Shown: positions 1 to 37,200 of the stretch, one piece after another | Layout of the letters: every line of letters starts with the position of its first letter | Numbering within the stretch: position 1 is the stretch's first letter | Origin: a virus | DNA length: 37,200 bases | Direction: 5' to 3' (one strand) | IMG/VR virus record: IMGVR_UViG_3300035703_000221 | Location: 1-37,200 of that record | Notes under the pieces: generated by a model | The model's database searches: none | Told to the model about the DNA's origin: nothing | The model's input: only the letters and a program-made list of their open reading frames with translations | Position numbers and translations under genes: made by a program

Positions 1-248
1 AGTTGACTGACCTTGTCGATGGTTTGTTGGATCAAACGAACGTCACTGCGACGAACGATGTCACAGCCGGAAACGATGTGAACGCTGGCGCAGATGTGAA
101 CGTCACTGGGTACGTGTTCACCCCAGCCGGCTACGCCTACGACATCACTTACACGCGGCGTGGTGCGTGGCTTGGCAATGATGGCCGTTTGGGGTATGCG
201 TCATCGTCGCGCGAAAAGAAGGCGAACATTCGTGACGCAAAGATCGAC
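1..248. repeat. Left copy of 248-bp end redundancy (circular assembly overlap)
   Basis: Bases 1-248 match 36953-37200 except at two positions (128 C against 37080 T; 239 A against 37191 G). Both differences fall in third codon positions of Ala codons and are silent. The repeat lies inside one open reading frame that runs across the join, which fits a circular or circularly permuted genome better than dedicated terminal repeats. Confidence 0.95.
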
Positions 249-524
249 CCCGAGGCAGTGTTGCGAATTGTGCCGCGCCTGTTCAACTACAAGGCGGAAC
301 TTGAGAAGCGTGCCGAAGATTCCAACTACAAGGTTGCGACGGAGTTCGGTGCGATTGCTGAAGAGTTGCACGAGTTGGGGCTATGGCAGGTTGTCATTTA
401 CGACCAAGGCAAGCCGATAGGTATTCACTACGAAATGGTGGGCTTGCTTGCTGTTGCGGCGGCTGAGCATGTGAACGCTCGAGTGGATGCTTTGTCTGCC
501 AGGTTGGATGCGGCGGGACTTTAG
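1..524 (+). CDS. Tail protein with S74-type self-cleaving chaperone domain (3' part)
   Basis: This is the C-terminal part of a gene that starts at 36823 and crosses the circular join; the joined protein would be 217 residues. The part here begins at about residue 45 of the full protein. It has a beta-rich stretch with repeated Asn-Asp-Val and Ala-Gly units, then SSREKKANI at about residues 112-120 of the joined protein. That motif resembles the SDxRLKxNI start of the peptidase S74 intramolecular chaperone domain found at the end of many phage tail spikes and fibres. In that family the chaperone trimerises the fibre and then cuts itself off just before the Ser. The usual Asp after the first Ser is Ser here, so cleavage is inferred, not certain. 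The stop codon (522-524) overlaps the stop of the opposing gene in the four bases TTAG. Confidence 0.8.
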   Translation, partial: LTDLVDGLLDQTNVTATNDVTAGNDVNAGADVNVTGYVFTPAGYAYDITYTRRGAWLGNDGRLGYASSSREKKANIRDAKIDPEAVLRIVPRLFNYKAELEKRAEDSNYKVATEFGAIAEELHELGLWQVVIYDQGKPIGIHYEMVGLLAVAAAEHVNARVDALSARLDAAGL

Positions 525-874
525 GGCTTGTACCAGGCGACGCATTGGTTTGCGTCGTTGTACTCGACGCACGGCTGTCCGTTTGTGGTCGCTTGGCAGT
601 TGCTTTCGTTGCCAGCTTCGTCTACTTGACCGGCTGTGGTTCCTGCTGGGCATCGTCCCGGTTCTGGCGCTGGCGCTTCGACTACGGGCGCTGGCGCTTC
701 CACGACTACCTCAATTGGGGTTGGTTCGGGGGTTGGCTTTACGTCTTGGGCGGTGAATGCACGCTCACCCGTTTGCGTGGGGTCGGCGGCGGGCGTGTTT
801 GCTACGCCGACCCCTACGCCGCCGCCGATTACGAGTGCGGCTCCGGCGAGTGCGGCGATCCATGTGCTTTTCAT
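521..874 (-). CDS. Secreted or membrane-anchored protein with Pro-rich stalk and four Cys
   Basis: A 117-residue protein read against the surrounding late operon. Residues 4-25 form one hydrophobic segment after a Lys, so it is a signal peptide or N-terminal anchor. Residues 47-73 are rich in Pro, Ala, Glu and Val, like an extended stalk. The C-terminal part has four Cys (75, 93, 102, 111) that could form two disulfides outside the cell. A strong ribosome binding site (GGAGGGG) lies 4-5 bases before the ATG, which supports it as a real gene. It sits between two tail genes and its stop overlaps the stop of the tail gene. No function is recognised. Because it is leftward inside a rightward lytic operon, it could be expressed in the lysogen and change the cell surface, for example as superinfection exclusion; this is inference. 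Confidence 0.75.
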   Translation of the reverse strand: MKSTWIAALAGAALVIGGGVGVGVANTPAADPTQTGERAFTAQDVKPTPEPTPIEVVVEAPAPVVEAPAPEPGRCPAGTTAGQVDEAGNESNCQATTNGQPCVEYNDANQCVAWYKP

Positions 875-927
875 GACCCCTCCAAGGATTCAATTTCTGC
901 TCACACTTTAACAGGAAGGTGCCCGAA

Positions 928-1938
928 ATGGCAGTGACAAAAGGTCTCGGCACGACAGGAAACGGCGCAGGTACCGTAACTCCTCTCGATCACAAGCTTG
1001 CGCAGGCTGGCCTGATTGCTAAGACGGGCGCTGGTACGAACTTGGTTCGTCCGGGCTTGTTTTACGACGGCGTTAGCACGATTGTTTCGGGCAAAGCGAA
1101 TATGAGCTATGACGTGGCTCCGTTCACCGCAGCTCTTACTCGTGGGGCTACGGCGGGCGCGGTGTTGCTGTCGAATGACGGCACGGTGAACGTTGTGACG
1201 ACTGCTGCTCCGGGGTCGAACTCGCGCATTGACTCGGTGTATGTGTGGCAGCGCGAGTTTTCATTGGACGGCACTGACTCAAACCCTGTCATTGGTGTTG
1301 TGCAGGGTACGGCGGCGGCTTCTCCGGTTGCCCCGTCGTTGGCCGCTTTTCCTGGCGCTATCGAGTTGGCCCGTATTACGGTTCCGGCTGGTGTGACGGC
1401 GACGAACTCAGGTACGACGATCACGCAGACCGCTCCGTTCACGACGGTTGATGGTGGCGTCTTGGTTCGCCGCACGACTGCTGAGCGTGACGCGATCGCT
1501 TCACCCATGACTGGTCTGCTGGTGCGGGTGCTGGCTGACGGCATCACCTACCAGTACACGGGGTCGACGTGGATTGACGCTGCAGGCACGGTGTTCTCGC
1601 ATCGTCAGCTGGACACCACGAACGACTCGGGTCGGTTCCTGATTCAGCAAGGCATCGGTCGCATCGCGGGAGCGAACGCCGCGTCAGTGTCGGAGGCAGT
1701 GACGTTTCCGGTCGCGTTCGCTGCAGTGCCGATGGTCGTGTGCCAACACATCGGCGGCCGCACGACAGGTGCGTTCAATACAACGGGGCTGATCGAGATC
1801 GCTGTGCCGGTGATGGGCCAGCCCGTCGTGCCCAGCACCACCGGGTTCACCGCGAAGATTCACCGCACCGATGGTGCAAACCTCTCGACCGGCTTCGACA
1901 TGTACTACTCCTGGTTGGCCATCGGGGTGGCTGCCTGA
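928..1938 (+). CDS. Minor tail protein / tail fibre
   Basis: A 336-residue protein rich in Thr, Ala, Gly and Val, as in beta-structured tail fibres. The start at 928 is chosen because AGGAAGG ends 8 bases before it; an upstream in-frame GTG at 919 overlaps that site. The N-terminal 150 residues look like the actinophage tail proteins that describe a value range and a domain with Asp-Gly-Thr turns. Around residue 190 is a short motif (ERDAIASPMTGLLVRVLADG) also seen in phage fibres before a receptor-binding tip. The C-terminus ends in YYSWLAIG, similar to the last strand of several phage fibre tip domains. It overlaps the endolysin start (TGATG), so the two are probably translated together. 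It probably binds the host surface, but no ligand can be read from the sequence. Confidence 0.7.
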   Translation: MAVTKGLGTTGNGAGTVTPLDHKLAQAGLIAKTGAGTNLVRPGLFYDGVSTIVSGKANMSYDVAPFTAALTRGATAGAVLLSNDGTVNVVTTAAPGSNSRIDSVYVWQREFSLDGTDSNPVIGVVQGTAAASPVAPSLAAFPGAIELARITVPAGVTATNSGTTITQTAPFTTVDGGVLVRRTTAERDAIASPMTGLLVRVLADGITYQYTGSTWIDAAGTVFSHRQLDTTNDSGRFLIQQGIGRIAGANAASVSEAVTFPVAFAAVPMVVCQHIGGRTTGAFNTTGLIEIAVPVMGQPVVPSTTGFTAKIHRTDGANLSTGFDMYYSWLAIGVAA

Positions 1939-2663
1939 TGTTCATGCATCCAGTGCCCGGGCCGATCACGTCCCCGTACGGGCCTCGCGGCCGCGGGTTT
2001 CACAACGGCATCGACTACGGCTGGTTGTTTGCCGACCCGCAGCGTTCTCGCAACATTTACGCGCCCGCGTCGGGAACTGTCACTGTCGGCTGGAATGCGC
2101 TGGTGGGTAACTACATCGAGTTGCCAACAGAGCGCGGCATGTTGCGGCTTGCACACTTCGCATCCATCGCCGTGAAGTCGGGCGACTCGGTCGTTCAGGG
2201 TCGCACCCTCTTGGGAGTGATGGGGCAAACCGGCCTGCAAGCCCAAGGCGTGCACCTGCACGTTGACCTGTTCATGAAAGACGGACGGGTTGACCCTGAG
2301 CCGCACTTCACTGTGCCGTTCCAAGTTCTGACCGCATCGAACCAGGAGAAAACCATGCGAGTGATTTACAACAAGGACAGCACCGACGACGCCACACGCC
2401 GCGCGCTCGTGGGGGAGTTGTCATTCCAGGTCATCACCGCAGCGCAGTCGTTGCGCGAAGAGAAGCTCTGGGGCGCTCCGGTGAACTTCACGGTGGGTGA
2501 GTGGAATGCGGCCCGCGATTTGGTGGAGTTGCGTCGTAAGGCTGTCGGCTTGCCCGCTTCCGGTGGTGGTGGTGGTTTCACGGTGGAGGATCGCACCCGC
2601 CTCAACGCTGTCCCGACCGCTGAACAGAACGGCGCGGCAGCGCGCACAGCCATCGTCAAGTAA
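1938..2663 (+). CDS. M23 family peptidase endolysin
   Basis: A 241-residue protein with the LytM/M23 zinc metallopeptidase domain in its first 130 residues. The zinc ligands are visible: H22 and D26 in FHNGIDYG, and H108 in GVHLHVD; H73 (LAHF) and H106 are the likely catalytic His. M23 enzymes cut peptide cross-bridges of the cell wall. After a Gly-rich linker near residue 212 comes a short C-terminal segment (FTVEDRTRLNAV), possibly for oligomerisation or wall binding. No signal peptide is seen, so release would rely on a holin, and two small membrane proteins follow directly. It could instead be a virion-associated lysin, but its place in the lysis cassette favours endolysin. The ATG overlaps the previous stop (TGATG). 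Confidence 0.85.
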   Translation: MFMHPVPGPITSPYGPRGRGFHNGIDYGWLFADPQRSRNIYAPASGTVTVGWNALVGNYIELPTERGMLRLAHFASIAVKSGDSVVQGRTLLGVMGQTGLQAQGVHLHVDLFMKDGRVDPEPHFTVPFQVLTASNQEKTMRVIYNKDSTDDATRRALVGELSFQVITAAQSLREEKLWGAPVNFTVGEWNAARDLVELRRKAVGLPASGGGGGFTVEDRTRLNAVPTAEQNGAAARTAIVK

Positions 2664-2689
2664 CCCTCTCGCCTCGGGAGGGGGCCACC

Positions 2690-2908
2690 ATGTCTGACGT
2701 TACCGAACCATCAACGCGCGTCACCCTTGGCGCGATCTACTCGAAACTGCTCGACGTAGAAAAGAAGGTTGACCCGATCCCTGAGCAGGTGCGCGACCAC
2801 GAGATTCGCATTCGTGCCATCGAGAAATACCTGTGGGTGTGGATTGGCGCAGCGGGTGTCGGCGGTGCCGGCCTCGGGCAAATCATCAACACCCTCATTA
2901 ACCAGTAA
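2690..2908 (+). CDS. Small membrane protein of lysis cassette (holin-like)
   Basis: A 72-residue protein with a charged N-terminal half that looks helical and possibly coiled (residues 15-48, VEKKVDPIPEQVRDHEIRIR) and one hydrophobic segment at about 48-68 (WVWIGAAGVGGAGLGQII). A strong GGGAGGGGG precedes the ATG. It stands between the endolysin and the two-TM protein, the usual place for a holin, antiholin or second lysis factor. One TM segment after an amphipathic helix is known for some actinophage lysis proteins. Which of the two membrane proteins makes the lesion cannot be decided here. Confidence 0.75.
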   Translation: MSDVTEPSTRVTLGAIYSKLLDVEKKVDPIPEQVRDHEIRIRAIEKYLWVWIGAAGVGGAGLGQIINTLINQ

Positions 2909-2916
2909 GGAGCATC

Positions 2917-3180
2917 ATGGAAACCATCATTGCTTTCATCAAAAAGGCTCAGGCGTACGCAAAGGCCATAGTCGCGGGGGCGGGCACTATCCTCGTTGCC
3001 GTTTCGGGACTGTCGGAAGATTTCGGCATCACGATCATTCCGGTGGAGGCGCAACCGTGGATCACGTTTACGCTTGCCGTGCTCACCGCGTTTGCTACGT
3101 GGGCCGTGCCGAACGCCGGTTTCGTGGATAGCCCTGCCGACAACGGTTTGGGTGGCGTCGCTCCCGAGCTTGAAGCGTGA
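2917..3180 (+). CDS. Putative holin, two transmembrane segments
   Basis: An 87-residue protein with hydrophobic segments at about 15-32 (AKAIVAGAGTILVAVSGL) and 48-65 (PWITFTLAVLTAFATWAV), a short loop, and an acidic C-terminal tail. This two-helix form is common for phage holins, which make pores that let the endolysin reach the wall. TAAGGAGC lies just before the ATG, and the gene follows the previous one by 8 bases. The ending (NAGFVDSPADNG) resembles that of other actinophage holins. It is the best holin candidate in the genome. Confidence 0.8.
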   Translation: METIIAFIKKAQAYAKAIVAGAGTILVAVSGLSEDFGITIIPVEAQPWITFTLAVLTAFATWAVPNAGFVDSPADNGLGGVAPELEA

Positions 3181-3257
3181 GCGGCGGCGAACAGGTCGGC
3201 GGCTACCAAGTACCGACCGATCCGATGGATGAGCTCAACTGCGAGTCCTGCCAATAA
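3177..3257 (+). CDS. Tiny conserved-looking ORF after holin
   Basis: A 26-residue reading frame with a GTG start inside the holin stop (GTGA overlap), ending in a CESCQ motif. The GTGA junction is the same type used between many genes here, and the two Cys near the end look like a short metal or disulfide motif. It is the last frame before the terminator. No function is known, and its size leaves real doubt that it is translated. Confidence 0.4.
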   Translation: MSGGEQVGGYQVPTDPMDELNCESCQ

Positions 3258-3295
3258 GCCGAAACGTCCCCTGTAGGTAAGTTTTTGCCTACTAC

Positions 3296-3342
3296 GCGCC
3301 CCCTGGGGCTGACCTAACCGTCAGCCTCGGGGGGCGCTTTTT
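3296..3342 (+). terminator. Rho-independent terminator of late/lysis operon
   Basis: GCGCCCCC with TGGGGCTGAC pairs with GTCAGCC and GGGGGGCGC across a short CTAACC loop, followed by TTTTT at 3338-3342. It closes the rightward operon that starts near 23.5 kb and runs through the circular join. There is no T run for the opposite direction, so the leftward gene ending at 3348 is not clearly terminated by it. Confidence 0.9.
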
Positions 3343-3347
3343 GTCGT

Positions 3348-3686
3348 CTACCCGAACGTCGCCCCAGCCCAACCGATGATCCACAAGCTCAACGCGATCA
3401 TTCCAAACACACCACCGAGCACAGCCAACACTGATCCGTGGGCGGCTCGAGCGTTCACGTCACGCAACCCGAACACACCAAACACGACAGCCATAATCGA
3501 GAACACCACCGACAGGGGCATGAGAAGCCAAAACAGGATCGCGGACACTCCGCAGAAGAATCCGGTGATCGCTAACCCTGACCAGGGGCGGTTGGCTGGG
3601 CCGGGTGCACGATGTTCTGTCCACGCAACACCATCCCAGTAGCGTTGCCCGTTGCCGTCTGGATACCAACCTGCTGGTGCGCTCAT
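3348..3686 (-). CDS. DUF2510 membrane protein coupled to integrase
   Basis: A 112-residue protein. Residues 5-28 match the DUF2510 motif of actinobacterial membrane proteins: GWYPDGNGQRYWDGVAWTEH. Three hydrophobic segments follow (about 37-56, 57-73 and 84-108), as in DUF4190-type proteins. DUF2510 is mostly cellular, so this gene suggests an actinobacterial host or gene capture. Its ATG (3686-3684) overlaps the integrase stop as ATGA, with no clear ribosome site of its own, so it is probably translated by coupling to the integrase. This places it in the repressor-integrase transcript and hence in the lysogen. A role in superinfection exclusion or membrane change is plausible but not shown. 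Confidence 0.85.
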   Translation of the reverse strand: MSAPAGWYPDGNGQRYWDGVAWTEHRAPGPANRPWSGLAITGFFCGVSAILFWLLMPLSVVFSIMAVVFGVFGLRDVNARAAHGSVLAVLGGVFGMIALSLWIIGWAGATFG

Positions 3687-4462
3687 GCCACGAGAGTAGT
3701 TGACTGACCGGCAGAGCGCATCTGATCCTGTTCGACGTGCACGTAGCGTGCTGTCGTCGCTGGGCTTGCGTGGCCTAGAAACTCTTGCGCCAACCGTAGG
3801 TCGTTGCCGCCAGCCCGATACACGACCGTTCCGGCACGATGCCGCAACGCGTGCGTGTTGACTCCTGCCAGATCACGGACTGCACGCCACACCGTAGACG
3901 GGTGCACGGGAGTGCCCGACTTGCCGGGGAACAACCAACCGTGGCGTGTTTCGCAGCGTGCTAGAACGTCACGCAGGCGCGCGCTCATCCACATGGTCCT
4001 GAGCTGTCCACCTTTGCCGACGACAGTCAACCATTCGCCGTCGATGTCGGCGGTGTGGATTTTGGCGATTTCGTGCACTCGAAGGCCGCATTCTGCGCCG
4101 AGTCGTATCCATGCTTCATGTTGTGGGGTGGCCGCTTTCAGGATGCCTGCGGCGATTTGTGCGTCAGTGGCGATGCGCGATTTAGTGCGTCTTGAGTGTG
4201 GGGCTTGGAGGTCTGCGGCAGGGTTGTTGGAGAGTAGTCCGGTGCGGTGTGCCCATCCGTAGAAGGATCGCAGCGTGGCGATCGCGGATTGGATTGTGGC
4301 GGGTTTCCAGCCCTGTGCGTGTACCCAACGGGACAGGCCGTCTGGTGTGGCGTTGCGGGGGTTATGGCGGCTGATGTACATGCGCATGTAGTGGGTGCGC
4401 AGTTTGATGGTGGTGGGTGCGCGGTGTTGATCGTGAAGGTGTTGCACGTACTGTTCGAGCAT
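3683..4462 (-). CDS. int: Tyrosine integrase
   Basis: A 259-residue tyrosine recombinase that would join phage and host attachment sites. The N-terminal core-binding SAM-like domain spans about 1-85. The catalytic domain holds all expected residues: R128 (CGLRVHEI), K150 (VVGKGG), H204 and R207 (THALRH), H231 (LGHAS) and the nucleophile Y240 (ARYVHV). It is short and lacks a large arm-binding domain, like Xer-type enzymes and the simple integrases of integration-dependent immunity phages. It ends in TTLVA; C-terminal LVA or LAA endings are known degrons for ClpXP, so the enzyme may be unstable. GAAGGGGAG precedes the ATG. It lies 80 bases downstream of the repressor, read in the same direction, so a read-through transcript is likely. 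Confidence 0.95.
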   Translation of the reverse strand: MLEQYVQHLHDQHRAPTTIKLRTHYMRMYISRHNPRNATPDGLSRWVHAQGWKPATIQSAIATLRSFYGWAHRTGLLSNNPAADLQAPHSRRTKSRIATDAQIAAGILKAATPQHEAWIRLGAECGLRVHEIAKIHTADIDGEWLTVVGKGGQLRTMWMSARLRDVLARCETRHGWLFPGKSGTPVHPSTVWRAVRDLAGVNTHALRHRAGTVVYRAGGNDLRLAQEFLGHASPATTARYVHVEQDQMRSAGQSTTLVA

Positions 4463-4620
4463 GTGGGCTCCCCTTCTGGTTGCTGTGACGTTTGCTCGAA
4501 ACTATTGACGTTTGATGCTGTGTCACATTCCCCGTTTTGGGACTAGCGGGCCGAACGAATCGGGGTCACCTTTGCCGAGGTCGGAAACGTCACCGCAGGC
4601 TTGTTCGGGCGAATCGGGGT
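4463..4620. other. Candidate attP region between and within int and repressor genes
   Basis: The 80-bp gap before the integrase plus the 3' end of the repressor gene hold clustered short repeats: TGACGTTT at 4486-4493 and 4506-4513 (20 bp apart) and its inverse at 4585-4592, and an 11-bp direct repeat CGAATCGGGGT at 4556-4566 and 4610-4620. In small-integrase phages attP usually lies beside int, and in integration-dependent immunity it lies in the 3' end of the repressor. No tRNA-like core is visible. This is inference from position and repeats only. Confidence 0.35.
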
Positions 4621-4899
4621 AACGGATGCAAGTGACCAATCCGTTATTTGCACGTCTTTCTCCGTGAACAGATCGCCAGGGGCCATCTTGAAGAACGCGG
4701 CGATTGCGACAATCTCGGTGGTCGTGAAGTCGGCTTGCGACTTCATGCGGCGACTGAGTGACATTTCTGACAGTCCAAGGTGGTGCGCGAGTCGCCCTTG
4801 GGTCAGATTGCGGTAGCCAAGCTCGCCGCGAATGTTGGCCGCGACGATCTCGTTGGCTCGGTTGTCGAGCGGCTGCGTGATCGGCTGAACGTTTGACAT
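4543..4899 (-). CDS. Immunity repressor (HTH)
   Basis: A 118-residue protein with a helix-turn-helix at about residues 33-52 (TQGRLAHHLGLSEMSLSRRM). Its first 80 residues align with the divergent Cro-like protein (shared LSEM, SRR, FT, GDLF/GYFF pattern), so both probably bind the same operators. The last 30 residues are a Pro/Thr/Lys-rich tail in which VTPIR occurs twice. In integration-dependent immunity the C-terminal tail of the repressor is lost when the phage integrates within the gene; this tail would fit that role, but that is inference. A palindromic operator (4910-4924) sits inside its promoter. There is no normal ribosome binding site, and the predicted mRNA start falls at or next to the ATG, so it is probably leaderless. 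Confidence 0.85.
   Translation of the reverse strand: MSNVQPITQPLDNRANEIVAANIRGELGYRNLTQGRLAHHLGLSEMSLSRRMKSQADFTTTEIVAIAAFFKMAPGDLFTEKDVQITDWSLASVTPIRPNKPAVTFPTSAKVTPIRSAR
4620..4646. promoter_or_regulatory. Intragenic operator-like inverted repeat
   Basis: TAACGGAT (4620-4627) and ATCCGTTA (4639-4646) form a perfect 8-bp inverted repeat with an 11-bp spacer inside the repressor gene. The arms match the half-sites of the operator at 4910-4924. It could be an auxiliary repressor site or part of attP. Confidence 0.5.
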
Positions 4900-4905
4900 A
4901 CCCCC

Positions 4906-4933
4906 AGGGTAACGGATTCCGTTATTAAGTCAA
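4906..4933 (-). promoter_or_regulatory. Leftward repressor promoter
   Basis: On the minus strand TTGACT (complement of 4928-4933) is followed after 16 bases by TACCCT (complement of 4906-4911). The expected start of transcription lies about 7 bases beyond, at or very near the repressor ATG at 4899, so the message would have no leader. The -35 is a close match and the -10 is a weak one. Confidence 0.55.
4910..4924. promoter_or_regulatory. Operator palindrome over repressor promoter
   Basis: TAACGGATTCCGTTA is a perfect 7-1-7 palindrome lying between the -35 and -10 boxes of the repressor promoter. A protein bound there would block that promoter, so Cro repression or repressor autoregulation is likely. 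Confidence 0.7.
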
Positions 4934-4957
4934 CCCGTACGGGGGAATATCTACCGT

Positions 4958-5033
4958 TTGACGATACTGCGACACGCCGTGAGAAAACTCATTTAGCCAA
5001 AACGTCGCACCTATGCGTTATGTTCTAACGCAT
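4958..5033 (+). promoter_or_regulatory. Rightward early promoter region with start-codon palindrome
   Basis: TATGTT at 5019-5024 is a good -10 box whose start of transcription would fall at about the Cro ATG (5032). ATGCGTTA (5013-5020) and TAACGCAT (5026-5033) form a perfect 8-bp inverted repeat with a 5-bp spacer covering the -10 and the start codon. Its half-site TAACGCAT differs by one base from the TAACGGAT of the repressor-side operator. A consensus-like TTGACG at 4958-4963 is too far upstream for this -10, so the -35 is uncertain. Confidence 0.55.
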
Positions 5034-5253
5034 GGCGATACAAACCAACGCAGACGTAGCAGCCCGAGTGCGCGGCATCGCAGCCCAGCACCGCACTACG
5101 CAACAGCAAATCGCATCAGTCCTCAACCTTTCCGAGATGGCCATAAGCCGTCGCGTCAACGGTGTCACACCGTTCACACCGGAAGAGCTGATCCTGATGT
5201 CTCGGCACTTCGGCGTTCCAGCCGGCTACTTCTTTGGGGAGGTGGCGGCATGA
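5032..5253 (+). CDS. Cro-like HTH regulator
   Basis: A 73-residue protein with a helix-turn-helix at about 23-42 (TQQQIASVLNLSEMAISRRV). It is a paralogue of the repressor next door, from which it is divergently read; LSEM, SRR, FTxxE and the final aromatic pair are shared. By position and size it should act as Cro or as an excision/lytic regulator competing for the same operators. There is no ribosome binding site before the ATG, and the start codon lies in a palindrome, so leaderless translation is likely. It overlaps the next gene as ATGA. Confidence 0.85.
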   Translation: MAIQTNADVAARVRGIAAQHRTTQQQIASVLNLSEMAISRRVNGVTPFTPEELILMSRHFGVPAGYFFGEVAA

Positions 5254-5633
5254 GTGCCGAGTGCATCATCTGGCAGGGCGCGGTTCAGTCGCGTGGGTAC
5301 GGGAGCGTCACGAACCGCAAGGGCGGCACGATGCTTGCCCACCGCGCTGTGTGGGAAGCCACCTACGGCGCGATCCCTGATGGCATGACCATCGACCACC
5401 TGTGCCGCACGAAGTTGTGCGTGAACGTAGCGCACATGGAGGTTGTGACCGCTGCGGAGAACACACGGCGGATGCTGGCGCTCAAGACCGAGTGCGTGAA
5501 GGGTCACCCTTTGCGGGGCCAGAACTTGCGCATGGTCAACCGTGCCGATGGTCGCACCTATCGGGTGTGCCGTGAGTGCGAGCGGGCAACGAAGCGGGCC
5601 TACCGTGCTCGAGTTGCGGAGCGTGCGGCATGA
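5250..5633 (+). CDS. HNH endonuclease
   Basis: A 127-residue HNH_3-type nuclease. An N-terminal motif (CIIWQGAVQSRGYGSV) is followed by the ββα-metal core: H31 (LAHRAVWEA), D49-H50 (TIDHLC), C52, C57, H62 and N71. Such enzymes are often free-standing homing nucleases. Its place directly after cro, joined by ATGA, means it is expressed at once in lytic growth. The C-terminal part is basic and has two further CxxC-like Cys (CVKGHPL and CRECER), possibly a second zinc site. The start at 5250 is chosen for the ATGA overlap. Confidence 0.85.
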   Translation: MSAECIIWQGAVQSRGYGSVTNRKGGTMLAHRAVWEATYGAIPDGMTIDHLCRTKLCVNVAHMEVVTAAENTRRMLALKTECVKGHPLRGQNLRMVNRADGRTYRVCRECERATKRAYRARVAERAA

Positions 5634-5722
5634 TCCCCGATCTGACTTCTGACCCGCTACTGCTGGCCGTCATCGCGGTCATCTGTTGGGCGGCACTCGT
5701 CTGGCAGGTGCGCCGTGGATGA
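5630..5722 (+). CDS. Tiny single-TM protein
   Basis: A 30-residue frame with one hydrophobic segment (PLLLAVIAVICWAALVW) and a basic end. It begins by ATGA overlap with the HNH gene and ends inside the next tiny frame. No function is known. Confidence 0.5.
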   Translation: MIPDLTSDPLLLAVIAVICWAALVWQVRRG

Positions 5723-5834
5723 CGGGTCGGTGGGACTGCTGATCGCCGCTGTCGCGTGTGCGCTGATTGCGGTCGGGCTCGCGTTTCTTGCTGCGGCTTC
5801 ATGGTCGCGGCGTCCCCGTTACAAGCGCAAATGA
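5715..5834 (+). CDS. Tiny single-TM protein
   Basis: A 39-residue frame with a GTG start overlapping the previous frame by 8 bases. Residues 6-29 are hydrophobic (VGLLIAAVACALIAVGLAFL) and the end is strongly basic (RRPRYKRK). The two tiny TM genes in tandem may act as a pair. Function unknown. Confidence 0.5.
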   Translation: MDDGSVGLLIAAVACALIAVGLAFLAAASWSRRPRYKRK

Positions 5835-5839
5835 AAGAA

Positions 5840-5861
5840 GGCCCCCGTGTCAGCGGAGGCC
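5840..5861 (+). other. Stem-loop upstream of RAMP-like gene
   Basis: GGCCcCCG pairs with CGGaGGCC across TGTCAG, with one mismatch. No T run follows. It lies in the short gap before the gene at 5885 and may protect or attenuate the message. Confidence 0.45.
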
Positions 5862-5884
5862 CCCTACAAGAAAGGCAATACAGC

Positions 5885-6526
5885 ATGACCATTGTAAACC
5901 AGCAAGCCGCGATTCAGATCGACCGAATCGCAGCTCGAACCGTTCGTGTCCCGATTGTCGGCACTTCGCCGCTCATCATGCACAACTTCTCAGAGAAGTC
6001 ACGCAAAGCGATGCTTGACGCGATGCAAGGCAAAGCAAAGAAGAAGGAAGCAAAAGACCCGGAGGCAGAGTACGAAGCCGCGTTTTACCGGTACGTCGAT
6101 CAGATTACTGGCGCTGAGGCATACGGGTTCCCAGTGACCGCGTTCAAGGCGGCTACTGTCGGTGCGGCCCGCTTCTACGGCAAAGACGTGTCGATGACCG
6201 GTCTCCGTCAGGTGTTGTTTATGCGTGGCGTGATGGGCACGGATGGTCAACAGTTGGTGCCGATTGTTGGTGAGCCCCGGATGCGTGAGGACTATGTGCG
6301 CGTCGGTCAGGGCGGTACGGACTTGCGTTACCGGCCTGAGTTTCCTGAGTGGTCTGGCGTTCTCGAGGTCACCTACGTGGAGTCGTCTATCGCGCTGTCC
6401 TCGGTGTTGTCGCTGATTGACGCTGGTGGCCTTGGTGTCGGTGTTGGTGACTGGCGACCGGAGAAGCGCGGCGAGTTTGGCACCTACGCGGTCGACAAGT
6501 CGCAGCAGGTGGAGCTGATCGACTAA
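5885..6526 (+). CDS. Phage protein with RAMP/Cas7-like features, unknown function
   Basis: A 213-residue protein. The N-terminal strand and loop VRVPIVGTSPLIMHNF (20-35), a basic segment at 47-58, and a Gly-rich C-terminal loop GGLGVGVGDW (181-190) followed by RPEKRGEFG recall the shape of RNA-recognition-like RAMP proteins such as Cas7. I do not see catalytic residues. Similar proteins are frequent in actinophages near RecET. No Cas proteins or CRISPR array are present here, so a nucleic-acid binding role in the phage is more likely than defence. AAGAAAGG precedes the chosen ATG. It overlaps the next gene by one base (TAATG), and the two genes probably work together. Confidence 0.75.
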   Translation: MTIVNQQAAIQIDRIAARTVRVPIVGTSPLIMHNFSEKSRKAMLDAMQGKAKKKEAKDPEAEYEAAFYRYVDQITGAEAYGFPVTAFKAATVGAARFYGKDVSMTGLRQVLFMRGVMGTDGQQLVPIVGEPRMREDYVRVGQGGTDLRYRPEFPEWSGVLEVTYVESSIALSSVLSLIDAGGLGVGVGDWRPEKRGEFGTYAVDKSQQVELID

Positions 6527-6939
6527 TGGGTGATCTTCGTTCTGCGCTTCTTGAGGTTCGTTCGCAGCATGGCGCGTTGACCCCCCGGCTGGTGGTGGAG
6601 TCGGCGCGGCCTGCTGAGTCTCCGTTGCATGACCGGTTCGAGTGGAATGACTCGGTGGCTGGTGAATCTTGGCGACGTGAGCAGGCGCGCGACTTGATCC
6701 AGTCGGTTCGCATCGAGTATGCGGAGTCCAAGTCGGGGCCGCGTGAAGTTCGGGCGTTTGTTTCGGTGCGTGATGGGTCATTGGCCGAGCCGGTGTTTGT
6801 GCCGGTTGCTGAGGCCATGTCGGACGAGTGGTTGTCGGCTCAGGTGCTTGCTGATTGTGAGCGGGCGATTGCGGAGCTGAAGCGTCGGTTCGGTCATTTG
6901 CGGGAGTTCAGGGCGTTGCTGGTCGAGGCAGCGGCGTAG
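6526..6939 (+). CDS. Conserved phage protein, unknown function
   Basis: A 137-residue protein of mixed helix and strand with a characteristic DRFEWNDSVAGESWRREQA segment (36-54) followed by a strand-rich middle and a helical C-terminus (LADCERAIAELKRRFGHL). I recognise it only as a family common in actinophage early regions, always near the RAMP-like gene. Function unknown. It begins in a TAATG overlap with that gene and is followed directly by the GGCNN repeat tract. Confidence 0.75.
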   Translation: MGDLRSALLEVRSQHGALTPRLVVESARPAESPLHDRFEWNDSVAGESWRREQARDLIQSVRIEYAESKSGPREVRAFVSVRDGSLAEPVFVPVAEAMSDEWLSAQVLADCERAIAELKRRFGHLREFRALLVEAAA

Positions 6940-6940
6940 G

Positions 6941-7170
6941 CAGGCTTGGCGAGGCGCGGCGAGGCATGGCCCGGCGAGGTGGGGCTTGGCGAGGCAAGGC
7001 AGGCGTGGACTGGCGTGGCATCGCAAGGCGAGGTGTGGCACGGCACGGTATGGCAGGCGCGGCGCGGACAGGCAAGGCGGGTTGTGGCAAGGCATGGCAA
7101 GGCATGGCAGGCGGGGTTTGGCAGGGCTGGGCAAGGCGAGGCGCGGCGTGTTACGGCAAGGCAGGCATGG
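6941..7170 (+). repeat. Degenerate pentanucleotide tract (GGCNN)n
   Basis: About 230 bp in which GGC returns every 5 bases (ggctt ggcga ggcgc ggcga and so on), in perfect phase for the first 60 bases and then with small shifts. NN is mostly AA, AT, GA, TT or GC. The unit is not a multiple of three and reading frames stay open in all three phases only because the unit makes few stops, so this is not coding selection. It lies between two early genes and ends just before the AAGGAAG ribosome site of the next gene. Confidence 0.9.
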
Positions 7171-7193
7171 AAGTTCAAAGAAAGGAAGTCGCA

Positions 7194-7565
7194 ATGAGTA
7201 CAGCAACACTGTTCGACCTTGATTCGTTGCCGCCGATTCTGTTTGCGGGTGACGTGCCTCGAGTACGCAAGTCCGACCCGCTCACAAGTCACCGAGCTGG
7301 CGACGTTTCCCAAATGAGTCTGACGAAAACGAAAGCGCGCGTGTTGACGCTCGTGTCAATCCACCAACCCGTTACGGGCACCGAGCTGAACGACCTTTAC
7401 CGGCTCACCGCTGCACGTCTGAATTGGCCGTCTGTTGCGTGGGATTCGCCGCGTAAGCGTGCGGGCGAGATGGCGGCTGACGGTGTGCTCGAGATTGTGG
7501 GCGAGCAGTTGGGTGTGAATGGGCAGATGGAGGCGGCTTACAAGGTCGGGGAGGCCACGAAATGA
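7194..7565 (+). CDS. Putative winged-helix DNA-binding protein
   Basis: A 123-residue protein. Residues 40-100 look like a winged helix-turn-helix: KARVLTLVSIHQPVTGTELN, then PSVAWDSPRKRAGEMAADGV and a short strand. The DPLTSHRAG motif near residue 29 recurs in actinophage proteins of this kind. The ATG at 7194 is chosen because AAAGGAAG precedes it; the frame stays open upstream only through the GGCNN tract. It may bind DNA, possibly close to its own gene, but no target can be named. The last bases overlap the next gene. Confidence 0.75.
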   Translation: MSTATLFDLDSLPPILFAGDVPRVRKSDPLTSHRAGDVSQMSLTKTKARVLTLVSIHQPVTGTELNDLYRLTAARLNWPSVAWDSPRKRAGEMAADGVLEIVGEQLGVNGQMEAAYKVGEATK

Positions 7566-8290
7566 AGCGTTATGAACTGACCGGCGAAAGCAAAGTCAAC
7601 GCACGGGGCGTGACGGTTCACCGTATCCGCGCGCTTGCGGATATTCCCCGCTTTGGTGTGAAGAAGGGGGATTTGGGCGGCTGGGTTGAGTCTGAACTGC
7701 TGTCGAATGGTGCCGCTCGGGTGTCCGGTGCCGCTTGGGTGTCCGGTGACGCTCAGGTGTTCGGTGCCGCTCGGGTGTCCGGTGCCGCTTGGGTGTTCGG
7801 TGACGCTCGGGTGTCCGGTGACGCTCGGGTGTCCGGTGCCGCTCGGGTGTCCGGTGCCGCTCGGGTGTCCGGTGCCGCTCGGGTGTTCGGTGCCGCTCAG
7901 GTGTTCGGTGACGCTCAGGTGTTCGGTGACGCTCAGGTGTCCGGTGACGCTCGGGTGTTCGGTGACGCTCGGGTGTTCGGTGACGCTCGGGTGTCCGGTG
8001 CCGCTCAGGTGTCCGGTGACGCTCAGGTGTCCGAAGCGTGGCATTGCCTACAGGTTGGCCCCATCGGTTCCGAAAACGTCACCGCAACCCTCTACCGCAC
8101 GAAGAACGGCAAACACCGTCTGCATGTCGGTTGCTGGGAAGGCACGCTCGGCACGCTCATGGCGGAAGTGAAGCGTCGCCGTGAGTCGTGGGCTGCCGAT
8201 GATGCGCAGCAGGAGTTGTGGGTGTCGCAGTACAAGGCGCTGAAGTCACTTGGTAAGGCAACGGTTGCCCGGTGGGAGGCCACGAAATGA
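7562..8290 (+). CDS. Hexapeptide-repeat (left-handed beta-helix-like) protein
   Basis: A 242-residue protein in three parts. Residues 1-48 are the conserved head of this phage family (RIRALADIPRFGVKKGDLGG). Residues 49-156 are 18 exact-length hexapeptides of the form [SF]G[AD]A[RQW]V, predicted to wind a left-handed beta-helix of six three-strand turns. Residues 157-242 form a different domain (NVTATLYRTKNGKHRLHVG). Similar proteins occur in many phages as polymer-forming or LpxA-like proteins, but the acyltransferase active site is absent, so enzyme names are misleading. Function unknown. ATGA overlaps join it to both neighbours. Confidence 0.8.
   Translation: MKRYELTGESKVNARGVTVHRIRALADIPRFGVKKGDLGGWVESELLSNGAARVSGAAWVSGDAQVFGAARVSGAAWVFGDARVSGDARVSGAARVSGAARVSGAARVFGAAQVFGDAQVFGDAQVSGDARVFGDARVFGDARVSGAAQVSGDAQVSEAWHCLQVGPIGSENVTATLYRTKNGKHRLHVGCWEGTLGTLMAEVKRRRESWAADDAQQELWVSQYKALKSLGKATVARWEATK
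7706..8029 (+). repeat. 18 tandem 18-bp repeats
   Basis: Units of the type TCCGGTGACGCTCGGGTG, with a few fixed alternatives (S/F, A/D and R/Q/W codons). Neighbouring units are nearly identical in DNA, so gain and loss of turns by slippage or recombination is expected without breaking the frame. Confidence 0.95.
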
Positions 8291-8436
8291 GAACGTATGT
8301 GCTCACTCCTGATGGGAAGGTTACGCAACTTCTCGACGGATACAAGACGGATGTCGAACAAGAGGCCGCGTGTGTTCGCGTGTGTGCCCGGTTTGACGCA
8401 CTCGACGTGCTCCCCATGTTGGGGGTGACCGCGTGA
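8287..8436 (+). CDS. Small hypothetical protein
   Basis: A 49-residue frame with ATGA overlap to the gene before and GTGA to the next. It begins RTYVLTPDG and has two Cys in ACVRVCARFD. No family recognised. Confidence 0.55.
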   Translation: MRTYVLTPDGKVTQLLDGYKTDVEQEAACVRVCARFDALDVLPMLGVTA

Positions 8437-8624
8437 CCGACATTGCTGACGCTTCACAGATTGACCACCTGATCGAGCTGCGAGGCGTATACGACGGGTG
8501 GAGTGTTGCCGTGCTGAAAGACGGAACCCGTGTGAACCGTTGGGCTGGCACTCAGTACACGCATCGGGCTTGGGTTACAGAGGCGTTCCTGAACGGCGAA
8601 GAGTCGAACGGGCGGTGGTTCTGA
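8433..8624 (+). CDS. Small hypothetical protein
   Basis: A 63-residue protein with a GTG start in a GTGA overlap. It has a mixed fold pattern with several Trp and aromatic residues (YDGWSVAVLKDGTRVNRWAG). A small all-beta or regulator-like domain is possible. No family recognised. Confidence 0.6.
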   Translation: MTDIADASQIDHLIELRGVYDGWSVAVLKDGTRVNRWAGTQYTHRAWVTEAFLNGEESNGRWF

Positions 8625-8806
8625 TGACGTACGGCAAAGAGTTGGCGGCGCAAATGCTCACCGACTACCAGATTGTTGCGGTCGCAGCTTTGCAGGGCGA
8701 CGTTGCCGCGCTCACGCAACTAGTCGAAACAACTGCACAGTCTGCGTACACAGCAGGGTATGGCGCTGCGATGTCGCTGACGAGCACTCCGAGGTTTCCC
8801 CTGTGA
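8624..8806 (+). CDS. Small helical hypothetical protein
   Basis: A 60-residue, mainly helical, Ala- and Gln-rich protein starting in a TGATG overlap. No family recognised. Confidence 0.55.
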   Translation: MTYGKELAAQMLTDYQIVAVAALQGDVAALTQLVETTAQSAYTAGYGAAMSLTSTPRFPL

Positions 8807-8961
8807 CCTCGGGCGTGCATGTACAGGAGTCAACGCGCATGGACTCATGTGACCACTGCGGCTATCACGGCCTAGTCGATTGCTGGTTTGACCCGGAAAC
8901 ACTTTCGGGCGGTTTCGACTGCCCGGTTTGCACGACAACACACGAACGGAAGGTTTTTTGA
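8803..8961 (+). CDS. Small zinc-ribbon protein
   Basis: A 52-residue frame with two CxxC pairs (CDHC and CPVC), 21 residues apart, a rubredoxin-like zinc ribbon that could bind nucleic acid or protein. The GTG overlaps the previous stop. An in-frame ATG at 8839, with GGAG 9 bases before it, is an equally good start and would give 40 residues with the ribbon intact. Confidence 0.6.
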   Translation: MTSGVHVQESTRMDSCDHCGYHGLVDCWFDPETLSGGFDCPVCTTTHERKVF

Positions 8962-9410
8962 TGGCGCTGAGTAACCCGATCCCGTTTGGTGGTGTCGCGT
9001 TTCGTGTCCACGGCACCCCCACCCCGCAAGGGTCAAAGCGTGCGTTCATCACAAACGGGCGCGCAATCGTCACCGACGTAAACCCGACCACACTCCGCAC
9101 CTGGCGCGACGACGTGAAACACGCCGCACTGGATGCAATGAACGGACACCCGCCCATGAGTGGGCCTTTGGAACTGTTGGTCACGTTCGTACTCGTGAAG
9201 CCAGTCAGTGTGAAACGAGCATGGCCGCATGTGCGCCCCGACCTCGACAAACTGTTGCGGTCAACCGGCGACGCACTCACGAGCGCTGCCGTGTATGGCG
9301 ACGACTCACAGTTGGTGAAGATCACCGCTCAAAAGGTGTACGGCATCCAACCGGGTGCTGAGGTCATCGTGCGTGTGGTTGTTGACGACGCAGAGGCGGT
9401 CGCCGCATGA
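8961..9410 (+). CDS. rusA: RusA-type Holliday junction resolvase
   Basis: A 149-residue protein of normal RusA length. The acidic metal ligands are in RPDLDKLLRSTGDALTSA (D94, D96, D104) and YGDDSQ (D114, D115). RusA is a dimer that cuts four-way junctions at CC dinucleotides; in phages it resolves branched DNA before packaging. It fits with RecE/RecT just downstream. CGGAAGG precedes the ATG, which overlaps the previous stop (TGATG). Confidence 0.9.
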   Translation: MALSNPIPFGGVAFRVHGTPTPQGSKRAFITNGRAIVTDVNPTTLRTWRDDVKHAALDAMNGHPPMSGPLELLVTFVLVKPVSVKRAWPHVRPDLDKLLRSTGDALTSAAVYGDDSQLVKITAQKVYGIQPGAEVIVRVVVDDAEAVAA

Positions 9411-9517
9411 GCTGTCCAACCTGTGCCAACGCAACCCCCATGACTCCCTCACATGAAGCGTCAGCGGCGTGCGAATCAGGCGGGCACCCTCACTGCACTT
9501 GCGACCGGTGCTACTGA
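9407..9517 (+). CDS. Tiny Cys-rich zinc-binding-like protein
   Basis: A 36-residue frame with CPTC near the start and a HCTCDRCY end, a likely small zinc knuckle. It joins RusA by ATGA and the RecE-like gene by TGATG. Function unknown. Confidence 0.5.
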   Translation: MSCPTCANATPMTPSHEASAACESGGHPHCTCDRCY

Positions 9518-10380
9518 TGACCGGCTACAAAGGCATCGTCTACGGACTGCCCGAACACGACTACCACTCGCACGCCGCGCTCTCAAGCACCGAAGCGCGC
9601 ATGATCCTCAATGACACCCCGGCGAAGTACCGGTGGAAGAAAGACCACCCGCCACTCATTGAGCCGTCGAAGAAGTTCGACATCGGTTCTGCCGTGCACT
9701 CGCTTGTGTTGGGCACCGGCTATGAGGCTGTCGTGATTCCTGCCGACCTGTTGGCAACCAACGGGGCTATCTCGACAACGGCGGCTAAAGCGTTCGTCGC
9801 TGACGCTCGAGACAAGGGACTGATTCCGCTGAAGCTCGAGGAGTTCCAGCCGATTGCTGACGCTGCCGAATCGGTGTTGGCGCACCCTGCGGCGAAGCAA
9901 CTGTTTGGACAGCCTGCCGATGGTGAGGTGTCCGTGTTTGCTACGTCACCTGAGGGTGTCGATGTGCGGGCGCGGTTCGACTTTTTGCCGACCGAGTTTC
10001 GATTGGGGGAGCCGTCGCGGGTGGCTGTTGATCTGAAGACAGCGCGTGATGCGTCGCCTCGTGGGTTCACGAAGTCGATTGCTGAGTATGGGTATGACGT
10101 GCAACGCGCGTGGTATCTCGATGCGCTCCGCTGGGTTACCGGGGAGTCGGCAGAGATGGTGTTTGTTGCCGTCGAGAAGGAGCCGCCCTATCTGGTGGCG
10201 GTTCATCAACTGCCGACTGTGTGGGTCGAGATGGGTAGCGAGAAAGCGAAACGGGCGCGCGAAGTTTTCGCCCGATGTGTTGAGTCCGGCGTGTGGCCGG
10301 GATACGGGGATGACGTGCATTTGCTGTCACCCCCTCAATGGCTGATTTACAAGCATGAAGAGGAGTACGGCGATGAGTGA
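9517..10380 (+). CDS. RecE-like PD-(D/E)XK exonuclease
   Basis: A 287-residue nuclease of the RecE/Cas4 type. Visible motifs: GSAVH with H61, RFDFL with D155, VDLKT with D172 and K174 (the D-x-K core), and a QxxxY motif (Q196, Y200). It would degrade one strand from a double-strand end and leave a 3' tail for RecT. The start at 9517 lies in a TGATG overlap; an upstream frame extension is ignored. The gene overlaps recT by 8 bases, which supports a RecE-RecT pair. Confidence 0.88.
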   Translation: MTGYKGIVYGLPEHDYHSHAALSSTEARMILNDTPAKYRWKKDHPPLIEPSKKFDIGSAVHSLVLGTGYEAVVIPADLLATNGAISTTAAKAFVADARDKGLIPLKLEEFQPIADAAESVLAHPAAKQLFGQPADGEVSVFATSPEGVDVRARFDFLPTEFRLGEPSRVAVDLKTARDASPRGFTKSIAEYGYDVQRAWYLDALRWVTGESAEMVFVAVEKEPPYLVAVHQLPTVWVEMGSEKAKRAREVFARCVESGVWPGYGDDVHLLSPPQWLIYKHEEEYGDE

Positions 10381-11185
10381 CGTTCAGAAGGTGAACCAGG
10401 GCACTGCTGATGTGGTGGCGTTGGTTGAGCGGTCGAAGGAAGGTTTGCAGGCGGCGCTTGCAGATCGAATCGGTGTTGACCGGTTCATGCGTGCCGCCGT
10501 GACGGTGCTACGCACCACACCCGCGCTGCGCAACTGTTCCTCTGAGTCTGTGTTGGGCGGATTGTTTCTGGCGGCACAGCTCGGCCTAGAGGTCGGTGGG
10601 CCGCTCGCATACGCACACGTTGTCCCGTACGGGCGGGAAGCGCAACTGATTGTCGGCGTGCGCGGGTTCATTGAGCTGTTCTACCGGGCAGGGGCGACTG
10701 ATGTGCAGGCGTACATCATTCGGGAGGGTGACGAGTACGGGCGCGAAACGGTTGACGGGCGCGTGCGTGTTTGGTGGCGTGACGCTGACCCCCTCGACAC
10801 TGACCGCACTCCCGTTGGCGCTCTTGCTGAGGTCACGTTTCCGAACGGCGGTGTGGTTCAGGAGGTCATGTCGAAGGCGCAGATTCTGAAACGGAAGCCT
10901 GCCAACTCCCGCCGTGGCCCTTGGTCGGACTGGGAAGAGGAGATGTGGAAGAAGACGGTGTTGCGGCAGTGTGCAAAAACTGCCCGGCTGTCGTCTGACG
11001 ATCTTGCGTTGGCTGTGGTTGCGGATCAGACGATCACGGTTGGTGAGCGCCGCAAGCATGTGCCGACCACTGAGGAGGCTGATGTGGTGGTTGATTTGGC
11101 GGCGTTGCCGCAGGCAGTTGTCGCAGGTTCTGCACCTATTGACGTTGACCCGGCGCACCCTGATTATGTCGAGGTGTCGTCGTGA
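10373..11185 (+). CDS. recT: RecT-type single-strand annealing protein
   Basis: A 270-residue protein with the RecT signatures: ALRNCSSESVLGGLFLAAQLGLEVG is conserved in pattern with RecT, and the middle has VPYGREAQLIVGVRGFIEL. RecT loads on single-stranded ends made by RecE and anneals them, giving recombination and recombination-primed replication. GAGGAG precedes the ATG. Its C-terminal tail is acidic and Val-rich. It is directly after the RecE-like gene. Confidence 0.93.
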   Translation: MSDVQKVNQGTADVVALVERSKEGLQAALADRIGVDRFMRAAVTVLRTTPALRNCSSESVLGGLFLAAQLGLEVGGPLAYAHVVPYGREAQLIVGVRGFIELFYRAGATDVQAYIIREGDEYGRETVDGRVRVWWRDADPLDTDRTPVGALAEVTFPNGGVVQEVMSKAQILKRKPANSRRGPWSDWEEEMWKKTVLRQCAKTARLSSDDLALAVVADQTITVGERRKHVPTTEEADVVVDLAALPQAVVAGSAPIDVDPAHPDYVEVSS

Positions 11186-11373
11186 TCGGTTGGTTGGTTG
11201 TCGCGTTTCTGACGCTGGCAGTTGTTTCCCTGGTCGGGTTGGCGGTTGTGTGCCGGTTCCGTTCGCGCATGTTTTTCGACACGTATCGGCGCATCGTGCA
11301 ACTGGCTACGGTCGCGTTCTATTTCAGCCTGGGGGGTGCTCTTGTGGGTTGCTTCTTCTGGGTCGCGTCGTGA
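11182..11373 (+). CDS. Small membrane protein, two TM segments
   Basis: A 63-residue protein with hydrophobic segments at 2-25 and 40-62 and a basic loop between (RFRSRMFFDTYRR). GTG start in a GTGA overlap with recT. One of several tiny membrane proteins in the early operon. Function unknown. Confidence 0.6.
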   Translation: MIGWLVVAFLTLAVVSLVGLAVVCRFRSRMFFDTYRRIVQLATVAFYFSLGGALVGCFFWVAS

Positions 11374-11534
11374 CCGCCTCCGTGTTTTGGGCGCGTGTAG
11401 GCGAACACCTGATCGGCCCGCTGCGTGACGAGGTCGTGCCGAACGTGTCAGGCAACTCGATTGCCGCTGACCGGTACGGCATCGGGCATGTGGATGGTCA
11501 GTTGTGGGAGCGCGTTGCGGAGGCGACATCGTGA
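11370..11534 (+). CDS. Small hypothetical protein
   Basis: A 54-residue soluble frame (VFWARVGEHLIGPLRDEVVP near the start) between two GTGA overlaps. No family recognised. Confidence 0.5.
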   Translation: MTASVFWARVGEHLIGPLRDEVVPNVSGNSIAADRYGIGHVDGQLWERVAEATS

Positions 11535-11767
11535 CCCGCATGTCTGCCGTTGAGGTGCTTGATGAGGTCGAGTGGCTTCTTGATGGTGGTGTGCATCCGT
11601 TGATGGTGTGCCAGGTGATGAACCGTAGGCCGGACTCTGTGGAGAAGGCTGCGGCTCGGTTGGGTCGTGATCGTGTGCGGGTTGCGTTTAGTGCGGTGTC
11701 TAAGCAGGAGCGTGTTGTTCGTGAGCGTGCGGCGTTGAAGCGTGCCGAACGTGAGGTGGCCGCATGA
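11531..11767 (+). CDS. Small HTH-like protein
   Basis: A 78-residue helical, basic protein. Residues 6-45 (VLDEVEWLLDGGVHPLMVCQ followed by a second helix) have a helix-turn-helix look and resemble small DNA-binding proteins of actinophages. GTG start by GTGA overlap; the ATG at 11540 is an alternative. It overlaps the methyltransferase gene by ATGA. Confidence 0.6.
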   Translation: MTRMSAVEVLDEVEWLLDGGVHPLMVCQVMNRRPDSVEKAAARLGRDRVRVAFSAVSKQERVVRERAALKRAEREVAA

Positions 11768-13416
11768 TCACCGTCACCGACCTCTTCGCCGGCGCGGGCG
11801 GCTCGAGCACGGGCGCATCGCAAGTACCTGGCGTGCATGTGCGTATCGCGGCAAACCACTGGCAGACCGCAATAGACATTCACAACGCGAACCACCAGGA
11901 CACTGACCACGCAAACGTGGACCTGCATGAAGAACGCGCGTCGTACTTCCCGCGCACGGACATGCTTTGGGCATCACCTGAATGCACAAAATGGTCTCAG
12001 GCGAACGGTTCAAAAATGCCCGACATCGAAGAGGGCCTATTTGAGGACCCGTTGGCCGATGAGGTGAAGCAACGCTCTCGCCTACTCATGTTTGACGTGC
12101 TGCGCTTCATCGAACACCACCGCTACCGCTTGGTTGTCGTGGAGAACGTGGTGGACATTGCGACACAAGCGAAGTACCGCACGGCATGGACAGTTTGGCG
12201 GCAGGAGCTCCGCGCCCTCGGCTACAACTTCCGCGTGGTGTCGCTGAACTCTATGCACGCATCTCTGTTTGGTTCACCCGCACCACAGTCACGCGATCGC
12301 ATCTACGTGGTCGCGTGGCCCGAAGGGCAGCGCGCGCCAAACCTGGATCGCGTCGTCAGCCCGCCGGCATGGTGCGAGAGGTGCGATGTCGAGGTTCGCG
12401 CGGTGCAGTCATTCCGCGCCAACCGAACCGTGGGCCGTTACCGGCAGGCGTATGACTATCGCTGTGGTGGTTGTGCTGGCGTGGTGGAGCCGTATTGGAT
12501 GCCCGCTTCGACGGCAATCGACTGGTCTTTACCTGGCGAACGCATCGGTGATCGTGTCAAGCCGTTGGCAGAAAAAACGCTGGCGCGCGTCGCTGCGGGG
12601 ATCGCCCGATATTGGGGGCCGATGACGCTCGAGGCGGGCGGAAACCAGTACGACTCCGCCGACCCCAAGCACCGCAACCACGGTGACCCAGACGCTTACA
12701 TGCGCGCGTGGCCGACAAGCGACCCGATGAAGGCACTGCACACGACTCCCACGAAGGCGCTTGCAGTGCCAGTCGAAGGCCGTGAGGGGAAGGATGCGGC
12801 ACCGCTTGATGTCGTGTTGCGCACGCAGACGACCCGAGCCGAAACGGCGCTGGCCGTCGACCCCTTGATTGTTGAGATGTACGGCACGTCAACAGCTGGC
12901 CGGGTTTCTGACGCGATGGGAACCGTAACGGCCGGCGGTAACCACCACGCGCTCGCGCACAAGCCATTAGTCATGGAGTACTACTCTCGCGACGACGCTA
13001 TCCATCCCGCATCAGATCCGTTGATGACGGTTACGACGGAACCGCGTCACGCTCTTGTTCACCGGATGAACGGTGGCGGTGCTGAAATGTCAACGCCAGC
13101 GACGGAGTATCTGCGCACCTTGACTACGGGTGGGCAGGTGGCGTTGTTGCAGAGGCCGGCGAGGCGTCAAGTGACGGCTTCTGACTTGGCGACAGCGCGG
13201 GAGATGTTGCCCGACGTGTTGTTCCGCATGTTCCGCCCCTCAGAGGTGGCTGCGGGGATGGCGTTTCCGGCTGACTACAAGTGGCAACCGCCCGACCGTC
13301 TGAAGCCTGTGTCGAACCGTGACTTGGTGAAGGCAGCCGGTAACGCGGTTACCCCCCCTGCTGCGCGCGACATTATCGGCGTTCTCGTTGACTCGCTCGA
13401 GAGGAGCGCCGCATGA
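11764..13416 (+). CDS. C5 cytosine DNA methyltransferase
   Basis: A 550-residue enzyme that would add a methyl group from SAM to cytosine C5. Motif I DLFAGAGGSSTGA (6-18) binds SAM; motif IV is SPECTKWS with catalytic C74, where the usual PPC is PEC; motif VI is ENV (127-129); motif VIII is QSRDRIY (175-181); motif X is GNAVTPPAARDI near the end. A CERC...CGGC pair at 204-237 looks like an inserted zinc site. The target recognition region is between motifs VIII and X and its site is not readable. No partner restriction enzyme is seen, so it probably protects phage DNA from host restriction. Confidence 0.93.
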   Translation: MITVTDLFAGAGGSSTGASQVPGVHVRIAANHWQTAIDIHNANHQDTDHANVDLHEERASYFPRTDMLWASPECTKWSQANGSKMPDIEEGLFEDPLADEVKQRSRLLMFDVLRFIEHHRYRLVVVENVVDIATQAKYRTAWTVWRQELRALGYNFRVVSLNSMHASLFGSPAPQSRDRIYVVAWPEGQRAPNLDRVVSPPAWCERCDVEVRAVQSFRANRTVGRYRQAYDYRCGGCAGVVEPYWMPASTAIDWSLPGERIGDRVKPLAEKTLARVAAGIARYWGPMTLEAGGNQYDSADPKHRNHGDPDAYMRAWPTSDPMKALHTTPTKALAVPVEGREGKDAAPLDVVLRTQTTRAETALAVDPLIVEMYGTSTAGRVSDAMGTVTAGGNHHALAHKPLVMEYYSRDDAIHPASDPLMTVTTEPRHALVHRMNGGGAEMSTPATEYLRTLTTGGQVALLQRPARRQVTASDLATAREMLPDVLFRMFRPSEVAAGMAFPADYKWQPPDRLKPVSNRDLVKAAGNAVTPPAARDIIGVLVDSLERSAA

Positions 13417-13763
13417 GCACTCCGAAGGCGTTGTTGAAGGCGCTTGATGCGCGTGATGGTCGGGCGTGTGCATGGCATTGGGTGGGTGCGTGCGATGTCG
13501 AAACGTTGGTGCCCCATCACCGGGCGAACCGTGGCATGGGTGGGCGCAAGTCTCTGGATCGTCTGTCGAATCTGGTTTGGCTTTGCGATGTCAACTCGTT
13601 GATTGAGTCGGATCACGAGTGGGCTGTGTCGGCACGTTTGCGGGGCATCAAGATCAGCTCACACGCTGACCCGGATGCGGAACCGATCACTCACGCAGTT
13701 CACGGGCGCTGCTTTTTGAACGATGACGGCACGGTTACGCAGGTAGAGAAAGAGGTGGCGTGA
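13413..13763 (+). CDS. HNH-like nuclease
   Basis: A 116-residue protein with C19 and C27 near the start, then VPHHRANRGMGG with H35 and H36, a central N53 (LSNLVWLCDVNS) and H68. This is the spacing of a small HNH nuclease. It follows the methyltransferase by ATGA overlap, and may be a partner or a free-standing enzyme. The C-terminal 45 residues are a separate strand-rich tail. The active site is less clear than in the other HNH genes. Confidence 0.75.
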   Translation: MSTPKALLKALDARDGRACAWHWVGACDVETLVPHHRANRGMGGRKSLDRLSNLVWLCDVNSLIESDHEWAVSARLRGIKISSHADPDAEPITHAVHGRCFLNDDGTVTQVEKEVA

Positions 13764-14527
13764 TGCCGTGGTTCAAGATCGATGACGGTTTCTGGTCGCA
13801 CCCGAAGGTGCTCGAGCTGTCACCTGAAGCGCTCGCCCTGTGGGTGCGTGCCGGTTCGTACTGTGCCGGTCACCTGACTGACGGTGAGGTGAAGGGTTCG
13901 ACGTTGCGGCTGATGGGTGCGCTCGACGTTCACGCTGCCGAGTTGGTTGAGTCGGGCCTGTGGGATTTCGCTGACGGCGTGTGGTCGTTTCATGACTGGG
14001 TGGAGTATCAGCCGACTCGTGAGCAGGTGAAGGCGGAGCGTGCGGCGACTCGTGAACGGGTGTCGAAACACCGTACGAACAGGCGTAGTAACGGCGTTAC
14101 AAACGGTGTTACTAACGACGTGACTAACGGTGTTAGTACGCCTGCCCCGACCCGACCCGACCCGACCACTACTTCTAACGAAGTAGTAGGGGTCGCCGCG
14201 AAGCGCGGCACCCGCCTTCCCTCCGATTGGAAGCCGTCAACGGAGCTTGCTGCGTGGGCGATTGCTAAGCGGCCTGATCTGAACGTCACTGAACAACTCG
14301 AGGCGTTTCGTGACTACTGGAAGTCGATACCGGGGTCGAAGGGTGTGAAGCTCGATTGGGATGCGACGTGGCGTTCGTGGATTCGGAACGCTTACACCTC
14401 GAAGGTGCCGGACACGTCGAAGCCGACTGTTTCGGGTGTTGTGACTCCGGTTGAGTGTTCGCGGCATCCGTATTATCCGGCGTACGACTGTGCGCGGTGT
14501 GCCGAAGAAATGGCGGTCGCATCGTGA
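13763..14527 (+). CDS. Replication initiator / helicase loader-like protein
   Basis: A 254-residue protein. The N-terminal part (MPWFKIDDGFWSHPKVLEL onward) is the winged-helix typical of phage replication proteins, followed by a basic linker. Residues 109-140 are a repeat-rich linker encoded by the iteron-like DNA. The C-terminal half (EAFRDYWKSIPGSKGVKLDW, then a Trp-rich helix) resembles DnaD/DnaB-loader domains, and a CxxC pair ends the protein. It should bind the origin and load the host helicase, as no phage helicase or polymerase is present. The chosen ATG overlaps the previous stop. Confidence 0.75.
   Translation: MPWFKIDDGFWSHPKVLELSPEALALWVRAGSYCAGHLTDGEVKGSTLRLMGALDVHAAELVESGLWDFADGVWSFHDWVEYQPTREQVKAERAATRERVSKHRTNRRSNGVTNGVTNDVTNGVSTPAPTRPDPTTTSNEVVGVAAKRGTRLPSDWKPSTELAAWAIAKRPDLNVTEQLEAFRDYWKSIPGSKGVKLDWDATWRSWIRNAYTSKVPDTSKPTVSGVVTPVECSRHPYYPAYDCARCAEEMAVAS
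14090..14187. repeat. Iteron-like array and palindrome, candidate origin
   Basis: Four tandem 12-bp units lie at 14090-14137: AACGGCGTTACA, AACGGTGTTACT, AACGACGTGACT, AACGGTGTTAGT. CCCGA repeated four times follows (14146-14165), then a perfect inverted repeat, ACTACTTC (14168-14175) and GAAGTAGT (14180-14187), with a TAAC loop. All lie inside the initiator gene, as the origin does in phage lambda O. Function is inferred from this layout. Confidence 0.5.
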
Positions 14528-14616
14528 CGCGCTTTGACTGGTTCATGACGATTGCAATTGTGTGTGCCTACGTGTGCATGGGCGCGTACGGGTTCATCCA
14601 GGCAGGTGCCGCATGA
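14524..14616 (+). CDS. Tiny single-TM protein
   Basis: A 30-residue frame with one hydrophobic segment (WFMTIAIVCAYVCMGAYGF). GTGA overlap before, ATGA after. Function unknown. Confidence 0.5.
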   Translation: MTRFDWFMTIAIVCAYVCMGAYGFIQAGAA

Positions 14617-15050
14617 CTGCCATGAAGGTGACCGTGACCCTGCCCGCCCGTCTGTTCAACAAGCTTGCCGATCTTGGCGAGGTGTACGACATGCGTGTTG
14701 ACGAACTGTTGATCGAGCTGAGCGCGCAGGCGTTGGCGAAGCGTGCCCCTGATTTGTCGCATCCGGTTGTGGCTCGGTGGCGTGAGGGCATGTCGGACAA
14801 GCAGATCGCGGCTGACCTGAACATGACGAATGCGGCTGTGGCTGATGCGCGTCGCCGTCATGGGTTGCCTGCGAACTCGAAACGTGGCGGTTTGGGTCGG
14901 GTGAAGGCAGAAACGGGGTTGAGCGGCCCTATGCGCCGTTCTGGGGGGCGTGTAGCCTCCCCGACGCACGAGAACACCAGTACGGAACTCAACCCGGCTA
15001 CGGGGCTTGTGGCATCGAACGCAGTAACGACAGAAAAGGAAGCAGCATGA
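14613..15050 (+). CDS. DNA-binding regulator, RHH-like plus HTH-like
   Basis: A 145-residue protein. Residues 5-35 (KVTVTLPARLFNKLADLGEV) look like a ribbon-helix-helix N-terminus, and residues 66-90 (SDKQIAADLNMTNAAVADAR) look like a helix-turn-helix. The C-terminal 45 residues are low-complexity, Ser/Thr/Gly-rich. Likely a transcription factor or a DNA-binding partner of the initiator. ATGA overlap to both neighbours. Confidence 0.65.
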   Translation: MTAMKVTVTLPARLFNKLADLGEVYDMRVDELLIELSAQALAKRAPDLSHPVVARWREGMSDKQIAADLNMTNAAVADARRRHGLPANSKRGGLGRVKAETGLSGPMRRSGGRVASPTHENTSTELNPATGLVASNAVTTEKEAA

Positions 15051-15397
15051 GCAACGACAAGTTTCAGGGAACCATTGTTGGCACCGTCGAGCGGGTACGT
15101 CAGTACGCGAAGGGCGATGTCGTCACGCTGGCCGTCAAAACGAATCCGAACGCGCAGTATCCGGATCGGGTGACGGTTTGGTGTGTGGGTTCGTCGCCGG
15201 TTGGTGAGGGTGCTCGAGCTTCGGTGACCGGTTCACTGTCGGTGAAGGTTGAGGAGTACAACGGGAAGCATCGTGCTCAGGTTTCGGTGAACTTCCCGAC
15301 GTGGGGCGATGTCGAACCCGCTGCGCCGCTGGGCGAGTCTGTCGGCTCGCACGAGGCAGGTTCGGAACCGTGGGCCTCGGACTCGACTCCGTTCTGA
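15047..15397 (+). CDS. ssb: Single-stranded DNA-binding protein (OB fold)
   Basis: A 116-residue OB-fold protein, shorter than bacterial SSB (about 170). Strands alternate through GTIVGTVERVRQYAKGDVVT and RAQVSVNFPTW. The C-terminal tail is acidic and ends DSTPF, like the DxDIPF tip that recruits partner proteins. It should coat replication intermediates, in line with RecET and the initiator. Start by ATGA overlap. Confidence 0.8.
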   Translation: MSNDKFQGTIVGTVERVRQYAKGDVVTLAVKTNPNAQYPDRVTVWCVGSSPVGEGARASVTGSLSVKVEEYNGKHRAQVSVNFPTWGDVEPAAPLGESVGSHEAGSEPWASDSTPF

Positions 15398-15615
15398 TGG
15401 ACCGTCGTGAGCTGAACCGGGTGGGGCGGTGTTGCGCCAGATGCCGTACGCCGTTCATGTGTGCAAGGGCTGTCTGCCCTTGTCATGGGGACACGTCGGC
15501 TGTGTGTCGTGTGCCGGGTTGTTTGGCCCCGCTCTACGTTCCCCGCCCGGTCACCCCGAAGGGCTATCACCGCGAGTACACGATGTTCTGGCCTCAAGAG
15601 AGGAAAGCCGCATGA
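15397..15615 (+). CDS. Small Cys-rich zinc-finger protein
   Basis: A 72-residue protein with about eight Cys (CCARC, CARAVCPC, CRVPGC), consistent with two zinc sites. It begins in a TGATG overlap with ssb and ends in ATGA overlap with the next gene. Likely a nucleic-acid-binding protein; function unknown. Confidence 0.65.
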   Translation: MDRRELNRVGRCCARCRTPFMCARAVCPCHGDTSAVCRVPGCLAPLYVPRPVTPKGYHREYTMFWPQERKAA

Positions 15616-16295
15616 GTGAACTGTTGCACGCTGTCGAAAAGTTGACGCGCCCCTGGTCGGATGTGCTCTCACCTGACGAAACCGGGTTAGACCGTTACCT
15701 GCCCGTTGACTACCCGCCACTGCTCGACATGCTCGATGAAGCGTGCCGCGCAAACACGGGCGAACGCTCCCACGGGTCAGCATCCGACCCCGCCTCGAGG
15801 TCTTTGCTTGACTTGGAAGCACACATGCTGCGCAACAACATCGAAGGTGCCGTGAAAACGTGGATCGTGCACCTGTCGAAGGGTCGCGCCGAACGTGACC
15901 TGAAAGCGGCAGTGGTGCAGCTCGCTGGCATCTTGCAAGCACACAAGGCGGCGGGCACAATCACTGATGCTGACTATGTGCGCGTGTCAGGGTTCTTCCC
16001 TCGGTGGTGTGAGCAAGTGTGGACGATATTTGACCCGCCAAAAGTTCTCGAGCTCAACGGCACCTGCCCCAACCCTGACTGCGGCCAATCAAAGTTCACT
16101 GACCGGTCAGGCGATGTCGGTTCAGCGTTGGTCGTGTTCCACAAGGGCACAGAGGGCAGCGCCTACGCGAAGTGTCGTGCGTGTGGTTGGGAGTGGGATC
16201 GGTCGCAGATGGTGTTGTTGGGTCAGCACATTGGGGCGACACAAAACCATGAGGTCATTAGCGCGGCAGGACTTTCACGAGCGGTCGGATTTTGA
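15612..16295 (+). CDS. Conserved phage protein with C-terminal zinc ribbon
   Basis: A 227-residue protein. The first 140 residues are mostly helical. At about 160-195 is a zinc ribbon: CPNPDCGQSKF and, after a strand pair, KCRACGWEWDR. Such proteins are common in actinophage early regions. It could bind single-stranded or branched DNA. It is the last gene before a promoter-like gap, so the first early operon may end here. Confidence 0.7.
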   Translation: MSELLHAVEKLTRPWSDVLSPDETGLDRYLPVDYPPLLDMLDEACRANTGERSHGSASDPASRSLLDLEAHMLRNNIEGAVKTWIVHLSKGRAERDLKAAVVQLAGILQAHKAAGTITDADYVRVSGFFPRWCEQVWTIFDPPKVLELNGTCPNPDCGQSKFTDRSGDVGSALVVFHKGTEGSAYAKCRACGWEWDRSQMVLLGQHIGATQNHEVISAAGLSRAVGF

Positions 16296-16320
16296 CTGCC
16301 ACATTTGCCCGCGAAGGGCG

Positions 16321-16364
16321 TAGAATTAAGACGGCCCCAAAGAGCGCGTCAACGCTCTCGGGGC
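16321..16364 (+). promoter_or_regulatory. Promoter -10 and leader hairpin before HNH gene
   Basis: TAGAAT at 16321-16326 is a -10-like box; TTGACT at 16292-16297 is a good -35 but 23 bases away, longer than normal. Right at the predicted start lies a strong hairpin: GGCCCC, AGAGCG, a short loop, CGCTCT, GGGGCC (16332-16364). There is no T run. It may be an attenuator or a 5' stabiliser of the message. Confidence 0.5.
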
Positions 16365-16397
16365 CTAACCAGAACCCCTAACCAACTAGGAGATTCA

Positions 16398-17027
16398 ATG
16401 GCTGGTGTAAATCGTACCTGCTTGTTTGACGGATGTGGCAGGCCCCATCTTGCTCGCGGCTATTGCCAGGGTCACTACATGCAACAGCATCAGGGCAAGC
16501 CCCTGACGAAGCTCTTTGCCGACATCACCTTGCAAGAGCGGCTAGAAGCCCGCACTGACAAGTCTGGTGACTGCTGGCTGTGGACTGGTGTCAAGGATCG
16601 CGGCGGATACGGCAACCTGAAGATCAAGGGCCGGTCACGCACCGTCCATCGACTTGCCTATGAACTTGCGCACGGCCCGATTCACGACGGTCTGCAAGTT
16701 GACCACGTTTGTCATGTTCGAGCCTGCCTGAACCCCGGCCACTTGCGGCTTGTCACTCCTGGGCAGAACTCGCAGAATCACTCCGGCCCGCGACGCGATA
16801 ACAAGTCTGGCGTTCGGGGCGTGTATTGGAATCCGCGACGGCTGCGTTGGGTGGCTGTAGTGAAGGGCCAACTTGTTGGTCGGTTCCGCACCCTCGAGGA
16901 AGCGGATGCGGCTGTTACTGCCCGCCGTATTGAGGTGTTTACGCACAACGACCTAGACAGAGATCGGGTTGCGTTGGTGGCTTACGTGAAGCGATACGGA
17001 AAGGATTTGGGGGTTCCTGGTGAGTAA
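16398..17027 (+). CDS. HNH homing-type endonuclease with zinc finger and AP2-like domain
   Basis: A 209-residue protein. An N-terminal zinc finger uses C8, C13, C23 and H26. The HNH core has H84 (VHRLAYELAHG), D102-H103 (VDHVCH), C105, C110, H115 and N124. The C-terminal NKSGVRGVYWNPRRLRWVA segment is the NUMOD/AP2-like DNA-binding type of homing enzymes. AGGAG precedes the ATG. It has its own promoter-like leader, as expected for a mobile free-standing nuclease gene. Confidence 0.88.
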   Translation: MAGVNRTCLFDGCGRPHLARGYCQGHYMQQHQGKPLTKLFADITLQERLEARTDKSGDCWLWTGVKDRGGYGNLKIKGRSRTVHRLAYELAHGPIHDGLQVDHVCHVRACLNPGHLRLVTPGQNSQNHSGPRRDNKSGVRGVYWNPRRLRWVAVVKGQLVGRFRTLEEADAAVTARRIEVFTHNDLDRDRVALVAYVKRYGKDLGVPGE

Positions 17028-17289
17028 CGAAGAACTGATTGCAGAAGCACGGCGACTGATTGCGGATTGTGCAACCTACAACTTTGGGATGCGCAACGCT
17101 GACAAGTTGGCTCACGAGGTCGCCGGAAAACTTGCTGACGCCCTCGAAAAGTCGGTGTCTCTCGCGGCTGACCGAGACCGGGCGACGGCTGAACGGGCAT
17201 GGGACGAGGGCAACAAAGCCGGCTGGGATGAAAACGACTTTGGCGATACCCGCAACCCCTACCGTGAGAGTGAGGCCCGCAATGACTGA
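17020..17289 (+). CDS. Small helical hypothetical protein
   Basis: An 89-residue acidic, helical protein (GTG start, 8-base overlap with the HNH gene). It has a Lys/Ala/Asp-rich middle and a WDEGNKAGWDENDFG segment. No family recognised. Confidence 0.6.
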   Translation: MSNEELIAEARRLIADCATYNFGMRNADKLAHEVAGKLADALEKSVSLAADRDRATAERAWDEGNKAGWDENDFGDTRNPYRESEARND

Positions 17290-17389
17290 CAACAAGCAAG
17301 ACGACGACTGGTTTTACCTTTGGCTTCTCGCCCCAGTCGCGGTTGTGGCCCCCACAGTCATCTTCTACATCGGAAAGGCTTGGCAATGA
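17282..17389 (+). CDS. Tiny single-TM protein
   Basis: A 35-residue frame with acidic N-terminus and one TM segment (YLWLLAPVAVVAPTVIFYI). ATGA overlap with the next gene. Function unknown. Confidence 0.5.
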   Translation: MTDNKQDDDWFYLWLLAPVAVVAPTVIFYIGKAWQ

Positions 17390-17682
17390 CTGACGAGTAC
17401 ACGCCAACCGTGGAAGAAGTGCGCGGCTTTTACGATGAGCGGTTTCGTGGCGGCGGCACTGAGTTCGACCGCATGATTGCCGTTGTGGAGCGTGCTGCGG
17501 CTGTGAAAGCGTTACGGGAAGCGGCAGAGCACGTTAGGAATCTCTGGGCGGTTGAGGAGTCCGTTGAGGCTCACAACCCGACGGAGCGGGCGATGCGTCT
17601 TCAATTGATGCAGGAGTTTGAGGTTTTGGGTGGGCACTTTTCGGGCCGTGCCGACCGTATCGAGAGTGGGGAGCAAGCATGA
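17386..17682 (+). CDS. Small helical hypothetical protein
   Basis: A 98-residue helical protein, probably coiled at 31-55 (AVVERAAAVKALREAAEHVR). ATGA overlaps at both ends. No family recognised. Confidence 0.6.
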   Translation: MTDEYTPTVEEVRGFYDERFRGGGTEFDRMIAVVERAAAVKALREAAEHVRNLWAVEESVEAHNPTERAMRLQLMQEFEVLGGHFSGRADRIESGEQA

Positions 17683-17909
17683 GCAAAGACAGAAAGCCAG
17701 CGGCAATCAAGTGGGTGAACGCCCCCGGTCTGCGCAAGTGGCAACCGTGTACCTGGCAGGGCAAAACGCTGTGGGTTGGGCTTGACGGCAAGGCTCGATG
17801 GTTCACGGGAGAAAACACCACGGGCATTCCGAAGTTGTACTTGACGAGCGGTGGGGCGCAAAGGGTTGCAAGGAGGGCGGCGAAGTGGGGTGCGGCGTGG
17901 GGCGTATGA
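17679..17909 (+). CDS. Small basic hypothetical protein
   Basis: A 76-residue basic protein with a strand-rich middle (QGKTLWVGLDGKARWFTG) and an arginine-rich end. Possibly nucleic-acid binding. ATGA overlaps at both ends. Confidence 0.6.
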   Translation: MSKDRKPAAIKWVNAPGLRKWQPCTWQGKTLWVGLDGKARWFTGENTTGIPKLYLTSGGAQRVARRAAKWGAAWGV

Positions 17910-18619
17910 GCACTGTGGATGAATGGGCCAAGCGAGAAGCGGCGACTTGCAACAAAGGTGTTCACATTCGCACTGCCGAGAACACATATGTGCGAACTGA
18001 CGGCGTGAAGATTTGTAAAGAGTGCCGCCTTGCCTACGAGAACGAACGCTGGCAAAAGATGCCGCCATGCCGTGCCGAAGGATGCGAAAAGCGATCCCGC
18101 TACAAGGGCTATTGCAACCCCCACTATCTGCGGGAACGCAACCACGGAACTCTTGTTGGTGGGCGGCTCAGCCCCGGCTTGAGTATTGCAGAAAGACTTG
18201 CCGCAAAGAGCTTGCGAGATGGCAGCGGGTGTCTTGTGTGGACAGATCACCTGAATCAGCACGGTTACGGCGCTCTGACTGTAGACGGCACAATTCGACT
18301 CGCGCACCGGCTGTCCTTTGAGGCGGAGTACGGGCCGGTTCCGGCAGGTCTTGAGATTGACCACATGTGCCACAACCGTGCCTGTCTCGAGCCAACTCAC
18401 TTGAGGGCCGTAACGAGAGAAGTCAATCAGGCCAACAGGCGAGGCGCTGCCGCTGGCAGCAAGACCGGTGTTCTAAACGTTCACCCGCACAACGGCAAGT
18501 TTGTTGCCTCGTTCAAGCGGAACGGTGTTCGCCATCACGTCGGAACTTTCGGCTCTGTTGATGATGCGCGTGCCGCTTTGCAGGCCGCTTTGACCAAGAT
18601 CACGGAGGACAACGAATGA
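17906..18619 (+). CDS. HNH endonuclease with two zinc sites and AP2-like domain
   Basis: A 237-residue protein built like the one at 16398 but longer. C15, C37 and C40 suggest an N-terminal zinc site; C55, C60, C70 and H73 give a second. The HNH core has H134, D152-H153 (IDHMCH), C155, C160, H165 and N174. The C-terminal segment (KTGVLNVHPHNGKFVASFKR) is the AP2-like DNA-binding type. The two genes are paralogues. It ends the operon and is followed by 390 bases without a clear gene. Confidence 0.85.
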   Translation: MSTVDEWAKREAATCNKGVHIRTAENTYVRTDGVKICKECRLAYENERWQKMPPCRAEGCEKRSRYKGYCNPHYLRERNHGTLVGGRLSPGLSIAERLAAKSLRDGSGCLVWTDHLNQHGYGALTVDGTIRLAHRLSFEAEYGPVPAGLEIDHMCHNRACLEPTHLRAVTREVNQANRRGAAAGSKTGVLNVHPHNGKFVASFKRNGVRHHVGTFGSVDDARAALQAALTKITEDNE

Positions 18620-18648
18620 GCGGTGAGGTCGCGAAATCCAAGCGTTAG

Positions 18649-19009
18649 CCCACCTTCACCCCGTAAAGCGGTGAAAGTGAAGCGACAGGACACGCGGAAA
18701 ACGAAAGTCTCCCAATATGGGCACTAATGGCGTAGACTAGTGATTGCTTGGAACAATTCTGCCAATTTCCGAGCATCGCAAGGCCTTCCATAACGGGGGG
18801 CCTTTCGTGTTTCCGGGGGTGAAAGGTGCAGCCCATTCCTGACTTCGGTTGGGTTCGGTTACAGCCGTTCGATTCGGCACACCTCCACTGGCGAACGTTC
18901 CGCACTGGCGAGAACTGACCGGCCCCTGGGATTGCTCGGGGGAGCGCACCGGGACTGTGGCGGGCAGTTGCCCCAACCCGCCCACTGACTTCAACCGGAG
19001 GGTGTACTC
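18649..19009. other. Non-coding region with promoter-like and hairpin elements
   Basis: No convincing gene is seen. TAGACT at 18733-18738 is a -10-like box. AAGGCC (18780-18785) and GGCCTT (18799-18804) form a small hairpin followed by TTTCGTGTTT, a weak terminator. A 73-base tRNA-like stretch (18815-18887) fails in the D and anticodon arms. A 94-codon frame from 18849 overlaps the next gene and looks like a shadow. Confidence 0.5.
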
Positions 19010-19258
19010 ATGGTGTCCCTGGCGGAAGCCGCTAGCCAACCTGTTCGACGTGATCCGCGTATGCGGTGCGGTGTGGAGGTTTGGATGCGCACACTTGAAC
19101 CCGCCGAACGTGCTGGTGCTGAGGAGTTGATTCGGCAAAGCCGGGAGGATGGGCGACCTGTACCCGACGTGTGGGTGCATTTCGTTGAGCACGGGTTCAC
19201 GCATCGGGTGAACGTGGTACAGGTGCATAAGCGGATGGTGTGCGCGTGCTATCGCTAA
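19010..19258 (+). CDS. Small HTH-like protein
   Basis: An 82-residue protein with strong GGAGG upstream. The pattern RCGVEVWMRTLEPAERAGAE, a middle helix, and an ending HKRMVCACYR recalls small DNA-binding proteins of actinophages that end in a Cys-x-Cys motif. It is probably a regulator of the genes that follow. Confidence in the fold is moderate. Confidence 0.65.
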   Translation: MVSLAEAASQPVRRDPRMRCGVEVWMRTLEPAERAGAEELIRQSREDGRPVPDVWVHFVEHGFTHRVNVVQVHKRMVCACYR

Positions 19259-20370
19259 GCGACGCAGCAGGTCAGGGGCCAATCCCGACCGAGTGGCGGG
19301 CACGTCAGGTGACGTTGGGTGACGAAACCGAAACGGTGACCGGCCCTGTTGCCCCGGTCGCTTCCGATGTCGAGCTGTTGCGCAAGTTCGGATACGACCC
19401 GGCAGACATTGAGATTGTCGGCCCGATCTCCCAATGGCGCAAAGAAGCACCAGACGGCACCTTCACCGTGTCGTACTACTTCCGGCACCGGCCCCGCACC
19501 ACACACGTTGACCTGCCCGCCCTGTATGCGACAGCACGACGGAAACCGAAAACAAAACTTCCGACCAGCACAGGCAGAGCCACCATCGTGTGTCTAGCTG
19601 ACGTGCAGGCGGGAAAGACTGGGAAGCGCGGTGGGACTCCCGAGCTGATTGACCGTTTGGTTGAGAAGCGGGAGAAGTTAGCTGCGCTTCTCAAAACACG
19701 TCGGCCTGAATCGACGGTGCTTCTCGAGGTGGGCGATCTGTTCGAGGGGTTCGAGTCGGGCGGCAACCCGATGTTCACCAACGACCTTTCGCTGTCGCAG
19801 CAGATGGACTTGGCGGGCACGGAAGTGTTCGAGTTCGTGTCCCTCATGGCGCGTCACGGTTCCGTGCAGGTTGCTGGGGTGCCGTCGAATCACACAGCGT
19901 GGCGCAACGGCAAGCAGAACTTGGGCAACCCGCAAGACGACCTCGGCCTGTTCGTACACCGTCAAGTGGAGAAGGTTGCTCGAGCGGCAGGCATTGACGC
20001 GTCGTGGGTGTGGCCTGCTGACTTTGACGAGTCAGTAGCGGTCGATGTTCTCGACACGCGCATTGGTGTTGTGCACGGTAACCAGTTCAGCAAGGGCAAA
20101 GCGGCTGAGTGGTGGGCGAAACAACAGCACGGTGCGCAGGCGGTCGGGTCGGCTGACGTGTTGGTGCATGGGCATTGGCATTCGTTGGCAATCAACCCGA
20201 CCGGCAGGAGTGTGCGCACGGGTCGGTCGAAGTGGGTGCTGTCGTGTCCTACGGCTGACAACGGTTCTGACTGGTTCCGCAATCTGTCCGGTGAAGATTC
20301 CGACCCTGGCCTGTTGGTGTTCGACGTGACGGCTGACGGGTTCGACCTGCAAAGTCTGACGGTGCTGTGA
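19240..20370 (+). CDS. Calcineurin-like metallophosphoesterase
   Basis: A 376-residue protein; the in-frame GTG at 19246 is an alternative start. Metal-binding motifs of the two-metal phosphoesterases are present: LADVQAG (D-x-Q in place of D-x-H), EVGDLFEG, PSNHT (in place of GNH), VHGNQ and HGHWHS. Several are variant, so activity may differ from the family norm. In phages such proteins are often annotated as DNA polymerase exonuclease subunit-like, but nothing here shows that. Substrate could be DNA ends or a small phosphate ester. Confidence 0.75.
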   Translation: MRVLSLSDAAGQGPIPTEWRARQVTLGDETETVTGPVAPVASDVELLRKFGYDPADIEIVGPISQWRKEAPDGTFTVSYYFRHRPRTTHVDLPALYATARRKPKTKLPTSTGRATIVCLADVQAGKTGKRGGTPELIDRLVEKREKLAALLKTRRPESTVLLEVGDLFEGFESGGNPMFTNDLSLSQQMDLAGTEVFEFVSLMARHGSVQVAGVPSNHTAWRNGKQNLGNPQDDLGLFVHRQVEKVARAAGIDASWVWPADFDESVAVDVLDTRIGVVHGNQFSKGKAAEWWAKQQHGAQAVGSADVLVHGHWHSLAINPTGRSVRTGRSKWVLSCPTADNGSDWFRNLSGEDSDPGLLVFDVTADGFDLQSLTVL

Positions 20371-20477
20371 TGCCGGTCGCGGTGCCACCTAAGACGTGTT
20401 CGTGTGGTTTGCCGATGACGAGTCATGCGGGGGCGTGGTTGTGCCGCGCATGTGACCAGCCCTGGCGAGTGGAGTGA
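20370..20477 (+). CDS. Tiny zinc-ribbon protein
   Basis: A 35-residue frame, CSC and CRAC separated by 13 residues, a simple zinc ribbon. TGATG overlap. Function unknown. Confidence 0.5.
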   Translation: MPVAVPPKTCSCGLPMTSHAGAWLCRACDQPWRVE

Positions 20478-20479
20478 AC

Positions 20480-20632
20480 GTGATCGAAACGCCTGAGGTC
20501 ATCGATGCGGCTGATGCGGTGGAGGCGAAACTGCCGCACCCTGTACCGGGCAACAACTGGGGCACCGTCGCTGACCGGTTGGATGAAGCAATGCGGGCGC
20601 GTCTTATCGAGTTCGGCAAGTCGGTCATCTGA
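20480..20632 (+). CDS. Small hypothetical protein
   Basis: A 50-residue acidic frame with GTG start. A helical C-terminus (RLDEAMRARLIEFGKSVI). No family recognised. Confidence 0.5.
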   Translation: MIETPEVIDAADAVEAKLPHPVPGNNWGTVADRLDEAMRARLIEFGKSVI

Positions 20633-20730
20633 TGCCGTGGGTGTTGGTACCGGCAGGGTCAACGATCCTGGTAGTGCCGTCACCTGACCACGCAAACACT
20701 CCACCCGCGAACCCTGAGAATCAACCGTAA
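20632..20730 (+). CDS. Tiny hypothetical protein
   Basis: A 32-residue frame with a hydrophobic start (WVLVPAGSTILVVP) and a Pro-rich end. TGATG overlap. It may be a chance frame. Confidence 0.35.
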   Translation: MPWVLVPAGSTILVVPSPDHANTPPANPENQP

Positions 20731-20759
20731 GGGGAACGTGACATGAGACCGAGGCAATC

Positions 20760-21404
20760 ATGACGACCAGCATTCTTATCCCTTTCCGGGGGGACGGTGG
20801 CACTCGGGACGACCTTTGGGATCATCTTCGCCCGCGGTGGGAACGACTGCCCTACGAAATTGTGATCGGAGCCGATCAGGGTTACGGGCCGTTCAATATC
20901 AGCCGAGCGTTCAACGACGCAGCAGCTCGAGCAACAGGCGACAACTTCATTCTGTTTGGCGCTGACCAGTTGCCCGACATTGACCGCATTCGGTGGGCTA
21001 TCGAACACCTTGAGAACGGGCAACCTTGGGTGGCGTTGTTTGCCGAAACTGCGGGCATGACGAAGCAGGACACTTACGCAATCCTGAACGGTTACCAGCC
21101 GGACAAAATCCCGGTCACTGAGGTTGCCCCGTTTTGTACAGCGATTATTGGTGTGCGGCGTGACAAGTGGGTCAAGTTTGACGAACGCTTCCAGGGTTGG
21201 GGAGGCGAGGACACAGCACACCGGATGGTGTTAGAAACGTTGTATGGGCCGTCACTCGAACCTTCGGGCCGTTTGCACTGTCTGTGGCATGAGGCTGCAC
21301 CGCGTACTCACACCGAAGCGAACTTTGCGCTGATCGGTGAGTACATGACCGCTCAAGCCGAAGGGCGGATGGAAGCGTACGTGCGACAGCTCGGCTTGCT
21401 GTGA
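20760..21404 (+). CDS. Glycosyltransferase, GT-A fold
   Basis: A 214-residue protein. The N-terminus (TSILIPFRGDGGTRDDLWDH) is the nucleotide-sugar-binding fold of GT2-like enzymes. FGADQLP holds an acidic motif at D69 in the DxD place, and GWGGED (146-151) is the GWGxED motif of galactosyltransferase-like C-terminal domains. It should move a sugar from a nucleotide sugar to a phage or host acceptor. It overlaps the next glycosyltransferase by GTGA, so they are coupled. Confidence 0.82.
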   Translation: MTTSILIPFRGDGGTRDDLWDHLRPRWERLPYEIVIGADQGYGPFNISRAFNDAAARATGDNFILFGADQLPDIDRIRWAIEHLENGQPWVALFAETAGMTKQDTYAILNGYQPDKIPVTEVAPFCTAIIGVRRDKWVKFDERFQGWGGEDTAHRMVLETLYGPSLEPSGRLHCLWHEAAPRTHTEANFALIGEYMTAQAEGRMEAYVRQLGLL

Positions 21405-22279
21405 AGGTTGTCCACTATCTGCCGTATGACGATATTGGCGGGGTCGGGTACCGCTCAGCGTCGGCACTGAACCGGCACAAGCCTGATTGGGAAGTGACTG
21501 CCTACGCGGGTGCGCCTTCCTATTTGCAGTTTCCGCAGCACACACCCTGGCAGTGGGGCCGCATTGAGGCGGAGTGGGAGCGGGCAGACGTTCGCCACTC
21601 ACACGATCACCACGCCAAAGTCGGACGGATCAGGGCTAACGTCATCACGTTTCATGGCACGGGCTTTCGAGAGAACCCGTTAGGCGCACTCACTCACGCG
21701 CAGGATGCTCGAGTGTTGGTGTCCACTCTCGACTTGTGGTTGCAGGCACCCGATGACGTTGTGTGGATGCCGCAAATGGACGACCTTGACTGGTTGGCAT
21801 CGTTTAGGCAGCCAAAGGCCACCGACCGTATCCGCATCGGCCATGCACCAACCAACCGGACGCTCAAGGGCACTGACGCTTTCCTCACCGCGTGTGCTGA
21901 GTTGCAAGCTGAGGGCGCACCTATAGACGTTGTGTTGATCGAAGGCATGTCGTGGCTAGAAGCGCTCAAAGTCAAGGGCACTTGTGACGTGCTGTTTGAC
22001 CAATTGGCGTATGGGTACGGCGGCAACGCAATTGAGGCGTGGGCTATGAACATTCCCGTGATTTCTGACGGCCCGGATGATGTGAAAGCCGAGATCGCGC
22101 GACGCTTCGGCGGGCCTGCATTCATCAGTGTCAATGGGGACATGAAAGCCGCCCTCGAGCTCACACTTTCCCCCAGCTATCGGACGTTGATGGGGAAAGC
22201 CGGCAGAGCGTATGCGGAACGATTCCACTCGTACGAGGTCGGCGCACAACGGCTGGCCGCCATCTACGAGGCGCTGTAA
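21401..22279 (+). CDS. Glycosyltransferase, GT-B fold (GT4-like)
   Basis: A 292-residue protein. The N-terminal half has KVVHYLPYDDIGGVGYRSAS, and a C-terminal Rossmann half has HAPTNRTLKGTDAFLTACAE, LFDQLAYGYGGNAIEAWAMN, and IPVISDG, the usual GT4 pattern of a donor-binding site. It lies between a GT-A enzyme and an HNH gene near the packaging genes. Substrate unknown; glycosylation of virion proteins is a reasonable guess. GTG start in GTGA overlap. Confidence 0.82.
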   Translation: MKVVHYLPYDDIGGVGYRSASALNRHKPDWEVTAYAGAPSYLQFPQHTPWQWGRIEAEWERADVRHSHDHHAKVGRIRANVITFHGTGFRENPLGALTHAQDARVLVSTLDLWLQAPDDVVWMPQMDDLDWLASFRQPKATDRIRIGHAPTNRTLKGTDAFLTACAELQAEGAPIDVVLIEGMSWLEALKVKGTCDVLFDQLAYGYGGNAIEAWAMNIPVISDGPDDVKAEIARRFGGPAFISVNGDMKAALELTLSPSYRTLMGKAGRAYAERFHSYEVGAQRLAAIYEAL

Positions 22280-22563
22280 TGGGTAGCGGCTGGCGTTCAC
22301 AACCTATGCCGCGCGGCTGGGAAAGAATGCGCCGAGAGTGCAAGCAACGTGCAGGCGGTCGCTGCGAAGCGGTGAACCGTGAAGGCGAACGATGCATAGA
22401 GGCTGGCAATGAAGCCCACCACGCGGGCGGGCCAGACGAGCACGACAACTTGGTATGGCTTTGCCGGTGGCATCACCAACGCATCACCGCATGGCAAGCA
22501 TCGGCAGGCAAGAAGAAAATCACGGTGAGTCGGCCCGCTGAACGTCACCCTGGCTTGCGATAA
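22279..22563 (+). CDS. HNH endonuclease near terminase
   Basis: A 94-residue protein with C29, C39, H47-H48 (EAHHAGG), N57 and C62, and H65-H66 (CRWHHQ). This is the small HNH type found beside terminase in HK97-like cos phages, where it is needed for end cutting and packaging. Its ATG overlaps the previous stop (TAATG). It is about 1.2 kb before the terminase small subunit, with another HNH gene in between. Confidence 0.85.
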   Translation: MGSGWRSQPMPRGWERMRRECKQRAGGRCEAVNREGERCIEAGNEAHHAGGPDEHDNLVWLCRWHHQRITAWQASAGKKKITVSRPAERHPGLR

Positions 22564-22570
22564 CTGAAGA

Positions 22571-22601
22571 AACCCCCGCAACAGCGGTAACTGTCCGGGG
22601 G
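22571..22601 (+). other. Stem-loop between two HNH genes
   Basis: CCCCCG, ACAG, a CGGTAA loop, CTGT and CGGGGG form a strong two-part stem. No T run. It is just before the next HNH gene and resembles the hairpin before the HNH gene at 16398. Confidence 0.55.
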
Positions 22602-22625
22602 CACGACCAGCATTGGAGTGCTGAT

Positions 22626-23369
22626 ATGGACAAGCGTACCTGCACCGTCTGCAATCTGACGCTAGACGGATCGAAGCGGAAGTACTGCTCAAGGCAATGC
22701 GCCAACCGAGCACTGACGCTTCAACGCATCGAGACTGGGCACAGGACAGACCGGAATCACCCGAAGGTGTGCGAGCTATGCAGCGCCGCGTTCAGGGGCC
22801 GCGCAACATCCCGGTTTTGTTCCCTGGCGTGTCAGCACGCAGGAACTAGGGCAAGCCGAGCCGCAACGGTCCGCGCCAAGTATCTGCCCATGAAGTCGCT
22901 GGAGGTCTACAGGGGCGAACCATCGCCCGCCCCTGAGTGGCTAGGCGGCGAGTCCCACGGCTGGCTACCGTTTGTATCAGGGCCGTGTAACTGGTGCGGC
23001 GAAAACTTTACAGTTCGAGCGCAAGAGGGCCGATTCTGCTCCGAGCGGTGCCTACGCAGGCACCACAAGCACAAGAGGCGCATCGCTAAAGGCAGATGGT
23101 CGGCAACACCATCCCTCCGCCTACAAGTAGCCCAGGGGGGTAAGTGGACATGCCACCTATGCAAGACCCCCATCCCCAAGCACCTACCGCCCACCCATCT
23201 TCTTTCTCTCACGCTTGATCATGTGGTGCCCCAGTCATTGACCCCCACCCCAGATCACTCCCCCGCCAACCTCCTACCCGCCCACCGTATGTGCAACTCG
23301 GCCAGAGGCAACAGGCCAATAGAACAGCCGACGTTCTACCTAGAAATGTTGGAAAGAATCGCCGCCTAG
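22626..23369 (+). CDS. HNH endonuclease with multiple zinc fingers
   Basis: A 247-residue protein. Three CxxC...CxxxC fingers are seen: C6/C9/C21/C25, C49/C52/C65/C69, and C121/C124/C138/C142. An HNH core follows: C176, C179, D198-H199 (LDHVVP), N215, H220, C223-N224. The HNH core with RGNR at the end is of the McrA or Cas9-like zinc-bound form. The zinc array suggests sequence-specific DNA binding, as in homing enzymes. It stands alone between hairpins and does not overlap its neighbours, unlike most genes here, so it may be a late arrival. Confidence 0.82.
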   Translation: MDKRTCTVCNLTLDGSKRKYCSRQCANRALTLQRIETGHRTDRNHPKVCELCSAAFRGRATSRFCSLACQHAGTRASRAATVRAKYLPMKSLEVYRGEPSPAPEWLGGESHGWLPFVSGPCNWCGENFTVRAQEGRFCSERCLRRHHKHKRRIAKGRWSATPSLRLQVAQGGKWTCHLCKTPIPKHLPPTHLLSLTLDHVVPQSLTPTPDHSPANLLPAHRMCNSARGNRPIEQPTFYLEMLERIAA

Positions 23370-23523
23370 ACCCCACCCATCCACCCCCTGGGCGGGGTGC
23401 TTCCTGAACTGGATGGGCTGTGATTGTTCTTCTGTACGGGTTTCACGATTTTCTGTACTGCCTTTTGTAGCAAGCAATGTTCACCCCGAAACGGGGGTTG
23501 TCCCGAAACGGGAGTGATGATTT
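23370..23523 (+). promoter_or_regulatory. Late-operon control region, possible cos
   Basis: This gap upstream of terminase holds a small hairpin (CACCCC 23382-23387 with GGGGTG 23394-23399), the 8-bp direct repeat TTCTGTAC at 23430-23437 and 23451-23458 (21 bp apart), and two CCGAAACGG palindromes at 23484-23496 and 23501-23513. The second ends in the ribosome site of terS. Lambdoid and HK97-like phages put cos before terS, so this is also the best cos candidate, but no cut site can be read. Confidence 0.5.
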
Positions 23524-24009
23524 ATGGCTGGTCGTGGTCCTGCTCCGAAGCCTGCTGATAAGCGTGCTCGTCGGAATGCTGATGTTGTGCAGTTGCGTGT
23601 GGTTCAGGCGTTGCCGTCTGTGCAGCCTGATTTGCCCGAGTTTGACGTGGAAGTTTCTGTCGATGGCGAGTCGGTGATGGTGCCGTTTGTGTGGCCGTCT
23701 GCTACTCGGTCGTGGTGGGGCATGTTGGATTCGCACCCGTTGAAGGGGGAGTTCACCGATCTCGACTGGTCGTATCTGTTGGATACGGCGTTGTTGCACG
23801 CGCAGTATTGGCGGGGTCAGACGAAGCACGCGGGCGAACTGCGGTTGCGTGAAGCGAAGTACGGGTTCACGCCGGAGGATCGGCTGCGGTTGCGGTTGCA
23901 GTTTGCGCAGACGGCTTCGGCTGAGGTTGACACTGCGCGGAAGGTAAGCACGGCACGAAGTCCTTTTGCAGGCTTGCGAGCTGTGGACGCGGATGCCTTG
24001 GAAGCCTGA
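23524..24009 (+). CDS. terS: Terminase small subunit
   Basis: A 161-residue protein. The N-terminus MAGRGPAPKPADKRARRNAD is the typical start of actinophage small terminases, and the rest is helical (residues 55-110) as in the family. It would bind packaging sites and feed DNA to the large subunit. GGGAG lies 9 bases before the ATG, inside the CCGAAACGG palindrome. It overlaps the large subunit by about 17 bases. Confidence 0.85.
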   Translation: MAGRGPAPKPADKRARRNADVVQLRVVQALPSVQPDLPEFDVEVSVDGESVMVPFVWPSATRSWWGMLDSHPLKGEFTDLDWSYLLDTALLHAQYWRGQTKHAGELRLREAKYGFTPEDRLRLRLQFAQTASAEVDTARKVSTARSPFAGLRAVDADALEA

Positions 24010-25639
24010 GTTTCCTGGCGAGTTTCCGACGCTCGGGTGGGGTGTGCTCGAGTTTTTCGGGGAGCAACTTGCGGCTCCTGATCGTGCGGATTATGAGCCG
24101 TTCACTCCGACGCGGGAGCAGGCCGAGTTCATTTTGCACTTCTACCGGCTTGATCCGGTGACGTGTCGGCGGTTGTATCGCCGTGCCAGGTGGTCGCGTC
24201 CAAAGGGTCATGGTAAGTCGCCGTTGATGTCTGCGGTCGGCATTGCGGAAGCTCTTGGTGATGTGGTGCCGGATGGTTGGGATTCTGACGGTAGGCCGGT
24301 GGGTAAGCCGTGGGCGACTGTTCGTACGCCGTGGATTCAGTTCGCGGCAGTGTCTGAGGACCAGACGAAGAACTCGTGGATTCCACTTCTCGAGATGCTG
24401 CGTAACGGGCCGGTCATTGACAACTTCGACGTTGAACCGTTGGACACGTTCGTAAATCTTCCGCGTGGTCGTATTGAGCCGGTCACGTCGAGTAGCACGA
24501 GCCGTGAGGGTAACCGGCCTGTGTTTGTGGTGATGGATCAGACGGAAGAGTGGAAGCCGAACAACGGCGGCACTCGACTAGCAGCCACTTTGCGCCGAAA
24601 CTTGGGCAAGACGGATGGTGCGTCGATTGAGTCGCCTAACGCTTTCATTCCGGGTGAAGATTCTGTGGCCGAGCAGACTTCGGTTTATGCGGATGCGATC
24701 CGCGAGGGCAAAGTCAAAGACCCGTCGTTGTTAGATGACCACCGAGAAGCGCCTGCCGATACGGACATGGCTAATCGTGAGTCGTTGATTGCCGGTCTTG
24801 AGTTTGCTTACGGCGACAGTGCGGAGCGTGCGGGCGGGTGGGTGAACCTAGACCGTCTGGTTTCTGAGATTTGGGACCCTTCGACGGACCCGCAAGATGC
24901 ACGCCGTTACTACTTGAACCAGATCACTCACGCGGCTGATTCGTGGTTGTCGGCTCCTGAGTTGCGCGCTATTTCCGTGAAGGAAGCGGCGTGGCAGGAA
25001 GTGCATGGCGAACACCGACCGGTGGCGAAATCTGATGCTGTGGTGCTTGGGTTTGACGGTTCTCGAGGTCGCGCAAAGTCAAAACCTGACGCGACCGCGC
25101 TTGTCGCCATGCGTGTGTCTGATGGGTTCTCTTGGCAGGTGGGCGTGTGGGAGCCGCCGGACGGCCCTGCCGAAAAAGATTGGGTTCTGTCGGAGCTCGA
25201 AGTTGAAGCGGCTGTCGATGAAATGTTCAACGACTTCACTGTGGTGGGTTTCTACGGCGACCCGGCCATGTGGGAGGACCGCGTGGCGAAGTGGGAAGCC
25301 AAGTACTTTCGCCGGCTGAAGGTGAAATGTTCGGCGGAGAAACCTATTGCGTTCAACGCTCGCGCGATTTCAAAAGTCGTTTACGGGTTTGAGGCGTTGC
25401 ATAGCGCAATTGTCAACGGCGAGATCAGTTATGACGGTTCGCGTGCGTTGACACGTCATGCGTTGAATGCGCGCCGTCAGAAGGTTCGCAGCGGCATTGT
25501 GTTGCGCAAACCGAACGATGACTACTTGGCGAAGATTGACGCGACGTATGCGTGGATGCTTGCAAATCTGTGTCGTCTTGATGCTCTTGGTAAGGGTGTT
25601 GGGGCGCATGTTGGGACTGTTCCGAGGCGGATTTACTAG
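23993..25639 (+). CDS. terL: Terminase large subunit
   Basis: A 548-residue ATPase-nuclease. Walker A is at 71-76 (GHGKS, with K75); Walker B is VFVVMDQTEEW with D182 and E185/E186. The C-terminal nuclease has VLGFDGSRG and later FYGDPAMWED. The start at 23993 is chosen because homologues begin MPWxPxxPGxFPTLGW; the frame is open upstream inside terS. It is the packaging motor and cuts at headful or cos ends. Confidence 0.92.
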   Translation: MPWKPEFPGEFPTLGWGVLEFFGEQLAAPDRADYEPFTPTREQAEFILHFYRLDPVTCRRLYRRARWSRPKGHGKSPLMSAVGIAEALGDVVPDGWDSDGRPVGKPWATVRTPWIQFAAVSEDQTKNSWIPLLEMLRNGPVIDNFDVEPLDTFVNLPRGRIEPVTSSSTSREGNRPVFVVMDQTEEWKPNNGGTRLAATLRRNLGKTDGASIESPNAFIPGEDSVAEQTSVYADAIREGKVKDPSLLDDHREAPADTDMANRESLIAGLEFAYGDSAERAGGWVNLDRLVSEIWDPSTDPQDARRYYLNQITHAADSWLSAPELRAISVKEAAWQEVHGEHRPVAKSDAVVLGFDGSRGRAKSKPDATALVAMRVSDGFSWQVGVWEPPDGPAEKDWVLSELEVEAAVDEMFNDFTVVGFYGDPAMWEDRVAKWEAKYFRRLKVKCSAEKPIAFNARAISKVVYGFEALHSAIVNGEISYDGSRALTRHALNARRQKVRSGIVLRKPNDDYLAKIDATYAWMLANLCRLDALGKGVGAHVGTVPRRIY

Positions 25640-25647
25640 GGGGACCG

Positions 25648-27021
25648 ATGGTGGCACCAGTTACGCCGCAGGAGTGGCTTCCCGTTTTGGCGAAACGGTT
25701 GGATGATCGACGGCCTCGGGTGGAGCGGTTGCGTTCGTATGCGAACGGCAACGCGCCTGTGCCGAATGGGTCGAAGAATCTGAAGGCGGCTTGGGAGTCC
25801 TTTCAGCGTCGCGCGCGGACGAACTTTGGTGCGTTGATTGTGGAGTCGGTGGCGGAGCGTATTTCGTGCACGGGTGTTGTGGTGGGGGATGCGCAGGCTG
25901 ATGATGAGCGGGCGCGTGAAATCTGGTTGCGGAACCGTCTTGATGTGGTTTTGGGTGACGCGATTCGTGATGCTCTTACTGCTGGGATTGGTTATGTCGC
26001 GGTCGGTGAGGATAACGGGCGTGCTGTGATTACGTCGGAGCCTCCCGAGGTGATGATTGCGGCCACTGATCCGTTGCGTCCGTGGATGGCCCGAGCTGCG
26101 TTGAAGGTGTGGCGCGATCTCGATTACGAAAAAGATTTCGCGTACGTCTGGGCGGACGGCCAACGTCAGAAGTTTGAACGGCCTATGTACAACCCGGTGT
26201 ATACCGGCAAGCGGAAGCGGTTGAACACGGGTGCGTTTGGTTCGTGGGAGCCGGTTGACGGTGTTGAGTCGTACATGGGTGATGTGCCGGTGTTTGTGTT
26301 TGAGAACTACGAGTCGTTGGGCGAGTTTGAGACGCACACTGATTTGTTGGACCGGATCAATGGCATGTTGCTGGATCGTTTGGTGACGGTTGCTATGCAG
26401 GCGTTCCGTCAGCGCGCCATCAAAGGACCGCTTGCGCCGACCGATTCTGAGGGCAACAACATTGACTATGCGGCGTTGTTTGCGCCCGGTCCTGGTGCTT
26501 TGTGGAACCTTCCCGAAGGTGTGGACATTTGGGAGTCACAGGAGTCGGCTCAGTCGATTCAGCAAATGTTGGCGGCGGTGAAGGATGACGTGAAAGACCT
26601 TGCCGCCGTAACTCGGACACCTGTTGCCGTATTGGTGCCAGACAGCGCGAATCAGTCGGCGGAGGGTGCCGCGTTTGCCCGCGAGGGTTTGGTGTTCAAG
26701 GCCAAAGACCGTATTGCACGCCTTCGCCCTTCGGTGGATGCGCTTATTGAGCGTGCCCTCCTGGTTGAGAACGCAGACTTTACCGGACGAGTGAAAACAC
26801 TTTGGGCACCGCCTGAGCATGTGTCGTTGGCGGAGAAGTATGACGCTGCGGTGAAAGCTCAAGCGGCAGGGGTGTCGTGGCGGACGATCATGCTCGACAT
26901 TCTCGGGTTTACCGCTGATGATGTGGACCGGATGCAGGCTGAGCGTGCGTCGGATCAGTTGACGGTGCAGGCTCTGTTGACGGAGCGTGCGGACGCGCAG
27001 GCCGTCAATGCCAACGCCTGA
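25648..27021 (+). CDS. Portal protein
   Basis: A 457-residue protein of SPP1 gp6-like portal type. The N-terminal half has RLRSYANGNAPVPNGSKNLK; the helical middle contains VESVAERISCTG, GYVAVGEDNG and long helices in the last 150 residues. It should form the 12-subunit ring through which DNA enters. GGGGG precedes the ATG. It overlaps the MuF gene by 14 bases. Confidence 0.9.
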   Translation: MVAPVTPQEWLPVLAKRLDDRRPRVERLRSYANGNAPVPNGSKNLKAAWESFQRRARTNFGALIVESVAERISCTGVVVGDAQADDERAREIWLRNRLDVVLGDAIRDALTAGIGYVAVGEDNGRAVITSEPPEVMIAATDPLRPWMARAALKVWRDLDYEKDFAYVWADGQRQKFERPMYNPVYTGKRKRLNTGAFGSWEPVDGVESYMGDVPVFVFENYESLGEFETHTDLLDRINGMLLDRLVTVAMQAFRQRAIKGPLAPTDSEGNNIDYAALFAPGPGALWNLPEGVDIWESQESAQSIQQMLAAVKDDVKDLAAVTRTPVAVLVPDSANQSAEGAAFAREGLVFKAKDRIARLRPSVDALIERALLVENADFTGRVKTLWAPPEHVSLAEKYDAAVKAQAAGVSWRTIMLDILGFTADDVDRMQAERASDQLTVQALLTERADAQAVNANA

Positions 27022-27799
27022 CCAGATTACGCGCGCCTATCAGGGGGCCGTTGAACGTCTAAGGCGCGACACCGTTTCGGCGGTTGAGTCGCTTTGGTAC
27101 AACTTGCCGAACTATCGGGATGCGGATATTGCTCGGTTCAAGTCGGTAGCGATTCCGACCGTGCAGGGCGCGCTGTCGCAGATGGCCGCTCTGACGGCGG
27201 GGTATCAGTCGCAGGTGTTGCGTGAGGTTGACCTGAACGTTCCGATGGTGATGTTGCCGCGCGAACAAATTGGCGCACCTCGAGCGGTTGACCCGAATGT
27301 TGTGTATCAGCGGCCCGCAACTGTTTTGTACACGTCGCTTTCGCGCGGTTCAACGATGACGACTGCTGTGGTTGCGGGTTTTGACCGGTTGCGGTCTTTG
27401 GTGCAAACCGATCTGCAACTGGTGAAGGTTGCACAGTCGGACTTGTCGTTGTCTCGTGGGGGGGTGACTTTGTACAAGCGGCGTTTGACCGGTCTTGAGA
27501 ATTGCGACCTGTGCTCAATCGCTTCGACCAACACCTATTCGGTCGGCAATCTCATGCCGATTCATAACGGGTGCGATTGCACGGTGGAGGCAATTCAGGT
27601 TGGTGGTCGTCCGTCGCAAACGGTGGATCTGAACTTGGCGGACAAGACTCACGGGCATATTGCGGAACTTGAAGCTGTGGCTGATGACGGCGGTTCGGCT
27701 GCGGCGTATCGCGAGCTGACTGAGGTGTCTGAGCATGGCGAGATCGGGCCGTATCTGCGCTGGCGGTCTGACAACTTCACTGGCCCCGACGACTTGTAG
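27008..27799 (+). CDS. MuF-like minor head protein
   Basis: A 263-residue protein. The start at 27008 is chosen because it is the first ATG with a good N-terminus (MPTPDQITRAYQGAV), inside the portal end. The C-terminal third has the phage Mu F-type motif, GLENCDLCSIASTNTYSVGN then HNGCDCTVEAI. MuF proteins attach to the portal inside the head and some are ejected with DNA. No protease residues are seen, so the head is probably built without a protease, with a separate scaffold. Confidence 0.85.
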   Translation: MPTPDQITRAYQGAVERLRRDTVSAVESLWYNLPNYRDADIARFKSVAIPTVQGALSQMAALTAGYQSQVLREVDLNVPMVMLPREQIGAPRAVDPNVVYQRPATVLYTSLSRGSTMTTAVVAGFDRLRSLVQTDLQLVKVAQSDLSLSRGGVTLYKRRLTGLENCDLCSIASTNTYSVGNLMPIHNGCDCTVEAIQVGGRPSQTVDLNLADKTHGHIAELEAVADDGGSAAAYRELTEVSEHGEIGPYLRWRSDNFTGPDDL

Positions 27800-28007
27800 A
27801 ACAAACCTTCGACAGCGCCCCCCAAGGTGTAGGGGGGTGTTACGGGGTCAACTCGGCCCCTTATCGCCTCAGGTTGGCTCCTGTGCCCTGTAACGGCACG
27901 TTCCGGCCCTAGAGCCGAACAAACTTTCTAATCTTCTCGCCTTCGGGCGGGTCGGTGTCACCGAAACGGTGGCGCTTTTCTCAACTCCGAAACGGGGGAA
28001 CACTGCA
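27800..28007 (+). promoter_or_regulatory. Structured leader upstream of scaffold gene
   Basis: Holds several stem-loops: CCCCCC (27818-27823) with GGGGGG (27832-27837); GGCTC (27876-27880) with GAGCC (27912-27916) around GTGCC and GGCAC; and CGCC with GGCG at about 27939-27949. CACCGAAACGGTG at 27959-27971 and CCGAAACGG at 27987-27995 follow, the latter exactly as far from the ATG as in front of terS. TCTAAT (27927-27932) could be a -10 box. It looks like a site of regulation between portal and capsid genes. Confidence 0.55.
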
Positions 28008-28586
28008 ATGCCCGAAAACACAACCGACACCACGGACGGCACCGCCACAACCGAAACGGTCGAGACGGACGACTCCACCACTACGCAGTGGGATGAACTT
28101 CCCGCTGATCACCCGCTGGTCAAGACACTCGCCAAGCAGAAGGAAGACCTTCGAGAGCAACGCGCGCGAAACGCTGCGCTTGCGGAGAAGGCCCGAAAGC
28201 TGGACGAGATCGAGCAGGCCAACAAGTCAGAAGCAGAGAAGTTGGCAGAGCGAGCGGCGCAGGCTGAGGCACGCGCGACCGCTCTCGAAACCGCCGCTAT
28301 CCGAAACCAGATCGCTCTTGAACGCGGACTGACACCTACTCAGGCGAAACGCCTTATGGGTGCCACTCGTGAAGAGCTGGAAGCGGACGCGGATGAACTT
28401 CTCGCTGATCTGAAAGCGTCACGACCTTCAGCCGCAGCATCGGCGGACGGCCAAGGCAGGCAGGGCGAACCGGTTGGTTCGGCAAAGCAGATCACCTCAA
28501 GAGATCAACTCGGCTCCATGACAAGTCAGGAACGTCTCGCCGCATACCGCGACGGACGACTCGACGGACTTATGGGCAAATCCTAG
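28008..28586 (+). CDS. Scaffolding protein
   Basis: A 192-residue acidic protein. Thr-rich N-terminus, a long coiled helix (LREQRARNAALAEKARKLDE and onward to about residue 120) and a basic C-terminus. This is the form of phage capsid scaffolds, which guide shell assembly and then leave. It lies just before the major capsid gene. GGGGGAA precedes the ATG, inside a CCGAAACGG element. Confidence 0.85.
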   Translation: MPENTTDTTDGTATTETVETDDSTTTQWDELPADHPLVKTLAKQKEDLREQRARNAALAEKARKLDEIEQANKSEAEKLAERAAQAEARATALETAAIRNQIALERGLTPTQAKRLMGATREELEADADELLADLKASRPSAAASADGQGRQGEPVGSAKQITSRDQLGSMTSQERLAAYRDGRLDGLMGKS

Positions 28587-28598
28587 AAAGGGCCTCTC

Positions 28599-29453
28599 AT
28601 GGCTATTGACAACTTCATTCCCGAAATCTGGTCGGCTGCGGTCGAAACAGAGTTCCTGGCGGCTCAGGTCGTCATCCCCACGGTGAACGGCAAGTACGAC
28701 GGTGAAGCGACTCGTGGAAACACGGTCAAGATCACCGGTGCTGTCACCCCGACGATCACCGACTACTCCTCGAGCCGCACCGTCACCGCTGAGGCGATGA
28801 ACGACGACGGCCAAGACCTCGCCATCGACCAGGAAGAGGCGTTTGCGTTCATCGTTGACGACATCGACCGGGTGCAGGCGGCAGGCACGATGGAGGACTG
28901 GACTGCTTCGGCTGGCCGTGCTCTTGCGGAGTCGGCGGAGGACTACCTGCTCAACAAGTTCCTGACCGAGTCGTGGACGTTGAACGTGACCGGCGCTTCG
29001 CCGCTCACCATCGACTCATACGACGACGCGAAGGCTGCGGCTCTCAAGGTTCGCACGTTCCTGAACAACAAGAAGATTCCGACGAGCGACCGGTTCCTGG
29101 TCGTCAACCCGGCCTTCTCGGAGTACCTGGTGGATGGCCTGTCGGAGTCGGCGCTTGCGTCGGCTGAGAACGAACTGCGCAACGGGCAGATTGCCCGCAT
29201 TTGGGGCTTCAACGTGCTTGAGTCGCCGCTGCTTGGCGACCAGAGCAAGCCCACCTGTGTTGGCTACCACACTGCGTCGGCGGCGTACGTCGGCCAGATT
29301 GCGCAGACGGAAGCGCTTCGCCACCAGACGAAGTTCGCGGACATTGTTCGCGGCCTGAACGTCTACGGCGCGAAGGTGACCCGTCAGGTTGCTATCGGTT
29401 CGTTCGTTTCCGGTGGTGTTTCGCAGAACGCATTCAGCTCGTTCCTGAGCTGA
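28599..29453 (+). CDS. Major capsid protein
   Basis: A 284-residue protein of HK97/P22-like fold. The N-terminus (AIDNFIPEIWSAAVETEFLA) and middle (VRTFLNNKKIPTSDRFLVVN, then FSEYLVDG) are typical of actinophage capsids. No long N-terminal delta domain, in line with a separate scaffold. AAGGGCC precedes the ATG. It is followed after only 12 bases by a strong hairpin and then a glycosyltransferase. Confidence 0.92.
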   Translation: MAIDNFIPEIWSAAVETEFLAAQVVIPTVNGKYDGEATRGNTVKITGAVTPTITDYSSSRTVTAEAMNDDGQDLAIDQEEAFAFIVDDIDRVQAAGTMEDWTASAGRALAESAEDYLLNKFLTESWTLNVTGASPLTIDSYDDAKAAALKVRTFLNNKKIPTSDRFLVVNPAFSEYLVDGLSESALASAENELRNGQIARIWGFNVLESPLLGDQSKPTCVGYHTASAAYVGQIAQTEALRHQTKFADIVRGLNVYGAKVTRQVAIGSFVSGGVSQNAFSSFLS

Positions 29454-29465
29454 CCTGAGTGAATC

Positions 29466-29515
29466 CCGAGGCGGGTATGCACGTTACAGCTTCTTTGGTG
29501 TCATACCCGCCTCGG
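29466..29515 (+). promoter_or_regulatory. 13-bp hairpin over glycosyltransferase start
   Basis: CCGAGGCGGGTAT (29466-29478) pairs perfectly with ATACCCGCCTCGG (29503-29515) across a 24-base loop. It holds the ribosome site (GAGGCGGG) and the first two bases of the ATG at 29477. It would hide the start of the glycosyltransferase in the mRNA and could limit its level beside the highly made capsid protein. Confidence 0.8.
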
Positions 29516-30391
29516 CGGTTCATCGGTTCCGAACTGATGACCCACCGCATGTTGCAGGCCCTACAGGGTCGTGGGCATTCAGTCGAAGTGTGGACGCAAG
29601 ACAAAGACTCCCCGCGCGAGTGGGAGGGCATTCCGGTTCGCTACGGCGGACATGAAACACCTGCGGGTGATGTGTGCGTGTACCACCCAGACTGGGCGAA
29701 CCCGGTCGAGGGGTTCACTGGTAAGCGTGTGGCGGTCTGTCACAACTCGCGTATGGCAGTTGAGATTGGCGTGTACAACACGCGCCCGGATTTGCTGACG
29801 GTCAACAGCGAAGTAATGCGCCGCGAGCTGCGGCATGGTCGGCAAGTTGTCGTGCATCCTCCGGTGGAACTGCCGATGGTGCCGCGTAATGGTTCGCGGG
29901 TGACGGTTGTGAACTTGGAAGAGTCGAACAAGGTTGGCCCGTTTTGGGAGATTGTGCGGCTCATGCCTGACGTTGATTTTTTGGGTGTCAAGGGTGGCTA
30001 CGGGAAGCAGTCTGTGCCTCGAGGTCGGCCCCGCGGAAACGTGACGGTCATTGACCATGTTTCTGCCGGCGAAATGGCTGACCGGGTGTGGGCTGAAACG
30101 CGGGTGCTGTTGGTGCCTAGCGCTACGGAGTCGTGGAGCATGGCCGCTTCTGAAGCAATGTCGCACGGTATTCCTGTGATTGCGAACCCGTTGCCGGGAC
30201 TAATTGAGAACTTGCAGGGTGTCGGGTTGTGGGCTGACCGTGAGCAGCCGTGGCAGTGGGTTCAACAGATTCGCACCGTACTTGCGGGGTGGGATGACTA
30301 TTCAAGGGCTGCGCTTGAGCGGGCAAAGTTTCAGGCCGCACGGTTTGACCGTGAAGTGACTGCATGGTGTGAGGAAGTGGAGCGGCTATGA
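29477..30391 (+). CDS. Glycosyltransferase GT4-like, capsid-linked
   Basis: A 304-residue protein with a GT-B fold. N-terminal: HVTASLVSYPPRRFIGSELM then a Rossmann half; C-terminal: VLLVPSATESWSMAASEAMS, HGIPVIANPLPGL, the usual GT4 donor-binding motif with its E. It sits directly after the major capsid gene and before the head-tail adaptor, an unusual place for an enzyme. The GTG at 29459 is a possible alternative start, but the ribosome site fits the ATG at 29477. It probably glycosylates capsid or tail proteins; phage-encoded virion glycosylation is known in mycobacteriophages. Its translation is likely held back by the hairpin. Confidence 0.85.
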   Translation: MHVTASLVSYPPRRFIGSELMTHRMLQALQGRGHSVEVWTQDKDSPREWEGIPVRYGGHETPAGDVCVYHPDWANPVEGFTGKRVAVCHNSRMAVEIGVYNTRPDLLTVNSEVMRRELRHGRQVVVHPPVELPMVPRNGSRVTVVNLEESNKVGPFWEIVRLMPDVDFLGVKGGYGKQSVPRGRPRGNVTVIDHVSAGEMADRVWAETRVLLVPSATESWSMAASEAMSHGIPVIANPLPGLIENLQGVGLWADREQPWQWVQQIRTVLAGWDDYSRAALERAKFQAARFDREVTAWCEEVERL

Positions 30392-30936
30392 CAAACCTTG
30401 CTGACCAGACAGACGCGACAGCGTTTGGTTACGGCACTATCGCGTCTGCGATGTTCAAGCGTGCGTCAGCGCGTGTGCGTGGGTATGTGCGACAGACGAT
30501 CACCGCGGACACGTCAGAGATCATTGTGCGTGGGCCAGTTGTGGTGTTGCCCCAACGTCCCGTGACAACAATCACGACGGTGAAGGACGTGTCGATCCCT
30601 GACGACCCGTACACCCTCGGATCTGATGAGTGGGTGTTGCGTTCGGGTGGCATTTTGGAAACGCCGAACTTTGGCGGAAACCTTGAGGTGACCTATTCGC
30701 ATGGGTTCGCCACGGTGCCAGATGAGGTCAAAGAGCTGGTGTGTGGTGTTGCGTCTCGGTTGGCGCAAATCAATGTGGCGGCGGCTACGGGTGTGCAGCA
30801 GGAGTCGGCGGGCAGTGAGTCGGTCACGTTCGGGTTCGATTCGTACAAGGCCATTAGTGACTTGACGGCAGGCGAAAAAGCGGTCCTAGACAGACTGTTC
30901 CCGAAGATGGCTAACGTGGTGGTGTTGCGCCCGTGA
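30388..30936 (+). CDS. Head-to-tail adaptor protein
   Basis: A 182-residue protein, first of the connector genes. Residues 14-110 have the adaptor pattern (strand-rich TTITTVKDVSIPDDPYTLGS, LEVTYSHGF) and a helical end. It should sit below the portal. ATGA overlap with the glycosyltransferase, GTGA with the next. Confidence 0.8.
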   Translation: MTNLADQTDATAFGYGTIASAMFKRASARVRGYVRQTITADTSEIIVRGPVVVLPQRPVTTITTVKDVSIPDDPYTLGSDEWVLRSGGILETPNFGGNLEVTYSHGFATVPDEVKELVCGVASRLAQINVAAATGVQQESAGSESVTFGFDSYKAISDLTAGEKAVLDRLFPKMANVVVLRP

Positions 30937-31274
30937 GGTCGTTTTACACGGACACGGTCACTCGGTTGCGGCCTCAACGTGTTGCTGACGCTCACAACTC
31001 GGTGGCGGTGCCGAACTGGGCTGTCGCTCCTGTGTCCGCGTCGTTGTCAAATGTGCGGTTTCAGATGGTCGGCACGGATGACGAGATCAATTTGCGCTTC
31101 GGTGTCGAAGTGACGGCACGGTTGCTCGGCTCGAGCACGATTGACATTGACCCCGCCGACCGAATCACTTACAACGGTGTCACCTACGAAGTGATTGGTG
31201 AGCCGTTGATTCACCGTGGCCCATCTGGTGTTGCAGCGCATTCGGAAACTCGGTTGAGGGTGTTCAGTGGTTAG
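30933..31274 (+). CDS. Head-tail stopper-like protein
   Basis: A 113-residue beta-rich protein (NWAVAPVSASLSNVRFQMVG, DRITYNGVTYEVIGEP), of the small connector that closes the DNA channel. GTG start in GTGA overlap. Confidence 0.72.
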   Translation: MRSFYTDTVTRLRPQRVADAHNSVAVPNWAVAPVSASLSNVRFQMVGTDDEINLRFGVEVTARLLGSSTIDIDPADRITYNGVTYEVIGEPLIHRGPSGVAAHSETRLRVFSG

Positions 31275-31554
31275 GCCTGGGTTTCGGTGGAACCGTTTGG
31301 GCTACTACCAGTTTATGCGGCAGGCGGGCGCGCGGATCGCGGCGAACATGCAGGAAATTGGTCAAGACATTGCCGATGATGCAAACCGGAAAGTGCTCGG
31401 CTCTGACGGTAACGATTTCATTGTTGATGTGGAATTAGCGGCAGGCCGTCGAAAAGTGCCCCGTGTGGCAATTGTGGCGGCGACGTTTGCCGGTAATGAT
31501 GCGGAACAGTCGAAGCGTGTGTTGACGAGGGCTGTGGAGGAGAAACGTGGCTAA
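31267..31554 (+). CDS. Tail completion / neck protein
   Basis: A 95-residue protein, helical N-terminus (YYQFMRQAGARIAANMQEIG) and a strand pair at the end (RKVPRVAIVAA). Its place between stopper and tail terminator makes it the second connector protein. GTG start, 8-base overlap. Confidence 0.65.
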   Translation: MVRPGFRWNRLGYYQFMRQAGARIAANMQEIGQDIADDANRKVLGSDGNDFIVDVELAAGRRKVPRVAIVAATFAGNDAEQSKRVLTRAVEEKRG

Positions 31555-31957
31555 CGAGGTCATCCAGTTTCCTGACACGGAAGCTCTACTGATTACGTAT
31601 CTGAACGCCGTGTACACGGATAACGCAACCTATACGACTCGGCGTGCTGGTGTGAACGTGCCCGAATCGCGGCCCGACTTGTTTACTCGCGTGTACCGCG
31701 TGGGTGGGTCGGTCCCCGAGGTCATGTTGGAGCGGTCAACGTTCCTGGTTGAGTGTTACGGGTTGACCACTGTTGCTGCGTCGGCGTTTGCCCGATTCAC
31801 GCAAGCGCACTTGTTGGCGGTGGATCAGGTGTCGGGCGTGCAGTTGTACACGCCGCAGTTGTTTGCTGCGTTGGCGAATCTGCCCGACCCGAACGTGGAC
31901 ACGCACGAGCGGTACACGTTCACTTTTTCCGTAGGCGCGCGAGGCGTGGCCCTGTAA
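31547..31957 (+). CDS. Tail terminator protein
   Basis: A 136-residue protein with the mixed fold of tail terminators (helix TEALLITYLNAVYTD, strands VMLERSTFLVECYGL and THERYTFTFSVGA). It would cap the tail tube and join it to the head. GTG start by overlap; followed by a terminator hairpin. Confidence 0.78.
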   Translation: MANEVIQFPDTEALLITYLNAVYTDNATYTTRRAGVNVPESRPDLFTRVYRVGGSVPEVMLERSTFLVECYGLTTVAASAFARFTQAHLLAVDQVSGVQLYTPQLFAALANLPDPNVDTHERYTFTFSVGARGVAL

Positions 31958-31980
31958 AGCTCGCAACCTAGTTTGCGTGG

Positions 31981-32003
31981 CGCTCCCTTTTGGGGGCGTT
32001 TTT
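31981..32003 (+). terminator. Terminator between tail terminator and major tail genes
   Basis: CGCTCCC (31981-31987) pairs with GGGGGCG (31992-31998) with one G-U pair; TTTTT follows at 31999-32003. A partial terminator here would adjust the amount of downstream message; read-through to the tail genes must occur unless a promoter is present. Confidence 0.75.
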
Positions 32004-32037
32004 CTATTGCCCGAGGCATGAATGAAAGGTAACGACA

Positions 32038-32589
32038 ATGGCTAATGATGCCTCCGATGTGGTCGTTGGAAAGCCGAAGGCAACCGGCGGTGTCTACGCT
32101 GGCGCTACCACGGCGACTCTTCCGACCAACCCCACCAGTTCGCTTGACGCTGGCCTGACCGGTTTGGGTTATGTGTCTGAAGATGGCTTGTCGATGACTA
32201 AGGGTGGTGACATCACCACGATTCGTGCGTGGGGTGGCGAACCGGTCAAGATCATCAAGGCCACCGACGACCTCACTTTTGCGTGGACGTTCATCGAAAC
32301 TTCTGACGAAGTGCTTGAGGAAGTGTTTGGCGCTGACCAGGTTTCGGTGAGCGGTCTGGTGACCACTGTCACGATCAACGGCACGCAGGTTGGGCCGCGT
32401 TCGTGGGTGTTCGAGATTCTTGACGGCGATTTCGCTATCCGCGTGGTCGTGCCGAACGGCGAAATGACCGGCGAAGTGTCAGTGACGTTTGTTGACGGTC
32501 AGCCGGTCAGTTGGCCGGCAACCATCACGTGTTTGCCGGATGGTTCGGGTAACAAGGCGTACCTGTACAAGACCAAGTTCGCCTCCTAA
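32038..32589 (+). CDS. Major tail protein
   Basis: A 183-residue beta-rich protein (DVVVGKPKATGGVYAGATTA, GGDITTIRAWGGEPVKI, LTFAWTFIETSDEVLEEVFG). The fold and the place before the frameshifted chaperones identify it as the tube protein. GAAAGG lies just before the ATG. A strong terminator follows. Confidence 0.88.
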   Translation: MANDASDVVVGKPKATGGVYAGATTATLPTNPTSSLDAGLTGLGYVSEDGLSMTKGGDITTIRAWGGEPVKIIKATDDLTFAWTFIETSDEVLEEVFGADQVSVSGLVTTVTINGTQVGPRSWVFEILDGDFAIRVVVPNGEMTGEVSVTFVDGQPVSWPATITCLPDGSGNKAYLYKTKFAS

Positions 32590-32592
32590 TCC

Positions 32593-32633
32593 CCTGTGGG
32601 GGGCTGGTCATGCCTCGGGTGGCCCCCCACAGG
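32593..32633 (+). terminator. Strong hairpin after major tail gene
   Basis: CCTGTGGGGGGC (32593-32604) pairs perfectly over 12 bp with GCCCCCCACAGG (32622-32633). TTCTAACTCTTTT follows. It lies between the major tail and the tail chaperone genes, a common spot for termination that keeps major tail mRNA high. Confidence 0.8.
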
Positions 32634-32668
32634 TTCTAACTCTTTTCCGAGGCCGATTCGAGGCGATC

Positions 32669-32962
32669 ATGTTTGTTGTTCCGAAGGTTGACCTGTCTGA
32701 CCCGTCGATCCTGTTCGAGTTTGAACAAGACGGCAAGACGCATCAGATTCCGTTCATGCAGTACATTCCGCTGCCCGTGCTCGAGGCGGCAAAGAAGCGT
32801 GGCGGTGTCGGTCACATTCCGGTTTTGGAAGAGTTGGGGTTAACGGAAGCTGCGGCGGCTTGGAAGTCGATGTCGCCGTACCAGATCAAGAAGTTGACTG
32901 AGGCGTGGACTGTGGCTTCGGCGGTTTCTATGGGGGAATCTGGGGCCTCTACGAGCTCGTAG
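32669..32962 (+). CDS. Tail assembly chaperone, short form (G-type)
   Basis: A 97-residue protein (VVPKVDLSDPSILFEFEQDG at the N-terminus, helical middle). This is the abundant form that guides tail tube growth on the tape measure. GAGG lies 5 bases before the ATG. A frameshift site near its end gives the long form. Confidence 0.82.
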   Translation: MFVVPKVDLSDPSILFEFEQDGKTHQIPFMQYIPLPVLEAAKKRGGVGHIPVLEELGLTEAAAAWKSMSPYQIKKLTEAWTVASAVSMGESGASTSS

Positions 32963-33324
32963 TCGAGTATCGGGAGGCCGTTCACTATGAGTTGTTGGCG
33001 TTGGGGTTGTCGCCTCGTCTGATTGGTTCGCCTCGGTTTGGGTGGGATGACTTTGCTGTGTGGGTCAAGTTCATGCCTGCGTCAAGTCAACTGTTTCAGG
33101 CGGTGCGTGGCCCGCAGTGGTCGGCGGAGTTGCACATGCTGGCAAACATTTTTGACGTGTTGGGTGCGGCAAATTGGCAACGCAGTGGCGGTAAGGGTGG
33201 CAGGCCAAAGCCGGTCAAGCGTCCTGGTGGTAAGTCTGGTCAACAGTTTGGCAAGGCGGTTGCTTTCGATCAGGTTGAGGCGTTCTTGTTTGCGCGTAAT
33301 GGGCGCACACCTAGTAAGGGGTAG
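32669..33324 (+). CDS. Tail assembly chaperone, long form by -1 frameshift (GT-type)
   Basis: The second frame (open from 32905 to 33324) lies one base back relative to the first. GGGGGAA at 32932-32938 is the likely slip point; a -1 shift joins the codons at 32935 and gives a protein of about 218 residues that continues GIWGLYELVVEYREAVHYEL. Long tail chaperone forms made this way are general in siphoviruses. The second frame has no good start of its own. Confidence 0.78.
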
Positions 33325-33327
33325 CTG

Positions 33328-34875
33328 ATGGCTCGAGGTAATGAGATCGGTGTTGCCTATTACTCTTTGGTGCCGTCGATGGATGGTACGGCAGCGGCGG
33401 TCAACTCGCAGTTGGGTTTGGTGACGGCGGCTGGTACGACTGCGGGTAATCGTGGTGGTGCGGCGTTGGGTGCTGGGCTGATTGGTGGGTTGAAGGCGGC
33501 TGGTGTTGTTGGTGCGGCGATTGGTATTGCTGGGCTGGCTGGGAACATTCAGGACTACTTTGCGGGGTCGGTTACGGCTGCTTCTGATTTGCAGGAGTCG
33601 GCTAATGCTCTGTCGGTGACGTATGGGGAGCAGGCTGACGAGATCAGCCGGTTGGGTGATACGGCGGCGAAACGGCTCGGGTTGTCCAAGATTGGGTTCA
33701 ACCAGTTGGCGACGCGGTTCTCAGCTTTTGCGGGGACGATTGCCGGTGAGGGCGGCGATGTCATTGGTGTCATTGATGATCTGACCACTCGCGGTGCTGA
33801 CTTTGCTTCTGTGTTCAACATTGACGTGGATGAAGCTTTGGGGTTGTTTCAGTCGGGCCTTGCTGGTGAGACCGAACCTTTGCGCCGTTTTGGGTTGGAC
33901 TTGTCTGCGGCTTCCGTGGAGGCGTTTGCTGCGGCTAACGGGATCGGTACTCAGGGTGAGGCGCTTACTGAGGCGGAGAAGGTGCAAGCTCGTTACGGGC
34001 TTCTTCTTGAGCAGACGGCCAAGACTCAGGGCGATTTTGCGGCTACGTCGGACGGGTTGGCGAACTCGCAGCGGATTGCGAACGCACAGTTTGAGGATGC
34101 TCAGGCTCGTATTGGTGAAGCCCTGTTGCCTGCCGCTGAGAAGTTTTCCGCGTGGATGCTTGAGGATGGCGTTCCGCTAGTCGAAAAACTAGTCGATCTG
34201 TTTATCAAGCTGGAACCGGCCATCGGGTTTGTTCTCGACTTGTTCCTGGCTGACCTTGACGTGCGCGCGGGTGTGCTCGGGTACATGCTGGATTTGATGA
34301 CCGCCCTTGAGGACGGCAAAATCACCGTTGATGAGTTTCGGGATGCGTTCGCTAACCTGCCGGAACCGATTCAGGATGCCATCATCGGCGTTGCACAGTT
34401 TCTGTTCGACACGGGCGCGGGTGTACAAAACTTTTTCCGCTCGGGCCTCAACGGAATCATCGGATTTATCAACGGCATCCTCGACGGAATGCGACCCGTC
34501 GCACGTTTCCTAAATGAAACGTTTGGGCTGAACATCAGCGTTCCGCGTTTGTCGCCTTTGGCGTTGGTCAATTCGTTCTCTATGGACAACTTCTACCGTG
34601 GCATTTCTGCGACCGAGTTTTCGCAGGGTGCGTTCGGTTCGGTTGCGATGGCTGAAGGCGGTTTGGTTTCGGCGCGTCCTGGCGGGGTTCGCGCGACAGT
34701 TGGCGAGGGCCGTTATGACGAGGTTGTGTTGCCGTTGTCGCCGTCTGTGTTGACGGAGCTCGGCGCGGCAATTGGCGGCGGAAGTGGGCGCGAAATCACC
34801 CTCATCAACCCCGACCCGTATGTGCTTCTCGATCAGCTCGAGCAACGACTCGGCGGAAGGTTGGCGCTCGTATGA
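33328..34875 (+). CDS. Tape measure protein
   Basis: A 515-residue protein, short for the family, so the tail should be roughly 75-80 nm at 0.15 nm per residue. Ala/Gly-rich hydrophobic segments (GGLKAAGVVGAAIGIAGLAG; IGFVLDLFLADLDVRAG) and long helices are typical. The C-terminus has GGVRATVGEGRYDEVVLPLS. It follows the chaperones, as in other siphoviruses. AAGGGG lies before the ATG. It overlaps the next gene by ATGA. Confidence 0.92.
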   Translation: MARGNEIGVAYYSLVPSMDGTAAAVNSQLGLVTAAGTTAGNRGGAALGAGLIGGLKAAGVVGAAIGIAGLAGNIQDYFAGSVTAASDLQESANALSVTYGEQADEISRLGDTAAKRLGLSKIGFNQLATRFSAFAGTIAGEGGDVIGVIDDLTTRGADFASVFNIDVDEALGLFQSGLAGETEPLRRFGLDLSAASVEAFAAANGIGTQGEALTEAEKVQARYGLLLEQTAKTQGDFAATSDGLANSQRIANAQFEDAQARIGEALLPAAEKFSAWMLEDGVPLVEKLVDLFIKLEPAIGFVLDLFLADLDVRAGVLGYMLDLMTALEDGKITVDEFRDAFANLPEPIQDAIIGVAQFLFDTGAGVQNFFRSGLNGIIGFINGILDGMRPVARFLNETFGLNISVPRLSPLALVNSFSMDNFYRGISATEFSQGAFGSVAMAEGGLVSARPGGVRATVGEGRYDEVVLPLSPSVLTELGAAIGGGSGREITLINPDPYVLLDQLEQRLGGRLALV

Positions 34876-35717
34876 CTTCGGTGACTATTGACGGGGTCGA
34901 GTTTCGGCTCAACGCTGACACGGGCCGCGTGTACACACGGTTGGCAGGTTGGTATGGGTCACCCCCGATGAGGGCTGACGCTGTCAACCGGCCTTCGGCT
35001 GATGGTGCGTTTTCGGTAGCGCAGGCGTGGCGTTCGGCGCGCAGTCTCACTTTCGAGGGTGCCCTGTTTGGGTCTACCTCTAGCGCAGCCATTGAGTTGT
35101 GGTCGGAGTTTTCTGCGGTGCAAAGTTCGGGCGAACCCATCACGATTTCTGTTGAGGATGACTTCGGAACATTGAGTGTCACCGCCTCACTCGATGGGTC
35201 GGTGAGTGTCGATGAGTTGTCAAGTGACGCGGCAACGGTGACGGCAACTTTTGTCTGTTACGACCCGGTGAAGTATGCGGCCCCGCGCACGGTCACAACC
35301 GGCCTGCCGTCTGCTGGCGGCGGGTTGACGTATGAACTGTTTGAGCCGAGCGGCGTTCTTGACTATGGGGCGAACGGTGATTTGGGGCGGGTGACTTTGT
35401 CAAATGCGGGCACCGCTTCTGTGTGGCCGACCATGACTGTCTCCGGGGCGCTAACTGCCGGGTTTTTCGTTCAACGGTTGGACACTGGTCAGCGGGTTCG
35501 CTATGACCGCATTGTTCCGGCTGGTTCTGAAGTGATGATCGATTTCCGCACGGGGGCTGTGGTGGTTGATGGGGAATCGGACGGGTCAACGTATCTGACC
35601 GTCTCAGAGTTTTTCCCGGTCGCACCGGGCGAGTCGTTTGAGGTTCAGCTCAACTCGATTGGTGCGAGTTCAGGTACGCCTGAACTGTCAGTGCAGATTT
35701 CGGATGGTTACTGGTGA
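34872..35717 (+). CDS. Distal tail (Dit-like) minor tail protein
   Basis: A 281-residue beta-rich protein. The start (VTIDGVEFRLNADTGRVYTR) and GWYGSPPMRADAVNR are typical of distal tail proteins that form the ring at the tail tip. The rest is a galectin-like C-terminus with many Asp-Gly turns. ATGA overlap at the start and GTGA overlap with the next. Confidence 0.82.
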   Translation: MTSVTIDGVEFRLNADTGRVYTRLAGWYGSPPMRADAVNRPSADGAFSVAQAWRSARSLTFEGALFGSTSSAAIELWSEFSAVQSSGEPITISVEDDFGTLSVTASLDGSVSVDELSSDAATVTATFVCYDPVKYAAPRTVTTGLPSAGGGLTYELFEPSGVLDYGANGDLGRVTLSNAGTASVWPTMTVSGALTAGFFVQRLDTGQRVRYDRIVPAGSEVMIDFRTGAVVVDGESDGSTYLTVSEFFPVAPGESFEVQLNSIGASSGTPELSVQISDGYW

Positions 35718-36823
35718 CGACTTGGATCGTGGGCGACCTGCTGACGGGGCGGCGCATTCAAACGTTGCCGGTCGTGTCGGGATCGTGGTCGGACGTGTTG
35801 AACGATTCTGGTTCAATTTCTTGCACGGTGTCGCTGCGTGACCCTGACGTTGCCCGGTTGGGCTTGTCCGAGTCGGCGCGTCCTGGCAAAGCGTTCCTTG
35901 CGGCTGTCGATGGGTCCACTGTTTTGCAGGCTGGCCCGATCTGGTCACACGACTGGACTTCTCCCACATCTTTGACGTTGACCGGTTCGGGAATGTGGTC
36001 GTACTTCGATCACCGAATGGTGTTGCCCGTTTCGGCTGACGGTGTTCTGCCAACTGACCCGACCGCGGACACAAGCTTCACCACTTCTTTGCAGGGTGTC
36101 GCGCGGGGTTTGGTTGCTCAGGCGCAGGCCTGGACTGACGGTGACGTGCCTGTCGTGTTGCCGACCGCGATTGCCGGGTCGAACGTACGCGACTATCGGG
36201 GTGCCGACTTGGCTTCGGTCGGTCAGCGGTTGCGGGAACTGACGCAGGTTGACGGTGGGCCGGACATTCGCTTCCAACCCCGACTCACGACAGACCTTCT
36301 CGGCATCGAGTGGGTAATGCTGATTGGCACACCTACTGAGCCGTTACTGTTCTCGGCGGTGGAGCCAGTGTTCACGTTGGGTGTGCCTGGTTCCCCTGTC
36401 GATGACTTCCGCGTGAGGGTGGACGGCAACAAGACGGCTGGCCGCGTTTACGCCTCAGGGGGGCGCGCATCTGATGAAGCTTTGGTTGCGGTGGGTACCA
36501 ATGTGAGCCTGTCGGCGGCTGGGTTCCCGCTGCTTGAGGCTGTCGATTCGTCACGGGCGACCATTACAGACGTTGACACATTGCAGGGGTTCGCTACGGA
36601 GTTAGCGTTGCGCGGCGATAGGACTGTGGAAACGTGGTCGTTCTCGCACCGCACCGACCAACGGCCTTTCTTGGCTGGCTACTCGGTGGGTGACTTTGCG
36701 AAGGTGCGCGTCATTTCGGATTTGTATGTACCTGCCGGGGAGCACCGTTTGCGCATTCTGTCGAGGTCGGGGGACGCTGTGGGCCGTGTTGTGTCTGTGA
36801 AGTTTCAGCCGGAGTTGAGCTGA
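35714..36823 (+). CDS. Minor tail protein, tail-tip hub (Tal-like)
   Basis: A 369-residue protein, strand-rich throughout, with the gp27-like hub pattern (WIVGDLLTGRRIQTLPVVSG at the start; RIVSVKFQPELS-like end). It is in the place of the tail-associated hub after Dit. GTG start; TGATG overlap with the next gene. No peptidase domain is seen. Confidence 0.78.
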   Translation: MTTWIVGDLLTGRRIQTLPVVSGSWSDVLNDSGSISCTVSLRDPDVARLGLSESARPGKAFLAAVDGSTVLQAGPIWSHDWTSPTSLTLTGSGMWSYFDHRMVLPVSADGVLPTDPTADTSFTTSLQGVARGLVAQAQAWTDGDVPVVLPTAIAGSNVRDYRGADLASVGQRLRELTQVDGGPDIRFQPRLTTDLLGIEWVMLIGTPTEPLLFSAVEPVFTLGVPGSPVDDFRVRVDGNKTAGRVYASGGRASDEALVAVGTNVSLSAAGFPLLEAVDSSRATITDVDTLQGFATELALRGDRTVETWSFSHRTDQRPFLAGYSVGDFAKVRVISDLYVPAGEHRLRILSRSGDAVGRVVSVKFQPELS

Positions 36824-37200
36824 TGGCGGGCGGCTACGTGGTGCCACCTGACGGGCAGTTGGGTGAGCTGTTGCAGAAACTTGCCGAACACGCACGACGC
36901 ATTAAGGAACTCGAGGCACCGACTGGCACGCAGACGGCTCAGGCTTTGCAGCAGTTGACTGACCTTGTCGATGGTTTGTTGGATCAAACGAACGTCACTG
37001 CGACGAACGATGTCACAGCCGGAAACGATGTGAACGCTGGCGCAGATGTGAACGTCACTGGGTACGTGTTCACCCCAGCTGGCTACGCCTACGACATCAC
37101 TTACACGCGGCGTGGTGCGTGGCTTGGCAATGATGGCCGTTTGGGGTATGCGTCATCGTCGCGCGAAAAGAAGGCGAACATTCGTGACGCGAAGATCGAC
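36823..37200 (+). CDS. Tail protein with S74-type domain (5' part)
   Basis: The first 126 codons of the gene that continues at bases 1-524. Residues 11-34 look like a short coiled coil (QLGELLQKLAEHARRIKELE) that may trimerise the protein. The ATG overlaps the hub stop (TGATG), so it is part of the tail operon. The window ends inside the S74 motif region. Confidence 0.85.
   Translation, partial: MAGGYVVPPDGQLGELLQKLAEHARRIKELEAPTGTQTAQALQQLTDLVDGLLDQTNVTATNDVTAGNDVNAGADVNVTGYVFTPAGYAYDITYTRRGAWLGNDGRLGYASSSREKKANIRDAKID
36953..37200. repeat. Right copy of 248-bp end redundancy
   Basis: Same as bases 1-248 except for two silent third-position changes (37080 T, 37191 G). A circular genome of about 36,952 bp is implied. 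Confidence 0.95.

Follow-up and report, generated by a model that had tools for sequence, protein, structure and literature searches.

A predicted RNA hairpin that may sequester the start of a capsid-linked glycosyltransferase gene in a probable actinophage

The start of a glycosyltransferase (GT) gene that follows the major capsid gene in a 37,200-base virus record from IMG/VR (here called the window; approximately 60% G+C) lies inside a stable predicted stem. In our view, the stem probably acts in cis, within the late (virion) message, as an RNA hairpin that spans the capsid-GT junction, is maintained by selection, and sequesters the ribosome binding site (RBS) and start codon of GT. Because the start is buried again and again in related loci, compensatory changes link the two arms, native arms match each other best, and control gene starts give flat results, the fold was very probably selected.

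The stem and its genomic setting

The window has a gene order typical of siphoviruses: terminase, portal, protease, scaffold, capsid, GT, head-tail adaptor, stopper, major tail protein, and tape measure. Its capsid protein matches those of phages of Streptomyces, Mycobacterium, and Brevibacterium, and the host is therefore likely an actinobacterium. Profile matches (Table 1) identify a major capsid protein upstream and a GT4-like glycosyltransferase downstream, in agreement with the capsid and glycosyltransferase named in a preliminary description of this DNA. The latter has a GT-B C-terminal domain with an EX7E motif, read as ESWSMAASE in the translation. The two genes are adjacent and co-oriented, and 23 nt (13 to 23 nt in relatives) lie between the capsid stop codon, TGA at 29451-29453, and the ATG of GT, a start that is backed by the start positions in relatives. 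An upstream GTG at 29459 was rejected as the true start, since its Shine-Dalgarno (SD) interaction is weak (-1.9 vs -5.9) and the relatives begin at the equivalent of the ATG. In relatives without GT, whose capsids are 46 to 55% identical, the capsid gene directly precedes an adaptor-like gene. GT therefore looks like an addition between the capsid and adaptor genes.

Table 1. Features at the capsid-GT junction of the window
Feature	Coordinates	Strand	Remarks
Major capsid protein gene	28599..29453	+	PHROG 267 major head protein, E 7e-52; Pfam P22_CoatProtein, E 1e-6
Outer 5' helix, TGAA	29460..29463	+	Can lengthen the stem via TTCA at 29519-29522; lost when a terminating ribosome is modeled
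5' arm of stem	29466..29479	+	Includes GAGG at 29468-29471; last bases are the GT start codon, ATG at 29477-29479
GT gene (GT-B, GT4-like)	29477..30391	+	Pfam Glyco_trans_1_4, E 2.5e-9; phrog_26352, E 7e-48
Loop, 22 nt	29480..29501	+	GT codons 2-8 plus the first base of codon 9
3' arm of stem, within GT coding sequence	29502..29515	+	Codons for S-Y-P-P-R; compensatory changes relative to L088
Conserved GT segment, possible second hairpin	29519..29546	+	In competition with the outer TGAA helix
Head-tail adaptor gene	30388..30936	+	PHROG 442 head-tail adaptor; start overlaps the GT stop (ATGA)

The arms, CCGAGGCGGGTATG (29466-29479) and CATACCCGCCTCGG (29502-29515), form a 14-bp inverted repeat with 100% complementarity. 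The preliminary description had called the stem perfect and 13 bp long; it is indeed perfect, and its length is 14 bp. Other parts of that description held as given. Exactly 12 nt separate the TGA from the stem, and the ribosome site and ATG are both hidden in the 5' arm, with GAGG five nt before the ATG and the arm terminating exactly at the G of the start codon. Described as the longest perfect stem seen at a gene start, it proved to be the longest in the whole window and the only one of at least 13 bp (loop up to 60) on the + strand. Twenty Markov-shuffled windows contained no stem of at least 13 bp and 0.2 stems per window of at least 12 bp.

The minimum free energy (MFE) of positions 29440-29540 is -50.4 kcal/mol (z = -6.05), a value equaled by 0 of 200 dinucleotide shuffles. 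With gene starts called by simple rules and a thermodynamic folding model (37°C) that includes neither proteins nor co-transcriptional kinetics, the GT start ranks first of 49 called gene starts in the energy required to open the RBS and start codon (22.6 kcal/mol; the next is 16.0 and the median is 7.4), and its start codon has an unpaired probability of 0.001 to 0.002. A second hairpin within GT (TTCATCGG..CTGATGA) becomes possible once the outer helix opens; it may simply mirror the conserved peptide FIGSELMT.

Several other identities were considered for the stem and rejected. It is not an intrinsic (Rho-independent) terminator, because it has a 22-nt loop and its tail, CGGTTCATCGG, has no U-tract; a terminator scan lists no site there. 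Nor is it a known RNA family, as no Rfam covariance model matched the window at gathering score. A repeated operator or DNA-binding site was likewise set aside: arm copies with at most 3 mismatches number 7 where 3.9 are expected, which is not above chance, and the sequences of the relatives differ.

Start burial and probable selection in relatives

The same capsid-GT order is found in four viral-contig relatives (L004, L005, L006, and L088), with GTs 57 to 62% identical, and in L089 (the same locus as L095) GT lies behind a different actinophage capsid. In all six loci with a capsid-GT gap of 13 to 23 nt, the window and these five relatives, GT has the least accessible gene start in the locus. 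The start codon pairs with GT's own codons, fully in the window, L004, L005, L006, and L088, and in L089 at G1 and mostly at G3. In five loci, the G of the start codon is the last base of the main helix's 5' arm, despite the variation in gap length.

The partner of the start codon shifts among these loci. In the window and L088, the start pairs with +26 to +28 (register A), and two-sided compensatory changes distinguish the two loci at -2/30 (GC vs AU) and -8/36 (AU vs GC). In L004, L005, and L006, it pairs with +37 to +39, a His codon (register B), with two-sided changes at -1/40, at -6/45, and at +1/39, where a GTG start is matched by CAC and an ATG start by CAT. L089 uses a third register. 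Compensatory changes of the kind that mark a start-sequestering hairpin are thus present, on few sequences: six junctions are informative, two or three per register. The comparison of stem pairs in relatives proposed in the preliminary description therefore shows that sequestration recurs, with covariation.

The match between arms was assessed by hybridizing all possible combinations of 5' and 3' arms. The native one was the best of 5040 permutations for seven loci, and also the best of 720 for six loci and of 120 for five; p-values from such small permutation sets depend on related sequences. The same arm swap at nine neighboring control gene starts in the same phages had no effect (ranks of 56 to 112 of 120 or 8 to 21 of 24). 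When the spacer upstream of GT was shuffled, p was 0 of 500 in the window, L088, L006, and L089, 0.006 in L005, and 0.042 in L004. Synonymous codon resampling gave opening-energy p-values of 0.002 for L088, 0.016 for L004, 0.074 for L005, 0.004 for L006, and 0/500 for L089.

In the window alone, with the upstream arm and the protein fixed, synonymous resampling gave a p of 0.016 for MFE, and the opening energy was not extreme (p = 0.11), a result of the GC-rich conserved motif YPPRR being encoded in the 3' arm. It is the relatives, not the window alone, that carry the case for selection. This window result and the coding constraint on the 3' arm are what would be expected if a GC-rich spacer paired by chance with the conserved YPPxRFIGSE codons and had no function. 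We find that account very improbable, since it is opposed by the upstream-shuffle results, the first rank of the GT start in every short-gap locus, the native arm match, and the flat controls.

Start burial is not a general property of the GT family. In L093, where GT lies behind an adaptor-like gene and its start overlaps the upstream stop, no significant start hairpin was found (p = 0.43 and 0.19). A plasmid scan recovered Streptomyces phage-plasmids with the capsid-GT order (L110 and L112); in L110, the GT frame opens at a TGATG over the capsid stop, and no unusual structure was found there (z = -0.1). The absence of a start hairpin from these overlapping starts is as expected if the overlap itself provides coupling. 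Among named phages, only a distant GT match was found, in Streptomyces phage TurkishDelight, and its GT start also showed no unusual structure (z = +1.36).

Some of these loci have peculiarities of their own. In L110 (2956-3061), from the phage-plasmid of Streptomyces sp. NBC_01005, GT is probably annotated approximately 105 nt too short, its ATG overlapping the capsid stop. On the reverse strand of L089 (L095:2085-2600), the GT frame runs for 158 codons before it breaks and apparently resumes in another frame, through sequencing error or decay. TurkishDelight gp20 (L084) is one large protein with two GT-matching regions, apparently two GT units fused in tandem; its gene belongs to the virion operon and lies three genes downstream of the capsid gene. 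Two Alcaligenaceae loci (L002 and L003) contain GT-matching fragments, with 27-residue matches.

Possible consequences of a closed start

The 5' arm of the hairpin is made of the short intergenic spacer and the start codon, and the 3' arm of GT codons for S/Y-P-P-x-R-F-I. Hairpins at start sites make fresh 30S initiation rare. Once folded, the hairpin would block fresh 30S initiation at GT, so little GT would be made, mainly by ribosomes fresh from the capsid gene, through 70S or 30S scanning or through initiation while the 3' arm has yet to be transcribed or to refold. The outcome would be few enzyme molecules per many capsid subunits, which would suit a catalyst acting on an abundant substrate. 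Reduced fresh initiation through burial of the start is described for coupled gene pairs (PMC12548453). We infer folding in vivo, repression, dependence on capsid translation, and the capsid as the substrate of GT. According to Freeman et al. 2023, as cited in PMC11256854, some mycobacteriophage capsids may bear glycans.

The preliminary description proposed that ribosomes finishing the capsid gene could open the stem or not, so that GT would be made in a fixed low ratio to capsid. We modeled a ribosome on the capsid stop with its 3' edge at +9 to +12 and the RNA up to that point held single-stranded. In L005, L006, and L089, the SD region was largely freed (partly to fully in L089) and the start codon stayed mostly paired. 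In the window, the 14-bp core and the start codon remained fully paired (unpaired probability of 0.001 to 0.002), as they did in L004 and L088. Opening by capsid-terminating ribosomes is thus weakly supported, because the stem of the window lies just outside the ribosome footprint, and simple unfolding by a terminating ribosome would not be enough there. Release would instead require ribosomes that scan, unwinding by the ribosomal helicase, or initiation while the RNA is being transcribed. In addition, a recent review of coupling reports a negative correlation between coupling and predicted structure immediately past the stop codon of the upstream gene (PMC12548453). With the footprint falling short of the core stem and post-stop structure weakening coupling, the release step is uncertain. 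Tight silencing of GT is the best reading, and the hairpin might simply silence the gene. GT could plausibly be made at a low, capsid-dependent level; it is also possible that the gene is almost fully silenced under most conditions.

Start-sequestering hairpins and coupled gene pairs are both textbook kinds. Translational coupling by RNA unfolding has been described for phage f1 VII-IX, MS2 coat-lysis, and Escherichia coli rpmI-rplT (reviewed in PMC12548453), and the capsid-GT junction resembles these systems in its co-oriented neighbors, short gap, downstream start within a predicted hairpin, and abundantly translated operon. In the best-supported unfolding cases, f1 VII-IX and MS2 coat-lysis, the upstream frame runs through or beside the inhibitory structure, whereas the core stem in the window lies wholly past the stop, at the ribosome edge, and its 3' arm is downstream coding sequence. 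The junction is also similar to Cluster K mycobacteriophages, in which inverted repeats are tied to translation starts: the SAS/ESAS elements occur at many genes, the ESAS consisting of 17-bp repeats upstream of a conserved 13-bp sequence (PMC3203893). Unlike the ESAS, the stem in the window occurs at a single junction, belongs to no repeat family, and has a coding 3' arm.

In the MS2 coat-replicase operator, the start codon of an enzyme gene is held in a stem-loop just after the coat gene. The window has the same layout, with a loop that would be free for contact, and the stem-loop could accordingly be imagined as an operator through which a phage protein, for example capsid or scaffold, holds back GT translation or sets its timing. 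We give this idea little credence. The loop and stem sequences and the register vary among relatives, which have no bulge or loop motif in common, and no second arm copy beyond chance is present in the window. The window also differs from MS2 in being from a double-stranded DNA phage, and a protein-binding role for its stem is hypothetical.

If the GT start is indeed sequestered in this way, the junction would show how a tailed phage can use translation to tie a modifying enzyme to the capsid, its likely substrate. It would also offer a clear example of selection on start accessibility, seen in covariation that shifts register within protein-coding sequence. No description of this capsid-GT junction was found in the open-licence literature, although this is weak evidence.

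Hairpins after capsid genes

Relatives without GT, those with capsids 46 to 55% identical, have a strong GC hairpin after the capsid stop, a point absent from the preliminary description. Like the stem in the window, these hairpins lie just past the stop, are of comparable strength, and have no adjoining U-tract; they differ from it in standing alone, with a tight loop and the next start free, whereas the stem in the window contains the start codon. Capsid 3' flanks reach -25 kcal/mol or lower in 28 of 32 cases (some duplicates and the GT loci included), compared with 15% of 281 other gene ends. Post-capsid hairpins are also present in the isolates Zeta1847, Cappuccino, Sycamore, and DrManhattan, and the major tail gene in the window, L004, and L005 has a similar hairpin within 3 to 4 nt of its end.

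These observations favor a reading that we regard as unlikely but serious, in which the stem is chiefly a post-capsid message element, either a barrier to 3'-5' decay or an attenuator that keeps capsid mRNA above that of the downstream genes. The spacer in GT phages would be too short for a stand-alone hairpin, so the 3' arm would fall within GT, and occlusion of the start would be a tolerated side effect. Against this reading, the stem keeps its position relative to the GT start codon and not relative to the capsid stop, and the start codon itself covaries. Phages with a short gap and no GT hide the next start less (opening energies of 7.6 to 15.6 vs 12.7 to 28.7 kcal/mol), and the stem, with its 22-nt loop and no U-tract, is not an intrinsic terminator.

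Closure of the GT start, the function that we favor, and a role in the capsid message are compatible. Given the hairpins after the capsid gene in GT-less relatives and after the major tail gene, some of the selection may be on the capsid message. Hairpins behind abundant virion genes therefore look like a general device, possibly serving mRNA stability or attenuation, and the stem at the capsid-GT junction may be the version found there. A composite scenario can be offered tentatively, as possible but doubtful in its entirety: selection would have acted on the closed GT start and not on its sequence, the stem would have slid between registers along one coding stretch, GT would be made only by ribosomes leaving the capsid gene and hence in a fixed ratio to its substrate, and the hairpin would double as the end hairpin of the capsid message. 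What is new here is the conserved but register-shifting occlusion, together with the link to post-capsid hairpins. The latter suggests that actinophage hairpins placed directly behind the genes for the most abundant virion proteins form a broader class that has been little described.

Strong stand-alone hairpins without a U-tract just after the capsid gene were seen in the GT-less actinophage loci L008-L036, L053, L099, L102, L103, and L104. In Microbacterium phage Zeta1847, the post-capsid stem, as read from the sequence, is apparently perfect over approximately 18 bp. The second-longest perfect stem of the window (12 bp; 32593-32633) begins 3 nt past the major tail protein stop and has a T-rich tail. 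A comparable hairpin occupies the same place in L004 and L005, and L006 has one approximately 30 nt later.
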